Shown one piece after another: positions 1-52,215 of a stretch of 52,215 bases of DNA (positions are counted from its first letter, which is position 1; each line of letters opens with the position of its first letter). Source of the stretch: a virus; the IMG/VR virus record IMGVR_UViG_3300018933_000070, positions 1 to 52,215 of that record. One strand, written 5' to 3'. The notes below the pieces were generated by a model. That model saw nothing but the letters and a program-made list of their open reading frames with translations. It was not told where the DNA came from and made no database searches. Made by a program: the position numbers and the translations under genes.

Positions 1-159
1 TCAGGCCCCTCTTTTCTTACGCCGCACTTGCTTCAAGTACTTCGCGAACGAGTCATAATCATTGATTAGTGTATTGAATTGCTCTGAATCCAGATACACC
101 AGCGGCACAATGACATTACCCTGTACGGCGTAATCAAGATACTGAATGCCTTTAGACAT
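1..159 (-). CDS. small phage protein of unknown function
   Basis: A 52-residue ORF with no family I recognise; it is polar at the C-terminus (a basic VRRKKRG stretch) and has no membrane segment or signal peptide. The ATG at 159 is chosen over a longer in-frame start because an AAAGGAGGG ribosome site lies just upstream of it. That site, followed by GATCCT, closely resembles the one before the serine recombinase at 50063. The stop codon is the first codon of the window, so neighbours to the left are not visible. Confidence 0.55.
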   Translation of the reverse strand: MSKGIQYLDYAVQGNVIVPLVYLDSEQFNTLINDYDSFAKYLKQVRRKKRGA

Positions 160-259
160 CAGGATCCCTCCTTTATGCCTCTTCTTAATTATATCTCCAA
201 TATAACGACAATGATTCATGAATGCAAACCTTTAAGTGAAAAAGCGAAAATTTCCTCAC

Positions 260-457
260 CTACCCAGCATACTTAAATGTACAACTCTCGCGAAGATAAC
301 GCGAATCTCCCACCTTGACACTGTCATCAGTAATTTCATATATCCGTCCGCAGCCGATCAGCTCGTCCTCTATAAATACGGCGACAGGTGTTTGATCGAG
401 CATAGCGGTATGAAAATGTATATCCGCGGTCAGCGGCTTCATAAATCGTCTCATCAT
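260..457 (-). CDS. small hypothetical protein
   Basis: A 65-residue ORF of unknown function; the core (VAVFIEDELIGCGRIYEI) looks like a small beta-rich domain. No clear ribosome site precedes the double ATG at 457, and ATG 442 is an alternative. It sits between the gene at 1-159 and the oppositely oriented ligase, in the cargo end of the prophage. The 200 bases upstream (464-660) hold no other convincing gene. Confidence 0.4.
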   Translation of the reverse strand: MMRRFMKPLTADIHFHTAMLDQTPVAVFIEDELIGCGRIYEITDDSVKVGDSRYLRESCTFKYAG

Positions 458-660
458 AATCAAAATATTACCATAATGTGCTTGTGTTTGGGATATTTAA
501 AGCACAAAAAGTCCAAGTCAGCCAGTAATATGCTTACATGTAGCAGTGTGCTTCTGGGAGATTGAGCTGCCGGGTATGTCTGGACACAATCCCGAATACC
601 ATTACTTACCGCCCCTTTATCGCATAGCTAAGCGCTATAATTCGGAAAAGGGGTGTTTCT

Positions 661-1515
661 ATGTTCATCGAACCAATGTTACTTGCGACCGCCCCCAGAC
701 CGTATTCCGATCCGAATTACATCTATGAGCCCAAGATCGACGGGCACCGGCTCCTGTTCTCACAGAAGGACGGCAAGATCCGGTTGTATACCCGGCACGA
801 GACGGACTGTACGCGGCAATATCCCGAGCTCCTGACGCCGTTTGAAGATGATATCCTTCTGGACGGTGAGGTGGCTTGTACCGACCCAGATACGGGGCTG
901 GTGGACTTTGAGCAAGTCATGACACGATTCCAGGCTAAAAAGGATCCGCGTATCAAGCAGTTGGCCGCAAAGTCACCAGTGACATACGTGGTGTTCGATA
1001 TCCTTCGATACAAAGGTCAAGACCTTCGGAAATTGCCACTCATGCGCCGCAAAGAGATCCTGGCCGGCATCAGCATGCCCAACAAACATTTTGGCGTTAT
1101 ACCTTATGTGGAAGGTGCAGGCGAGGCTTTGTTTGAACAGATGGTGTCTCGGAAACTTGAAGGGATGGTCGGCAAGAGAAAAAACAGTCTGTACGTGAGT
1201 CGGCGATCGCCAGACTGGCAAAAGGTAATCAACTGGTCCCATACTGACGTGATCATAACGGGGTATCGTAAAGATGAATTTGGATTGCTTACAGCTGTCC
1301 TTAATGAGTCTGGTCGGCATCGGCCAGCTGGAATTGTGGAGTTTGTAACGCAGGCGGCTCGCAAAGAGTTCTATTCGAAAAGTCGGGGACTTGTAGCAGC
1401 CGAGGATAAAAAATTTGTACTCTTGGATCCCAAGATACATGGGCGGGTGAAGTTTCGGAATTGGACTAAGTCAGGTATGCTCCGGACTCCGGTCTTCATG
1501 CATTTCATCGAGTAG
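661..1515 (+). CDS. ATP-dependent DNA ligase (LigD ligase-domain-like)
   Basis: A 284-residue protein that should seal nicks in duplex DNA through a lysyl-AMP intermediate. Visible nucleotidyltransferase motifs are EPKIDGHR with the adenylated lysine at K25, a motif III-like stretch (YVVFDILRYKG), motif IV (EGMVGK), and an OB-fold-type C-terminal half ending near RTPVF. It matches the stand-alone ligase domain of bacterial LigD proteins, without polymerase or phosphoesterase domains. The ATG follows a GGAAAAGGGG ribosome site, and a TATAAT box lies at 636-641 without a good -35. It is transcribed opposite to all late genes and followed by a terminator, so it is an independent cargo unit. Whether it serves phage replication or host end-joining is unknown. 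Confidence 0.85.
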   Translation: MFIEPMLLATAPRPYSDPNYIYEPKIDGHRLLFSQKDGKIRLYTRHETDCTRQYPELLTPFEDDILLDGEVACTDPDTGLVDFEQVMTRFQAKKDPRIKQLAAKSPVTYVVFDILRYKGQDLRKLPLMRRKEILAGISMPNKHFGVIPYVEGAGEALFEQMVSRKLEGMVGKRKNSLYVSRRSPDWQKVINWSHTDVIITGYRKDEFGLLTAVLNESGRHRPAGIVEFVTQAARKEFYSKSRGLVAAEDKKFVLLDPKIHGRVKFRNWTKSGMLRTPVFMHFIE

Positions 1516-1540
1516 CTTTTAATCACCTAATCTATCCATA

Positions 1541-1577
1541 AAAAAGACCCTAAGCCAAAGTGCTTGAGGGTCTTTTT
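1541..1577. terminator. bidirectional intrinsic terminator
   Basis: AAAAAGACCCT and AGGGTCTTTTT form a perfect stem extended by AAGC/GCTT, with A- and T-runs on both sides. It sits between the convergent ligase gene and the DUF3791-like gene and can stop both transcripts. Confidence 0.85.
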
Positions 1578-1593
1578 ATCGATGCGATGAGTA

Positions 1594-1830
1594 TTAATTC
1601 AGCTTATTATGAATCAAGTTTCGTTCCTCAATAATATACTCTGCCCAATATTCTGGGGGGTAGTGTCCAATAAATTCAGGGTCATCTTTTAGAATTTCCA
1701 GAAAAGTGGACTCCTCTATAAGCGTCAAGGCGTCCTTTCTTTCAATATCATAGGACGAGGAGATGGATTCGAGCACCATTTGCTTTAATCTTAACTCTAC
1801 ATATTCATCACTATAATGCATGCTCATCAT
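1594..1830 (-). CDS. DUF3791-like small helical protein, probable partner of the adjacent ART-fold protein
   Basis: A 78-residue acidic helical protein. Its pattern (EEST near the middle, then HYPPEYWAEYII) resembles DUF3791 proteins, which are commonly encoded beside DUF3990 proteins; this is recognition by eye. The ATG at 1830 overlaps the TGA of the ART-fold gene as ATGA, and an AAAGGAAG ribosome site lies within the end of that gene, so translation is coupled. By position and size it could be an antitoxin or specificity subunit. A terminator follows at 1541-1577. Confidence 0.6.
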   Translation of the reverse strand: MMSMHYSDEYVELRLKQMVLESISSSYDIERKDALTLIEESTFLEILKDDPEFIGHYPPEYWAEYIIEERNLIHNKLN

Positions 1831-2417
1831 CTCACTTCCTTTACGTCCTTTAGTATCAACCATTCAGCTGCTGTCTGTGTATGGACAGATAACTGGTCTT
1901 GGTAGTTATTCCCTTTGTACATCGGTTTCATACCTTGTATTACTTCTTCACGACTAATGATACCTTTTTTAAAGTCACCTAACAATACCCCAATATTAGG
2001 TTTACCATCTGCTAAGGGACCATAGACCAAGGGGATGTTTTGATCTATATTATGCAATTCCCCGAAATCTGTGAGTAGTCTGTTGCTTAAAACAAAATTA
2101 CCCCATTCTTCATCAGGCTTATCAAATATTTTGCAATTGCTCTTGATTTGCTCTTCAGTGATTGTAAGTTCATACTCACATACTATGGGGTGAACAAGGT
2201 CGTTAGAACCTGCCTTAATTCGCAATCGGTTGTACAGATTGGTTTTCCTAACCGCCTGTCGCTCCGCTTGGTAACTTTGACTCGTTAAGTAAAACCCTTT
2301 CCCAAAATCAGGTCGCGGATTCGCGCCACTAACATTAACGTCGATCCCCTGCCTCAGAGACATTAAATTGTTACTGGTTGTGCCGTGAAAGAGTCGTTTT
2401 GGAAGTTGATTTTTCAA
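1827..2417 (-). CDS. DUF3990-type ADP-ribosyltransferase-fold protein
   Basis: A 196-residue protein with features of the ADP-ribosyltransferase (ART) superfamily: LFHGTT (H11), PDFGKGFYLT (Y43), a long helical middle, and a C-terminal QLSVHT (Q175-T180) where a catalytic Glu/Gln motif would sit. This fits DUF3990. The fold family transfers ADP-ribose from NAD to protein or nucleic acid; activity here is inferred. The start is TTG, overlapping the preceding gene's TGA (TTGA), with AAGGAGA eleven bases upstream. A weak start could keep a toxic product low relative to its partners. No secretion signal is seen, so it should act in the cytoplasm. Confidence 0.68.
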   Translation of the reverse strand: MKNQLPKRLFHGTTSNNLMSLRQGIDVNVSGANPRPDFGKGFYLTSQSYQAERQAVRKTNLYNRLRIKAGSNDLVHPIVCEYELTITEEQIKSNCKIFDKPDEEWGNFVLSNRLLTDFGELHNIDQNIPLVYGPLADGKPNIGVLLGDFKKGIISREEVIQGMKPMYKGNNYQDQLSVHTQTAAEWLILKDVKEVR

Positions 2418-2893
2418 TTTTCTACAGTCTCCTTGTGAAACACTTGACTGAAAAACTCTTCATATACGTCAATTGGATCTTTTTCTCCAAAGCCAACACT
2501 GTACACTGGCTTAATTTGTTGTTCAGCCATATTAAGAACTAGACCTATTGTTTTCCAGACTTGAGACTTTGTTGTTTCAAACAAACCTGCCGAGCTAAAA
2601 GCGACTTTCCCTGATTTTAAATCTATTATAAATTTCCCCATCTTCAAGCGGGCATTTATAAGATGAAGATAAATCGAAACTTCAGAAAGCCTTTCCATTG
2701 GAACATTAGTTGGAAATGCCGATTCAATAATAAAATACTCTTCATCAATATTAATTATTAAGTCTGTTGAATAGTCACCATTACCATCATCTGTACTGAA
2801 TGGCACTATAAACTTGTTATCCTGCTCCTCAAAGACTAATTCAAGCTCATTAAGAATTTTTTTAAATTCGCTATAGTTTTTATTAACATCCAT
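2414..2893 (-). CDS. YbjN-like domain protein
   Basis: A 159-residue acidic protein beginning with a helix, then alternating strands and helices with the pattern YLHLINARLKMGKFIIDL, typical of YbjN / type III chaperone-like folds. Members of this fold often bind partner proteins. It is first in a three-gene cassette and is coupled to the ART-fold gene by a 4-base overlap, which suggests a chaperone or neutralising role. The upstream interval (2894-3000) must hold the promoter, but I see no strong consensus boxes. The cassette looks AT-richer than the flanking structural genes. Confidence 0.55.
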   Translation of the reverse strand: MDVNKNYSEFKKILNELELVFEEQDNKFIVPFSTDDGNGDYSTDLIINIDEEYFIIESAFPTNVPMERLSEVSIYLHLINARLKMGKFIIDLKSGKVAFSSAGLFETTKSQVWKTIGLVLNMAEQQIKPVYSVGFGEKDPIDVYEEFFSQVFHKETVEN

Positions 2894-3000
2894 GTTTTAA
2901 CCCCTACCTTAATTTTATGTACGTTCTTAAATAAATCATCTTCGACACATCTAAGACGTTTTCCTTTTTACTTCTGTGTTATTTTCAACATACTAAAACA

Positions 3001-3038
3001 AAAAAAGCCTACCGGCACATAAGTCGGTAGGCTTTTTT
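3001..3038 (-). terminator. terminator after the lysis genes
   Basis: GCCTACCG and CGGTAGGC form a perfect 8-bp stem with flanking A6 and T6 tracts, directly after the endolysin stop. It ends the late/lysis transcript and is symmetrical enough to work on either strand. Confidence 0.9.
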
Positions 3039-3803
3039 CTAATTCTGCCCTGCTTCAATTTCCTGCAACTTCTTCTCTAGTTCCTCGATCCGGGCGGTAT
3101 TACCTCCGATCAATTTAAGGAAATTCTTCCGGAGCCGGTTGAACACAACAGCAACCTCTTCTCGAGTGATCGGCGCACCCGGCCGACTGCCGTCCACATA
3201 ACCGTTCTTTTTCATTTCTTCCCAAGCTGAAGCTGCCCAGGGGCTTACCACGTTGATATCACGCTCTTTAGTCACCTTCACGCCCTCCTCCTGTAATGTT
3301 TTTATTCTCTTGAGAGCAGCATTCACCTTTGATTGTGCCGGTTTAACGCCATTGCGAAGTTGGGCGCACGTCAGACCAAACACCATTTCAAAGTGCGGAT
3401 AATCTTTAAACGTCTTCCAATCGCCGCCCCAGTCAAAACCTATCTTCTTTGCTTCCTCCACAACTTCAAGCCAATCGAAGGTTTTGTCAAAGTCACCATC
3501 GCGTCGCATGTCCCAGCTAACACTTTTACCGTCCGGCGTTAGCAACGCAAAATCGATCGCCAATCCAAAGTTATGGAAACTGTGCCCGCCCTTTGCATTC
3601 GTCACAATAGCTCCTGGCTTAGTTCTGCCCTGCTCGTATAAGGCATTCTGCTCCGTGATTGTCCGTAACCCTTGGGTTATCACTATCGGCACCCCTCGGG
3701 CGTGACAGCGCTCAATTAGCAGTTCGGCAGCCTGTTTCACTACTGGATGCAAACCGTTAAGACGTGCTGCCGATTTGCTCTTTACTTGCTCCAGCGACAA
3801 CAT
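3039..3803 (-). CDS. endolysin: L-Ala-D-Glu endopeptidase (M15 family) with S-layer-homology-like C-terminus
   Basis: A 254-residue peptidoglycan hydrolase that should cut the stem peptide at the end of infection. The M15C/VanY zinc site is visible as SFHNFGLAID (H77, D84) and YPHFE (H137). Residues 180-240 (WAASAWEEMKKNGYVDGSRP, then TREEV) look like an S-layer-homology repeat, probably the wall-binding part. A terminal coiled coil follows. The ATG at 3803 is chosen for its AAGGAGGAG site; a longer ORF upstream overlaps the holin. There is no signal peptide, so it needs the holin encoded three bases upstream. Confidence 0.88.
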   Translation of the reverse strand: MLSLEQVKSKSAARLNGLHPVVKQAAELLIERCHARGVPIVITQGLRTITEQNALYEQGRTKPGAIVTNAKGGHSFHNFGLAIDFALLTPDGKSVSWDMRRDGDFDKTFDWLEVVEEAKKIGFDWGGDWKTFKDYPHFEMVFGLTCAQLRNGVKPAQSKVNAALKRIKTLQEEGVKVTKERDINVVSPWAASAWEEMKKNGYVDGSRPGAPITREEVAVVFNRLRKNFLKLIGGNTARIEELEKKLQEIEAGQN

Positions 3804-3805
3804 TC

Positions 3806-4078
3806 TTACTCCTCCTTCTGAACGCCAATCTTGGCCTGCTTCACAGCCTGGTGACCAAATACAGCAAAAGCCCCTGCAAGAATGCCCTGAATCAGTGCTT
3901 CGACTGACCACCCGATCAGGCCGATTGTCAGCCAAACAGCGATAATCAGAACAAGGTATACAATGCTCCAATCCGGCACCTTCGGCGTTTTCTTCAAGAT
4001 GAACCCGATAACCCAACATGCGGCCACTACGATAAGTAGCCGCGGATCGATCAATTCAAAAATCATGTTCCATTCCAT
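3806..4078 (-). CDS. phage holin (Hol44/holin-5-like)
   Basis: A 90-residue membrane protein. Hydrophobic segments lie near residues 11-27, 37-57 and 60-78, separated by KKTPKVPDW, a stretch typical of holins in Bacillus/Paenibacillus PBSX-like phages. It should form membrane lesions that release the endolysin. It sits between XhlA and the endolysin. Confidence 0.85.
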   Translation of the reverse strand: MEWNMIFELIDPRLLIVVAACWVIGFILKKTPKVPDWSIVYLVLIIAVWLTIGLIGWSVEALIQGILAGAFAVFGHQAVKQAKIGVQKEE

Positions 4079-4095
4079 TTACAAATCATCCTCTC

Positions 4096-4386
4096 TTATT
4101 TTTCTTCCAGCCGGTCCAGCCGTTTGTGCGCTTGTTTCGCCGATTCCTCGACTCGCGTGATTCGCTCGGATAATCCGTCCATACGCTGTCCTTGCATGCG
4201 AAGATCTACCCGAATATCATCAATGCCTCGCTTGATGTATGACACATCAGTCTGTAGTGATGCGTCCGCTGTCGCCTCTTGGGCAACCTCATCCTTGAAT
4301 GCCTTGGTTCTACCGATCCAGCCGAGCAACATGCCGCTAATGGCACAAATTGCCCCAATGAGTGTAATCATCACATTGAAATCCAC
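4096..4386 (-). CDS. xhlA: XhlA-like hemolysin/holin accessory protein
   Basis: A protein of about 96 residues with one N-terminal membrane helix (ITLIGAICAISGMLLGWIG) and a long coiled coil ending AHKRLDRLEEK, the XhlA pattern. In PBSX, XhlA acts with the holin in lysis. The GTG at 4386 follows GGGGGAAG; ATG 4371 and GTG 4374 are alternatives. A longer reading from 4431 runs through a terminator hairpin and is not credible. Confidence 0.8.
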   Translation of the reverse strand: MDFNVMITLIGAICAISGMLLGWIGRTKAFKDEVAQEATADASLQTDVSYIKRGIDDIRVDLRMQGQRMDGLSERITRVEESAKQAHKRLDRLEEK

Positions 4387-4411
4387 CCTTCTTCCCCCTG
4401 TCTCTTTGAAT

Positions 4412-4463
4412 AAAAAGAGCCCCTGGACCACTCCAAGGGCATAAAAAATACGCCTTTCGGCGC
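4412..4463 (-). terminator. two tandem intrinsic terminators ending the structural operon
   Basis: On the minus strand, GCGCC-gaaa-GGCG is followed by TATTTTTTAT. About 20 bases later comes a second hairpin, GCCCTTGGA/TCCAGGGGC, followed by TCTTTTTATT. Both lie between xkdX and xhlA, so lysis genes need readthrough, antitermination or a promoter I cannot identify. Confidence 0.75.
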
Positions 4464-4464
4464 G

Positions 4465-4605
4465 CTATGCTACGTATTCAATGCCTGTGATCTGCTGGTA
4501 TTCCTCCGCTGTGATCATCTTGGCAACGACAAAGGTCTTCAGACTGTCATCATTGTACAAAGGATGCTGGTTATCGTAATAACGCTTGATGATCGGATAC
4601 CACAT
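4465..4605 (-). CDS. xkdX: XkdX family protein
   Basis: A 46-residue ORF beginning MWYPIIKRYYD and ending AAEYQQ-like (EEYQQITGIEYVA), a good match in length and pattern to XkdX, a tiny protein encoded at the end of PBSX-type tail operons. Its role is unknown. The ATG immediately follows the TAA of the preceding gene, and its GAAAGGAGG ribosome site lies inside that gene. Confidence 0.85.
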   Translation of the reverse strand: MWYPIIKRYYDNQHPLYNDDSLKTFVVAKMITAEEYQQITGIEYVA

Positions 4606-4908
4606 TTACACTGCACCTCCTTTCAGTGCAGCGACTTCAAGCAACAGACTGCCTACGGTATCTTCAAGGGAGGCTATCGTTGCCTTATCATTGGCGCTCT
4701 CCAAAATGAGGTTCCCAACAGTCTGATTCAACTCAGTGACTTGTTGGGACAGCGTAGGTTCCGGGTCTGGGAGCTCAGGATACTCGTCAGCAAAAACAAG
4801 GAAATTCCCCTCAGTTATATTTTGCTCCTCGATTAAGAACAGGTCAGAATGCTCCTGAATAAGTGTTTCGCGCTCTGCCAAAGTGGTATATTGTTTTTTT
4901 ACTCGCAT
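4606..4908 (-). CDS. tail-operon protein of unknown function
   Basis: A 100-residue acidic, largely helical protein with heptad-like stretches from residue 50 on (LSQQVTELNQTVGNLILE). Small proteins of this kind often sit between the tail fiber and XkdX genes in Firmicute phages and may be tail-associated. I do not recognise a defined domain. Confidence 0.6.
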   Translation of the reverse strand: MRVKKQYTTLAERETLIQEHSDLFLIEEQNITEGNFLVFADEYPELPDPEPTLSQQVTELNQTVGNLILESANDKATIASLEDTVGSLLLEVAALKGGAV

Positions 4909-4925
4909 TCAAATTCCCCCTCCTT

Positions 4926-6410
4926 CTAACTTCGCGAACTCCAAACTTCAATATTTGTAGAAACTTTAAAATCTCGTAAATGCACATAACCTCCGCTCTT
5001 ATTTGTCCACACATACACCTGAATTTTATCATTTCCATTAATGGTAATATCCTCTATATACCCAATGTAGGATGAGGTGACTGATCGCAGGGTGCCCCTA
5101 GGCGTACCATTAACATATATCTGTCCGTACCCAATAAACCCATCTTGTACACCTAAATAGAATTGGACGCGATACGTACCAGCCATAGATATAACACACC
5201 CGAACCCTATTCCAGGGGAGGTTCCGAATGTGCTAAGGGGACCTATTTCTTCGAAGAATTTCATCTTATCCCCTGGACCAATTGTTTTAAGATTACCTAT
5301 AACCGGCCCGAATGACACGCCGTCCCTAAGGTTCTCTGGTTTAATCCCAGTTGCCGGGGCTGTTACCCAGGAACTACCGTCATAATAACCCCGAGGTGGG
5401 GAGATAAACACGCGGTCCCCAGCCCATACAGTCATATCCTGACCCGGCATATGGTGGTTTTCGGCGCTTCGGTTTGGCATACTGCCGTTAAATGGACCGC
5501 TTGCATTTGAGGCGCTCTTCCCGGCCAATAGATCGGCTGCCGTTGCATTGCCTGTTGCTCGGATGATTGCCGAGATCTTTGGAATGAGCTGCGCCCAGGA
5601 TTCACTTGTGGATGCCGGTACACCTATGGAGTTGAGCGCGGCAACCACATTCGCTTTCTGCTCAACTCCAAGCTGCTTTGCCGCAGTCGCCTCCGAATAT
5701 GCGGAGTCCGCCCGTGACTGTGCGGTAGCAGCTGCTGTCACTCCCGCGCTCCCCCGGTCATATGCAGCCTTTACTGCTTTTGGTGTCGCGGCCATCGCCT
5801 CGGACGTACTGTCGGTAGCGCTGGATAGCTGTGTGATGCCCTTTTGCGTTAGGGATGCGTCTGGGACGTCGATATTCTCAATTCTCGCCAATATTTCTTC
5901 AAGGCTGATATTTACCCGTTGATCCGTTGACGTGATAACTCCACTGGTATCCGTCGCTACATAAAAAAGCAACACCCCTGCTTTGGCTGTTGCCTGAGAT
6001 GTTGTCTTTTTGACGATCCCATCGGTATCTACATACAAATACTGCCCTTGAGTTGGATTAAGCGTCATATTGCCGGCAGGTACTTCAAGCCGACGGCCAC
6101 CGACATAAGCCACCCCAGCGGTCCAGGATGCTGTGAGGCCTTGTGTGCTGCACTGCAATCCCATAACCCCATCGATCACGGCAACAAAATTACCAGCAAG
6201 CTCTTTGGTAAGCTGCTCAATCAGGATATGAGCTCCTTCGATTCCACCCTCCATGTTATTAAGCCTGGCGGATGTGATCCGGGTACCTGCCTGAACCAAT
6301 TCGAATAGAGGCCGCCCCGTCTGCGGATCCGTTTTTTGCTTACCAGATCCATCTAAGATAGGGCGAGACATGTCCGGTATTTCATCTAACCACTGTTGCT
6401 TATTATACAA
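4926..6410 (-). CDS. tail fiber / receptor-binding protein
   Basis: A 494-residue protein. The N-terminus (residues 1-75) is a baseplate-attachment-like region, and residues about 180-220 carry the phage-fiber repeat (LTQKGITQLSSATDST, then AATPKAVKAAYD). An Ala-rich helical stretch follows, and the last ~140 residues form a beta-rich probable carbohydrate-binding tip. It should recognise the host surface. Its start overlaps the end of the preceding gene by 8 bases. Confidence 0.8.
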   Translation of the reverse strand: MYNKQQWLDEIPDMSRPILDGSGKQKTDPQTGRPLFELVQAGTRITSARLNNMEGGIEGAHILIEQLTKELAGNFVAVIDGVMGLQCSTQGLTASWTAGVAYVGGRRLEVPAGNMTLNPTQGQYLYVDTDGIVKKTTSQATAKAGVLLFYVATDTSGVITSTDQRVNISLEEILARIENIDVPDASLTQKGITQLSSATDSTSEAMAATPKAVKAAYDRGSAGVTAAATAQSRADSAYSEATAAKQLGVEQKANVVAALNSIGVPASTSESWAQLIPKISAIIRATGNATAADLLAGKSASNASGPFNGSMPNRSAENHHMPGQDMTVWAGDRVFISPPRGYYDGSSWVTAPATGIKPENLRDGVSFGPVIGNLKTIGPGDKMKFFEEIGPLSTFGTSPGIGFGCVISMAGTYRVQFYLGVQDGFIGYGQIYVNGTPRGTLRSVTSSYIGYIEDITINGNDKIQVYVWTNKSGGYVHLRDFKVSTNIEVWSSRS

Positions 6411-6723
6411 TTGACTTCACCTCCAACTTCACTTCAAACTCAAATCCGATGAGGAAACCACGATCATTTTTAACCACATTCATGAATTGATTAGCAAGCG
6501 TTCTGCCCTGGGCATCCATCAAGGACGCTCCAAGGATCTGCTTCCCAATGGCGTCCGTCTCACCAAGAAATACATACTTCCGAACAGACCGACCAGATAT
6601 CACGGTATTGTGAATCGGATACTCAATAAGCTCGCCGCCGACGTTGACTAAGGCGTGGTCAATACGAGAATCAATGTCCTGTACTACGTAATCAAGCAGC
6701 AGTGGCTGAATAACATCTGCCAT
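6403..6723 (-). CDS. baseplate/tail accessory protein
   Basis: A 106-residue protein encoded between the XkdU/gp48-like protein and the fiber. It contains alternating strands (GELIEYPIHNTVISGRS) and no membrane segment. Its position suggests a fiber connector or baseplate component. I do not recognise a named family. Confidence 0.6.
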   Translation of the reverse strand: MADVIQPLLLDYVVQDIDSRIDHALVNVGGELIEYPIHNTVISGRSVRKYVFLGETDAIGKQILGASLMDAQGRTLANQFMNVVKNDRGFLIGFEFEVKLEVKSIV

Positions 6724-7376
6724 TATGATGTCCCTCCTTGCATGGGTATTTCAAAACCAGTGATCGGGCTGTCGATGCCGGTACGTGTCGTCGCCGCCCC
6801 AATGGTTATGTTCTGCGTCGCCATCGCGCCGCTCGTCCCCGGCTCCATCGGCATTTCTAGCCCGCAAATTGGGAAATCAATGCTGTGCTTGTAAGCCTTG
6901 GCACTCAATGTGATTGTTGACGAAGGCGCCTTTACAACAGGGACTGCCCGATTGATGTGTACTGGACGGATATATTCGAAATCACCAAATAGCCCCTCGA
7001 GGCTGATCGGGGAGCTGGTATCATATTCAAAGTGAATCTCTTTTGCCAGAAAATCTTCTCTCACATCTAGTAGTTTTCCGTATTGAGCACCCAACTGCCG
7101 GAGAATCGACAATTTGAACGGTTTCTTGGCTAAACGCTTCCGGCGGATTGCCTCCCGCCTCTGCTCGATTGTCCCAAGCTGTTCTGTACGAAAGTAAATC
7201 CACTCCCAAAGCCCAAGTCCCCATGTCGCACGCTTCAACAAGAACTGGTCTACCAGATCATCCATCTTCAATTCGCGCGAATCGATCTCTTCCTCCATGA
7301 CGGAAAAGTGCCAGCCCGCCACCTCGTTTTCATACCAATAGGGCGGCAAAACTTCCCGGTACCGAACAGGAATCAT
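6723..7376 (-). CDS. putative tail protein, YmfQ/Mu gp48-like (XkdU)
   Basis: A 217-residue protein whose N-terminal two thirds match the XkdU/gp48 pattern (a MIPVRYREVLPPYWYEN start, then DDLVDQFLLKRATWGLGLWE). The C-terminal 60 residues include SITLSAKAYKHS-like beta segments and two similar GxEMPMxxGTS-type motifs. It links baseplate and fiber in Mu-like systems. It overlaps the gp47 gene by 4 bases and the next gene by one. Confidence 0.78.
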   Translation of the reverse strand: MIPVRYREVLPPYWYENEVAGWHFSVMEEEIDSRELKMDDLVDQFLLKRATWGLGLWEWIYFRTEQLGTIEQRREAIRRKRLAKKPFKLSILRQLGAQYGKLLDVREDFLAKEIHFEYDTSSPISLEGLFGDFEYIRPVHINRAVPVVKAPSSTITLSAKAYKHSIDFPICGLEMPMEPGTSGAMATQNITIGAATTRTGIDSPITGFEIPMQGGTS

Positions 7377-8197
7377 GAAAGAATCACCTCAACCTGCAGA
7401 ATAGATACGGGCGGGATGTCCACGTCCTGATCGCCATCATTAAGCGTAAAGGCGCTGTAGTTCTCAACTCCCGGCGCAAGCAGGAGAGCGGCGATATAGT
7501 TATACAACAGCTTGCTACGGCCGTTTGCGTAACTGATCACACGCTGCCGGATCAGTTCAGCCAGCTTTTGAAGGTCTTCAGCTGTTTCCAGTGTAGCTTT
7601 CACGGTGACAACAAATATCGGTGCCGGATGCACGGCCAGATCATGCCCAGCAATGCGGTAATCCTCCCACATCAGTTCCTTGACCCGCTCAGCAAACTCT
7701 GGCGTGATCGGCTGCCCGGACATATCCGTGAGGTATAGATCGATTGAATTGTCATGGCGTTCCTTCTCACGGGCTACGGCATTGCCCACGCCTTGGATTT
7801 CTTTTGCCCAAGTTTCGTAATCTTTCCGGCGTCCGCTCCCCTCTTCGTTAAACGCTCGATCCAGAATCCGTAGCCGATAGTCATCGTTCGATTCTCCTTC
7901 TTTGCGCGGAATCCCGTCGGCCCACCCGTGGGCATCCAAAAACTCATCATCTGCCCAAATGGGTGTGGCCTGCAGCACGCCATATCCCCACAATTCTTGT
8001 TGCTCGGCAAGCTCCTGAGCGATCGGGTACCACATGTCATAAAAAAACTCCCCTTCGCCAACCGGCGGCGGCGGTAAACCACGCTCATTAGCGAGCGCAA
8101 TCACACGATTCACCCAACGTTGATAGATCATTTCGGGTGTTTCTTCCAGTACAGGCATACTCGGAAATTTTGGTAAATCATTAATTGTTAGGCTCAT
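7373..8197 (-). CDS. baseplate J/gp47 family protein (XkdT)
   Basis: A 274-residue protein with the gp47 layout: an ARGLPPPPVGEGEFFYDMWYP region early, a central GSGRRKDYETWAKEI..GVGNA segment and a C-terminal VTVKATLET..IRQRVISY region. This family forms the wedge of contractile-tail baseplates. It is coupled to the preceding DUF2634-type gene by a 4-base overlap. Confidence 0.87.
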   Translation of the reverse strand: MSLTINDLPKFPSMPVLEETPEMIYQRWVNRVIALANERGLPPPPVGEGEFFYDMWYPIAQELAEQQELWGYGVLQATPIWADDEFLDAHGWADGIPRKEGESNDDYRLRILDRAFNEEGSGRRKDYETWAKEIQGVGNAVAREKERHDNSIDLYLTDMSGQPITPEFAERVKELMWEDYRIAGHDLAVHPAPIFVVTVKATLETAEDLQKLAELIRQRVISYANGRSKLLYNYIAALLLAPGVENYSAFTLNDGDQDVDIPPVSILQVEVILS

Positions 8198-8637
8198 ATC
8201 TCGATCACCTCATTTAGTTCAGCGCTGCCAACCAGACCGGTGATAAGGACAGTTAATTCCATTCCGCGATCAACACGGGATATCGAGATTACTTCGGCCT
8301 CCTCGATCTCAGGGTGAGCCGTTAATGCCTCTTCGATGTCGCGGATGATCTCATGATCTTCCCAACCTGACCATTCTGATTTTTCAACGCCCACATCCTC
8401 ACCATAAACCACGTACTGAAACCGTTCAGTACAAAGGATCTTCATTGCCGTTTCAACAAGGAACTCCTCATAAGTTTCGGTACGTACAGGCCCCCCGAAC
8501 TCATCCAGAACAGCCCTACGGTTGTGGTAATCTATTTTATAGGTCCATTTGGTAGCGGAAGGAATGGAGTCCACCAAATCGGTAACATCGACTTCATCCA
8601 ACTCCATATCAGGAAAAAGTGTATCTTCCTCGTCCAT
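8194..8637 (-). CDS. DUF2634-type baseplate protein (XkdS, gp25-like)
   Basis: A 147-residue protein with a motif typical of DUF2634/XkdS (LVETAMKILCTERFQYVVYG) and an acidic N-terminus. XkdS-type proteins resemble T4 gp25 and belong to the baseplate wedge. Order and overlaps with xkdR-like and xkdT-like genes support the call. Confidence 0.85.
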   Translation of the reverse strand: MDEEDTLFPDMELDEVDVTDLVDSIPSATKWTYKIDYHNRRAVLDEFGGPVRTETYEEFLVETAMKILCTERFQYVVYGEDVGVEKSEWSGWEDHEIIRDIEEALTAHPEIEEAEVISISRVDRGMELTVLITGLVGSAELNEVIEI

Positions 8638-8640
8638 CCG

Positions 8641-8967
8641 CTATCGCTCCTTTCCGAGAACGTAATACCGCTGTCCGGTCATCCGGGAAACAATGAGCCG
8701 ATCGCCAACCTTCAGGGGGCTTGGGACTAGTAATTTCCCTTTCATCGTTGAAGCTTCAGGCTCCGTCACTTCAAACGTAACTTCCATTTCATGTTCCTGA
8801 AGATAATCCGCAATGACCAGGCTCCCGGCTTCATAAGGATAGGGATCGCCGTCCACTTCGATCTTCGCATCCGGCCAGCTCAGGAGCGTTGCTCGCTCCG
8901 TATCACGCGCATCGATGCGATCCTTCGTCTTGTTCTGTAACAGCTTAATTGCATCCAGCAGCATCAA
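8641..8967 (-). CDS. DUF2577-type tail protein (XkdR)
   Basis: A 108-residue protein with the DUF2577 pattern, including the strand-rich C-terminus (KVGDRLIVSRMTGQRYYVLG). It is small, soluble, and placed between XkdQ and XkdS as in PBSX. Its exact role in the baseplate is not known. Confidence 0.8.
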   Translation of the reverse strand: MMLLDAIKLLQNKTKDRIDARDTERATLLSWPDAKIEVDGDPYPYEAGSLVIADYLQEHEMEVTFEVTEPEASTMKGKLLVPSPLKVGDRLIVSRMTGQRYYVLGKER

Positions 8968-9944
8968 GCTTCCCTCCTTTCCAAGACCAACTTGACGGTG
9001 AATATCCCGTTTCTCCAGCTGCTATCGGCACTCACCACGATCCATTTGGTGACCACCGTTGTCTTAATTAACACAAGCCACCCAGCGCGCAGTCCGGCCA
9101 GCGTGTAGTCATTATGACGAACTGTGATCTTCTTAATCTGCTTAGCAGATGACATGGCCTTAACCCTCTGCGTAGCTATTGTGGTCGGGTTCTCATCTTC
9201 CTCCACCTCAATGATTTCTTCCATACGACCAAATGTTTTGAGTGCATCGGCATTCGTTTTCGTAACAGAAGAAACGATCTTGTCATCCTTATATTTCTGC
9301 GCGGTGACCACCGTGTACGTTTCTTCCAAGTCGTATCCTGCGGTACTGGCCTCCATCTGTTCGGGCACAAAAATAGGCACGCGTTCGTTTGTGCCCTCTC
9401 GAACCACCTGCAGATAAAAGTGTTTATCCGTCCGGATCGCATCCACATGATAACGGTAGCCGCTACGCTCATATGCTTTTTGCAGCACATCCAAGATGAT
9501 TTCGGAATGCGCCATTGTCCCGTACCTTTCGTCTAGGTTAAACCCCAGATTGGGGCAGCGGAAGTCAACACCCGTGGTTTTAATGTAGCGTTGCAGTTCA
9601 GCTCCTGCTTCCCCTTTCAGATACGGCCGGGTCCCTTTATTCTTAGCCAAGTACCAACCGATTTCACGAGCCTCGATTTCCCAAACTCCCGAGAATTCAT
9701 CCTTTTCATATTTGATGATTGGCCCGTGGAAGAATTGGTTTTTGTGATGAAGGAGATCCTTGCCTACCCTATGAGAAAAGCACATCAGCATACCGGCCAC
9801 GCTGACCGATGGAATATCACGCAACCTAACTGTCAAGCTCCGGGCGATTTCATCCCTTTGAGATGACCACGACACATCTGTTATCGCGGGAGTCAGGGCC
9901 GATCTGGCATCGTTTTTGCCATAAATGACTGCAAACTTATCCAT
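8964..9944 (-). CDS. XkdQ/YqbQ-like hub protein
   Basis: A 326-residue protein of the XkdQ family, related to gp27/gpD-type central hub proteins. Visible features are WSSQRDEIARSLTVRL at the N-terminus and a GWYLAKNKGTRPYLKGEAGAEL region. It should form the hub through which the tube ends. It overlaps the DUF2577-type gene by 4 bases. Confidence 0.85.
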   Translation of the reverse strand: MDKFAVIYGKNDARSALTPAITDVSWSSQRDEIARSLTVRLRDIPSVSVAGMLMCFSHRVGKDLLHHKNQFFHGPIIKYEKDEFSGVWEIEAREIGWYLAKNKGTRPYLKGEAGAELQRYIKTTGVDFRCPNLGFNLDERYGTMAHSEIILDVLQKAYERSGYRYHVDAIRTDKHFYLQVVREGTNERVPIFVPEQMEASTAGYDLEETYTVVTAQKYKDDKIVSSVTKTNADALKTFGRMEEIIEVEEDENPTTIATQRVKAMSSAKQIKKITVRHNDYTLAGLRAGWLVLIKTTVVTKWIVVSADSSWRNGIFTVKLVLERREA

Positions 9945-9955
9945 GATCCCCCTCC

Positions 9956-10606
9956 TTACATCGGTTTGGCCAAAGCCGCTGAGATTTTGTTTCTTTGAGC
10001 TGTATAATCAAATGCACCTTTCGCGTTATCAGCGGATTCCTTGGCTGCTTTGCTCTTTTTCTTGTTTTCGGCTTTTTTCTTCTTTTCACTTGATTTCTTT
10101 TTATTTTTTTTATCCGATTTGGCCGTTGTGTTCGGCCTACTCTTAGAAGCTTTGGTGATGATTACACCCGGCTTCAGGAGCTGCTTCGTATTACTGTAGG
10201 TTACGATTTTTACAGGCTTATGCTCGACCAGCGTCATTGTAATGTGGATATTGCCCTGGCCATCCTTATATACAATGTCCATGCTTTCAATCAACATGGT
10301 CTGGGAAAACAGTTCTTCAAAATTCAGGACAACGGGTTTCGGTTTCCACTTTTCTAGCAGCTGCCACGTCGTCTCTGGACGTTTGTAAGTGACCGTTTGC
10401 TTCTTGTCTGTCTCCCACAATTCACGCCATCCTCGAGGCAGTATAGTCGAAAAAGAAACCCTCTGCAGCTTGGCAGAGGGTTTCCCTGTTCGTTCCTGAC
10501 CTGTAATTACATTAAACGTATCAACGTTGTTGCCAGTCGTGATCTGGATTTCGGCAGGGGTGATAGGGAATGTTAACCGAATCGCCCCTTGAGACATAGC
10601 CAGCAT
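9956..10606 (-). CDS. XkdP-like tail protein lacking a LysM domain
   Basis: A 216-residue protein whose first ~125 residues match the XkdP/YqbP N-terminal domain (PITPAEIQITTGNNVDTFNV, LPRGWRELWE). In PBSX-like phages that domain is usually followed by a peptidoglycan-binding LysM. Here residues about 150-195 are a lysine-rich low-complexity stretch (KKNKKKSSEKKKKAENKKK) and no LysM is visible. The gene contains a perfect 12-bp inverted repeat resembling a terminator. Confidence 0.78.
   Translation of the reverse strand: MLAMSQGAIRLTFPITPAEIQITTGNNVDTFNVITGQERTGKPSAKLQRVSFSTILPRGWRELWETDKKQTVTYKRPETTWQLLEKWKPKPVVLNFEELFSQTMLIESMDIVYKDGQGNIHITMTLVEHKPVKIVTYSNTKQLLKPGVIITKASKSRPNTTAKSDKKNKKKSSEKKKKAENKKKSKAAKESADNAKGAFDYTAQRNKISAALAKPM
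10446..10484 (-). terminator. terminator-like hairpin inside the XkdP-like gene
   Basis: GAAACCCTCTGC (10455-10466) and GCAGAGGGTTTC (10473-10484) are perfectly complementary with a 6-base loop. On the minus strand the stem is followed by TTTTTCG. It is inside a coding sequence, in the orientation of the late operon. Confidence 0.6.
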
Positions 10607-10609
10607 AAT

Positions 10610-13600
10610 TTAACCCCCTGTCTCCAGTGCTTTATACAATTCCTCGCCAAACACTTGCCGGATGAGCGCGCGGCCTTCAGGGCTGGTCAGGGCCTTTGCA
10701 AACGATTGGAAATCAGTAATCCCTGCTGCAAGCCCACCAAAGTCCATTGTGATATTTCCGATAGTCACCGTTTTAGAACCGGTTGCCCCCTGCTCTGTTA
10801 GCGGGGTTGTCCTCAACGGAATACTGCCTCTGGACATGCTCGGCCCCTCGATTCCATCCACGCCTTCTTGCATGGTCCCGGCGATCAGGTTCATGCGCTC
10901 GCGTATCCTTGCAGGGTTCAGTCCATCCGCAAACATGTTCACAAAATTAACCGCCCATTTGTCCGAATTACTGGCCGGTCCTTCTTTGGTCGGTGAACTG
11001 AATCCCAGATAGTTTTTGATGACACCCGCGGCTTGAGAAACAACGGATGTCAGAGACGGGAATTTATTACGCATGCCGGCGGCCATCATTGATATTAGAT
11101 TACTTCCCCAGCTGCTGCCCTGACTGACTACATTTTGGATCGACTGCAGGTGTTGCCTAGTCTGTGATGCTGCAGTGCCGGCGGAGGAACTGACGCCGGA
11201 AAAACTCCGACCCGCCTCCCTAGCTCCAGATACAATTTCTTGGGCGCTGCTCTTTGAAGTTTGGGCAAGGTTCTTGGTTTTCTCTCCCGCCTTTTGCGCT
11301 TCAACCCCAACACCTTTAATATCATCCTGAGCCACCTTAGCTTTTGAACGTTCCCAAATGTCCGAGAATGAGGACTTTAGGCCGTCCATAGCCTTCTTTA
11401 CACCAGACTGATCCACAGCGTTCGAGATCGCTTCTTTCATTCCTTTTTGACCCACGTCTTTATAGAAGCTTCTCAAAGCAGCTTGAACCTTGACTTGGTT
11501 CTCGGCAGTTCCGGTAAAGGTGAGTTTGGATTCAGGCCGCGGTTCTTCAGGAGGCGGCTCCTTCTTTTTAATTCCCAACCACCCAGCAGCGGTATCTCCC
11601 CATGATCCTAATGTATCTTTAATCGAATCAGCTGTGCTATTCGCCCACGTAGATACGTTTGAGGAAATGTTCGAGAAGGTATCCACCACTTTCCTGGTGA
11701 TACCCGAGTCGTCAAACCAATTCCCAACCTTCTCTCCCACAAAGTTCCCCACGTAAGCACCGACCATCGAACCGATCGGGCCAGCTAAGGAGCCAACAAC
11801 GCCACCTATCGCTCCCCCAGCTACACCACCTACTACAGAGCCGCCTCGGGTAGCCACGGCTTCATTAAATCCTTCCTCCTTGGCTACCGTGTATAGATCA
11901 TAGGCGCCGATTGCTGTTCCTCCAACAGCACCAAGAATACCACCTGCCCGCATTAATCCCTTGGCGCTACCGCCTAACGAGATACCGCGTGGAGTCCGTC
12001 CTTTTGCCGGCTTGACGTCACTTGATTGCGTAGGTAGAGGACGATCGATGTCCGGCATGGAGCCAGTCCGATTCCTTCCCCGACGGCGGTTTCTGCCTCT
12101 TCTTCTATCCCCTCCATCATCGCCGCCGACATTGCCTGTAATATAAACACGACCGGCGTTAACATTCATCGTCGATACGGATTGAAGCTCTGGTCCATCA
12201 ATTGAAGGAGAGTCGCCCCCGCCAAATTTAAGTTTGGTAGGAAGCTTGTTCCATATCCACTTACCTCCAGCGGATGTCATACTCCAAATCCGTTTTCCTG
12301 CCCCAACCAAGTCTTTGTTAAGCTGCATAATTCCTTTAGTAAAGGAGGTAATCGCCTTGACGACGAGAACACCGGCCAATCCCATCAGCGCTGTATTTAT
12401 CATTGCAGTATGATCTTTATAAAAACCTATTATATTTTCGATTCCTGTGGCAATACCCGATCCAAAAGCCTCAATACTGTCCTTGTTCTCAACCAGCAGC
12501 GAGTTGAGCTCTTCCATCGCAGGAATGGATGCTTGCATGATAGTTCCGCCGATGTCTTGCAACTGCAATTGAATTTGCGCTCGGGATTGCTTGTATTCCG
12601 TAAGCGGATCGGCTTTTTGCTGTGCTGCAACCAATCGATCCGCGGTGCCAGTCATATCAGGGGCTTTATCGAACGCAACACCATAGGTTTTTAAGATGGC
12701 GTCTGCATTGTCTTCTCCCGTTGCTGAACCTAGTTGTGTTAGAGACTGTTTCAATGTATTGCGGTCCTGACTGGCCAGATCAGCGACTAAAGCGGCTATT
12801 GCGCCCTGCGCCTGCTGCTTGTTGCCAGAGTTAATGTCGGCCGTAAAGGCAGCCGCTTGTCTTTGAGCATCATTTTTTCCGGACCCGCGACTCAGGAAAT
12901 AGTTAACCATATCCCCTGTGTTAAGCGCCTTAACGCCGAACACCTCTTTAAAAAAGTCGCCTGGCTTATCGAAATTGAAGGCCCCTTCTTGGACTGTCCG
13001 TGTTAAGAAATTGGACATTTGGTCAGGAGTTACCCCGCTGCTTGCAAAATAAGGACTGTACTCCCAATAAGTATCGAGCATGTCCCTTTGACGGTCTCCA
13101 ACTTTCTCATACGAATACAAAATGCTATCCGCTATTCGTCCTGGACTCTCCTCGAAAACAGAAACCATCTGCGCAATAGCCCTGTTGATTTCTTCAAAAG
13201 AAGCATCCGGTAACACATATTGCATTTTAGATGATGCAATAAGCGCCTCTTGCACTTGGGATTTATCCTGCATCATTGGGGCAATGTCGGCAAGGCTCCT
13301 AGCCCCTGCAGCACGATCTGGAATGATCGCATGTGCATATAGTTCGTCATTAGCAACAAGCGCCCGGTTCCTCTCTTGTGCTGACAGGTAAGGAGCGACT
13401 CGAGCAGCTTCCGTGTAATAATCCCCCACTCCTCCGAAAAGGGAATCCGATACCCCGCCGCCTAACACCATGCCGCTGCCGACCGCTGCCAAGGCAGAGA
13501 TTTTGGCAGATATGTTGTCGATGAGTGGGCTGATTTGATCGTCAGCCCTGAGCGTAACATGGGCATCGCTCATGGATCGCACTTCACTGTCGGCGCGGGA

Positions 13601-13900
13601 GACCGACCGCCGGAAGTTTTCCGCACTCGCCCGCGCACGGCTGAACAAATCGCCGATTGCTGTTCTCCCCATTTGACGGGCTTCACCGGCTGCTCTACCG
13701 ATCTGAGCTCCAAGATCGCGGGCTGATTCACTCGCACGGCGGGCACTGGTAATAAAGTCTTGTCCCATCTCCCCCGCTGCTCGGCGCAGCCTTGACACAT
13801 CATCTTGCGTCGATTGAAATCCTCGCTGCATGCGACGCAGCGTGCCGGACACCAAATCTTGGGCTTCAATGGGAACCGTTATGCGTTTCGCCGTTGCCAT
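10610..13900 (-). CDS. tail tape measure protein (XkdO-like)
   Basis: About 1096 residues, the largest gene of the window. An N-terminal helical coiled region (RRMQRGFQSTQDDVSRLRRA) is followed by a TP901-like tape-measure segment, a glycine-rich hydrophobic stretch (GGVAGGAIGGVVGSLAG), and a C-terminal region typical of these proteins (MAAGMRNKFPSLTSVV, YLGFSSPTKEGP). It sets tail length and exits first at infection. ATG 13900 follows GGAGGGGGTG; GTG 13909 is an alternative. The gene directly follows the chaperone frameshift product. Confidence 0.9.
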   Translation of the reverse strand: MATAKRITVPIEAQDLVSGTLRRMQRGFQSTQDDVSRLRRAAGEMGQDFITSARRASESARDLGAQIGRAAGEARQMGRTAIGDLFSRARASAENFRRSVSRADSEVRSMSDAHVTLRADDQISPLIDNISAKISALAAVGSGMVLGGGVSDSLFGGVGDYYTEAARVAPYLSAQERNRALVANDELYAHAIIPDRAAGARSLADIAPMMQDKSQVQEALIASSKMQYVLPDASFEEINRAIAQMVSVFEESPGRIADSILYSYEKVGDRQRDMLDTYWEYSPYFASSGVTPDQMSNFLTRTVQEGAFNFDKPGDFFKEVFGVKALNTGDMVNYFLSRGSGKNDAQRQAAAFTADINSGNKQQAQGAIAALVADLASQDRNTLKQSLTQLGSATGEDNADAILKTYGVAFDKAPDMTGTADRLVAAQQKADPLTEYKQSRAQIQLQLQDIGGTIMQASIPAMEELNSLLVENKDSIEAFGSGIATGIENIIGFYKDHTAMINTALMGLAGVLVVKAITSFTKGIMQLNKDLVGAGKRIWSMTSAGGKWIWNKLPTKLKFGGGDSPSIDGPELQSVSTMNVNAGRVYITGNVGGDDGGDRRRGRNRRRGRNRTGSMPDIDRPLPTQSSDVKPAKGRTPRGISLGGSAKGLMRAGGILGAVGGTAIGAYDLYTVAKEEGFNEAVATRGGSVVGGVAGGAIGGVVGSLAGPIGSMVGAYVGNFVGEKVGNWFDDSGITRKVVDTFSNISSNVSTWANSTADSIKDTLGSWGDTAAGWLGIKKKEPPPEEPRPESKLTFTGTAENQVKVQAALRSFYKDVGQKGMKEAISNAVDQSGVKKAMDGLKSSFSDIWERSKAKVAQDDIKGVGVEAQKAGEKTKNLAQTSKSSAQEIVSGAREAGRSFSGVSSSAGTAASQTRQHLQSIQNVVSQGSSWGSNLISMMAAGMRNKFPSLTSVVSQAAGVIKNYLGFSSPTKEGPASNSDKWAVNFVNMFADGLNPARIRERMNLIAGTMQEGVDGIEGPSMSRGSIPLRTTPLTEQGATGSKTVTIGNITMDFGGLAAGITDFQSFAKALTSPEGRALIRQVFGEELYKALETGG

Positions 13901-13905
13901 GTTGT

Positions 13906-14468
13906 TCACCCCCTCCCCCGGCTTCTATTGAGTTTCTTTAACTCCTCCTCAGCTAACATGGATGCAGCCAAGCAAAAGTGATACTGTCGATTCAGATCCA
14001 CGTCATAAGGCAAGACTTCAGCAGGCAGTTTTTTTTGGTTGATCCAAAAGGACGCTACCCAGCTTGCTTCTCCGTCTCGCCGGATGAGTTTTTTGCTTCT
14101 TTTAACAGTTCTTCCTTCGTTTCTTTGAAATTTCGGACTGCTTTACTCAGTTTACCGTATTCGTCCGGATCCGAAAGAAGCCGGGGCGGCAACTCAAACT
14201 TTTCAACACAGTTGAAAGCCTTCAGCAGCTCGATGTTGTTCCAGTCGAAATCATGCTCGGTCGCCTTCACAATCATGACGTCAAGGTCGTTGTAGGTCTC
14301 TTTGGCAGTACCATCATCGTTGTAGGCCAACTCATATGCCCGACGCACATCCACAGTCGTCAGTTTGCGTACGGACCACTGTTCACCATCAGCTTCCACT
14401 GTGATGGTTTCTGGTTTGCTGTTCCCTTTACCTCTTGCCAAGTATTTCTGTAATTTGTCGCTCATCAT
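13906..14468 (-). CDS. tail assembly chaperone, -1 frameshift fusion product (gpGT-type)
   Basis: The XkdN-like frame contains the heptamer A AAA AAC at 14094-14088, in the X XXY YYZ phase. A -1 slip there bypasses the stop at 14057-14055 and adds 60 codons ending in TGA at 13908-13906, just before the tape measure start. The added segment (for example PAEVLPYDVDLNRQYHFCL, then AASMLAEEEL) looks like a genuine protein domain, and position and length match conserved tail-chaperone frameshifts. Frameshifting is inferred from sequence. Confidence 0.7.
14055..14468 (-). CDS. XkdN-like tail assembly chaperone (gpG-type)
   Basis: A 137-residue short form with the XkdN pattern (LQKYLARGKGNSKPETITVE; VDVRRAYELAYND). 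These proteins coat the tape measure during tail assembly. ATG 14468 is selected for the GGAGG six bases upstream; a longer start uses an ATG that lies in the ribosome site. It sits between tube and tape measure genes, the usual chaperone location. Confidence 0.83.
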   Translation of the reverse strand: MMSDKLQKYLARGKGNSKPETITVEADGEQWSVRKLTTVDVRRAYELAYNDDGTAKETYNDLDVMIVKATEHDFDWNNIELLKAFNCVEKFELPPRLLSDPDEYGKLSKAVRNFKETKEELLKEAKNSSGETEKQAG

Positions 14469-14501
14469 ATTTGCCTCCATTAATTGAAATTTGGTTTTAG
14501 G

Positions 14502-14530
14502 TGAAAAGAAAAAGGACGGTTGCCCGTCCT
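14502..14530 (-). terminator. intra-operon terminator after the tail tube gene
   Basis: AGGACGG-gcaac-CCGTCCT on the minus strand is followed by TTTTTCTTTTC, immediately after the tube stop codon. It would lower expression of chaperone and tape measure relative to the abundant tube and sheath proteins. Confidence 0.75.
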
Positions 14531-14974
14531 CTACGCCATGTAATCCGGGAATTCTTCAACAAATTCGAAGTCAGATGCGGTACCTTCTAAGGTGATATCA
14601 ATACCGCTGTTGCTATCGATCTGAGCCACGATAATATCCATGTTGCCATGAATATGGATGCCGGTGATTAGAACTCGCTCAACGTTACCCGTTTGCATAT
14701 CCTCTAGCGCACCGGTGATGCGATCCAAGAACATCGTCTTGCCCGCCTTGAAATCAGACAACAAGCGATAGCGCAGGCGTGATTCCAACTTAGACATGAC
14801 CAGTTTGACTGGGATTTCATAACCCACGATCTGTTTCGTCTTCGCCATCTTTCGAGCGCGCACGACATCCAGTGTTTCAGGTTGCAAAATGACCTCGATC
14901 TCCTTAATTGTTTGGATCGGATCCCCGTTGTCATCCTGGACGGATAGATTCCGGCCAATCAGTTCGCGTTCCAT
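14531..14974 (-). CDS. tail tube protein (XkdM, DUF2001-type)
   Basis: A 147-residue protein starting MERELIGRNLSVQDDNGD with IPVKLVMSKLE in the middle, the XkdM pattern. It should polymerise into the inner tube. It follows the sheath gene by 3 bases and is closed by a terminator, consistent with high expression. Confidence 0.87.
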   Translation of the reverse strand: MERELIGRNLSVQDDNGDPIQTIKEIEVILQPETLDVVRARKMAKTKQIVGYEIPVKLVMSKLESRLRYRLLSDFKAGKTMFLDRITGALEDMQTGNVERVLITGIHIHGNMDIIVAQIDSNSGIDITLEGTASDFEFVEEFPDYMA

Positions 14975-14977
14975 CGA

Positions 14978-16330
14978 TTACGCCACCTCCCATGTGATAT
15001 AGAATGCTTCAATCGCATCAAGCGGTTTGGCGTACAGCTTAAAGTAAGCATAGTCAAAGTCGCTAACTTGATCAGGATCTTCCGTGAAAGTGTATTCCGA
15101 TGCGATGGCTTTCTGAGCAGCACGAATGGACAAATACTCCAACACGGAAGCAATGAACATCCCCCGGCCATCTTTGTCATTGTCGAGTTTCGCCTTTTGC
15201 TTTTTAGCCGCACCATAAATGTCGTTAAGGATCTGGTCGATCGTCATAGATACACGGATCTTACCGAAGTCCTCCCGCTCGCCAGCTCCCATGGTGGTCA
15301 ACGTATTGACTGCCGACTCAATGATGTAGTCATACCCATCACGCGTGGCCATGAGTGTTCCTTCGGTCAGGCCCTTCATAACCTCGCTGTGGCTCCAATC
15401 AATGGCTGCCAATGTCATCGGCACCTTAACACCTGTGAAGGACTTGTTCGCAGGCGTGCCGGCCAGCAGACCTGCCACCCACGCAGCCCATTGAACGGAA
15501 TTATAGGTTTTACCGTTGGTATGTGTACCAGCTAAGGAACAATTGACAATGTAACGGGCATTCATTGCGCGGCTGCGCGCGTTATGTTTTTCAATGTCCG
15601 TGTCATCTGCAGCAGGTCCAGCAACAACCAGCTGCGCCAGTCTGCGAGCCTTTGTCCGTCGATCGAGCAACCACTGTTTGGCAGCTGCTTGAACGGCTGG
15701 ATCAGTTGCGGGAAGATAGAATACATCAAATGTTAGGCCATCCACCCGATTAAATATACGACTCCAGTCGGAAGCTGTGATGGTCCCGGTTCCAGATACT
15801 CCCCCGGTCAGTGGAGTGTAATCCACATCTGCCATATCTAAAGCGCCCAATGCCTTGAAGCGAACCATGTTGGATTTCTTCAGTGCTTCTTCCGCGGATT
15901 GTTTATCGGCCACCAAGAATGTCTCAGTGTCATAGAGTCCTTTGGTATCCCGCACGACGATCTCTTTTTTGGTCGCATCGACCAGGCTCGTCCGGATCAT
16001 GTACTCAAAATCGTTGCCGCGCAACCCAGGGTAACGCGCTTCAATCGTATAACTGTCGGCCACCGTCGCCGCTGCCGTTTTTTCCTGTTCGTTGGTCACC
16101 CGGTACCCGACCACCGTTGCCCCCGTTTCGGCGGCGAGCTCCAATACATCAACCTGCAGACCGCTCTCTTTCAGGCGCTCGGAAGTGTCCGCCATATCCA
16201 CCGCAAAATTAGGTGCCCCCCATTCTGCCTGGTACGGGACCAGCACCCGCCCCATCGACGGCGCAACCCTGGCCTTGGCCAGCGCAATCAACTCGACATA
16301 CGCGCCTGGTCTAACTCTCTGAATTGACAT
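14978..16330 (-). CDS. contractile tail sheath protein (XkdK)
   Basis: A 450-residue sheath protein. It has an N-terminal GAYVELIALAKARVA strand, a central variable domain (about 75-200), and a conserved core (DGLTFDVFYLPATDP; KAVRRLAQLVVAG-like; SNGKTYNSVQWAAWVAG-like; GYDYIIESAVNTLT). A contractile sheath defines this phage as a myovirus. The ATG at 16330 is preceded by AAGGAGGACAC; the longer frame to 16390 overlaps the upstream gene. Confidence 0.9.
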   Translation of the reverse strand: MSIQRVRPGAYVELIALAKARVAPSMGRVLVPYQAEWGAPNFAVDMADTSERLKESGLQVDVLELAAETGATVVGYRVTNEQEKTAAATVADSYTIEARYPGLRGNDFEYMIRTSLVDATKKEIVVRDTKGLYDTETFLVADKQSAEEALKKSNMVRFKALGALDMADVDYTPLTGGVSGTGTITASDWSRIFNRVDGLTFDVFYLPATDPAVQAAAKQWLLDRRTKARRLAQLVVAGPAADDTDIEKHNARSRAMNARYIVNCSLAGTHTNGKTYNSVQWAAWVAGLLAGTPANKSFTGVKVPMTLAAIDWSHSEVMKGLTEGTLMATRDGYDYIIESAVNTLTTMGAGEREDFGKIRVSMTIDQILNDIYGAAKKQKAKLDNDKDGRGMFIASVLEYLSIRAAQKAIASEYTFTEDPDQVSDFDYAYFKLYAKPLDAIEAFYITWEVA

Positions 16331-16562
16331 TCCACGTGTCCTCCTTCTTTGCCTCTGGACGTAGGTAAGCATCCAGCCGGCTTTGTACATCTTGCTGAGA
16401 TAGCAGATCGTCTGCCTTGCAATTGAAAAGGGCGCCTGCTACCTCGAAGCGTTCGTGCTTCAAGGCTGCGGCGCCCTCAATCCATTCTTGCTTCGTCCGC
16501 TTGTTCACGTCCGAATGGACCGAAGCTGCGGAATCATCTTTTTCTTTTCGTTTTGTACTCAA
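16311..16562 (-). CDS. small head-tail region protein
   Basis: An 83-residue charged protein with a C-terminal pattern (HERFEVAGALFNCKADDLLS, SRLDAYL) seen in small proteins encoded before sheath genes in PBSX-like phages. No function is established. It overlaps the sheath start by 20 bases and the upstream gene by 4. Confidence 0.6.
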   Translation of the reverse strand: MSTKRKEKDDSAASVHSDVNKRTKQEWIEGAAALKHERFEVAGALFNCKADDLLSQQDVQSRLDAYLRPEAKKEDTWNVNSES

Positions 16563-17026
16563 GGTGTACGCTCCTTTCCATATGCAATGTAGAATTCATT
16601 GATCTTTGGAACTGGATCCTTTGGAACAGAAAGCAGATACGAATATCGGAAGGTAACCTCGATCCTGTCCTTTTCTGGTCGGGTGCGAGGTGGTTCGATA
16701 ACCAACGCGACGCCGAAACGTTGGGATGAATAACAGAACCTTCCCTTCCGCAGAAAGGTGAAGAACGGGGTAAGATCAAAGGGAATCGGCTCACCCTCAT
16801 CTTCCTCCGTCATACGTTCCTTATCAAAGTGGAACACCAGCCCCACATCCTCAATAATCCGGTCAGCCCGCGGCGTATGGACCTTGTCGGACACCAGAGC
16901 CGTCTCAATAAACACCGATGGCCGCTCGAAATTCCCAGCAAGCCACTGCGTTCGGTCACGAAGGATTGGAAGATCAGGGTATACCTGACGCACAATTTCA
17001 GCCCATGCTTTCAAACCTGCATCCAT
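16559..17026 (-). CDS. probable tail terminator/completion protein
   Basis: A 155-residue protein located between the gp10-like protein and the sheath, where tail terminator proteins are usually encoded. The N-terminal FERPSVFIET and the alternating strand pattern (VTFRYSYLLSVP) fit a gpU-like fold. The identification rests on position and general shape. Confidence 0.55.
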   Translation of the reverse strand: MDAGLKAWAEIVRQVYPDLPILRDRTQWLAGNFERPSVFIETALVSDKVHTPRADRIIEDVGLVFHFDKERMTEEDEGEPIPFDLTPFFTFLRKGRFCYSSQRFGVALVIEPPRTRPEKDRIEVTFRYSYLLSVPKDPVPKINEFYIAYGKERTP

Positions 17027-17550
17027 CAGCGCAGCACCCTTTCCAGTTCAATTTCCAAACGTTTAATAATCAATTGATTCATCCCGCCTTCAAATTCTGA
17101 AACCGCCAAATCAAAGTACCGTCTGCCGATAAAGGATCGCGGCTTGGCCATAAATCCACCCTTTGCATTGCGATCATATACAAACGAACCGCCGCTGTTC
17201 CAGTATCCCGGCACGAAATGAGCCTTATGGATCGTGTATCCCTCGTTAATCAACCGTGGATAACCCCAGACATTCTGATCGGTTGAATCCGTACCAAGAT
17301 TGGATCCTACTTCAAGCGTAATTGCATTGCGATCAACATCCCATTCCCATACGTTCCCTTCTCCGCCTCGAGTAAATGAATTCCACATCAGTCCCGTGTC
17401 GATCAGTCCTTGACGATCAATCTCGTCAATGACGTGGTTCAATAAAGCTTCTCCCAAAGCTTCTGCAATATTCGTAAGAACCTGCTTCATTCCCTTGTCG
17501 GCAAGTTGACGAAAACGGCGCGCCAATCCATCGAAGTCGTTAACGGTCAT
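17026..17550 (-). CDS. HK97 gp10-like head-tail protein (XkdI)
   Basis: A 174-residue protein with helical N-terminus (KGMKQVLTNIAEALGEALLN), a DTGLMWNSF motif and RPRLINEGYTIHKAHFV-like central part, typical of the HK97 gp10/XkdI group. It acts at the head-tail junction. It overlaps the neighbouring genes by one and eleven bases. Confidence 0.75.
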   Translation of the reverse strand: MTVNDFDGLARRFRQLADKGMKQVLTNIAEALGEALLNHVIDEIDRQGLIDTGLMWNSFTRGGEGNVWEWDVDRNAITLEVGSNLGTDSTDQNVWGYPRLINEGYTIHKAHFVPGYWNSGGSFVYDRNAKGGFMAKPRSFIGRRYFDLAVSEFEGGMNQLIIKRLEIELERVLR

Positions 17551-17863
17551 TGCCTTTCACCTCGCATGTCACCAGTAATTCGCGCCAGTAACGACGCGGG
17601 ATCGAGTCAATGACCAAATAACGACGGCCATGCAGAAGCACTTCGTCACTAAGCTGGACGTCCGCCCTCTTTGGAACACCGATGGTCTTTTTGACAATGT
17701 ACAACACAGGTTTGGAGTCGGTTTTTTCAGAAGTCTCTGTCTTGATTACAAAACATTTCAGATCAGCAACCTTTCCAGACTTGCGATCACTGAACAGATC
17801 ATCACCATCCCTCTTGCTGCCCACCCGGTACACAGCAAGAGGTGCATTAAAGCGATGGTTCAC
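17540..17863 (-). CDS. head closure protein (XkdH-like)
   Basis: A 107-residue protein starting at GTG 17863, which overlaps the previous gene's TGA as GTGA. The beta-rich pattern (YIVKKTIGVPKRADVQLSDE, LLHGRRYLVIDSI) fits XkdH/SPP1 gp16-type head completion proteins. A longer upstream frame would lie wholly within the preceding gene and is rejected. Confidence 0.65.
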   Translation of the reverse strand: MNHRFNAPLAVYRVGSKRDGDDLFSDRKSGKVADLKCFVIKTETSEKTDSKPVLYIVKKTIGVPKRADVQLSDEVLLHGRRYLVIDSIPRRYWRELLVTCEVKGNDR

Positions 17864-18246
17864 AGCAAATAGGCCGTGATGTTGCCACCATCCGGCCCTT
17901 CCTGCTGTTTTTTGACCCAGAGGAATAGGATTGCGTCGACGTCCGGGTTCCCCGTGGTTTTGCCGGCGATCGCCTGCCGAGTGTATGTCCAAGCCCCGTC
18001 ACTCTCAGATGCGTAGTTCCGTGCGACAGCAGCCAGGTATTCCTCACTGTCCTGCAGGGCCAGCCCCTCGGCTAATTTGACCCATGCCAGCATGAGCTGC
18101 CGATCCACGACCTCCGGAAAGGGTACGGGTAAATACAGTTCGATGCGCGCCTGTGCGTCATCAATGTACTGTTCCAATTGTTGGGTCGTCGCCTCCTGAA
18201 TAGGGGTTACGCGGCTACGCTGTCGTAGAATTGTTGCTGTCAGCAT
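17860..18246 (-). CDS. head-tail connector (YqbG/DUF3199-like)
   Basis: A protein of about 128 residues with the helical connector pattern: a QQLEQYIDDAQARIELYL helix, LMLAWVKLAEGLAL and a C-terminal AILFLWVKK. These proteins join the portal to the closure ring. ATG 18246 is the most likely start; it overlaps the preceding gene by 32 bases. Confidence 0.7.
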   Translation of the reverse strand: MLTATILRQRSRVTPIQEATTQQLEQYIDDAQARIELYLPVPFPEVVDRQLMLAWVKLAEGLALQDSEEYLAAVARNYASESDGAWTYTRQAIAGKTTGNPDVDAILFLWVKKQQEGPDGGNITAYLL

Positions 18247-18577
18247 TTTTACCGTCAGCTCCCTCTGTCTTACCTGGATCGTTGACAGGCGGATCATTAT
18301 CAACCGGAGCAAGATCCCCTTTCAAAGCTTTTATCAGCTCCGGCTTTTTCATCTCCGCATAACCATCGATACCCACCAGTTTCGCTTTGTCTCTGAGCTG
18401 AGGGACGGTCAAGTCCTCTAAAGGAATGACCTTTTCCTCATTGATGTCGAAATCAGGTCGCTCACGAAGTTTTTTCACAATCGATTCATTCTCGACCATT
18501 ACCGGCACTTTGGCAGGAAACCGGATGCCATAGAGCATCAAAGACGTATTATCCCCCCGATAAGTAATGAATGGCAT
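18215..18577 (-). CDS. YqbF-like protein with a SAP/HeH-type domain
   Basis: A 120-residue protein. Residues about 50-90 (LTVPQLRDKAKLVGIDGY, then KKPELIKALKGD) form a HeH/LEM or Rho-N-like helix-extended-helix domain that may bind nucleic acid or protein. The tail is Asn/Asp/Pro-rich and disordered. It abuts the capsid gene, as YqbF-like genes do. Function is unknown. Confidence 0.65.
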   Translation of the reverse strand: MPFITYRGDNTSLMLYGIRFPAKVPVMVENESIVKKLRERPDFDINEEKVIPLEDLTVPQLRDKAKLVGIDGYAEMKKPELIKALKGDLAPVDNDPPVNDPGKTEGADGKNADSNNSTTA

Positions 18578-19512
18578 TAGAATGTCACCCCTTCCGCATA
18601 ACTGACAGCTCCCGGCTCTTCGAAGATAGAATCATAGTCCGAATGGATCGCATAGAAGCGCTTGTCCGCATAAATAGCTTCTTTACCTTCCGTGGTCTTC
18701 CGGATCTGCATGTCATAGGTATTCACCAGTACAAAATTCTGATGATAGGTGAACAATACAGCACCTTCTGGCATGTGTGGCACTTCCTCCACATCGTAGG
18801 AGTTGATTTTCTTCACACCACCAGTGATTTGCAGTTGAATGGATGCGCTGGTATCCTTCTCAGCCAGCTTCTGCAGCCGCTCACTGAAAGTGTTCGGATG
18901 CATGAAATACTTAAATTCACCGCTAGCACGCAAGCGTGTTGGAATGGCTCTTTCCAGTTCGAAGAAGATTCCCACCTTCTTTTCAGCCGGAAGCGTGGCC
19001 CAGTCAATAAAATTCCCCTTGGACTTCGCTTTCTTCAGCCATCCGTCATTGATCTTCAAGAAATCATAATCAGGGTCAGTGTTGGGTGTAGCTGTATCCC
19101 CGTTGAATCCGAGATCTTGCATGTTTTCGCCGAAGTTTCTTGTCATAGCTGCCATGATGATATCCTCAGCGTTTTGACCACGGACACGTTGAGTCTGACG
19201 GATGAACTCTTCCGTAATTTCAAAAGGCAGCACGACAGGAGCTACAGCGTAAGGCACTTGCGGGAAAGTAGGAGCAGCCGTATTCGTCGCCCCAGCATTC
19301 TCAACCTTGCTTCGAAGATTACGACCGGTTACACCGATCTTATCGATGGTGCCCTTTGCACTGGTACGAGTCACCGTGCGGATCCCTTTCAAAAAGCTTG
19401 TCGATTCGTAAGCCATTTCCGTGAATTTGTCTACCTGCTCATAATTGAGAGCAGTTTGGTCCATTGGTGTAACGATGGTCGATTTCTGAATGATTTGTCC
19501 GTTGGTTTTCAT
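18577..19512 (-). CDS. major capsid protein
   Basis: A 311-residue HK97-fold capsid protein (PBSX XkdG-like). Features include EMAYESTSFLKGIRTV, a beta-sheet region (APVVLPFEITEEFIRQTQ) and an E-loop/P-domain order typical of this group. It lies directly downstream of the XkdF protease gene, so precursor processing is possible. A large open frame on the other strand here is a codon-bias shadow. Confidence 0.85.
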   Translation of the reverse strand: MKTNGQIIQKSTIVTPMDQTALNYEQVDKFTEMAYESTSFLKGIRTVTRTSAKGTIDKIGVTGRNLRSKVENAGATNTAAPTFPQVPYAVAPVVLPFEITEEFIRQTQRVRGQNAEDIIMAAMTRNFGENMQDLGFNGDTATPNTDPDYDFLKINDGWLKKAKSKGNFIDWATLPAEKKVGIFFELERAIPTRLRASGEFKYFMHPNTFSERLQKLAEKDTSASIQLQITGGVKKINSYDVEEVPHMPEGAVLFTYHQNFVLVNTYDMQIRKTTEGKEAIYADKRFYAIHSDYDSIFEEPGAVSYAEGVTF

Positions 19513-19545
19513 ATACTTATTTATCTCCCTTCAAATTTGGACTGA

Positions 19546-20778
19546 TTAAAGCAAGCCGCTGAAGCTTACGCCTCCGTTGGCAGACTTCTTAATGTCGTCT
19601 TCGGGCTCGCCCTGCGCGGATCCGCCGCGACTGTTTTTAACAAGCTGCACATCAGCGGCCAGTGTGGTCATTTGCTCTTGTAGTGGGGCTAGCGCTTTCG
19701 CAATGACGTCCGCCAAAGCATCGGACTGCGCTTCATTTCCGCCCTCTGTGATGGCTGCAGGATCGGCTCCTTCGCCCTCCTGCTTCTTCAGTTCCGTCAC
19801 ATCGGCGGCCAAACCTTCAACCTGCTTAACGATCGGCTGAATGGCAGCCGCAACAGCTTTTGCAATATCTTCTGGTTTCAAATCGTCATCCTCCTCTTGC
19901 TCCTCATCTACTTCGGGAGCCGTCTTATTTTTCAGTTCGGTTAATGCGTTGATGGCATCATCAATGTGCTTCATATTGCCGCTAGAGATTTTCTTCCCTG
20001 CCTTGGCAATGGCTTCAGGCGGCTTACCAATGGCTTTTACAATGTCTTCATGCACCAGGACGTCCTGGGCAATATCGACGAAGTCCTGCAGTGCTTCGCG
20101 AATGATTTCCGGGTCTGTTTCCGTCCCCGTCTCCCATGAGTCCCAACGAAAAAGAACCGCGTTCAGAGCGTCTTGAGCAGCCCAGAATTCACGGTTCTTT
20201 CGGTTTTTATTGTATTTGTCAGCAACAGCACCCTTTTCGATCAGGCCAAGAGCTTTCGCTATTCGATTTAGCAGGCCCTTGGATACCTGTTCTTCTTCCT
20301 GGATCTCTTCTCGTTTGCCCACACCCCACATCGAAAACCCGGTGATTTCGCCTTTCTGAATGGATTCCCATGTCTCATCGTCCGTCACCTTAACGCCAGC
20401 GACCCACGATCCTTTGACAATCACCTGATCGCCAATTTCCATATCACACGGAGCAATATAGGATTCGACTACATAACCTTTGTCAGCTTCCAAATCATGT
20501 TGCTTATCGATATTGTAGGTGTGTTGGTTTTCCATGAACAAATGAGCTGCCTTTTCAATTTCATCTGCAGTCATCTGATCATCGTGAGCATCCGGCGTAT
20601 CTGGTTGGTACACAACCCCGATCACGATCCGTTTAGTATCATCCACTTTGGCAATCTGTACTTGCTTTTGAATCGCGTTTTTACCCGCGCTCTTTATGAT
20701 GGCGAACGGTACCCCGTTGGCGCCTTTATCAACGAGCGACAAGTGTGTAATTTTGGCGTCTTTCAATTTGAATGGCAT
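19546..20778 (-). CDS. XkdF-like putative prohead protease/scaffold
   Basis: A 410-residue protein. The N-terminal ~170 residues match the XkdF domain, annotated as a putative serine protease: KITHLSLVDKGANGVPF; IVIGVVYQPD; YVVESYIAPCDM; VKGSWVAGVKV; GFSMWG. The C-terminal half is acidic and coiled-coil, likely scaffolding. ATG 20778 is preceded by GAGAGGAGGTGAG. Protease activity is inferred. Confidence 0.75.
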   Translation of the reverse strand: MPFKLKDAKITHLSLVDKGANGVPFAIIKSAGKNAIQKQVQIAKVDDTKRIVIGVVYQPDTPDAHDDQMTADEIEKAAHLFMENQHTYNIDKQHDLEADKGYVVESYIAPCDMEIGDQVIVKGSWVAGVKVTDDETWESIQKGEITGFSMWGVGKREEIQEEEQVSKGLLNRIAKALGLIEKGAVADKYNKNRKNREFWAAQDALNAVLFRWDSWETGTETDPEIIREALQDFVDIAQDVLVHEDIVKAIGKPPEAIAKAGKKISSGNMKHIDDAINALTELKNKTAPEVDEEQEEDDDLKPEDIAKAVAAAIQPIVKQVEGLAADVTELKKQEGEGADPAAITEGGNEAQSDALADVIAKALAPLQEQMTTLAADVQLVKNSRGGSAQGEPEDDIKKSANGGVSFSGLL

Positions 20779-20860
20779 TTTTCTTCTCACCTCCTCTCAG
20801 GAATAATCCAATGACAAACAGGCATGACAATAAAAGTACCATACCTACTACTTTCCTCAT
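20729..20860 (-). CDS. possible 43-residue membrane micro-protein overlapping XkdF
   Basis: An ORF starting at ATG 20860 behind GAGGTGA, between the minor head protein and XkdF. It encodes MRKVV followed by a hydrophobic segment (GMVLLLSCLFVIGLFL) and a basic tail, and runs about 50 bases into xkdF in another frame. It fills an otherwise empty gap with a ribosome site and one clear membrane helix. The reading is plausible but unproven. Confidence 0.4.
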   Translation of the reverse strand: MRKVVGMVLLLSCLFVIGLFLRGGEKKNAIQIERRQNYTLVAR

Positions 20861-20876
20861 ATTCAGTTCACCTCGC

Positions 20877-21707
20877 TTAATCCATAACCAACTGCATCGT
20901 GCAGCGGCAATTTACAATCTCTTTGGCTCCCCCTGCCGGATCGCCCGGATACATCAGCTTGCTGTCCCCGACCTTAAACGGCTTGTCCAACGCAACCACT
21001 TGGCCATTCGCTTTCCGGTGGGATTTCCGAGTCCGTGTGCCGGCAGCAGAGCGCCATTTCTTACCCTTGGCCACCTCAGATTGCTTCCAGCCTTCCAGCT
21101 TCCCACCGTTGGCCGCTGCCGTGCTCATGGTGCGCGAGATGCGTTGTGCCCGCTGCATGGAAAACGGTCCATCTTCTCCCTCAGCTGCCTGGGCGCTGAT
21201 TTCCTGAACCAGCAAGGCACGTTCAGATGGCGTCTTCCCTTCATCGATCGCTTTTTCAAAGCTACGCAGCAGTGTATCTGTGGAGGCCGTGTTCATATCC
21301 GGTACCAATTCGCGAATCTCTTTCACGAATTCCCTTGCTGCCTTGTTCTTGGTACTCCAGATCTTTGCATCGTCCAAAGCAACCAACTCTGATTCTCCGG
21401 CCAAATGAAACAATGGCTCGAACGCTTCCTGTATGGCCTGCTCAAACATATCCGAGAACACTTCCGAGGTATGAAGCGAGATAAGCACCTTTGCCAGCTC
21501 GCCGATGTCACCCAGGGATTCCTCACTCAGTTCCGCAATCGCATCTTGCAGCGCCTCACCCTGAAGTTCCAATATCTCCATGATTCGTTCTTCGGCCTGC
21601 TTATACAGCTGTTCCAGTACCTTACGCTCCACATAGGTCAGCTCAAGGCTATCCAGAAACTCATCATCATCGGCCTTAGCAATTAGCGTCCAGCATGCTT
21701 CACACAT
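20877..21707 (-). CDS. minor head protein (phage Mu gpF / SPP1 gp7-like)
   Basis: A 276-residue protein. The N-terminal helices are followed by the Mu-F domain, with SHRKANGQVVALDKPF near the end and KEIVNCRCTMQLV at the C-terminus. Such proteins ride in the head, sometimes ejected with DNA. The ATG overlaps the portal stop by 8 bases. A longer frame inside the portal gene is discarded. The N-terminal CEAC pair is unusual and may bind metal. Confidence 0.82.
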   Translation of the reverse strand: MCEACWTLIAKADDDEFLDSLELTYVERKVLEQLYKQAEERIMEILELQGEALQDAIAELSEESLGDIGELAKVLISLHTSEVFSDMFEQAIQEAFEPLFHLAGESELVALDDAKIWSTKNKAAREFVKEIRELVPDMNTASTDTLLRSFEKAIDEGKTPSERALLVQEISAQAAEGEDGPFSMQRAQRISRTMSTAAANGGKLEGWKQSEVAKGKKWRSAAGTRTRKSHRKANGQVVALDKPFKVGDSKLMYPGDPAGGAKEIVNCRCTMQLVMD

Positions 21708-23181
21708 GTGCGCCCACCTCGGCCCCGCCTTTACGTAGCAATCGCTTGGCGATCGTAACAACCCGCTCCTGCAGGTTATCCGTGTCGTTGTATTTCTCTG
21801 AATCGAGCAACTCTGGTTGGCTTCCAGCAAGCTGAGCAATCGGCGTATCAAGATATTCAGGGCTGTATTTGCTTTCATCGATCGTTGTCCCCAGAACGTC
21901 CTCTGCTATCGGGATCAGGTCACGTACCAGCATAATGCCACGGTCGGCGATGAAATCCAACATCGATTTACGGTCATCCGGATCAATGATGTTCGGACCG
22001 CGTAGTACCGCCCGCACCCGGAAAATCCCCATTGCTGGGAACAGTCGCTTATTGAACAGCTCGTTCATGATCCATTTGCGATAGGGTTCAAAGACTTGTT
22101 CCTCCGCAAATTGAAGCGCAGCCTGAGCTGTTGCACGGTTATAATCCGAGCTCTGGCCGACCAAGATCGGCGGCAGCCGGAAGGCGGACAGGATATCGGA
22201 TTTCTTCTCCTTGCCGTATTCGAGGAAAAGGGCGTCCTGCTGTAAGAGGTCGTTCAGCTTATCCAGCTTTATTGCAACCTTCTCGACCTTCTCATCCATT
22301 GGACCGCCTGTTTCTTCTCCCTTAGCTTCGAGGTATAAGATTCCGCCTTGAGACTGTGAGCCCTTGACGTTCTTCAGCAGTTCCATAGACTGCTTCGTCA
22401 GTTTCCCATTTGTTACGGTCAGGATCATGGACAGCATGCGGCCATTGCTAAAATAGGAAACGTTCAGCTCCTCAGCTTCGCGAGCCCCTACTACGCCAGG
22501 CGCATTTCCGAACCACCTTGGTTCCCCATATGCGCCATCGTTACCAATGCGCAAGGGGATGATTTGATTATTGGTGCCTTCAGTACCGAACAACCTGAAC
22601 CAAACCACGGATGTCCCCCGCTTCATGGCATAGCGCCGGGCATAGATTTCCTGCGAAAACTCTTCGATCTTCTTGGTTGAGCTTATTCTCCGTTTCCGCT
22701 TGATCGTTGTAAGGTTGCTCTCCCTGGTACAACGAACATACTTCGGATCCATCCGAAAAATCGTTGGGAACTCACTGCCTGACGGCCATGCAACCTCCAA
22801 ATTCCCCATTCCAGTGCTTTCGAGATCTTCAATCAGCTGGCTCACAATCTCGTCCGGCGAATCCTCTAAATTACAGGTCTCCAGGAACCGTTCAGCCCGG
22901 TCCCATTCTTCCTTGGCTGTGCTGTCATCTTCACCCGGCAAGTACTCTAATGCGATGCCATGACCAGCGATATTACGTTTATAAGCTTCTATGCATTGCG
23001 GAATGATATTGCTGTTTTTGACAAGCTGCCTGCAGCTGGCCGGATCATTACCTGGTTCAAATGGTAACAGGCCATGCTGATCATAGAGCTTATCAAATAC
23101 ATCGGGTAGCTGAGCGCTGGACGGGATATGTCGTCCCCCCTCCTTTGCGATCGGGAACCAAGCGGCATTGCCTTCGCCCAT
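21700..23181 (-). CDS. portal protein (XkdE-like)
   Basis: A 493-residue PBSX-type portal. Recognisable segments are YKRNIAGHGIALEYLPG, a central VKGSQSQGGILYLEAKG, and LSAFRLPPILVGQSSDYNRA, which is highly typical of portals of this group. It forms the dodecameric ring for DNA passage. Its ATG comes just after the terminase stop. Confidence 0.9.
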   Translation of the reverse strand: MGEGNAAWFPIAKEGGRHIPSSAQLPDVFDKLYDQHGLLPFEPGNDPASCRQLVKNSNIIPQCIEAYKRNIAGHGIALEYLPGEDDSTAKEEWDRAERFLETCNLEDSPDEIVSQLIEDLESTGMGNLEVAWPSGSEFPTIFRMDPKYVRCTRESNLTTIKRKRRISSTKKIEEFSQEIYARRYAMKRGTSVVWFRLFGTEGTNNQIIPLRIGNDGAYGEPRWFGNAPGVVGAREAEELNVSYFSNGRMLSMILTVTNGKLTKQSMELLKNVKGSQSQGGILYLEAKGEETGGPMDEKVEKVAIKLDKLNDLLQQDALFLEYGKEKKSDILSAFRLPPILVGQSSDYNRATAQAALQFAEEQVFEPYRKWIMNELFNKRLFPAMGIFRVRAVLRGPNIIDPDDRKSMLDFIADRGIMLVRDLIPIAEDVLGTTIDESKYSPEYLDTPIAQLAGSQPELLDSEKYNDTDNLQERVVTIAKRLLRKGGAEVGAHV

Positions 23182-24870
23182 CTATATCCACCCCACTTCT
23201 TCCTCATATTCATTCTGTTCTTCCCGCTTCTGCTGTTTCTTTTTGAACCATTCAAACCATTTGTCTGCTACTTGTCTCACCTGAAGGGCTATGGAATAGG
23301 CCATGACACGGTCATCGTTACAACCGCTATCGGCCTCTGCTTTGCCGTTCTTGTCAATCAGCGTCATACATTCGCTGTACAGATCCGGACAGTAAATGTC
23401 GAAAAGCTGATCGCGGATCGCTTCCTTAAAGTCGCTGATCATCACAGGACGGGTTGCCTGGTTGGTGTTCCATCCCATCGTTCCCTTCTTGTGCATAAAG
23501 AGCAGCGGATAGTGGCAGGTATTGAACAACGTATTCAGCACCGATTCCCCGGTATTATTGTTCTCTACGGCCAGAAGCGCGGTATTGTAAAACAAACCTA
23601 GCGTATTCAGTTTTTTGCCATACAAGTCAGTGTCCCATTTGCCGTGCAGAGCCGCGCACATTTCGCCTGTACGCACCTCGATTACATAGGCGGCATCATA
23701 GTCACCATCTTCTTTACCTTTGGCCGTATCAGCAGCCAGAACGTATTGCTTGCCAGGCTCCGGCTTGCGGTAGATAACGAGCTCGCCAGCCTCGTGCGAA
23801 GGAATGATCTTGTTCTTAACAAAATCGATTTCATGGAAGCTGCCTTTTACGCTGATCGCATCCCGCAGACGTTTGATAAACTTGTTATCAAAGATGCCTT
23901 CGCCGGACAGCAGGAACGCGTCATCAGGCTCCGAAGGATACTCCTGATCGAACTGCCGCGGATCACCACCGCAATCGTTCCGGATGGTGTATCGGCGCCA
24001 CTGTAATTGCTCATCGTCGAGCCCGTATTTCTGTTTCAGCTCCAGTTCTTCTTCGGTTGGTTCGAAGCCAGGCGGGACCGGTTTACGGTAATCCGGCATT
24101 TCAAACCAAGCAAAAAAGAGCGGATCGAAGTCGCTCTCGCCCTTTACAGCTGCATCCCACAATGATTTGAACTCTTCCATGCCGTTAGCGGTTGACTCAA
24201 TCACACCCAAGCTACCCGGTTCCTTCGATAGGGCGGCTAGCAAGGACAGCAGATGCCGTTTCTTCTTCTTCGCAGGCCAAAAGGCAAACTCAGAAGCGTG
24301 CAGGTAATGGATTGTGTCTGAACGGGCAAGGACCCGGCTCTCCGCCGTCTGTACGGTAATCTTCGATTTCAGTCCTGGATTCTTCCGACGATCTGCTGGG
24401 CGAATCGCCGGATTCTCGAAAGTCAGCTTCTTCGCGTTGTTTTTCCGGGTCATTGGCTGGATAATCGGTGGGACCTTTTCATAATAAAGCTGGAACATAT
24501 CATACAGGTTGCTGGACGCGTCGGAAGATTGAGCAACAATAAAGCCGTTCTTCGCTTCCTGCAGCGAAGTGAAATAATATATCAGCGCCTCCGTGACCGT
24601 AGAGAATCCCATCTGGCGGGCCTTTAAGATAACAATACGAACGGGCTTTCCACCTGAGATATCCGTGAATACCTTCGATGCATAGCGACGCTGAGCATCG
24701 TTGAGTATAAGAGGGACGATTTCACCGGACTTGTTCTTTATCTTCAGCATCCGGAAACAGAATTGTTCGAAGTCGGATAGAATCGCCTTCAGTTCTTCCA
24801 GTTTATCTGGCCGCTTCCGGAGCTTCCGTTTGATCCGCCGGCGGTGCTCATTTGCAAGCAATATTACCAT
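23182..24870 (-). CDS. terminase large subunit (XtmB-like)
   Basis: A 562-residue packaging motor. ATPase motifs are the VILKARQMGFST Walker A-like region and LGVIESTANGMEEF near the Walker B segment. The C-terminal nuclease part shows the conserved acidic start YVLAADTAKGKEDGDYDAAY. It cuts and pumps DNA into proheads through the portal. It overlaps the small subunit gene by 7 bases. Confidence 0.92.
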   Translation of the reverse strand: MVILLANEHRRRIKRKLRKRPDKLEELKAILSDFEQFCFRMLKIKNKSGEIVPLILNDAQRRYASKVFTDISGGKPVRIVILKARQMGFSTVTEALIYYFTSLQEAKNGFIVAQSSDASSNLYDMFQLYYEKVPPIIQPMTRKNNAKKLTFENPAIRPADRRKNPGLKSKITVQTAESRVLARSDTIHYLHASEFAFWPAKKKKRHLLSLLAALSKEPGSLGVIESTANGMEEFKSLWDAAVKGESDFDPLFFAWFEMPDYRKPVPPGFEPTEEELELKQKYGLDDEQLQWRRYTIRNDCGGDPRQFDQEYPSEPDDAFLLSGEGIFDNKFIKRLRDAISVKGSFHEIDFVKNKIIPSHEAGELVIYRKPEPGKQYVLAADTAKGKEDGDYDAAYVIEVRTGEMCAALHGKWDTDLYGKKLNTLGLFYNTALLAVENNNTGESVLNTLFNTCHYPLLFMHKKGTMGWNTNQATRPVMISDFKEAIRDQLFDIYCPDLYSECMTLIDKNGKAEADSGCNDDRVMAYSIALQVRQVADKWFEWFKKKQQKREEQNEYEEEVGWI

Positions 24871-25748
24871 CCTAAATCATCCTCGCCATCATCTTCATCG
24901 TCGTCAACCTCCTCCTCATCGCCACGTCCTAATACTTTGAATTTATCCAACTCCAACCGTTCGCGAGCGATCTTCAGTTTTTCTTCCTCTTGTTTCATGT
25001 TTGCGATTAGATTGATTACGCGGAGCTTCTTATCTCTTGTTTTAACCAGAGCTTCCTCCTGCTTGAGGATTTTGTCCAGTTTTGAGGTTATGACGGTCGT
25101 AATCTCGGTGACTTTCATGCCTTCAGTAAGGACGGGGACCTGCATTTGTTTCCCACTCTTAGGGCTGGTGTAAGGTACCAAGTCTTTTCGCTGGGTGAGC
25201 TCCTCCTTGATCTTCCGTTCATGATCGGTCAGTCCTTCTTCCAGAAGCTTAACCCTCTTCATATGACGCCGTTCTTGGAGAGTAAGCATGCGGAGCTGTT
25301 CTTCCAACTGGACAAGGGGAGTTGTGTCGATCAACTCAAGCAGCTCCATTTCCTCATCTTCAAGAGTGTCGAGGAAAATCGTCTCATACATGCCATGTTT
25401 CAACGCCTTCTTGTTGCGATATGGTCCACCCGGACCACCGCGGTTTCCCTTGGCATTTTGGTTGCCGGGAGGGGCGCCGCCACGGTTACCGACAGCGTTT
25501 GTGTTCCCTCTGGGCGCTCCCCTTGACTTCGGGACGCTCCCTTTCGCTCCATTTGGAGCGCTCCCTTTGGAATAGGCTTCAGCGCTCCCATTCAATTCAT
25601 CTTGCCAACGGTCCACAGCTTTCCACTTTCGGACTCTGGATTCCGGAATAGAAAGAGCGACGGCGATGTCTTTAAGCTTCATCGTCCCGCCGCTCTCCAA
25701 CCACATTTGTTTCGCCTTGTCCCGTTCGGGACTTCTCCTTCTGGCCAT
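24864..25748 (-). CDS. terminase small subunit (XtmA-like)
   Basis: A protein of about 294 residues. An N-terminal HTH (MKLKDIAVALSIPESRVRKW) is followed by a Gly/Asn-rich linker with repeated GN-A-GN-GG motifs, then KHGMYETI and a long coiled coil; this arrangement is typical of PBSX-like small terminases. It recognises the packaging site. ATG 25748 lies behind GGGGGTGGTGA; TTG 25757 is an alternative. Confidence 0.87.
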   Translation of the reverse strand: MARRRSPERDKAKQMWLESGGTMKLKDIAVALSIPESRVRKWKAVDRWQDELNGSAEAYSKGSAPNGAKGSVPKSRGAPRGNTNAVGNRGGAPPGNQNAKGNRGGPGGPYRNKKALKHGMYETIFLDTLEDEEMELLELIDTTPLVQLEEQLRMLTLQERRHMKRVKLLEEGLTDHERKIKEELTQRKDLVPYTSPKSGKQMQVPVLTEGMKVTEITTVITSKLDKILKQEEALVKTRDKKLRVINLIANMKQEEEKLKIARERLELDKFKVLGRGDEEEVDDDEDDGEDDLGW

Positions 25749-25824
25749 GTTACACAATCACCACCCCCAACGAATGAAGGCAGACCTATGGCCCGCCTTC
25801 TCTTCAATGTTAAGCCTGTTTTAC

Positions 25825-26034
25825 TTACCTCCTATGATAGAGATAAGGCGGCCATTCGTACCTTACCTGACCAGACTTTGAACGTAGAGCTTGTAGCCTT
25901 TCCTCAAGGGAAGAGCCGCTCAGCTCTTGGATTCGTTCCTCAAGACTCGGGGCCCGTTTGGTGAGTTCGGCTAACCGCTCTTCGATGGAATTCTCCTCGT
26001 ATCCGTTCATTTTCAAGTAATTAGGTAGTTTCAT
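25825..26034 (-). CDS. small protein with EERLxEL repeats
   Basis: A 69-residue ORF with three imperfect copies of a 12-13-residue unit (IEERLAEL, LEERIQEL, LEERLQAL), predicted to form amphipathic helices. AGAAGGA lies upstream of the ATG. It is the second ORF of the late operon, just before terminase. Function unknown. Confidence 0.5.
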   Translation of the reverse strand: MKLPNYLKMNGYEENSIEERLAELTKRAPSLEERIQELSGSSLEERLQALRSKSGQVRYEWPPYLYHRR

Positions 26035-26126
26035 TTTTGTTCATTCCTTCTATTTGGTGTCACCCCTTATGAGGGGTGCACATTCAATATAGGCAGAATT
26101 GGCGAAAGTCTAACGCGTTTTGGAAA

Positions 26127-26342
26127 TCACAGATCATCCTTCTGCAGTTCAATATCTATTTCAATCAGCTTTTTCAGGTCATCCACCGTCCTGATCTCGA
26201 TTCGTCCGTCCTGAAAATCTTTGACCCACTTGGCTATTCCGGCTTTGACGATCTTGCGGTACTGCTCCTTGCTCTCGAGGATACCTTCCATGACTTCAAG
26301 CTCGTGCTGCAGAAGCAAATCTTTATTCTCAGGTGTTCCCAT
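26127..26342 (-). CDS. first small ORF of the late operon
   Basis: A 71-residue acidic helical protein (HELEVMEGILESKEQYRKIV, then GIAKWVKDFQDGRIEI). Its ATG has a GAGGGGA site. Small proteins of this type commonly precede terminase genes in Firmicute phages. I do not know a function. A notable palindrome lies just upstream at 26379-26426. Confidence 0.55.
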   Translation of the reverse strand: MGTPENKDLLLQHELEVMEGILESKEQYRKIVKAGIAKWVKDFQDGRIEIRTVDDLKKLIEIDIELQKDDL

Positions 26343-26378
26343 TGTCGTTCCCCTCGGCTTTCCGTTATGATGGAATGC

Positions 26379-26426
26379 GAGATAGCGGATGTCAGCTAAA
26401 TGCCGCGCGCGGCGGGCCGCTATCTC
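26379..26426. repeat. long inverted repeat upstream of the late operon
   Basis: GAGATAGCGG and CCGCTATCTC are perfect 10-base arms around a 28-base loop, which itself contains the 12-base palindrome GCCGCGCGCGGC. The rest of the 26343-26489 gap has one further hairpin (AGGAGGACG/CGTCCTCCT) and no gene. Candidates are a packaging site, a late activator site or a leader structure. Confidence 0.6.
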
Positions 26427-26489
26427 AGCCGGGGGATACCCTGGTCTATGAGGAGGACGTTACCGCGTCCTCCTTTTAATATGTCTCGA

Positions 26490-26517
26490 CAAATTAAATA
26501 ACCGCCCCTAGGCGGTT
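26490..26517 (-). terminator. terminator after the DUF3888-like gene
   Basis: On the minus strand ACCGCC-tagg-GGCGGT is followed by TATTTAATTT, ten bases after the stop of the gene at 26527. The U-tract is imperfect, so efficiency is uncertain. Confidence 0.55.
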
Positions 26518-26526
26518 GGTCTAAAG

Positions 26527-26919
26527 TTAATATATTCTATACCCTACAAGATGATATCGTGCGTCTACCGTGTCGTTCCTTAGGTCCATCTCCACAGTTC
26601 GCCCATCAGGTCTGCATAAGCTAATCTTTATTTCAAAATACTGTGTACCATGGATCGCATCCACAGGTCTTGCTTTTTCATTTTTCATATTAGCTGTTAC
26701 ACGCTCATTGATTGAGAGTATTTGTTCGCAATCAAATTTTGAATATTTTTCTTTGAAAATCATATTTAACGATGCGATGATCTCTGGTTTCAGTTGTTGT
26801 AGAAGTGCTCTTTCAGTAACTTCTAGTTTGGGGTCTGGATGGGCTGAAGCTTGTGCCTCCAAAAAAGGAAAACTTCCAAGGAAAACAACGACGATTACTA
26901 ATACGAATTTTATCTTCAC
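26527..26919 (-). CDS. DUF3888-like secreted protein
   Basis: A protein of about 130 residues with an N-terminal signal sequence (IKFVLVIVVVFLGSFPF, cleavage probable after AQASA) and a body resembling DUF3888 proteins of Bacillales (LLQQLKPEIIASLNMIF, then YFEIKISLCRPDG). The role of the family is unknown. GTG 26919 lies behind AGGTGA. It follows a second DUF3888-type gene, and both are unusual in a phage genome. Confidence 0.6.
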   Translation of the reverse strand: MKIKFVLVIVVVFLGSFPFLEAQASAHPDPKLEVTERALLQQLKPEIIASLNMIFKEKYSKFDCEQILSINERVTANMKNEKARPVDAIHGTQYFEIKISLCRPDGRTVEMDLRNDTVDARYHLVGYRIY

Positions 26920-26983
26920 ATAATCACCTGGCCATTTTTTTCTTAGTATGGCCATGCTAAGAAAAGATATGTAGACAGCTGAT

Positions 26984-27415
26984 CTAGTTTCTTAAAATAT
27001 CTAAATAATTTGGAGGAAAGTCATTCTTATCAGGGTCTTTTAAGTGCTTTACGCTGATAAGCTTCACTTCTCCAAATGTTACTTCAAAGGTGAACCTATC
27101 TTTTCCGACTGGGATATGTGGGCCTACAAACGGAACAGCTTCTAACGTTATTAAGAAAATGAACCCGCGAAATCCGTTTACTCGTTCAACGCTTATTACA
27201 TCAACAAAATTGGGATAAAATAATGGTACTTCCGTTAGCAATGGCGCATAAATTTCTGGAAGCTGCTCTTGCATGTATGGTAATAGGAAAATCATTTACA
27301 TGTCTTGGAACTGTAGTTCTCTCGATTCTTGGGGCTTATTTATTTCGCCATAGCAAAATCCTGTTTGTAGAACCAAACTCAGTATCAATGAACATACAGT
27401 TAACTTTTTTATCAT
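26984..27415 (-). pseudogene. DUF3888-like gene interrupted by an in-frame stop
   Basis: The open frame from ATG 27415 (ribosome site GAAGGATGG) encodes a signal peptide (KKLTVCSLILSLVLQTG) and ends QFQDM at a TAA (27298-27296). The same frame continues at once with ATG ATT TTC, encoding IFLLPYMQEQLPEIY through VGPHIPVGKDRFTFEV, the conserved body of DUF3888. The normal sequence would read straight through the DM-xx-LLPY region. So this is one gene of 144 codons split by a nonsense codon, a readthrough case, or a sequencing error. The second half alone (103 residues) lacks a signal peptide. Confidence 0.65.
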
Positions 27416-27472
27416 TGAAAGCACCATCCTTCGAAGGAATAACAACTTTATCCTTTGAAGGATATCGATGAT

Positions 27473-28762
27473 TTATACAATACGATGAATAAGAACAGGC
27501 TCGATACCAGTAGTTGCCTGGTACCGCTTCTTAATGACATCGCAGAATACCGGATCGAGCTCCAAAGTCCGACATCTGCGTCCCATTTGATCGCAGGTCA
27601 TGAGTGTGGACCCCGATCCTCCGAAGAAATCAACTACTTCATCACCCTTCTGACTGCTGTTGCCGATTGGTATGGCCAAGAGCTCGAGTGGCTTCTGCGT
27701 CGGATGAACATATTTGCTGACATCTCCGCGGGATACCTCCCAGACAGTTGCTGGTTCCGCTGGCTCACCAGGAAGGCCGGCGCGCCATACCGTCGATTGG
27801 CGGCGGTCGCCATACCAAGCAGGAGCCTTGCCGCGTAGATGAGCATAAAAGACCGGTTCATGCTGCCAGCGATACTGTGACCAGCCAAACGAAGCGGCAT
27901 TCTTCACCCAAACGCACTGGCTGCGAACGACAATGCCGGCAGCGTTCATGGCATCCTCAAACTCTCGCTGATAAGACGACGGATGGAAGACATAGATAGC
28001 AGCCGTAGGCTCCATGATCGACGAGTACCGTTCAAAGACAGCATGCAAAAAGCCCGCAAATTCCTCTGCGGGCATATTGTCGTTCATTATGCTGCTTCGG
28101 CCATCAGCGGCCAGGCGCTCTGAATCACTTTCGATTGCCACGTTGTACGGCGGATCCGTGACAACTAGGGCCGCCTTGGCTCCTTCCATCAATCGGGAGA
28201 CGTCTTCCAGATCCGTAGCATCTCCGCAGACCAACCGATGGGGGCCGAGCTGCCAGACATCACCCCGCTGCGTCTCGGGTTCTTTGATGTCTTCCAATGC
28301 CTTCCCTATGTCGAAGTCATCCTCAACGACTGGCTCTTCAATATCTGGAACTTCGGGCAGATTACTGACAAGGTCTTCGATCTCCTCTTGGTCGAATCCG
28401 GACAAATAGAGATCCGCGCCTGCCTCCTGCAGCTCTGACAGCAGCCTGGCCAACGCTTCCTCATCCCATCGTCCGGAAACCTTGTTCAGCGCCAAATTAA
28501 GCAGTCGTTCCTGCTGATCGTCCAGGTCAACGACTGAAACCGGGAGTTCGGTCCGGCCTAGCTCATGAACCATGATCTTATATCGTTGATGCCCGCCAAC
28601 CATGTTGCCGGTACGTTCGTTCCAGACGATCGGCTCGACATATCCAAACTCCTCGATACTACTCTTTAGTTTTTCATATTCTGGATCCCCTGGCTGCAGA
28701 TCAATCCTCGGGTTGTAAGTAGCTGCGTTAATCCGGTCTATCGAGATGACTCTGATATCCAT
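27473..28762 (-). CDS. ParB-like nuclease domain fused to DNA methyltransferase (DPPY type)
   Basis: A 429-residue protein. Residues 1-95 form a ParB/Srx-type domain (NPRIDLQ, GGHQRYKIM). A methyltransferase follows, with catalytic DPPY at 203-206 and the AdoMet motif DFFGGSGST near 380. DPPY preceding FxGxG indicates a beta-class amino-methyltransferase (N6-adenine or N4-cytosine). A HPTQKPLEL motif is also typical. No restriction endonuclease is adjacent, so it is probably a phage solitary methylase that masks the phage genome. AGGATGGTGAAGG precedes the ATG. Confidence 0.87.
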   Translation of the reverse strand: MDIRVISIDRINAATYNPRIDLQPGDPEYEKLKSSIEEFGYVEPIVWNERTGNMVGGHQRYKIMVHELGRTELPVSVVDLDDQQERLLNLALNKVSGRWDEEALARLLSELQEAGADLYLSGFDQEEIEDLVSNLPEVPDIEEPVVEDDFDIGKALEDIKEPETQRGDVWQLGPHRLVCGDATDLEDVSRLMEGAKAALVVTDPPYNVAIESDSERLAADGRSSIMNDNMPAEEFAGFLHAVFERYSSIMEPTAAIYVFHPSSYQREFEDAMNAAGIVVRSQCVWVKNAASFGWSQYRWQHEPVFYAHLRGKAPAWYGDRRQSTVWRAGLPGEPAEPATVWEVSRGDVSKYVHPTQKPLELLAIPIGNSSQKGDEVVDFFGGSGSTLMTCDQMGRRCRTLELDPVFCDVIKKRYQATTGIEPVLIHRIV

Positions 28763-28935
28763 GCCTTCACCATCCTATTTGAGTTGAGTTGGTTTCGCAT
28801 ATACACGTACGTCAAATAGGAGCACACGCCAACGCTATGCCCCTTCTCTGCCGTTTTCCTGACCCGTTCCACTATTCGTCCGTGATCGATCACAAACGCC
28901 TTAAATCGGCTTATATTTCGCGCGTGGTCCGAGAG

Positions 28936-28962
28936 CAAAAAGAAAAAGCACCCGAAGGTGCT
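28936..28962 (-). terminator. intrinsic terminator
   Basis: AGCACC-uucg-GGTGCT followed by TTTTCTTTTTGC on the minus strand, right after the stop of the gene at 28968. The methyltransferase further on must have its own promoter in 28763-28935, where I see no strong boxes. Confidence 0.85.
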
Positions 28963-28967
28963 GATCC

Positions 28968-29285
28968 CTATTTCGCTTCAATCCATCGAGCTCCATCATC
29001 ATCGTTCTTAAAGAACGACAACAACTGGCTCATTGCGCTCTCCAAAGCTTGCTCGACTGTATCTTCACTATTACGAGATGAAATGTACGGGCCTGCTTGA
29101 TTAGAGCCTTGGTAATAATGGCTTGTAGAGTAATGATACTTTCCATCACTGCCAAGATCAATTCTTATAGTGATCTCTGTACTGCCAATGTGGTCGTGAT
29201 GAATCCATACCCTCCATTCACCAACGTTCTCATAGGACTCTACAACCTGCTTGTACGACTGAAGTATATCCAAGTGTTTCGACAT
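28968..29285 (-). CDS. hypothetical protein
   Basis: A 105-residue soluble protein with a central beta region (EWRVWIHHDHIGSTEITIRI) and a helical C-terminus (TVEQALESAMSQLLSFF). A perfect GGAGGTGAT precedes the ATG, so it is surely translated. No family is recognised. A terminator closes the unit. Confidence 0.7.
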   Translation of the reverse strand: MSKHLDILQSYKQVVESYENVGEWRVWIHHDHIGSTEITIRIDLGSDGKYHYSTSHYYQGSNQAGPYISSRNSEDTVEQALESAMSQLLSFFKNDDDGARWIEAK

Positions 29286-29335
29286 TCTATCACCTCCTCG
29301 ACATCACAATTCGACATGAGGAAGGATTTCCCTGC

Positions 29336-29449
29336 CTAACAGAAAGCAATAATAGCACAAACAATCAACGCCCATAATGGTATTGATATCATCAGACCAT
29401 TTAACATCCCATTAAACACACCTAGAATATTATGCTCATCTTCGTTCAT
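29336..29449 (-). CDS. 37-residue membrane micro-protein
   Basis: The ORF starts at ATG 29449 behind AAAGGAGCC and encodes MNEDEHNILGVFNGML followed by one membrane helix (MISIPLWALIVCAIIAF). It overlaps the preceding zinc-ribbon gene by 14 bases. An upstream extension in the same frame has no ribosome site. Function unknown. Confidence 0.6.
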   Translation of the reverse strand: MNEDEHNILGVFNGMLNGLMISIPLWALIVCAIIAFC

Positions 29450-29588
29450 GTTCAAGGCTCCTTTCACACCGCTGTTTGCAGCAGAACTGCTTGGTCCCCG
29501 TCCATTGCCCCCAAAAACAACCTTTGCATTTATCAGGCTGCTTCGGTTTATATCGTGGCCGTTGCAGCTTATTACGTTTTCCGGCCAT
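29436..29588 (-). CDS. small Cys-rich zinc-ribbon-like protein
   Basis: A 50-residue ORF with CKGCFWG, then TKQFCCKQRC: two cysteine pairs suited to a zinc knuckle, preceded by a basic N-terminus (MAGKRNKLQRPRYKPKQ). Small proteins with a CKGC-W-GTKQFC signature occur in Firmicute phages. AGAGGAACG lies upstream of ATG 29588. It may bind nucleic acid. Confidence 0.6.
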   Translation of the reverse strand: MAGKRNKLQRPRYKPKQPDKCKGCFWGQWTGTKQFCCKQRCERSLEHERR

Positions 29589-29658
29589 GTCGACGTTCCT
29601 CTCGATTTCTTGGTGAGCTGCCTGCTGTCACTTTGATCAACCATTGGATCCACTTCAT
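29572..29658 (-). CDS. possible 28-residue leader ORF
   Basis: ATG 29658 follows AAGGAG by eleven bases and encodes MKWIQWLIKVTAG plus a basic tail, then a stop that overlaps the zinc-ribbon gene. It could be a micro-protein or a leader that couples translation. Evidence is only the ribosome site and the tight packing. Confidence 0.35.
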   Translation of the reverse strand: MKWIQWLIKVTAGSSPRNREERRHGRKT

Positions 29659-29682
29659 AAAAGATCACGCTCCTTAGCGAAA

Positions 29683-29841
29683 ATAAAAAAAGCCGCTCCG
29701 GGAAGGAACGACTTCAGAATATATATTCAGTTCATATCTGCAAAGAGATCCGTCAGAGCATGGCGACCGTGCCGGCCGCAGCAAAAACGCTGCGCTCTTT
29801 GCTTTAAAAGCATCTGTACTTAGTAACTAGATACGTTTGAC
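29683..29841 (-). ncRNA. candidate structured RNA or attenuated leader
   Basis: A promoter-like pair at 29848-29877 should start a minus-strand RNA near 29841. The RNA contains GCAAAGAG/CTCTTTGC pairing over about 65 bases, with an inner CGCAGC/GCTGCG hairpin, and ends in a strong terminator (10-bp stem 29714-29690 followed by a U-rich run). It has no credible long ORF. It is either a short regulatory RNA of about 160 bases or a leader whose terminator controls the micro-genes downstream. Confidence 0.55.
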
Positions 29842-29847
29842 AAGACC

Positions 29848-29877
29848 ATTTTAACGAGCCCGAAAAATTCGAGTCAA
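29848..29877 (-). promoter_or_regulatory. sigma-A-type promoter for the structured RNA
   Basis: On the minus strand TTGACT (29877-29872), an 18-base spacer and TAAAAT (29853-29848). Both boxes match five of six consensus positions. Confidence 0.65.
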
Positions 29878-30009
29878 AACCTAAAATCGCCAAATTATCG
29901 AAATAGCTCCAAAGTATGCGAATAGTTCATCAGATATCTCACTATTTTGATATTTGTCCCCGTTTGTATTATTCTGGAAAGTGACAAGTCATAGACAGGA
30001 GAGTTATGG

Positions 30010-30126
30010 TTGAATAAAACGTTATCAATTGTTATCACTACAGTAGTCGCACTCTTATTTGTATCAGCCATAACAAGCATTGTAGCTGGTATCGTCACAC
30101 TCTTGATTGTGTCAGCACTCTTGTAA
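30010..30126 (+). CDS. 38-residue hydrophobic peptide, possible type I toxin-like
   Basis: A TTG start six bases after AGGAGAG gives MNKTLS followed by almost entirely hydrophobic sequence (VITTVVALLFVSAITS, IVAGIVTLLIVSALL). The two halves are similar at DNA level (gtcgcactcttatttgt / gtcacactcttgattgt), suggesting an internal duplication. Small membrane peptides with extended downstream RNA structure are typical of type I toxins, and this one is followed by a long inverted repeat. No antitoxin RNA is proven. It could also be a lysogeny-expressed membrane micro-protein. Confidence 0.5.
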   Translation: MNKTLSIVITTVVALLFVSAITSIVAGIVTLLIVSALL

Positions 30127-30180
30127 TGCATTAATCAATACTCGGCCACTTCAGATTTTAGTTCCTGTCTTAAAGTGGTA

Positions 30181-30263
30181 ATAGAAAAAGCGAGAAGAGG
30201 TACGCCCCGGTTACAATTGCCGCATTTATGCGGCTCGTGCGTGTCATTCTCGCCTTTTTCTAT
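30181..30263. repeat. long inverted repeat, probable bidirectional terminator or antisense RNA stem
   Basis: ATAGAAAAAGCGAGAA and TTCTCGCCTTTTTCTAT are complementary except for one bulged base. The 50-base interior holds a second hairpin, GCCGCA-ttta-TGCGGC. A smaller hairpin (CCACTT/AAGTGG) precedes it near 30146-30178. The rest of 30264-30490 shows tandem GTTAG(G/A)GTCA units near 30306 and no gene. Confidence 0.65.
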
Positions 30264-30490
30264 GCTTACATCCTACCACGGGAAAACCGTCATGTGATGC
30301 TCAAGTTAGGGTCACGTTAGAGTCAATTAGTGTTCAGTTTACGGTCAAATTCCGCTTAATTCCATGCATGTTCTGCTTAATCAATTTTCCTGATATTAAA
30401 GCAGATGAGGTTATTAAGCTAACGGCAGGATAATGCAATGAGCAAATGGACAACCTTGGTTACAAATGTATAGGGGGCACAGCTAACTTC

Positions 30491-30518
30491 TTGACTTAGA
30501 GTGAACTCTAAGTATTAC
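30491..30518 (+). promoter_or_regulatory. MerR-type promoter/operator
   Basis: TTGACT at 30491 overlaps the palindrome CTTAGAGT-GA-ACTCTAAG (30495-30512), followed by TATTAC (16-base spacer) or TACTCT (19-base spacer). A dyad between the boxes is the hallmark of MerR-family autoregulation. Confidence 0.75.
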
Positions 30519-30577
30519 TCTCTTTTTATAGCACAATTTAAGAAATGGCATATCAAATTTAATGGAGGCGATTGAAA

Positions 30578-30946
30578 TTGACATATTCGATTGGTGAATT
30601 TTCTAAAATCGTTGGGGTAAGCGAACATACATTGAGGTATTACGAGAAAGAAGGGTTGATAAAAGTAAACAGAGACGAGAATAATGTGAGAGTTTACTCG
30701 GATAAAGACAAATTATGGGTTGAAACTTTGCTCCATCTAAAAAAATCGGGGATGTCACTAAAAGATATGAAACAATTTATCATGTGGGGGTATATGGGGG
30801 ATGAGACAATGGAAGAAAGGTTAGCACTTCTAAAAAAACATCGAAAAAAAGTAATAGAAGAATTCGAGAAGATTCGTCAAAGCTTAGAGTTTCTTGATAC
30901 TAAAATAAATTTTTATGAAAATGAATTAGGAAACTGTTTCTCTTAA
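30578..30946 (+). CDS. MerR-family transcriptional regulator
   Basis: A 122-residue regulator. The N-terminal winged HTH (YSIGEFSKIVGVSEHTLRYY, then EKEGLI) is followed by a dimerisation helix (KHRKKVIEEFEKIRQSLEFL). There is no metal-binding cysteine cluster, so it fits the ligand- or redox-responsive group that often controls oxidoreductases. TTG 30578 is nine bases from GGAGG; TTG 30572 is also possible. It likely binds the dyads at 30495 and 30986. The gene looks AT-rich compared with its neighbours. Confidence 0.9.
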   Translation: MTYSIGEFSKIVGVSEHTLRYYEKEGLIKVNRDENNVRVYSDKDKLWVETLLHLKKSGMSLKDMKQFIMWGYMGDETMEERLALLKKHRKKVIEEFEKIRQSLEFLDTKINFYENELGNCFS

Positions 30947-30982
30947 TATAATTAAAGGAAAAAAATAGAAGAGAAAATCCGC

Positions 30983-31004
30983 TTGCTTTAGAGTGCGCTC
31001 AAAG
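30983..31004 (+). promoter_or_regulatory. second MerR-like operator upstream of the SDR gene
   Basis: TTGCTT at 30983 overlaps the imperfect dyad CTTTAGAGT-GC-GCTCAAAG, similar to the perfect one before merR; TAACCT follows after 19 bases, the spacing MerR activators use. This suggests activation of the SDR gene by the same regulator. Confidence 0.55.
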
Positions 31005-31097
31005 GAGTAACCTATTCTTGCTCCATTAGATTCATGTTGGGGAATACGCAGTGAAAAATGGGGAAAATTAAGTTTACAAAATTAGGAGGATTACTTT

Positions 31098-31940
31098 ATG
31101 GCTAACAATAAAGTTTGGTTTATCACTGGTGCGGGTCGCGGTATGGGGGTTGACATTGCAAAGGCTGCTCTTGCGGCTGGGCATCGTGTAGTTGCTACCG
31201 GGCGAAATACTGAAAAGGTATCCAATGTTCTAGGGGAGCATGAAAATCTGCTAGTCTTCAGATTGGACATCACTAACCCTTCCGATGCAGAAGCTGCTGT
31301 CAAGGCAGCAGTTGATCGATTTGGCACCATTGATGTGCTGGTCAACAACGCCGCCAACTTCTATGCAGGATATTTTGAGGAGTTGACTCAAGAAAATATC
31401 GAGCGTCAAATTGCTACCAATGTCTTTGGCCCGATGAACGTCACCCGTGCTGTATTACCTATTATGCGTAAAAATCGTTCCGGCCACATCATTTCCATCT
31501 CATCAATCGCGGGTCTTGTTGGACAAGAATATGTTTCTGCTTATTGCGCTTCTAAGTTCGCTCTTGAGGGATGGATGGAATCTCTGCACCATGAAGTTGC
31601 TCCGTTTGGTATCAAAACTACCATCGTTGAGCCGGGGTTCTTCCGCACCGAATTGTTGGAGCCGGAGTCAACATTCTGGCCCGAGTTGACAATCGACGAT
31701 TATACCGAGCGCTCCAATAAAAGCCGCACTATGTTTGAGTCAGTAAACGGGAACCAACCTGGAGACCCAGCCAAACTTGCTAAGGCGCTGCTCATTATTG
31801 CAAACGAGAAGGAGCCACCGCTGCGCTGGATCGCTGGAGTTGATGCAATAGCTGGTGCTGAGCAGAAGGTAGCAGAACTCCAACAGCAGATCAACACTTA
31901 CCGTGATTTATCAATTTCTCTTGCGCATGAGGATGTATAA
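31098..31940 (+). CDS. short-chain dehydrogenase/reductase
   Basis: A 280-residue NAD(P)-dependent SDR. The cofactor motif TGAGRGMG is at 10-17, NNAA at 83-86, catalytic Ser at about 135, Tyr149 and Lys153 in YCASK. Arg in the glycine motif and R36 after the second strand suggest NADPH. The substrate is unknown. It has AGGAGG upstream and forms a regulator-enzyme cassette with the MerR gene, likely host-derived cargo. A terminator follows. Confidence 0.9.
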   Translation: MANNKVWFITGAGRGMGVDIAKAALAAGHRVVATGRNTEKVSNVLGEHENLLVFRLDITNPSDAEAAVKAAVDRFGTIDVLVNNAANFYAGYFEELTQENIERQIATNVFGPMNVTRAVLPIMRKNRSGHIISISSIAGLVGQEYVSAYCASKFALEGWMESLHHEVAPFGIKTTIVEPGFFRTELLEPESTFWPELTIDDYTERSNKSRTMFESVNGNQPGDPAKLAKALLIIANEKEPPLRWIAGVDAIAGAEQKVAELQQQINTYRDLSISLAHEDV

Positions 31941-32019
31941 TTACGAGTTATCGATGCTGATAACCCGTATTGCAACTGTTTTGTATTAAGCTAGTGGGAA
32001 AAGTTAGTTCAATTAAAAT

Positions 32020-32066
32020 AGCGGTAAACTAAGAACTTTATTTCGCATCTTAGTTTGCCGCTTTTT
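32020..32066. terminator. bidirectional terminator between SDR and ArpU-like genes
   Basis: AGCGGTAAACTAAG and CTTAGTTTGCCGCT pair along 14 bases (one G-U), with TTTTTG on the + side and TATTTTAATT on the minus side. It separates convergent transcripts. Confidence 0.85.
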
Positions 32067-32079
32067 GTTGCCTTACTTC

Positions 32080-32565
32080 TTAAAACTCCACATTATCTTG
32101 ATCAAAGAATCCCATCAGTTTTAACGTGTTAGCCATGCTCTCGGTTCCCTCGATGATCTTTCTACGGATAGTGCTGTCAGACAAGCCGTGGCGAAAGAAT
32201 AACAACGTCTCCTTGTAAGAGTAACCCTGCATATACCTAAACTCGACAGCCTTCCTTGCCTCGTCATCCTGAATTAATCCAAAGGCCCTCTCGAGTTGCC
32301 TAGTGTAGAACTGATATTTCTGATATACCCAGCGCTGCTTTTCAATCAGAATCGTAGCGTTGGCAGTCTTATCAGCATGCAGATCTTCCTGATCGATACG
32401 GCGAGCTGCTTCGCCATCTATGGCCACTTGTTTAAGGTCCTGTTCGAATTTCTCAAAATCCTGCATAAGCATAGTCATCTCTTTATATTTGCTGAGCAGG
32501 AATTTAGTGCGCTGGATCTCTGCTTCATTTGCTTTTGGAAAGAGCTCTGCTTGTCCCCATGCCAT
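32080..32565 (-). CDS. ArpU-like phage late transcription regulator
   Basis: A protein of about 161 residues. The C-terminal third (ARKAVEFRYMQGYSYKETLL, FFRHGLSDSTIRRKI) is a sigma region 4-like HTH as in ArpU/late-activator proteins. The preceding part is coiled coil. It is the last gene of the early transcript, the usual place for a late-gene switch. ATG 32565 has GAGGGGA upstream; ATG 32571 and 32580 are alternatives. The late-operon target sequence is unknown. Confidence 0.75.
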   Translation of the reverse strand: MAWGQAELFPKANEAEIQRTKFLLSKYKEMTMLMQDFEKFEQDLKQVAIDGEAARRIDQEDLHADKTANATILIEKQRWVYQKYQFYTRQLERAFGLIQDDEARKAVEFRYMQGYSYKETLLFFRHGLSDSTIRRKIIEGTESMANTLKLMGFFDQDNVEF

Positions 32566-32589
32566 CGCCATTCCCCTCATTCCCCTTTA

Positions 32590-32598
32590 TGCTATAAT
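32590..32598 (+). promoter_or_regulatory. extended -10 promoter for the HEPN gene
   Basis: TGCTATAAT is a perfect extended -10 element with no clear -35. A transcript starting near 32605 would have a leader of about 70 bases before the HEPN ATG. Confidence 0.5.
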
Positions 32599-32622
32599 TA
32601 CTGAGAGGAATATATTACCGAT

Positions 32623-32665
32623 TGACCCCCGCCCCGGCCAAGGATATGGGGGTCATTTATTTTTT
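32623..32665 (+). terminator. terminator-like hairpin in the HEPN gene leader
   Basis: TGACCCCC (32623-32630) and GGGGGTCA (32648-32655) pair perfectly and are followed by TTTATTTTTT, directly before the GGAGG ribosome site. It has the form of an attenuator. Confidence 0.7.
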
Positions 32666-32677
32666 GGAGGTTATCAA

Positions 32678-33388
32678 ATGTACGAGATTTCTTTCCCTAC
32701 TACAGACGAAATGAAGAAACTGAAGAAATTATCTACCCACTTTGAATTTACCGATTCAGAATTTATAAGTGAACAATTCACAATTTTAGATGATGAGACA
32801 ATTGAAATTAGAACTTGGGCTCGTATCTTGGCTCAACGCTTACGTGAATTAAATTTTAGTTATATGATGGCCTCATTTTATTATCAGAACGGCATCCCAG
32901 ATGAACCCTATTATGATAGAACAAACGATAAGTACTTCCCTAACTTCACAGAGAATCAACACCTGCTAAACAAAGAAGGTTTTGAATATTACAGTGAAGT
33001 CTTTCTTTTCAAATCCTTTTCCGCTCTAGACACAGTTGCACATATTCTATCAATAAATTACGGTATAAAATGGGCTATGATCTCATTTAACAACAATTTG
33101 GTTAAAAAGCTACTTCAAATTGATCCCCAAAAATTTGAGAGGTTGATAGGTATTGTCGAATCAAGTATTTTTAATGAAATTCGAACCTTTAGAAATAATG
33201 CAACCCACAATGCTTCTCCCGGTCAGGTGGACTCCGGCATATCTACGGATCAAAATGGAATGAATATTTTGTCTATTGGAAGTTACACTCCTGTATCGAA
33301 GAGATATCCGTTATTAACCTCTCTCAAAGACATGGTATTCGAAGTAGTAGGCATAGCCAAAATGAATAACCCTAAACAATCTTCTTGA
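32678..33388 (+). CDS. HEPN-domain protein (Cthe_2314-like), putative RNase
   Basis: A 236-residue protein. The C-terminal helical region contains RTFRNNATHNAS with the HEPN RNase motif R-x4-H (R172, H177), and the overall pattern (FLFKSFSALDTVAHIL) resembles Cthe_2314-type HEPN proteins. HEPN proteins often act as RNases in toxin-antitoxin and abortive-infection systems; no partner such as an MNT gene is adjacent. ATG 32678 is selected by the GGAGG site. It is antisense to the early operon and ends 2 bases from the convergent methyltransferase stop. Sequence is AT-rich. Confidence 0.7.
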   Translation: MYEISFPTTDEMKKLKKLSTHFEFTDSEFISEQFTILDDETIEIRTWARILAQRLRELNFSYMMASFYYQNGIPDEPYYDRTNDKYFPNFTENQHLLNKEGFEYYSEVFLFKSFSALDTVAHILSINYGIKWAMISFNNNLVKKLLQIDPQKFERLIGIVESSIFNEIRTFRNNATHNASPGQVDSGISTDQNGMNILSIGSYTPVSKRYPLLTSLKDMVFEVVGIAKMNNPKQSS

Positions 33389-33390
33389 GG

Positions 33391-34995
33391 TTATAACGTA
33401 AACTCCATCTGCCCAGCTCCTACAGCTTCCTTGTATCTCTCCAATGTTAGAGCATTGCCTGATCCCGTGCAAAGCTCAGGCAGATTCGCCCGGACTAGAG
33501 CCTCGGCGAACGGCGGCGGGACTGCGTTGCCGCAGCGAGCAACCTGAGCACTCTTTGAGTACCGTTTGCCGTCGGCATCAACATCGATGATGTAATTCGG
33601 CGGGAATCCCTGTGCGGCAAATAGTTCGTGGGGCTCTAGCATCCGCATGCCGATATCTACGATCTGGTAATCAACCCCATGGATCGTTACTAAGCCGAAC
33701 CTGTCCTTCGTGGTAACCGTGTGCAGGGGTTCGCCCAAGTTCTGGCCGTTATCAGCACTGCCGTAATATTTGAGCAGGAAGGCCCGAACCTCGCCGACGT
33801 GCAACCCACCGGCTGTGATTGTCGGCATCGGCTCCGCGATCGACTGGCCGTCTCGGCAGGTGCCCCGCAGCTTGATCAAGTGACTCGTTACCAATCCATA
33901 ACGGTTTGAAGTGTCCTGTGTAAGTAGCGGTCGGTCGAGCGTTTGCCCACGAGCGCTGTCGTCGTAGGAGTGGTACTGAGTCAGGAAAGCGGTAACTAAG
34001 CCCATCGCATGTGCGGCGCCTGCTGGACGTTCAGCCCCCGCGCCGGATGTGATTGTATGGAGTGGGTCAGACATTGGGTGTCCAATTGCACCACCGCGGA
34101 ACTTGGTAATATGCGGAATGACAATTCCCCATCCGTTCTTCGCTGTGATTGTTTGGAACGGCTGATCTATCTCTTGGCCTCTGAAAGCGTCGTCTTTGCT
34201 ATGGTTGACTTTGATCACGAATGGCCTCGGGTTATCAAAAACGAACTTTTGCAGTCCTCGGGCGATTCGTCTCATAGTGTTCTCCGCTAGAGGTCGTTTT
34301 CTTTCAAAGATGCTCGGGCATGGAATCGACCAGTCGATAATTTCGGCTGCCGTTCGCCATGGCTTCAGTTTACCGCTCTTTACCTCCTCACTCTCCGGAT
34401 CGCCATGCGTCGGATACGGCCAAACGATTGGGAGGCCGTCACGCCGAGCAACCACAAATAGCCTTTTTCTAATCGTCGGTGCACCATAATCGCACGCCCG
34501 AAGCTCCCGGCTATCCACCACGTAACCCAGGCTTTCAAGCTGTGATTTCCATTGTTCGTAAGTCTGGCCTTTCTTACTTTTTAACGGGCGACCCTTTCTT
34601 ACAGGGCCCCACGTTTTGAACTCCTCCACATTTTCAAGGATTATGACCCTTGGTCGAACCTTTCCAGCCCACTTGAGAACAATCCATGCCAGGCCACGGA
34701 TTTTCTTTTCTACCGGCTTTCCGCCCTTGGCCTTGGAAAAATGCTTACAGTCTGGAGAAAACCATGCCAATCCGACTGGCCTCCCCTTGGTCGCGTCACG
34801 GGGATCAACATCCCAAACCGATTCGCAGTAATGCTCCGTCTCAGGGTGATTGGCGCGATGCATAGAGATCGCTGCTGGATCGTGGTTAATCGCAATATCT
34901 ACACTCCGGCCGGTTGCCAGCTCGATCCCTGTAGAAGCTCCCCCGCCGCCGGCGAAGTTGTCTACGATTAGTTCTCTTGGTGTCAAAAATTTCAT
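33391..34995 (-). CDS. DNA cytosine-5 methyltransferase
   Basis: A 534-residue Dcm-type enzyme. Motif I FAGGGGAS (14-21), motif IV PDCKHFS with catalytic C83, ENV (121-123), RKRLFVVARR (motif VIII), and RMLEPHELFAAQGFP with VARCGNAVPPP (IX-X). Between VIII and IX lies an unusually long region with repeated units of the form PLHTIT-x-RGLVT (positions about 260-440), presumably the target-recognition region. No nuclease partner is nearby. Start behind GGGGGG. Confidence 0.92.
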   Translation of the reverse strand: MKFLTPRELIVDNFAGGGGASTGIELATGRSVDIAINHDPAAISMHRANHPETEHYCESVWDVDPRDATKGRPVGLAWFSPDCKHFSKAKGGKPVEKKIRGLAWIVLKWAGKVRPRVIILENVEEFKTWGPVRKGRPLKSKKGQTYEQWKSQLESLGYVVDSRELRACDYGAPTIRKRLFVVARRDGLPIVWPYPTHGDPESEEVKSGKLKPWRTAAEIIDWSIPCPSIFERKRPLAENTMRRIARGLQKFVFDNPRPFVIKVNHSKDDAFRGQEIDQPFQTITAKNGWGIVIPHITKFRGGAIGHPMSDPLHTITSGAGAERPAGAAHAMGLVTAFLTQYHSYDDSARGQTLDRPLLTQDTSNRYGLVTSHLIKLRGTCRDGQSIAEPMPTITAGGLHVGEVRAFLLKYYGSADNGQNLGEPLHTVTTKDRFGLVTIHGVDYQIVDIGMRMLEPHELFAAQGFPPNYIIDVDADGKRYSKSAQVARCGNAVPPPFAEALVRANLPELCTGSGNALTLERYKEAVGAGQMEFTL

Positions 34996-35052
34996 CTTAA
35001 TCCCCCCACAAGAAATAGATCATATGTTCTATCCGAAGCATGTATTTAGATA

Positions 35053-35074
35053 CCCCGGTCAGCTTCGACCGGGG
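35053..35074 (-). repeat. GC-rich hairpin between early genes
   Basis: CCCCGGTC and GACCGGGG pair perfectly around a 6-base loop, with no U-tract after it. It lies in the 96-base gap before the cytosine methyltransferase and might stabilise or process the mRNA. Confidence 0.6.
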
Positions 35075-35091
35075 CTCGCTTGCATCTATCC

Positions 35092-35940
35092 TTAGGCCAC
35101 GCCGTGGCTCATCATTACCTTTTTGACTTCTTCCTTGTACTTGGAGATTTTGCCGCTCAATTGCCCAGAGGTCATCCCCACTTCTTTAGCGATCTCCCTC
35201 CAGGTCACTCCATCCTTCCGTTTACGCTCGAACAACCTTGGGAAGTCGAGCTGAAGGTCTGGGAAAGATGGGCGCTGCGAGAGGATGTATTGTTCCAACT
35301 CTTCCGGGCTGATCTCGACGTCGCCAGCAGTTTGGTTTTCCTCGGCAGCAGCTGGAGCGCCATCCTCCCCCGATTCCTGATCAGTATCCTCGAAGTTCAT
35401 TTCCTGATCGCTTGGAGGCTGTTCGTCTTTTGTTTCCTTCATCCATTCCGGCAGATCGGATCCTTCCTGAGCTTTTCCCTCACCCATAATTCCCTTATCA
35501 TTGTCACTCAGCTCATCGCCTTCTTCTGTCGGCGGTGCGTCTTCTGCCGGCGGCTCCCCTTCCGGATCTCCTGCCTGATCCACGCCAAGACCCGATTCTT
35601 CTCCTGTACCCGATTCATCAAGTGGCAGCTCTGCCTGGTTCTCGTCCTTTTCAGGCTGCTCGACCGATGTCACCACGCCGGAGGCATCCGTTGTTACTTG
35701 GCGGCCGCCTGTGTATAGCTTGTACGCGTCGTCATCCTCCTCATCAAAATCGAATGACATTTGCGGATCCCCAAGGAATACGTTAAGCTCTTCCCCCTGG
35801 TTGTTACTTAAGAAGACCAAATGCGGTAATGCTGCTTTAAGCGGAAAGGTCAATTTAATCTCAATAGACGATTCCCCAATTTTGATGCCTTTCGCTAATT
35901 CTCCAGTAAGCTTCGCAAAATCTTTCCCCATATCGATCAC
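35092..35940 (-). CDS. hypothetical early protein with acidic linker and C-terminal HTH-like region
   Basis: A 282-residue protein. Residues 1-75 look like a folded domain (IKIGESSIEIKLTFPLKAAL), about 75-225 are acidic, low-complexity and disordered, and the end (GVTWREIAKEVGMTSGQLSG) resembles an HTH. It could bind DNA or act as an adaptor. GTG 35940 overlaps the RuvC-like stop as GTGA; ATG 35931 behind GAGGAAAG is an alternative. No function is assigned. Confidence 0.6.
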   Translation of the reverse strand: MIDMGKDFAKLTGELAKGIKIGESSIEIKLTFPLKAALPHLVFLSNNQGEELNVFLGDPQMSFDFDEEDDDAYKLYTGGRQVTTDASGVVTSVEQPEKDENQAELPLDESGTGEESGLGVDQAGDPEGEPPAEDAPPTEEGDELSDNDKGIMGEGKAQEGSDLPEWMKETKDEQPPSDQEMNFEDTDQESGEDGAPAAAEENQTAGDVEISPEELEQYILSQRPSFPDLQLDFPRLFERKRKDGVTWREIAKEVGMTSGQLSGKISKYKEEVKKVMMSHGVA

Positions 35941-36479
35941 TTTCCTCTCTTCTTTTTCTTATTTGCCGGCTTCTTTGCCGGCGGATTTATAATGTTATGA
36001 ATGACTTCCTGCTGCGGTTTGGTGAGCGGAACATCTTCATGAATCGCTCTAATAATTTGTGCCAGGACAAATGCGTCCCGGACGTTATCGCTTGGGTGTT
36101 CAAACCCCCAGCGTTTGAAAATAGGCAAGATCAAATCGTCTTTCGATCCTTTCCCCACCCCGGTAGCAAATTTTTTGAGCTGGGTAGGAGCTACCTCGAT
36201 GTATTTCTGCTTTCGAACATGCAGTCCGATGCGGATTGCCCAGCCTATTGCGTACTGTTGTCCCACAAACGAACCCGTCGAACCATGAGAAAACCCTTCG
36301 ATGGCCACCCTGTCGGTTGGTTGGATTAACCGGAGTGTCCGGACAACGACATCGTTGATCCGTCCAGCATCTAACGCCCCCTCCGCTTGAATCTCAATCC
36401 TTTTCAAGACATTACCGTTCGGGTCCAATATAGCGACCCCTGTTTTGGTTGAGTGGTCAACACCGACATATCGGTTCAT
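35937..36479 (-). CDS. RuvC-like Holliday junction resolvase
   Basis: A 180-residue RNase H-fold endonuclease with the acidic set YVGVDHSTKTG (D8), VAIEGF (E61) and DNVRDAF (D131, D135). It should resolve branched DNA from recombination and replication before packaging. The C-terminal tail is strongly basic (KKPANKKKKRGK). Its ATG overlaps the stop of a 42-residue ORF as ATGA. Confidence 0.83.
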   Translation of the reverse strand: MNRYVGVDHSTKTGVAILDPNGNVLKRIEIQAEGALDAGRINDVVVRTLRLIQPTDRVAIEGFSHGSTGSFVGQQYAIGWAIRIGLHVRKQKYIEVAPTQLKKFATGVGKGSKDDLILPIFKRWGFEHPSDNVRDAFVLAQIIRAIHEDVPLTKPQQEVIHNIINPPAKKPANKKKKRGK

Positions 36480-36604
36480 ATCCCCACCTTCTTCAACTGT
36501 TCGGCGGCATACCGATAAGCTGCAGCAGCTGCCTCGTTATCTACGACCTCTGCCTTCGTTTCAAGATCGTCAATAACCCTTTTGATTTCTTCTCGCACTT
36601 CCAC
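36476..36604 (-). CDS. 42-residue helical micro-protein
   Basis: GTG 36604 follows GGAGGG by ten bases. The product (EVREEIKRVIDDLETKAE, then AAAAAYRYAAEQLKKVG) is one long helix rich in alanine and charged residues. It overlaps both neighbours and is likely translated by coupling. Function unknown. Confidence 0.55.
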   Translation of the reverse strand: MEVREEIKRVIDDLETKAEVVDNEAAAAAYRYAAEQLKKVGI

Positions 36605-36746
36605 GTTTCTTGGCCCTCCTTTTTCTCTTGGATTTCAACCAGCCACGAAGCACGAAAACCTCTCCTATCTGTTTGCCGTCGTGATCGTATATGATCTCCC
36701 ATGGTACCTCTTGAAAAAACGGATCGATGGAGGCCTTACTATGCAT
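36570..36746 (-). CDS. 58-residue basic micro-protein
   Basis: ATG 36746 lies behind GGGGGT and inside the preceding gene's end (overlap ATGCATAG). The N-terminal half is a small beta unit (VPWEIIYDHDGKQIGEVFVL) and the last 20 residues are Lys/Arg-rich, suggesting nucleic-acid contact. It overlaps the next ORF by 35 bases. Confidence 0.55.
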   Translation of the reverse strand: MHSKASIDPFFQEVPWEIIYDHDGKQIGEVFVLRGWLKSKRKRRAKKRGSARRNQKGY

Positions 36747-36921
36747 GTAATCGACCCCCGATCGACATGGCCAGATTGAATTCCTTCACGCCCTCTTCGA
36801 TAAGTGCCGGCTCCATGTCAGCAAATTCGGCGAGCAGTTCCTGCTGATCCGGCATCAGACCGGTATGAATGTACCGATGCCTCATGTACTCATAAACGTG
36901 CCAGTGACTCCACCTGCTCAT
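36739..36921 (-). CDS. 60-residue hypothetical early protein
   Basis: Starts MSRWSHWHVYEYMRHRYIH and continues with an acidic helix (QQELLAEFADMEPALIEEGV). The ATG overlaps the TGA of the DUF6906-like gene as TGATG. The aromatic/histidine-rich N-terminus is notable. Not recognised. Confidence 0.6.
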   Translation of the reverse strand: MSRWSHWHVYEYMRHRYIHTGLMPDQQELLAEFADMEPALIEEGVKEFNLAMSIGGRLHA

Positions 36922-37079
36922 CACGCACCCCGCCGGATCGTCCGCGAGCTGTTAGTGTACCGATGAATCAGGACCATAGCTGCAGGTGTATCTCGCTCTA
37001 CGAGCCAGTTTTCGGGGTTGAGTCCCCGGTCTTTGATTTCAATTCTTTGCCGCCTCGTCGGCCGCTTTCCGTTCTTCAT
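36921..37079 (-). CDS. DUF6906-like small protein
   Basis: A 52-residue ORF beginning MKNGKRPTRRQRIEIKD and containing GLNPENWLV and an IHRYTN segment, the pattern I associate with DUF6906 proteins of Bacillales phages. AAAGGAGG lies ten bases upstream of ATG 37079. Function unknown. It directly follows the helicase gene. Confidence 0.65.
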   Translation of the reverse strand: MKNGKRPTRRQRIEIKDRGLNPENWLVERDTPAAMVLIHRYTNSSRTIRRGA

Positions 37080-37100
37080 CTCCCATTAGCCTCCTTTGGC

Positions 37101-38525
37101 TTACGCGTATTGGCGCTTCTCCAAATTGACCACCTTGTGCTGACGCGGCGGCTGCGGACCAGGATCCATATGAACCCGGTCGTAATTGACGAATTTATTA
37201 AACTGCTTCAGGAAGACCAGCTCGACAGTGCCGACCGGGCCGTTCCGCTGCTTCGCAATGATGATCTCGATGATGTTCTTCTTCTCGGATTCCTTGTCGT
37301 AGTAGTCATCCCGGTACAGAAAGGCCACGATATCCGCATCCTGCTCGATCGATCCGGATTCTCGAAGATCGCTCATCATCGGACGCTTGTCCTGCCGCTG
37401 TTCCACACCACGGCTGAGCTGGGAAAGTGCTATGATCGGAACATCCATTTCCCGAGCCAAGTGCTTCAGCGTCCGGGAGATCTCCGATACCTCCTGCTGC
37501 CGATTCTCCTGCCCGCGGCCCTTGCTGGCGCTTGCGATCAGCTGCAGGTAATCGATCACGATCAGGCCGAGGCCTTCCTGCTTCTTAAGACGCCGGCATT
37601 TCGATCGGATATCATGGACTGTGATTCCCGCAGAGTCATCGATCAGGATGTTCGTTCCGCCCAATACTCCGGCAGCGTGTGCCATCTTGGTCCAATCCTC
37701 CGATCCCATATCCCCGATCCGGAGTTTGCTCGCCTCGAGTATGCCCTCAGCACTGACCATCCGAGTGACCAACTGCGCCGCTGACATTTCCAGGCTGAAG
37801 ATAGCGACAGGTTCCTGGGCACGTGTAGCCACGTTCTGAGCGATATTGAGCGCGAATGCCGTTTTCCCGACCGATGGCCGCGCCGCGACAATGATCAGAT
37901 CGCTGTTCTGCAGGCCACCAAGGATGGCGTCCAGGTCCGTGTATCCTGTCTCGATGCCCGTGACCTTACCGGTTTTGTACACTTCGGCCTTGTTCTCGGT
38001 CGACTCGATGACTTCGACCAGGACGTCGTTGATCCGCTTAAAGTCCTGCTTAGGAGCTGCGCGATCTGCAAGACTCGTAGCGACCTGCTGCGCTGATGCA
38101 ACCAAGCGCTGTATATCCTCACCAGCCACAGCAGCCTGTATCCCGGCCATACTAGACCGGATATACTCTCGCAACATGAACTTGTTTTGTACGGATGTAA
38201 CGTACGTTTCTATGTTCGCAGTCGTCGGCACTGAATGGGCAAGTTTGGACAAGTAGCTGACGCCGCCAATATCCTCAAGCTCTCTCTGATCCTGTAGACG
38301 CGAAGACAATGTCACCAGGTCAATTGGCTGCCCTTCCTCTGCCAGCTCCACCATCCGGTTAAAGATGATCCGATGCTCTGTGCGATAAAAGGCTTCCGGA
38401 ACCAGTACCTCAACGTACTCGTACACATCCGGGTTGATCAAGATCGCGCCCAGCACCGAACACTCGGCAGCCAAATCATGCGGCATCTCCGGTAGAATCA
38501 TGTCAGGAACGTCTGAGTTTCGCAT
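37101..38525 (-). CDS. dnaB-like: replicative DNA helicase (DnaB family)
   Basis: A 474-residue hexameric helicase. The N-terminal helical domain (ECSVLGAILINPDVYEYV) is followed by a RecA-type ATPase: AARPSVGKTAF (about 215-224), VFSLEMSAAQL-like H1a, LIVIDYLQLI (Walker B) and SQLSRGVEQR. It unwinds the phage fork. It follows the loader gene with a 23-base overlap, making a complete phage replication set. Confidence 0.95.
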   Translation of the reverse strand: MRNSDVPDMILPEMPHDLAAECSVLGAILINPDVYEYVEVLVPEAFYRTEHRIIFNRMVELAEEGQPIDLVTLSSRLQDQRELEDIGGVSYLSKLAHSVPTTANIETYVTSVQNKFMLREYIRSSMAGIQAAVAGEDIQRLVASAQQVATSLADRAAPKQDFKRINDVLVEVIESTENKAEVYKTGKVTGIETGYTDLDAILGGLQNSDLIIVAARPSVGKTAFALNIAQNVATRAQEPVAIFSLEMSAAQLVTRMVSAEGILEASKLRIGDMGSEDWTKMAHAAGVLGGTNILIDDSAGITVHDIRSKCRRLKKQEGLGLIVIDYLQLIASASKGRGQENRQQEVSEISRTLKHLAREMDVPIIALSQLSRGVEQRQDKRPMMSDLRESGSIEQDADIVAFLYRDDYYDKESEKKNIIEIIIAKQRNGPVGTVELVFLKQFNKFVNYDRVHMDPGPQPPRQHKVVNLEKRQYA

Positions 38526-38838
38526 AGATGGACTCCTTCCAGCCTGGCGGCGGCGGGCACGCTTCCTGTTTGGCGCGGGCTCGCTCGGCGAAATATTCTT
38601 CGGTCAATGACTTCATGCGGTCACGCTCGATTTGTTCCCCCAGGCTTCCCCGGATCTCAGCGATGTTGGGCGGATACTTGCTCTTCCTGATATGTTCGTC
38701 CACATTTTCTTGAGCTACCTCAAAAGGGAAGTCCTGGAGATACTTATGGTCGGCCTTCACTCGATCTACCGAAGCGTCAAAGGCTGGATAGTATTTCGCA
38801 ATGTGTTTATAAAGCTGGGCAACTTCAACGATTTCCAC
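38503..38838 (-). CDS. helicase loader (SPP1 G39P-like)
   Basis: A 111-residue protein with a helical N-terminus (QLYKHIAKYYPAFDASVDRV, FPFEVAQENVDEHI) and a Pro-rich link (SKYPPNIAEIRG), the arrangement of SPP1 gp39, which binds both helicase and initiator. Placement between initiator and helicase genes is the same as in SPP1. Confidence 0.78.
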   Translation of the reverse strand: MEIVEVAQLYKHIAKYYPAFDASVDRVKADHKYLQDFPFEVAQENVDEHIRKSKYPPNIAEIRGSLGEQIERDRMKSLTEEYFAERARAKQEACPPPPGWKESIYAKLRRS

Positions 38839-39706
38839 GCTTCTTCTCCTCCTCGATAAAGCGATCTAGTTCGTCTATTTGCTCTTGTTGTTTTGTTCGT
38901 CGGCCCCGCTGTGGAGAAGATCCAAGGGCGACCGGGCGGTTCGGCAACGCACCATCGGTTATGGATTCATCCACCTGCGATTTACTCCACTCGTCAAGGC
39001 AGCGAGGGATGCAGTAGGCCATGTTTCGGATTTTGTCCCAAGCGTGTTTGGGCTTGTACTCCGCAAATGATTTATCAATGCTCCGCTTTACGATCTCTAG
39101 CGGGATACCTGTGGCAACCATCTTCTTGATCTCGTCAAAGTCTGAAGCGCTGACGTTTAGCCCCTGACCTCGTCTCATGCAAAAATAACTCTCGACTTCA
39201 TGTGCAAGTTTCAAAATGGTCTCAGGATCAGTAATAACAGCAACAGCATTGTGTATCTCTGTAATATCTTTATTAGATCGGAAGTTTTCTTCCGGGTGAT
39301 CGGAAGATTCCTGCCGATCTCTGTCGTCCAGATCGGAAGAATGTTGCCGATCTCCTAAGTCAGAGCGGAAACTTTCTTCCGGTCTGTTTTTGAATTTTTT
39401 GGAGTTTCGGACCGTAAAAACGAGTCCGTAGGGTGCTCTGGTGACTTTTATGTATTGGTTATCTTCGAGCGTCTTGATCCACGACCGGATCGTCCGGTCC
39501 GATACCCCGAATTCATTTTCAAGGTCGCTAATTTTAACTGGCTTGTTCCCTAGGACGATTCCCCAGACAATTCCGTCCCTTTCGACTTCCTTCGTCGTGG
39601 AGCTGATGCACCAAAGGAACAGCCAAATTGCTGATCCTATTTTCTTGTAATGTCTGTGTTCCAACAATCCGGAGTACATCGGAAAAGGGTAACTGCCTTC
39701 GGGCAT
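38825..39706 (-). CDS. replication initiation protein
   Basis: A 293-residue protein. Residues 1-110 form a winged-helix domain (GNKPVKISDLENEFGVSDRT, IRSWIKTLEDNQYIKV). A hydrophilic Arg/Asp/Ser-rich linker (about 110-150) follows, then a helical C-terminal domain that may contact the loader. The DNA encoding the linker holds four iteron-like repeats, as in phage initiators that carry their own origin. The gene ends with AAGGAGAA-type coupling into the loader. Confidence 0.78.
   Translation of the reverse strand: MPEGSYPFPMYSGLLEHRHYKKIGSAIWLFLWCISSTTKEVERDGIVWGIVLGNKPVKISDLENEFGVSDRTIRSWIKTLEDNQYIKVTRAPYGLVFTVRNSKKFKNRPEESFRSDLGDRQHSSDLDDRDRQESSDHPEENFRSNKDITEIHNAVAVITDPETILKLAHEVESYFCMRRGQGLNVSASDFDEIKKMVATGIPLEIVKRSIDKSFAEYKPKHAWDKIRNMAYCIPRCLDEWSKSQVDESITDGALPNRPVALGSSPQRGRRTKQQEQIDELDRFIEEEKKRGNR
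39275..39385. other. probable replication origin: four iteron-like repeats inside the initiator gene
   Basis: Four related dyads of about 21-24 bases begin at 39275, 39298, 39330 and 39363. They share GATCGGAAG or GAGCGGAAA, a 4-6-base centre, and TTSCCGATC or TTCTTCCGG. Spacing is 23, 32 and 33 bases. The T-rich stretch at 39386-39400 could be the melting zone. Position in the linker-coding part of the initiator gene fits lambda- and SPP1-type origins. Confidence 0.65.
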
Positions 39707-39717
39707 TCGCTCATCCC

Positions 39718-39906
39718 CTAAACTTGCTTATTCCGATCGTCACGAAGGTATACGATCGGGTATTTAACTTTCACAACAGTCCACCCGGGACAGCCTCGAG
39801 CGAAATACTCGCGTGTCTCCCGCTTAAAATCTTCCGGATCAGATTGCATTAAGCTCCAGATCCGCTCGCCCATCATGCTGCGCATTAAAGGCTTGCCATC
39901 GATCAT
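39718..39906 (-). CDS. hypothetical small early protein
   Basis: A 62-residue protein (MRSMMGERIWSLMQSDPEDF, then YFARGCPGWTVVKVKYPIVY). Its ATG overlaps the MBL-fold gene's stop as ATGA. It sits between MBL and initiator genes. No family is recognised. Confidence 0.6.
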   Translation of the reverse strand: MIDGKPLMRSMMGERIWSLMQSDPEDFKRETREYFARGCPGWTVVKVKYPIVYLRDDRNKQV

Positions 39907-40610
39907 CGCCCGGCCACCCGGACCATCTTTCCGGTCACTTCCTGAATCTCTCGCTTGAATCGCTCCTCATCACTGTTTCCGTCCGATAAGTGCAGCAGCC
40001 AAATCTCTTGTACTTTTCGGGTATCATTGGCTTTCAAGAAATCTTTTACATGTTCCAGACCAAAGTGCGACTTCAGCAGCCGCCGCATTTGTCCAGGATG
40101 CAATTGGCCGGATGCCACCCGTTCCCTCACAATATCCATTGAATAATTGCATTCCACCATGATGTGGGTCAGATCACGGAAGCGATGCCGGCAATAATAG
40201 GTGTCCGTCAAAAAGACCAGTTTATCCCCGGCCGTATTGGCCAGAAGGAACCCTAGCGGCTCCTCGACGTCATGCTGTATGTCAAAGGGGAGGATCGACC
40301 AAGTGCCAACTTGAAACGGCTCCATTGCCTTGATGACCTTCAGACGATGCCCGGAGAGCCCTCTGGCATCCGCTGTCCCCTGGCTGGTATAAACGTTGAT
40401 TCCCGCCTTCATAACGTCCTTGGCAGCCTTGCTGTGGTCCAGGTGCTCATGCGTGATCAAACAGCCGGCAATCTCAGTCATGCGAAACCTCAACGCTCGC
40501 TGCAGGGATTTGAAAGGAAAGCCGGCCTCCAGCAGGAGAGCTGTATGCCCGTCCGAGATCCGGTAGGCATTACCCGCGCTGCTGGAGCCGAGGCATTGAA
40601 TGTCGATCAT
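39903..40610 (-). CDS. metallo-beta-lactamase-fold hydrolase, probable nuclease partner of RecT
   Basis: A 235-residue MBL-fold protein with the metal motif THEHLDHS (H54, H56, D58, H59), further DIQHDVEEPLGF and a C-terminal LLHLSDGNSD. In many Firmicute phages an MBL protein sits beside recT, where it is thought to act as a nuclease. It abuts recT directly. Activity on DNA is inferred. Confidence 0.82.
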   Translation of the reverse strand: MIDIQCLGSSSAGNAYRISDGHTALLLEAGFPFKSLQRALRFRMTEIAGCLITHEHLDHSKAAKDVMKAGINVYTSQGTADARGLSGHRLKVIKAMEPFQVGTWSILPFDIQHDVEEPLGFLLANTAGDKLVFLTDTYYCRHRFRDLTHIMVECNYSMDIVRERVASGQLHPGQMRRLLKSHFGLEHVKDFLKANDTRKVQEIWLLHLSDGNSDEERFKREIQEVTGKMVRVAGR

Positions 40611-41671
40611 CAGAAATCAGGCCCCTCAGTGCCGATCGGAGGAATATCATCCGGATGGATTTCGAAATCCATTTCTCCTTGGGCAGCCGGCTCTACATTG
40701 CTCTTTGATGAGCGAGCTGTTTCCCTTGGCTGTTCCGGATCCGGTTCAGGTTCAGCGGCCGGAGGCGTAATGTCGATGACGTTTTTATTGGCATTGGCTC
40801 TGATCTCCTCATTGACCTCAGATTCGGCGAAATCACTCTCCATTTGCTTCAGTCGGAGATAATCATCATCAATCTTTTGGCTATCGATGGTGATGTCACT
40901 ATGGGCGGCCCGGTATACCGTCTTCCAACACATTTTCTCGTACCAGCCTTCGACCCTTTCCTTTCCGACCTTTTGACCGTTCTCCCATTTGTCTTTCTCG
41001 CCACCCCAGAATTCTGGGCTAGCATGGTCCGGTTTCCTCTTCTCGATTTCAGCAATGGTCATCATGACCAATTTGTTTTTCTCCGGGGCCTTGGTATACG
41101 AATGGAAGTAGAAGCCCCCGACGATCTTCCCGCGATCAAAAGCATTTTTAATTTCAAACTCGTACCCTTCATGAGGATGATTGGCATCCTTCTTAATTGG
41201 TCTGAAATAGTCGTTTGAATAAACAAGTTCAACCGTTACATGATCCGGAACGTCCAGCCCATATTTCACAGCCTTGAGCTCCAATCCTCGATACCCCTCA
41301 ATGAATCCAATGTCGTACTTGCCTGTATTGTTGTTCTTGAATGGAACCAGACTGATGTGATTAGGTTGTGAGGGATCAAACCCGATTCTGGCGTAGGCAA
41401 CAACATCCCGGGCAAGCTTCTCCATATTGACATTGTTCCAGGTGACCGGAAGTGGATCCCGGTATCGTTCCGATTTCTTCAGCCGTTTCTCTTCAGCAGA
41501 CTTTAGAACGGAGTCCAGAGCGACAAAGTAGTTCTGAGCGAGTCGTTTTTGAAAGTTCGTCAGGGCCACTTCACCGACGTTGGAACCGAACTCGGCTATA
41601 ACTTTGGTCATGAACCGCTCGGACTGAGTTGGCTCTTTCTTCGTAACAGCCGCTTGGTTTTGGGTAGACAA
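40610..41671 (-). CDS. recT: RecT-family single-strand annealing protein
   Basis: A 353-residue protein. The core shows LTNFQKRLAQNYFVALDSVL, ARIGFDPSQPNHISLVPF, KYDIGFIEGYRGLELKA and a GGFYFHSYTK strand, typical of RecT. The C-terminus is acidic and disordered. It should anneal strands during phage recombination. It overlaps the MBL gene by one base. Confidence 0.92.
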   Translation of the reverse strand: MSTQNQAAVTKKEPTQSERFMTKVIAEFGSNVGEVALTNFQKRLAQNYFVALDSVLKSAEEKRLKKSERYRDPLPVTWNNVNMEKLARDVVAYARIGFDPSQPNHISLVPFKNNNTGKYDIGFIEGYRGLELKAVKYGLDVPDHVTVELVYSNDYFRPIKKDANHPHEGYEFEIKNAFDRGKIVGGFYFHSYTKAPEKNKLVMMTIAEIEKRKPDHASPEFWGGEKDKWENGQKVGKERVEGWYEKMCWKTVYRAAHSDITIDSQKIDDDYLRLKQMESDFAESEVNEEIRANANKNVIDITPPAAEPEPDPEQPRETARSSKSNVEPAAQGEMDFEIHPDDIPPIGTEGPDF

Positions 41672-43759
41672 TTATATCGCCTCCTGCATATTGTTATGTG
41701 CCACGATGCGCAGCTTCTTGTTTTTATCTTTCCAAACGGCACTTGCCTCTTCATAACTACCATGCAGTTTGATTAGTTCATCCTTCGTATCATCTGGCAA
41801 ACTATCAAATGTCGGAGGAACTATTAATCTAATCACCTGGGAATCCGTATCAATCAGCTGCGTTACCGATTCAGCGTTATCAATAAAGATAGGTGCCGAG
41901 AATCCGTAATGCTCGCTGAGAGTATTAATGATATCCAGGCCTACATTGATTTGAGCGGCATTGTTAAGTCCTCCGTCATATGGGACGCCGTTATAAAGCG
42001 TCTTGCAGACATCGTTCAGGCCGCCATTGAGTTGTTCTTCAAACAGCCGGAACCGGGCGTATCTGAATTTACTGTTGATTTTGGACTCGAGTGCGGAAAC
42101 TTTGGTCCGCGTAAACTCTTCCGTCAAGTAGAGTTCATGCTGCAGCCGCTCGTATTCAGTAGCCAGCTTCCGCTCCTGTTCAGTCAATTCGGCGATTCGA
42201 TTTTCAATCGCGGCGGCGGCTGCAATTTTTAACTTATCCGATTCGAGCTCGCTGACTTGATCCCTGAGCAATCTGATTTCGGCTTGAACCTTGCTGATAG
42301 CGTCGGAAGCAGAGGAACGAAGCTGCTCAATTTCTGAGCGTACGGTCTCAGCCTCTTTTTGTTTGGCCTGGTACTCTGGATCGTCGGCCGGATTGGAAAC
42401 GGCCGCCTGCAGGTCGACTAGCTTTGCTTCAGCTGCGGATACTTCCTCTTGCTTCACTGAAAGTTTCTCCTCTAATGCGGACATGCTCTCTTCCAGATCA
42501 AACATGGAATGCTTGAGCTTTCTTGCCTCATCAGCAGCGGACTTGCCTTCGGCAGAAATACGTTCAAGCCGCTGAGATTTGGAAACATTGAAATCGGCCA
42601 GTGCCTTGTCCTTCGCTGCCTGTACTTGATCAGCTGGGAGGACTTGTCCGCAAGTCGGACAATTTTCATCGTGCTCATGTTCATGGGCGGGGAACTCCAA
42701 CCCGTTAGCAGCATGCCATTCCTCCCTCAGCCGTTCCGCTTGGCTCTCAGCTCGTTCGATTTGCCGCTTGTATTGCTCAATCTCGCGTCGCCCTGCAGAT
42801 ATTCTGGCTTGCAGATCAGATGCTTCGCCGCGAAGTTGCATCAACCGCTCCCGTTGCTTGTTCACGGCTTGCAAGCCATCTGCTTGGACTCGTTGTTTGA
42901 TGTCCGTCAGCTCGGCGTTGATCTCCCGTAGATGGATTTCCTTGGCCGCCAGCTCACCGCCAGACTGAATGCGCTGCAGTTCCGCAGTCTTCGCGTCTAT
43001 CCTGCCGCGCAAGGTGTCGATGTCTTCCTGTAGCAGCTCTGCGTCCAAATCGGAGACATCCGGCTTGTCACGGTATTTCTCGTCGATCCTTGTCGGGATC
43101 TCCTTGATTTCCTTATTGATCTCAGCAAGCATTGATTTAATCGTTTGCTTATGCTTTTCAACCGTTCGCTCCTCCAAGATAGCAGCCAATGGAGTTAGCT
43201 CTTTGTTGCTGGCGATAATCTCCGCATCCGTCATGTCTCCGCAGACCTCCAGCAGGACTTTTCGACGGGCTTCCGGCTTCAGCACCTCGTTAAAATAAGA
43301 AGGGCTGGTGAGAAGCTTGAACACATCTTCGCTGATCAACGCATCAACTTCGGCCTTGTACTCTTTTTCCTTAACAGGAACCCCGTCCACAAAATAATTA
43401 GTTGTATGGCCGTCGAATACAGATGTGGCTGACCCCCGTTTCTGTGTCCACTTTTCGCTAAACACTCTCCGGAACGTTCGACGGCGCTGATTAACCAGGA
43501 GGACTCCCTCAACTTCATGTTCAAGGCCGTGCCGTACAACTTTGCCGGCCTTGTCCAGCTCCTTTATTTCAAACTTCTGTTCGGACCGATTGGCACTGTC
43601 CTTTCCGAACAACAGCCAAGTGAAGCCATCAAACAATGTTGTTTTGCCAGTTGCATTATCACCAAAGGCATCCACATTCCCGCCGTTAGCTTCGAGAACG
43701 AAGTCGCGGAATCCCTTAAAATTACGGAACGTCAGACGCTCCAGAACAATCTTCTTCAA
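41672..43759 (-). CDS. SbcC/SMC-like AAA ATPase
   Basis: A 695-residue ATPase. Walker A GDNATGKTT is at 33-41, two coiled-coil arms flank a zinc-hook motif (CPTCGQVL) near residue 365, and the C-terminal lobe contains an IFIDNAESVTQL Walker-B-like segment. It resembles RecF/SbcC-type proteins that organise or degrade DNA ends. No SbcD is adjacent; it sits before recT and probably acts with RecT and the MBL protein. Confidence 0.85.
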   Translation of the reverse strand: MKKIVLERLTFRNFKGFRDFVLEANGGNVDAFGDNATGKTTLFDGFTWLLFGKDSANRSEQKFEIKELDKAGKVVRHGLEHEVEGVLLVNQRRRTFRRVFSEKWTQKRGSATSVFDGHTTNYFVDGVPVKEKEYKAEVDALISEDVFKLLTSPSYFNEVLKPEARRKVLLEVCGDMTDAEIIASNKELTPLAAILEERTVEKHKQTIKSMLAEINKEIKEIPTRIDEKYRDKPDVSDLDAELLQEDIDTLRGRIDAKTAELQRIQSGGELAAKEIHLREINAELTDIKQRVQADGLQAVNKQRERLMQLRGEASDLQARISAGRREIEQYKRQIERAESQAERLREEWHAANGLEFPAHEHEHDENCPTCGQVLPADQVQAAKDKALADFNVSKSQRLERISAEGKSAADEARKLKHSMFDLEESMSALEEKLSVKQEEVSAAEAKLVDLQAAVSNPADDPEYQAKQKEAETVRSEIEQLRSSASDAISKVQAEIRLLRDQVSELESDKLKIAAAAAIENRIAELTEQERKLATEYERLQHELYLTEEFTRTKVSALESKINSKFRYARFRLFEEQLNGGLNDVCKTLYNGVPYDGGLNNAAQINVGLDIINTLSEHYGFSAPIFIDNAESVTQLIDTDSQVIRLIVPPTFDSLPDDTKDELIKLHGSYEEASAVWKDKNKKLRIVAHNNMQEAI

Positions 43760-44013
43760 GCGATCTCCTCCTTAACGGAATACTCGAGGCCAACATCTTG
43801 AACCGTTGGTTCGAGCTTCTCTGGATATTTCATTTTTTCGAAATGCTGGCGGATCGCATATTCGATCTCAGCCAGCTGCTCATCGTTACAATGAATCTCT
43901 ACTGTGCCGCTCTTCCCTCGAACCGACAGGATCGTCGGCGTATACATTCTTTGGGGCTGTACCACGGTTTCAATACGTTCGCCAGTAATATCAAGGGACA
44001 TCGCTGCTCCCAT
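43756..44013 (-). CDS. hypothetical early protein
   Basis: An 85-residue protein with a beta-strand core (TILSVRGKSGTVEIHCND) and a helix (LAEIEYAIRQHFEKMK). The ATG at 44013 lies behind AGGGAGTGA and its end overlaps the ATPase start as ATGA, so it may be a partner of that ATPase. Not recognised. Confidence 0.65.
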   Translation of the reverse strand: MGAAMSLDITGERIETVVQPQRMYTPTILSVRGKSGTVEIHCNDEQLAEIEYAIRQHFEKMKYPEKLEPTVQDVGLEYSVKEEIA

Positions 44014-44073
44014 GCTGGATCACTCCCTCTTGTGTGATTCGCCCCCATCTGGTAATATGGGGGGCATAAAAAC

Positions 44074-44349
44074 TTAATGTTTGGCACCAGATATGACCCG
44101 TTGCTGCGGGTCATTTTCTGTTTGGTCGTGTTCGACGATCGTCTTCCACTCTACGATGACCGGGCAGTTCTCGATGCTCGCGATCAGGGCATCATTTTCG
44201 TCGAGCACGTGAAATTCAGAAAAAACCCCGTTGTCGTGCTCATAACCCACCTGCTTGACCTCGATGACCTCCCGGCCGTTTACCTCAGTTCCGACCTCAA
44301 AGATTCGCGTCGGATTGCTGACCACTGTCAATTTTTGAATCACATTCAC
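44074..44349 (-). CDS. hypothetical early protein
   Basis: A 91-residue beta-rich acidic protein (NPTRIFEVGTEVNGREVIEV, then YEHDNGVFSEFHVLDEND). GTG 44349 is seven bases from AAAGGAGG, better placed than the upstream ATG that lies in that site. Between it and the next gene downstream is a hairpin (GCCCCCAT/ATGGGGGGC, 44041-44065). Confidence 0.6.
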   Translation of the reverse strand: MNVIQKLTVVSNPTRIFEVGTEVNGREVIEVKQVGYEHDNGVFSEFHVLDENDALIASIENCPVIVEWKTIVEHDQTENDPQQRVISGAKH

Positions 44350-44367
44350 GGCATTTCCTCCTTTCAT

Positions 44368-44496
44368 ATGTATTGCGAGGCGGTCCAGGGGGTGGGCACC
44401 GCCTCGGATGCGTCAGCCGCATCTCTCGACGCCAGACAGGAGTAAGGTTATGATACTGTCCGACGCCGGGAGACAGGGCCGAAGCTCTGTCAGTCT
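44368..44496. other. structured non-coding interval
   Basis: This 129-base GC-rich gap holds two hairpins, GAGGCGGT/ACCGCCTC (about 44380-44405) and GATGCG/CGCATC (about 44408-44424), without a U-tract. No ORF with a ribosome site is seen. A role as mRNA processing or attenuation element is a guess. Confidence 0.45.
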
Positions 44497-44739
44497 TCAC
44501 CCGAGCACTGCCTCGATCTGGTCTATTGCATTCGCCAACTCGGAAGTTGGCAGCTTCTTCAACATAGAAGCAGCATTGAACCAATTCTGATAGGCTTCCT
44601 CCCGCTGTCTCTGGAGCTCATGTAATCGCTGAAAGTTCTCCGGGTCCGCCTGGATCAATTGTGAAATAGTTTCTGTGCTTTCTCTGAGTGCTCGAGTAGT
44701 GGCAATGTATGCTTCTGCAGGTGATGCGGGGGCCGTCAT
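44497..44739 (-). CDS. hypothetical helical early protein
   Basis: An 80-residue helical protein (AYIATTRALRESTETISQLI, then LHELQRQREEAYQNWFNAAS). It overlaps the preceding gene's stop by 4 bases (ATGA). No family is recognised; the size and charge suit a small adaptor. Confidence 0.62.
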   Translation of the reverse strand: MTAPASPAEAYIATTRALRESTETISQLIQADPENFQRLHELQRQREEAYQNWFNAASMLKKLPTSELANAIDQIEAVLG

Positions 44740-45014
44740 AGCTCAACCCCCTTGCGCTTCTGACGTTCAACGATTAAAATAGACGACAAGAGACTCATTA
44801 GTCGTGATCTCAACCGAGACTGCCCTGGCCGGCGGTCTTTTTTCATTTCCAGTTCTTTTTCCGCGAATCTAATCATGTTGTTTAGATAGGCGATTCCATT
44901 CACGAGTTTGTTGGAGTCGATCATCTTATCCGGATTGCGAACGATGACCTGCAGGTTATGTTCTGCGTTTTTTCCAGCCTCCAGAGCTTGTTTTACTAAA
45001 TCACTTCTCAACAT
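44736..45014 (-). CDS. hypothetical early protein
   Basis: A 92-residue helical protein with a basic C-terminus (KKDRRPGQSRLRSRLMSLLS). It is coupled to the next ORF by overlap and follows the XRE-type gene by nine bases. Not recognised. Confidence 0.62.
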   Translation of the reverse strand: MLRSDLVKQALEAGKNAEHNLQVIVRNPDKMIDSNKLVNGIAYLNNMIRFAEKELEMKKDRRPGQSRLRSRLMSLLSSILIVERQKRKGVEL

Positions 45015-45023
45015 CCCGAAACC

Positions 45024-45539
45024 TCATTTCATATATTTTTTTGCTTTCAAAGTTGAGCGGTGCTCTTTCCAGGTGGCCAACCACGAGAATGAATATTCCT
45101 TGCATAACACCGCTGCCAAATGAGTCAGCGCGGTGATCGCCTCGACCGTCTCCATAAGTAGCCGTTTAATCTGCTGACGTTCTGACTCGTCGATCTGCTC
45201 ATTGGTCTTGCTGATCGGGGCTTGTCCGGATACAGCGAGCACCTCCTTGATTTCCTCAATGCTCTTGATCAGAACACTCGCCCTATGTAGATCCACATTG
45301 TTGAGCCAGGGGGCGAAGGCGCCGCCGGTGACCTCCCCAGCTGCAGCAATGTAGAGCTGGCCGTCATCGTAATGTGTTGCTGTGCTTCGCATGATATCTT
45401 TCGGCGCCTTCCGAGAACCTTTGATGATCTTGCCAAGCGTCGAGTTATCGATCTTGGCCACTTGTGCAGCCTGGATTTTTGTTTGGCCTTTACGTTTGAG
45501 GACTTCCTCAAGCGCGCTGCCGAATTGTCCAATCGCCAT
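45024..45539 (-). CDS. phage regulator with XRE-like HTH
   Basis: A 171-residue protein. The N-terminal HTH (FGSALEEVLKRKGQTKIQAA, QVAKIDNSTLGKIIKGSRKA) resembles Cro/CI domains. The C-terminal half is helical (QQIKRLLMETVEAITALTHL). ATG 45539 lies behind AAAGGAG; the longer start at 45563 lacks a site. It may regulate early transcription or replication. Confidence 0.75.
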   Translation of the reverse strand: MAIGQFGSALEEVLKRKGQTKIQAAQVAKIDNSTLGKIIKGSRKAPKDIMRSTATHYDDGQLYIAAAGEVTGGAFAPWLNNVDLHRASVLIKSIEEIKEVLAVSGQAPISKTNEQIDESERQQIKRLLMETVEAITALTHLAAVLCKEYSFSWLATWKEHRSTLKAKKYMK

Positions 45540-45630
45540 AATAATCTGATCTCCTTTGCCCAATTATTGGGATGATATTGGACAAGGAACTGTTGTAATA
45601 TTTACTTGTGAGCAAAACCTTCCCCAATCG

Positions 45631-45876
45631 TCATCCCCTTCGCCGCTGGCAGCTGGTACCGCTCCGGCGGCTTTCTTCTATCCTCTTCAAACTTTCCGAC
45701 GCTTCTTTCAAAACTCGTTTCCGTTCAAGCTTAGATAGGCTCTCCGGGTTTACTGCGTAATTTGGAAGTGACATATCCAATGCGACTTCAACATCTATGT
45801 TTTTCAGCAAACTTCTAGTTACTGTTGCTGATACACAGGCGGTTCTGGAGGTTTGACGAATCCAGCGAAAACGCAT
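45631..45876 (-). CDS. small basic early protein
   Basis: An 81-residue protein. The basic N-terminus (MRFRWIRQTSRTACVSATVT) is followed by a helical, highly charged C-terminus. GGAAGGAGC lies six bases upstream of ATG 45876, within the end of the previous gene. Function unknown. Confidence 0.55.
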   Translation of the reverse strand: MRFRWIRQTSRTACVSATVTRSLLKNIDVEVALDMSLPNYAVNPESLSKLERKRVLKEASESLKRIEESRRSGTSCQRRRG

Positions 45877-45877
45877 T

Positions 45878-46015
45878 CTAAGCTCCTTCCTCGAGTTCAA
45901 GATCTTCTTTTTTTTCTGGAACAGGAGCTTCGTGAATGATTCTAAGAGCTTCGACCATTTTCTCCATGTCCGGTGTATATTCAGCGTTATAAGTTATTCC
46001 AGGAGGATTTTTCAT
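45878..46015 (-). CDS. 45-residue acidic micro-protein
   Basis: ATG 46015 opens a frame encoding MKNPPGITYNAEYTPDMEK, a helix and an acidic tail (EKKEDLELEEGA). GGGGTG is upstream. Its end contains the ribosome site of the next gene, so the two are coupled. Not recognised. Confidence 0.6.
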   Translation of the reverse strand: MKNPPGITYNAEYTPDMEKMVEALRIIHEAPVPEKKEDLELEEGA

Positions 46016-46035
46016 GAGCTACACACCCCGTATCA

Positions 46036-46179
46036 TTAGAATTTGATCAGTACATACCGTGTTTTATTTGGGTCGGGCCACATGCTGTGCAGTGTCCATC
46101 CTTCGGACAACAATTCATTTACTTTTGCATAATCAAATGTTTCTTTGACGGCAGTAGCTTCAGATAATTGATGTTCCAT
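46036..46179 (-). CDS. 47-residue early micro-protein
   Basis: ATG 46179, eight bases after AAAGGA, gives a protein with FDYAKVNELLSEGWTLHSMW and KTRYVLIKF: one helix, then a strand pair, reminiscent of tiny DUF1737/DUF4177-like proteins. The function is unknown. Confidence 0.6.
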   Translation of the reverse strand: MEHQLSEATAVKETFDYAKVNELLSEGWTLHSMWPDPNKTRYVLIKF

Positions 46180-46225
46180 GGTATTCATCCTTTCTTTTGT
46201 CTGCTTCTTCATTGAAGAGAGTGAC

Positions 46226-46399
46226 TTAAGGATTTGTGTGCGTTTTTTTCTTCGTCATTCTACGCCTGGCATCTTCGATAACCTTTTCGAAGGCCGTCAT
46301 TCCAGCGGAGGCTTCTCCTCTCAGATTCATTCCACAGATCTTGCAGTAGTTGTCCTTCTCGCTGATCTCGTGGTTGTAACAGCGTGGGCAGTTATTCAC
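46226..46399 (-). CDS. zinc-ribbon micro-protein
   Basis: A 57-residue protein with a CPRC and CKIC pair (NNCPRCYNHEISEKDNYCKI), a classical zinc ribbon, and a basic helical C-terminus (EDARRRMTKKKTH). GTG 46399 lies nine bases after AAAGGAGG; the longer frame overlaps the XRE gene and is rejected. Confidence 0.68.
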   Translation of the reverse strand: MNNCPRCYNHEISEKDNYCKICGMNLRGEASAGMTAFEKVIEDARRRMTKKKTHTNP

Positions 46400-46415
46400 C
46401 TCACCCGACCTCCTT

Positions 46416-46652
46416 TCAAGCAGTGCCTTTTCCGGACAATGATTCTTGTGCATTTTTTGCACAGTTTGATTCAAAAAAAACCGGCCACTCAAACTGAAGC
46501 ACCTCTGCAATTCTTTTAGCAACCCTAACACTTGGCACAGTCCCATTTTCAATCTTGGTATAATAAGACCTTTCGATTCCAGCCAACTCGGCAACTTTTT
46601 CTTGCGTTAGGCTCAATTGAGTTCGTTTGTCAATTAAAAATTGAGTGTCCAT
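46416..46652 (-). CDS. Cro-like XRE-family regulator
   Basis: A 78-residue HTH protein (LIDKRTQLSLTQEKVAELAG, IERSYYTKIENGTVPSVRVA). It is the first gene of the leftward early transcript, divergent from the CI-like repressor, exactly where Cro is expected. ATG 46652 is chosen for the GGGGGTGG site. The upstream in-frame residues lie within the promoter region. Confidence 0.83.
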   Translation of the reverse strand: MDTQFLIDKRTQLSLTQEKVAELAGIERSYYTKIENGTVPSVRVAKRIAEVLQFEWPVFFESNCAKNAQESLSGKGTA

Positions 46653-46683
46653 AGCTCCACCCCCTTGTGAAGTTTCTACACAT

Positions 46684-46769
46684 ATTATAATGTGCATTTA
46701 ATTCACAGTCAACTACTTATGTGTAATTTTATCACAATTATTTTTTTGTGAATTTTTTTCACTTATAAT
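46684..46769. promoter_or_regulatory. genetic switch: divergent promoters and three operators
   Basis: Leftward early promoter: TTGACT (46712-46707), 17-base spacer, TATAAT (46689-46684). Rightward repressor promoter: TATAAT at 46764-46769 with no clear -35. Three 15-base dyads of form GTGNA-N5-NTCAC lie at 46692-46706, 46721-46735 and 46748-46762, spaced 29 and 27 bases. The first fills the early spacer exactly and the third abuts the repressor -10. Confidence 0.8.
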
Positions 46770-46803
46770 ATTCAATAAATATTATGGTGAATGAGGTATA
46801 AAT

Positions 46804-47211
46804 ATGGCTTCATACAATGAAAGGCTTAGGGAATTACGGTCACGAAAGAAAATATCTCAACAGGAACTATCTGATCGTCTTGGGTTTAATCGTGCAACAT
46901 ATGCACGATACGAGACCGGTAATACGCAACCTGATTTTGAAACACTTAAAAAACTAGCCGATTTCTTTGAGGTGAGTACTGACTACTTGTTGGGGCGAAC
47001 TGATAAACCACGTTTTTCAATTCAATCAGATGGTTTTGACGAGAGAGAACAAGCCGAATTCGAAGCATTTATTAACAATCCAGAGCACGGAATATTCTTC
47101 AAAGATTATCTGGACGCACCAGAAGAACGTCGTGAGGAAATGAGGATCATTTTCAAAGCGTTGATGGAAAAAGAAAAAAACCGGAAGCCAGGACAAAGAC
47201 AAGGTGAATAG
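46804..47211 (+). CDS. CI/ImmR-like lysogeny repressor
   Basis: A 135-residue XRE protein: HTH at about 5-62 (LRELRSRKKISQQELSDRLG, NRATYARYETGNTQPDFE), then an acidic helical C-terminus with no LexA-type peptidase. This layout matches ImmR-type repressors destroyed by an ImmA protease, present here at 49166. It should bind the three operators and shut off early genes. Confidence 0.87.
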   Translation: MASYNERLRELRSRKKISQQELSDRLGFNRATYARYETGNTQPDFETLKKLADFFEVSTDYLLGRTDKPRFSIQSDGFDEREQAEFEAFINNPEHGIFFKDYLDAPEERREEMRIIFKALMEKEKNRKPGQRQGE

Positions 47212-47250
47212 AGCAAATACCTCAGCCGATGGGGATTTAATTAGTGGTGA
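47212..47250 (+). repeat. leader repeat copy A
   Basis: AGCAAATACC begins a segment, 47212-47250, nearly identical to 47651-47690: both continue ccgatggggatt and end in gtggt. It begins one base after the repressor stop and includes the start region of the membrane protein gene. Confidence 0.65.
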
Positions 47251-47600
47251 TTATTTTGAATCATGAAGAGATCAGAAAAGGGGTAACCCAATCTCGTGAG
47301 AGTGAGTCTGGAGTAAATTGGTTGTTCGGTGAGATAATTATTATTGCAGTGATATCAGGTATATACTTTTCTTCATGGTGGATTTTCGGAGGAGTTTTTC
47401 TAGGTTCGATTATTCTTATGAACATTAAACCAGTACGATATTTGTTATTTATCATACTTTCTTTAGGATGTGGAGTTGTAGGCTGGATTATCGGGCAATG
47501 GTTCGACAGCCTAGGTGCTTCGGTTGTCATTGCAGTTATTGCTACCTTAGCTTCTGGAGGGGCGCATATCTATGCTAATAAGTGGTTGAATGATATCTAA
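47244..47600 (+). CDS. membrane protein of unknown function in the immunity region
   Basis: A protein of about 118 residues with three to four membrane helices (IIIIAVISGIYFSSWWIFGG, VFLGSIILM, LLFIILSLGCGVVGWIIG, VVIAVIATLASGG). Two tandem GTG codons are the likely starts behind GATGGGGA. Its position beside the repressor suggests expression in lysogeny, with superinfection exclusion as one possibility. No family is recognised. Confidence 0.58.
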   Translation: MVIILNHEEIRKGVTQSRESESGVNWLFGEIIIIAVISGIYFSSWWIFGGVFLGSIILMNIKPVRYLLFIILSLGCGVVGWIIGQWFDSLGASVVIAVIATLASGGAHIYANKWLNDI

Positions 47601-47650
47601 TAGTCTGAACTTATACAAGTCACCTCAACAACAAGGGGAGTAAATCCTGA

Positions 47651-47690
47651 AGCAAATACCCCATCCGATGGGGATTACATGGTGGTATTT
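47651..47690 (+). repeat. leader repeat copy B
   Basis: Second copy of the AGCAAATACC...GATGGGGATT element, 439 bases after the first. Here CCCCAT-ccg-ATGGGG forms a perfect 6-bp stem that would hide the GGGG used as a ribosome site. Confidence 0.65.
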
Positions 47691-47699
47691 ATGAAATGA
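47679..47699 (+). CDS. six-codon leader ORF
   Basis: ATG GTG GTA TTT ATG AAA TGA starts eight bases behind GATGGGG and ends in an ATGA overlap with the DUF4041 gene, which itself lacks a good site. It resembles the first codons of the gene after copy A. It probably serves to couple translation. Confidence 0.4.
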   Translation: MVVFMK

Positions 47700-49057
47700 G
47701 CATACTTGATATTTTTAGAATAAAGAAAATAAAAACTGAGCTTGAAAATGTTCGTGCTAATTATGAGAGTTTAAAAAAAATCATGACACCTGAACATCAA
47801 GAAACATTCGATTTATCGATAGAAATATCTAAGTTATCCCATGAAAAAAACTTGTTATTAGATGAAATCCAATTACAAAAAAATAAATTAGATGTGTTGC
47901 ACTCACAGTATGAAACCAAATCGAAGGAGCTTCTGGATCTAGATGAACAAATTAGCCTGGAATCCTTTTCTCTTTATAAACCCAAGTTTGAATTTGCAAA
48001 TAGCACTATCTTTAAACAAAAGCTTGATACGCTACGAGATGCGCAAAAGTTAATGATCAAGGAAGGCACAGCCTGTGTAGGTAGCCAAAGCTGGACAGTG
48101 AACAACAATAAGGCAGAAGGAAGAAAAATGGTCAACGACATGATTAAGCTTTCGCTTAGGTCATTTAATAACGAGTGCGACGTTTGCGTTGCGAATGTCA
48201 AGTTTAATAATATAGCCACTTATGAAAAAAGGATAATCAAATCATATGAAACTCTGAATAAGCTGGGAAAGATAATGCAAGTTTATATTTCTGAGGAATA
48301 TTTACAACTAAAATTGACAGAGCTATATCTCGCATATGAGTACTCAGTAAAAAAACAAGAGGAGAAGGAAGAACAACGCCAGATCCGCGAACAAATGCGT
48401 GAAGAGGCCCGTCTCCAGCGTGAGATTGATGAGGCAAGAAAAACTATCGAAAAAGAAAAACGCCATTATACAAATGCTTTAGAGAAAGCAATGAAACAAT
48501 TAGAGCTGTGCAAGTCAGAGGAAGAACGATTACTCATTAGTGACAAAATAGCCGAGCTGCAAAAAAATCTGCAGGAAATTGAAGTAAGTCTTCAAGAAGT
48601 TGACTATCGTGAAGCCAATCAGAGGGCCGGTTATGTGTATGTAATATCTAATATAGGATCATTTGGAGAAGGTGTGTTCAAAATCGGTATGACTCGAAGA
48701 CTCGATCCTTATGATCGCGTATACGAACTTGGTGATGCCTCAGTGCCGTTTAATTTTGATGTCCATGCTATGATTTTTTCGGACGATGCTCCCACTCTAG
48801 AGGCAAAATTACATAAAACGTTTGAAAATAAACGTTTAAATTATGTTAATAAACGCCGAGAGTATTTTAAAGTATCAATAGATGAAATTGAGCAGGTAAT
48901 AAAAAACAACCATGATAAATCAGTTGAATTTATTCGAACATCAGCTGCTGAAGAATATCGTGAATCAATCTTATTAAGAAATCAGCAAGAGATCGTTGAT
49001 TCAGAACAACAACATGCTTGGCAAGAGGTCGCAGTTGGAAACCAACATAAAAATTAG
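47696..49057 (+). CDS. DUF4041 coiled-coil protein with T5orf172 (GIY-YIG-like) domain
   Basis: A 453-residue protein. Long coiled coils span about 1-75 and 215-305, with a DUF4041-type region between. Residues about 310-400 are a T5orf172 domain related to GIY-YIG nucleases (AGYVYVISNIG, VFKIGMTRRLDPYDRVYELG, LHKTFENKRLNYVNKRREYF). Proteins of this type are frequent in prophages and are suspected of nuclease or defence roles. It lies between repressor and protease, an accessory-gene position, and is AT-rich. Confidence 0.75.
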   Translation: MSILDIFRIKKIKTELENVRANYESLKKIMTPEHQETFDLSIEISKLSHEKNLLLDEIQLQKNKLDVLHSQYETKSKELLDLDEQISLESFSLYKPKFEFANSTIFKQKLDTLRDAQKLMIKEGTACVGSQSWTVNNNKAEGRKMVNDMIKLSLRSFNNECDVCVANVKFNNIATYEKRIIKSYETLNKLGKIMQVYISEEYLQLKLTELYLAYEYSVKKQEEKEEQRQIREQMREEARLQREIDEARKTIEKEKRHYTNALEKAMKQLELCKSEEERLLISDKIAELQKNLQEIEVSLQEVDYREANQRAGYVYVISNIGSFGEGVFKIGMTRRLDPYDRVYELGDASVPFNFDVHAMIFSDDAPTLEAKLHKTFENKRLNYVNKRREYFKVSIDEIEQVIKNNHDKSVEFIRTSAAEEYRESILLRNQQEIVDSEQQHAWQEVAVGNQHKN

Positions 49058-49101
49058 AAATCGGGAAATTAATCGCTAACCTTTATATCTACTACAGAAA
49101 C

Positions 49102-49125
49102 AGCCAGTCACTGGCTTTTCTTTTT
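49102..49125 (+). terminator. terminator after the DUF4041 gene
   Basis: AGCCA-gtcac-TGGCT followed by TTTCTTTTT. It separates the repressor-side transcript from the ImmA-like gene, so that gene should be transcribed separately. Confidence 0.75.
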
Positions 49126-49165
49126 AAGAATAAACCGAACATACATTCTCACAGGAGGTTGCACC

Positions 49166-50050
49166 ATGTTTAGATTTTATGAAACCACTCCATTAGAACA
49201 ATTTGTTGAAAGGACTTATACACATAACGGAATACATACGCCGCAACAGCTGACCGTCGAAGAATTATCCAGGCGTTTGAATATTTGGGTTCATTACAAA
49301 AAGGTCCGGAGTCGTGCGGTAGAAACTGTACCCGGAAGGTATAGTATTTTTCTAGATAATAGATTAACGCCTGAAAAACAATGGGTTGAATTCTTGCACG
49401 AACTCTGTCATTTACTCCGACATGCCGGCAATCAAATGGTGTTACCTAAATCATTTACTAAGGCTCAAGAAATAGAAGCAGACCATTTTGTGCTCTACGC
49501 TGCCATGCCAATTTCTATGATATCCAAGCTCTCACTACCGGATAATCAGACGGATGCTATTCGTTTCTTAGCCTCCACATTTAGAGTTCCGATCTGTATT
49601 GCAAAGCAAAGACTGGAGCAAATCCAGCGAAGGGTATATCACGGAAAGTTGTTGCACGAAACTTCAAAGCTCATGGAGACCCGGAATCGAATCAATTATG
49701 AAGATATCCCAAGCCAGAGTGAAACGACCTTCTATGCTTATTTCGATCCAAGCGGTGATTACATCGAGCCTTCCCAAATTATTATTCAGGTAGATAAAGA
49801 GACCCTTCTTTCTCAAGAGGAACTTTCCTTCTCTCTAGATGGTCCATTCAAACGAATTGAAGAGAGCCAACTGGAGGCCTTCGTCGACTGTAAACCTATA
49901 AAGTTTAATGATTTGGATTACACCAGAGATGGGAAGATCAGTCTAAAGCTGAGCCATCTGGCCAGCAGGTATTATAATTCGGCCTTCAAATTCATTGTTC
50001 AGCGAAAGGATATAGAGCAAGTACTGCATTTTTACGGGGCGAATTTTTAA
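49166..50050 (+). CDS. ImmA/IrrE-type metallopeptidase
   Basis: A 294-residue zinc peptidase. The HExxH motif is HELCH (78-82), and E104 in KAQEIEADHF is the likely third ligand. In ICEBs1 and related phages ImmA cleaves the ImmR repressor on DNA damage. Here about 110 C-terminal residues form an additional beta-rich domain (IIIQVDKETLLSQEELSFSL). ATG 49166 follows AGGAGG. It is separated from its presumed target repressor by two cargo genes and a terminator. Confidence 0.87.
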   Translation: MFRFYETTPLEQFVERTYTHNGIHTPQQLTVEELSRRLNIWVHYKKVRSRAVETVPGRYSIFLDNRLTPEKQWVEFLHELCHLLRHAGNQMVLPKSFTKAQEIEADHFVLYAAMPISMISKLSLPDNQTDAIRFLASTFRVPICIAKQRLEQIQRRVYHGKLLHETSKLMETRNRINYEDIPSQSETTFYAYFDPSGDYIEPSQIIIQVDKETLLSQEELSFSLDGPFKRIEESQLEAFVDCKPIKFNDLDYTRDGKISLKLSHLASRYYNSAFKFIVQRKDIEQVLHFYGANF

Positions 50051-50062
50051 GGAGGGATCCTA

Positions 50063-51820
50063 ATGATTAACTTTGCTGAAAATCAATTCAAAGATGTTGC
50101 TATATATCCCCGAGTATCCAGTGATGATCAACAAGAACGTGAAACTATCCAAAGTCAGATTGAGTTTGCAATCAAATATTGCGAGCTCCATGGCTTAAAT
50201 ATTGTTGATTGGTATAAGGATGATGGCGTGTCAGGGATCATCCCACTTGATGAGCGACCAGAGGGCAAACGTCTTCTAGAGGATGCCAAAGCCGGTAAAT
50301 TCAAAAGCGTCCTCATCTATAATATGAAACGTCTTGGCCGGAAGGCACGCGTGACACTTGATGCCATCTATCAGCTTGAAGAATATGGAGTTACCATCAA
50401 ATCCATGACGGAACCTTTTGATACCAGTACTCCAATGGGCAGATTCGTCATTACTGTTCTCGCTGGCCAAGCAGAGTTTGACAGAGATACTTTGCTTGAA
50501 ACCTTATGGCATGGAGCAAATCGTGTTGCCCGTCAAGGCCAATGGCTGGGGGGAATCGTACCGTATGGCTATGTGGTTATAGATAAATTTCTCCAAGTTA
50601 ACGAGGAGCCTCTCCCGGGGAAAGAGGATCTGTCTGAAGCCGGCGTAATTCGACTAATGTATCACCTTGTTGGAAACGAGAAATGGTCAACCATACAAGT
50701 GGCGGATTACTTTAACTCTTTAAAGATTCCACCGTCCTATGTAAAAGATGGGAGGAAAATAAAGAAAGGAAAACGAAAAGAGAACACGGCCGGAGTCTGG
50801 ACCCCTGGACGAATCAGGAACATGATTGTAAACACGACCTATAAAGGACTCCATGTATACGGTAAACGTTCAAAAAAGGAACGGGAGCTCATTGAAAGAG
50901 AAGTCCCATCAATCGTATCAACAGATCTATGGGATAAAGCTCAAGTTGCGCTTCGCGATAATCAAATTGAGGCTTTTAGAAACCAAACACGACACAATCT
51001 CCTCCGAGGCCTTATTAAATGTGGATCCTGCGGATTAACTTATCATGGTGCCGCGTTCGCTGGGGCTGGACGTAAACCCCAAGCTTATTATATTTGCGGA
51101 GGTAAGACTGCATACAGGGGGCCCGCTCAAGGAAAGTGCTGCTCCAAGAACATTCCAGCTGAATGGATAGAAAAACATGTATGGGATGAATGTGTTCAAT
51201 TTATTGAGAATCCAGGAGAAGCCCTCGAGCAATTAAATGACGGAATGCAGATCAGAAAATCAAAAATTGGAGAGTACCTATCGGAGAAAGAAATTGTACA
51301 AAAGAGCATTGCAGATAAGCAAAACGAGCGACAAGGTATCCTGACCCTATATCGCCAGAAGATGATAACGGCTTTAGATGTTGAAAAGCAGCTTCAAGAA
51401 ATCATGTCTGAAACAGCTGCCTTAGAGAATCGATTAAATGAACTCGATTTATTGATAAATGCTGAAAATGATCTATCTAAAGATTTTAAGACAGCGGAAG
51501 ATCTGCTCTATGATCTTCGTATGAAAATTATCGCCGGCAATAACGCTCCAACCTTCAGCACCCGCCGCGAAATTGTTAAAACGCTGGTACATGAGATAAT
51601 CGTCGACACAATTCCATCACCGACCGGCGGAAGACCAAAAGCATCTGTAAATGTGAAATATGCTTTTAACAAAACGGTTCCCGCTGATTTAGCGTTTGCC
51701 AAAGGTAAAAATCACACGGTTGTCCGTGCGGCTATTACGGCAGCGACCATCCGGCCCAGCAATGCACCTGCAGCGTGGCGAGAATCGCCCAATACCGCGC
51801 GCGGATATCCGGCCCCTTAA
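50063..51820 (+). CDS. large serine recombinase (integrase)
   Basis: A 585-residue recombinase as read here. The resolvase domain has catalytic S19 in YPRVSSDDQQ, plus YNMKRLGRKARV and PFDTSTPMGRF. A recombinase domain and zinc ribbon (LIKCGSCGLTYHG, then GKCCSKN) follow, with a coiled coil at about 410-470. The ATG is behind AAGGAGGG. The ORF crosses the prophage/host boundary near 51720, so its last ~33 residues (VVRAAITAAT onward) come from comM DNA in another frame. The free phage must encode another end. The phage-encoded part is about 552 residues. Confidence 0.93.
   Translation: MINFAENQFKDVAIYPRVSSDDQQERETIQSQIEFAIKYCELHGLNIVDWYKDDGVSGIIPLDERPEGKRLLEDAKAGKFKSVLIYNMKRLGRKARVTLDAIYQLEEYGVTIKSMTEPFDTSTPMGRFVITVLAGQAEFDRDTLLETLWHGANRVARQGQWLGGIVPYGYVVIDKFLQVNEEPLPGKEDLSEAGVIRLMYHLVGNEKWSTIQVADYFNSLKIPPSYVKDGRKIKKGKRKENTAGVWTPGRIRNMIVNTTYKGLHVYGKRSKKERELIEREVPSIVSTDLWDKAQVALRDNQIEAFRNQTRHNLLRGLIKCGSCGLTYHGAAFAGAGRKPQAYYICGGKTAYRGPAQGKCCSKNIPAEWIEKHVWDECVQFIENPGEALEQLNDGMQIRKSKIGEYLSEKEIVQKSIADKQNERQGILTLYRQKMITALDVEKQLQEIMSETAALENRLNELDLLINAENDLSKDFKTAEDLLYDLRMKIIAGNNAPTFSTRREIVKTLVHEIIVDTIPSPTGGRPKASVNVKYAFNKTVPADLAFAKGKNHTVVRAAITAATIRPSNAPAAWRESPNTARGYPAP
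51712..51730 (+). other. attR, right prophage attachment junction (approximate)
   Basis: In the comM frame, coherent ComM sequence begins at TGT 51721 (CPCGYYGSDHP); codons just before it do not give the expected Asn-Pro. The crossover is therefore within a few bases of 51720, next to the integrase 3' end. The exact core cannot be set without attL or attB. Confidence 0.7.
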
Positions 51821-52215
51821 TGGACCGGATCGATCTGCAGGTTGACGTGCCAAGGCCCAAGGAATGGCCGGGAAGCACGCCGCCGCTGTCCTCGAAGACG
51901 ATGCGCGATCGGGTCTATGCCGCCCAGACCATTCAGCTGGAGCGATACCGCCAGCTTCCGATCCGCTGGAACAGCGAATTGTTCGGCAGCTATTTAAGAA
52001 CCCACGCAGCACTCGATAAAGCTTCAGCGGAGCTGCTGCAGGTAACGCTCGATTCCCTGGGGCTCAGCATGCGGGCATATGACCGGATTTTAAAGCTGGC
52101 ACGGACGATTGCGGATCTGGAGGCATCCGTTGAGATACAGAGCCGCCACGTTGCCGAAGCCATTCAATACCGCCAGCTGGATCGGCAGTACATCGTTACG
52201 GAGGAGCCTGGCTAA
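51721..52215 (+). pseudogene. comM: comM/yifB Mg-chelatase-like ATPase, 3' fragment split by the prophage
   Basis: About 164 codons of the C-terminal part: CPCGYYGSDHPAQQCTCS, then ARIAQYRARISGPLMDRIDL, and a helical Mg-chelatase C-terminal domain ending IQYRQLDRQ. These are diagnostic for ComM/YifB, proteins of about 500 residues. The N-terminal two thirds, including the AAA motifs, are missing and presumably lie beyond the left junction. GTG 51775 could restart a short product, but no ribosome site supports it. Base composition here is GC-rich host-type. Confidence 0.87.

What the first reader, a model, noticed from the sequence alone, without database searches (positions are those of the whole stretch)
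51600..51820. Integrase ORF runs across attR and takes its last ~33 codons from host comM
ComM-frame sequence starts at 51721 (CPCGYYGSDHP...), yet the recombinase frame stays open to TAA 51818-51820. So the recombinase C-terminus in the lysogen differs from that in free phage, where the junction joins the other phage end. A state-dependent C-terminus of a serine integrase could bias integration against excision, or mark lysogens.
Basis: partly seen in the sequence, partly recalled or inferred. Interest (0 to 1): 0.8.

Follow-up and report, generated by a model that had tools for sequence, protein, structure and literature searches.

The report
Integrase gene cut by its own integration
In this family of bacterial viruses the attachment site lies inside the integrase gene, so each insertion into the host chromosome cuts a conserved DNA-binding domain off the integrase and replaces it with a scrap of host sequence, giving the virus two forms of the enzyme, one before and one after insertion.

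Summary
The window is an IMG/VR provirus inserted in host comM/yifB. Its large serine integrase (50063-51820, 585 aa) crosses attR, and everything past about 51721 is host comM read in the wrong frame. The empty site in two near-host genomes places the junction exactly there.

What matters is not the 29-residue host scrap, whose length varies freely between hosts, but what it replaces. In 15 of 17 lysogens of related phages with both ends recoverable, joining the ends keeps the integrase frame open through attP into a conserved tandem Cro/C1-type helix-turn-helix module of about 150 aa (total 667-717 aa). This is also seen directly: free phage Harrison encodes 695 aa, while two P. larvae prophages with the identical recombinase stop at 548 aa with comM-derived ends. 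The module has no start codon with a ribosome-binding site of its own and is under purifying selection. attP encodes the flexible linker.

So integration severs a regulatory-looking domain and leaves the catalytic integrase whole. attP-in-integrase switches are known (Mx8; archaeal SSV-type integrases). I found no report for serine integrases or for loss of a whole HTH module. The module's function is inferred. This phage's own attL lies outside the record.

The parts
50063..51820 (+). Large serine integrase ORF as it reads in the lysogen (585 aa); residues 1-556 are the shared/phage-type part
   Evidence: PF00239, PF07508, PF13408; 95-58% identical relatives
51701..51719 (+). attR, phage (P) arm: AAAGGTAAAAATCACACGG; similar arm in class A and class B relatives
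51721..51722 (+). Inferred crossover dinucleotide TG (class A; CA in relatives inserted the other way round)
   Evidence: centre of the near-palindromic attP CACGG N TG N CCGTG
51721..52215 (+). C-terminal part of host comM/yifB (CPCGYYGSDHP...), in frame to its stop at 52213-52215
   Evidence: PF01078; empty site in G064/G067
51731..51817 (+). State-dependent integrase residues 557-585, translated from comM in the wrong frame; relatives' attP encodes D-N-x-S/L-G... plus a tandem HTH module here instead
49166..50050 (+). ImmA/IrrE-like metallopeptidase gene (HELCHLLRH) 12 bases upstream of int, probably one transcript with it; same arrangement in many relatives
   Evidence: (phrog_87 E 3e-16)
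46804..47211 (+). Cro/C1-type (RstR/ImmR-like) phage repressor gene
1..700 (.). Left end of the record; the attL junction and the severed HTH module expected for this prophage lie further left, outside the record
   Evidence: no tail or comM N-half here; G018 aligns from window base 14 at its base 1563, i.e. it extends about 1.5 kb further left, and still lacks attL

Best explanation
The phage attachment site lies inside the integrase gene, in the codons of a flexible linker between a complete large-serine-recombinase body and a C-terminal tandem Cro/C1-type helix-turn-helix module. Free or circular phage makes a ~700-aa integrase-HTH fusion. Integration into comM cuts the gene there: the lysogen keeps a catalytically complete integrase that ends in whatever the interrupted host gene encodes, and the HTH module is stranded at the other prophage end without a start codon. 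Excision restores the fusion. Shown by sequence in relatives, including one phage seen in both states: the split, the conserved frame, the fold class of the module and the selection on it. Inferred for the window's own phage, whose attL is missing. Inferred function: the module is a sequence-specific DNA-binding regulator that acts only before integration, most likely repressing or tuning the repressor-ImmA-integrase region, so that the integrase gene itself reports whether the phage is integrated.
For: (1) Same phage in both states: Harrison free-phage integrase (695 aa) is identical to the integrase of two P. larvae prophages (L032, L033) over residues 13-542, then splits at 543 into HTH module versus comM scrap. 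(2) 15 of 17 lysogens with both ends recovered give an open fusion of 667-717 aa when attP is rebuilt, in Paenibacillus, Heliobacterium, Clostridium, Hathewaya, Megamonas and Desulfoscipio. (3) Further intact fusions in contigs L130-L133 and L049/L136. (4) Module: HTH_3/HTH_19, E down to 1e-19; nearest solved structures include SinR, ImmR of ICEBs1, P22 c2, 434 repressor; ten invariant columns. (5) dN/dS of the module 0.12-0.25. (6) No start codon with a Shine-Dalgarno match of 4/6 or better before the HTH in 15 modules, and two have no start codon at all in the first 45 codons, so it is a 3' gene piece, not a separate gene. (7) AlphaFold model of an intact fusion: recombinase body to ~540, linker 541-575 with pLDDT below 50 where attP lies, two helical HTH domains after it. 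(8) int sits directly behind an ImmA-like gene or a repressor gene in many relatives.
Against: No experiment shows a function for the module. It is missing in Alkalithermobacter, Selenomonas and L044, which still carry the integrase, so it is dispensable for integration. The module does not resemble its own phage's repressor more than other phages' repressors, which gives no support for a shared operator. The window's own attL and tail are not in the record.
Confidence: 0.6

Rival explanations
1. Same anatomy, but the module acts on recombination itself: the fusion favours attP x attB and/or blocks re-excision, while the truncated lysogen form is the one that works with a directionality factor on attL x attR.
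For: Engineered fusions of a directionality factor to serine integrases change directionality (PMC5737554). In Mx8 the lysogen form of the integrase has altered specificity (PMC6070905). The module is physically tied to the enzyme and lost exactly at integration.
Against: Module homology is to Cro/C1 repressors, and similarity to a known directionality factor was not tested. Three lineages manage without the module.
Confidence: 0.22
2. The module is a generic DNA-binding aid that helps a freshly made integrase find or hold DNA. Its loss in lysogens is a tolerated side effect of where attP happens to sit and has no switch function.
For: attP next to or overlapping the end of int is common in phages (own knowledge). 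Selection on the module is clearly weaker than on the recombinase (dN/dS 0.12-0.25 against 0.03-0.04 where both could be computed).
Against: The linker placement of attP and the module are retained across several Firmicute classes, whereas a neutral arrangement could easily move attP past the stop codon.
Confidence: 0.13
3. The stranded module is expressed on its own in the lysogen as a small repressor (a form of integration-dependent immunity).
For: Some modules have an ATG near the junction (e.g. G044, G096, G010). Mycobacteriophages place attP in a repressor gene (PMC9262239).
Against: No ribosome-binding site of 4/6 or better at any candidate start; two modules lack any start codon in the first 45 codons; where examined in class A, the interrupted comM runs in another frame and stops within about 3-16 codons after the junction.
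Confidence: 0.04
4. One reading: the host-derived 29-33 residue tail itself changes integrase activity or marks lysogens.
For: The tail is real and state-dependent.
Against: Lysogen tails in relatives run from about 4 residues to about 170 and have no common sequence; they depend on host frame and orientation.
Confidence: 0.01

Closest known systems
Myxococcus phage Mx8 integrase (attP inside int; C-terminus altered on integration; Tojo 1996, Magrini 1999, as summarised in PMC6070905)
   Same: attP within the integrase coding sequence; lysogen makes a catalytic integrase with a new, host-derived 3' end
   Different: Mx8 Int is not a large serine integrase (own knowledge: tyrosine family) and is not described in the review as losing a folded DNA-binding module
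Archaeal 'suicidal' SSV-type integrases (PMC8371274)
   Same: attP in the integrase gene; integration splits the gene between the two ends of the element
   Different: There the catalytic C-terminal half is severed and the enzyme is lost; here the catalytic N-terminal part stays whole. That review states self-disrupting recombinases are found only in archaea; this family is bacterial
Mycobacteriophage integration-dependent immunity (BPs type, PMC9262239)
   Same: Integration trims the 3' end of a gene containing attP and so changes the state of a regulator
   Different: There attP is in the repressor gene and an ssrA-like tag is removed; here attP is in int and a DNA-binding module is removed. 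Free tails seen here do not end in LAA
comM/yifB (Mg chelatase-like) as serine-integrase target (PMC10083194: 12.4% of predicted site-specific integrases; phage WO sr1WO, PMC9203015)
   Same: Same target gene and the same enzyme class
   Different: No integrase-HTH fusion or gene splitting is mentioned in the passages read of those papers
Engineered integrase-RDF fusions (PMC5737554)
   Same: A domain fused to a serine integrase through a linker
   Different: Natural, HTH rather than a known RDF, and removed by the reaction the enzyme catalyses

Membership tests
Large serine integrases | Resolvase catalytic domain, Recombinase domain, zinc ribbon with coiled coil | tested here: met
   Pfam PF00239, PF07508, PF13408 all over cut-off; a relative's model matches solved Bxb1, phiC31 and other serine integrase complexes
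Large serine integrases | Short attP/attB, crossover at a 2-bp overlap that sets polarity | tested here: met
   TG in all examined insertions of one orientation, CA in all of the other; sequence inference only
Large serine integrases | Recombination activity | not testable with these tools
   no experiment
Integrases with attP inside their own gene and a state-dependent C-terminus (Mx8 type) | Lysogen C-terminus encoded by host DNA | tested here: met
Integrases with attP inside their own gene and a state-dependent C-terminus (Mx8 type) | Reading frame continues through attP into phage DNA in the free phage | tested here: met
   Met in Harrison (direct), L049, L130-L133 and 15/17 rebuilt attP; not readable for the window's own phage because attL is outside the record
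Archaeal suicidal integrases | Integration separates the catalytic domain and abolishes the enzyme | tested here: not met
   catalytic N-terminal domains intact in the lysogen form
Integration-dependent immunity (BPs type) | attP inside the repressor gene; ssrA-like degradation tag removed by integration | tested here: not met
   attP is in int; free tails end in e.g. TIIE, VLKT, ILHM, ILS, not LAA
Integrase fused to a recombination directionality factor | C-terminal module acts as RDF | not tested
   module is Cro/C1-type HTH by sequence; RDF activity needs an assay

The most novel reading that the evidence does not exclude
A serine integrase that carries its own integration sensor: before integration it is an enzyme-repressor fusion that controls the phage's early/lysogeny region and its own level. 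The recombination reaction deletes the repressor part, locking in the lysogenic programme, and excision rebuilds it. The phage's life-cycle state is written into the protein by its own catalysis.
Probability: 0.35. Interest if true: 0.88.

Novelty: new variant of a known kind. Interest (0 to 1): 0.74.

Why it matters
It shows that serine integrases, the workhorses of genome engineering, come in a natural form whose C-terminal domain is removed by the reaction itself, and it extends integration-driven gene switching to a widespread bacterial phage family targeting comM. It makes a testable claim about how phages couple integration to gene control. It warns that integrases annotated from prophages in this family are truncated and carry host-derived ends, so their cloned 'full-length' genes are not what the virus uses. 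The family also gives a natural series of polarity switches (TG versus CA overlap) in one enzyme family.

Tried and rejected
Finding this phage's own severed tail: not at the window's left end, not in the 95% relative's record, which extends about 1.5 kb further left, and no viral contig matched the closest known tail. Chance explanation: rejected, because the frame stays open for ~150 conserved codons in 15 of 17 rebuilt cases. Separate-gene explanation for the tail: rejected for lack of start codons with an RBS. Shared operator between tail and the phage's own repressor: no support, own pairs do not score best as a rule. Acetoanaerobium phage ANDSL2_ph1 as a second free form: rejected, because int there ends as in the lysogen, in comM-type sequence. 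Two-way integration by one palindromic core: rejected, the core is asymmetric and flips between lineages instead. Phage WO as a parallel (Mg-chelatase target with HTH_XRE genes at the far end): not pursued, the record at hand was unannotated and WOCauB3 was not held.

Full report
What is in the window. The window is an IMG/VR provirus record (G000, 52,215 bases) whose right end is the C-terminal part of host comM/yifB. The integrase gene (50063-51820, 585 aa) is a large serine recombinase with all three usual domains. It starts 12 bases behind an ImmA/IrrE-like protease gene (49166-50050) and belongs to a region with a Cro/C1-type repressor (46804-47211). Two near-host genomes with an intact comM (95% identical) read ...ATGAATCCG TGTCCGTGCGGCTATTACGG..., while the window reads ...CACACGGT TGTCCGTGCGGCTATTACGG...: host sequence begins exactly at 51721. 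The integrase frame continues into comM in the wrong frame and stops at 51818-51820.

What the free phage encodes. Paenibacillus phage Harrison (isolated virus, KT361651) has a 58% identical integrase annotated as one long CDS of 695 aa. Past residue ~542 it runs through the attP sequence GGAACTCCTGTCCGTGAAAATAACAACC into about 150 residues with two Cro/C1 HTH domains. Two P. larvae prophage records (L032, L033) carry an integrase identical to Harrison's over residues 13-542 that departs at residue 543 and ends in comM-derived residues. This is the same gene in both states, read directly.

Generality. For 17 lysogens I recovered both prophage ends and rebuilt attP by joining them at the overlap dinucleotide. 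In 15 the integrase frame stays open across attP and ends after an HTH module, giving 667-717 aa. In the lysogens themselves the same genes end after 519-720 aa, depending only on host frame and orientation. Intact fusions also occur in metagenomic viral contigs L130-L133 and L049/L136. The exceptions are Alkalithermobacter (stop before attP) and Selenomonas (stop soon after attP). L044 also stops before its att site. On an integrase tree the presence/absence pattern needs three changes, consistent with three losses from an ancestor that had the module.

The module is a real protein domain and part of int. Pfam HTH_3/HTH_19 hits reach E 1e-19; nearest solved structures include SinR, ImmR of ICEBs1, P22 c2 and 434 repressor. 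It is under purifying selection (dN/dS 0.12-0.25, against 0.03-0.04 for the recombinase in pairs where both could be computed). None of 15 modules has a start codon with a Shine-Dalgarno match of 4/6 or better in its first 45 codons, and two have no start codon there at all. It is thus a 3' piece of int that is stranded and probably silent in the lysogen. An AlphaFold model of an intact fusion places the attP-encoded residues in a linker of pLDDT below 50 (541-575) between the complete recombinase body and two helical HTH domains (pTM 0.40, so domain arrangement is not informative). Foldseek matches are to serine integrases such as Bxb1 and phiC31.

How it most likely works. Shown by sequence in relatives: the integrase gene is cut by its own reaction, the catalytic part survives, and the HTH module is removed. 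Inferred: the module is a DNA-binding regulator that acts only before integration, probably on the repressor-immA-int region next to which int lies. A direct effect on recombination direction is the main rival. A test of a shared operator with the phage's own repressor gave no support. The host-derived tail itself is not conserved and is unlikely to matter.

Limits. The window's own attL and severed module are outside the record: the nearest relative's record (95% identical integrase) reaches about 1.5 kb further left and still does not include them, and a search for close copies of the module in viral contigs found none. That this phage follows its relatives rests on its place in the tree. 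The nearest relatives with both ends recovered, G044 and P. dokdonensis G001 (83% identical), and G096, all have the module in frame.

Side finding on polarity. Relatives insert at the same comM codons in either orientation. The near-palindromic attP arms are alike, but the central dinucleotide is TG when int points into the C-half and CA when int faces the N-half. On the integrase tree this label changes about seven times (at least five forced by well-supported branches), once between close relatives L003 and L029 (the same pair of phages as G002 and G133 by class and tree position shows 85% identical recombinases). This agrees with the known rule that the central dinucleotide alone sets the orientation of serine integration (Ghosh 2003, cited in PMC10083194).

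Compared with what is known. comM as a serine-integrase target is known (PMC10083194, PMC9203015). attP inside the integrase gene with an altered C-terminus is known for Mx8 (PMC6070905), and gene-splitting integrases are described as exclusive to archaea (PMC8371274). Integration-trimmed regulators are known in mycobacteriophages (PMC9262239). In the held literature I found no report of a serine integrase with an HTH module that is removed by integration. Only open-licence papers were searchable. Verdict: a new variant of a known kind, with the anatomy strongly supported and the function open.

Noticed in passing
L003, L005, L007, L009, L011, L023, L024 versus window, L002, L004, L028, G044: Related phages insert in opposite orientations at the same comM codons; the attP overlap dinucleotide is CA in one class and TG in the other, and it has flipped about seven times on the integrase tree.
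   Followed up: yes
L016:10001-12151 and G044 (L152:1416-3578): In some lysogens the integrase frame has no early stop: L016 fuses in frame to the rest of ComM (716 aa), and G044 reads comM out of frame to 720 aa.
   Followed up: partly
L052 (PP197248.1, Acetoanaerobium phage ANDSL2_ph1, 'complete genome'): In the deposited phage genome int ends as in a lysogen, followed by what looks like the reverse complement of the host comM N-half, so it looks like prophage coordinates rather than the free phage.
   Followed up: partly
G030:106-495, G031:109-483, L134, L135, L137 and window left end: Provirus records are trimmed so that the severed HTH module is cut or lost from the record, and prophage integrases of this family are easily misread as complete.
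   Followed up: partly
L097 (Pelosinus fermentans, G013): A degraded relative of the prophage with pieces of the HTH tail at two places lies next to an intact comM, as if the prophage had decayed or moved after comM was restored.
   Followed up: no
L090 (Clostridium ganghwense, G008): Besides the comM N-half used by the prophage there is a second, inverted partial copy of comM within 2 kb.
   Followed up: no
class B lysogens, e.g. L003:11600-12872: In class B insertions the comM promoter faces the integrase gene, so host transcription could run antisense into int.
   Followed up: no
window 661-1515: Phage-borne ATP-dependent DNA ligase-like gene near the left end (similar to a gene annotated 'RNA ligase family protein' on Paenibacillus plasmids).
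   Followed up: no
[quoted passage not shown]
   Followed up: no
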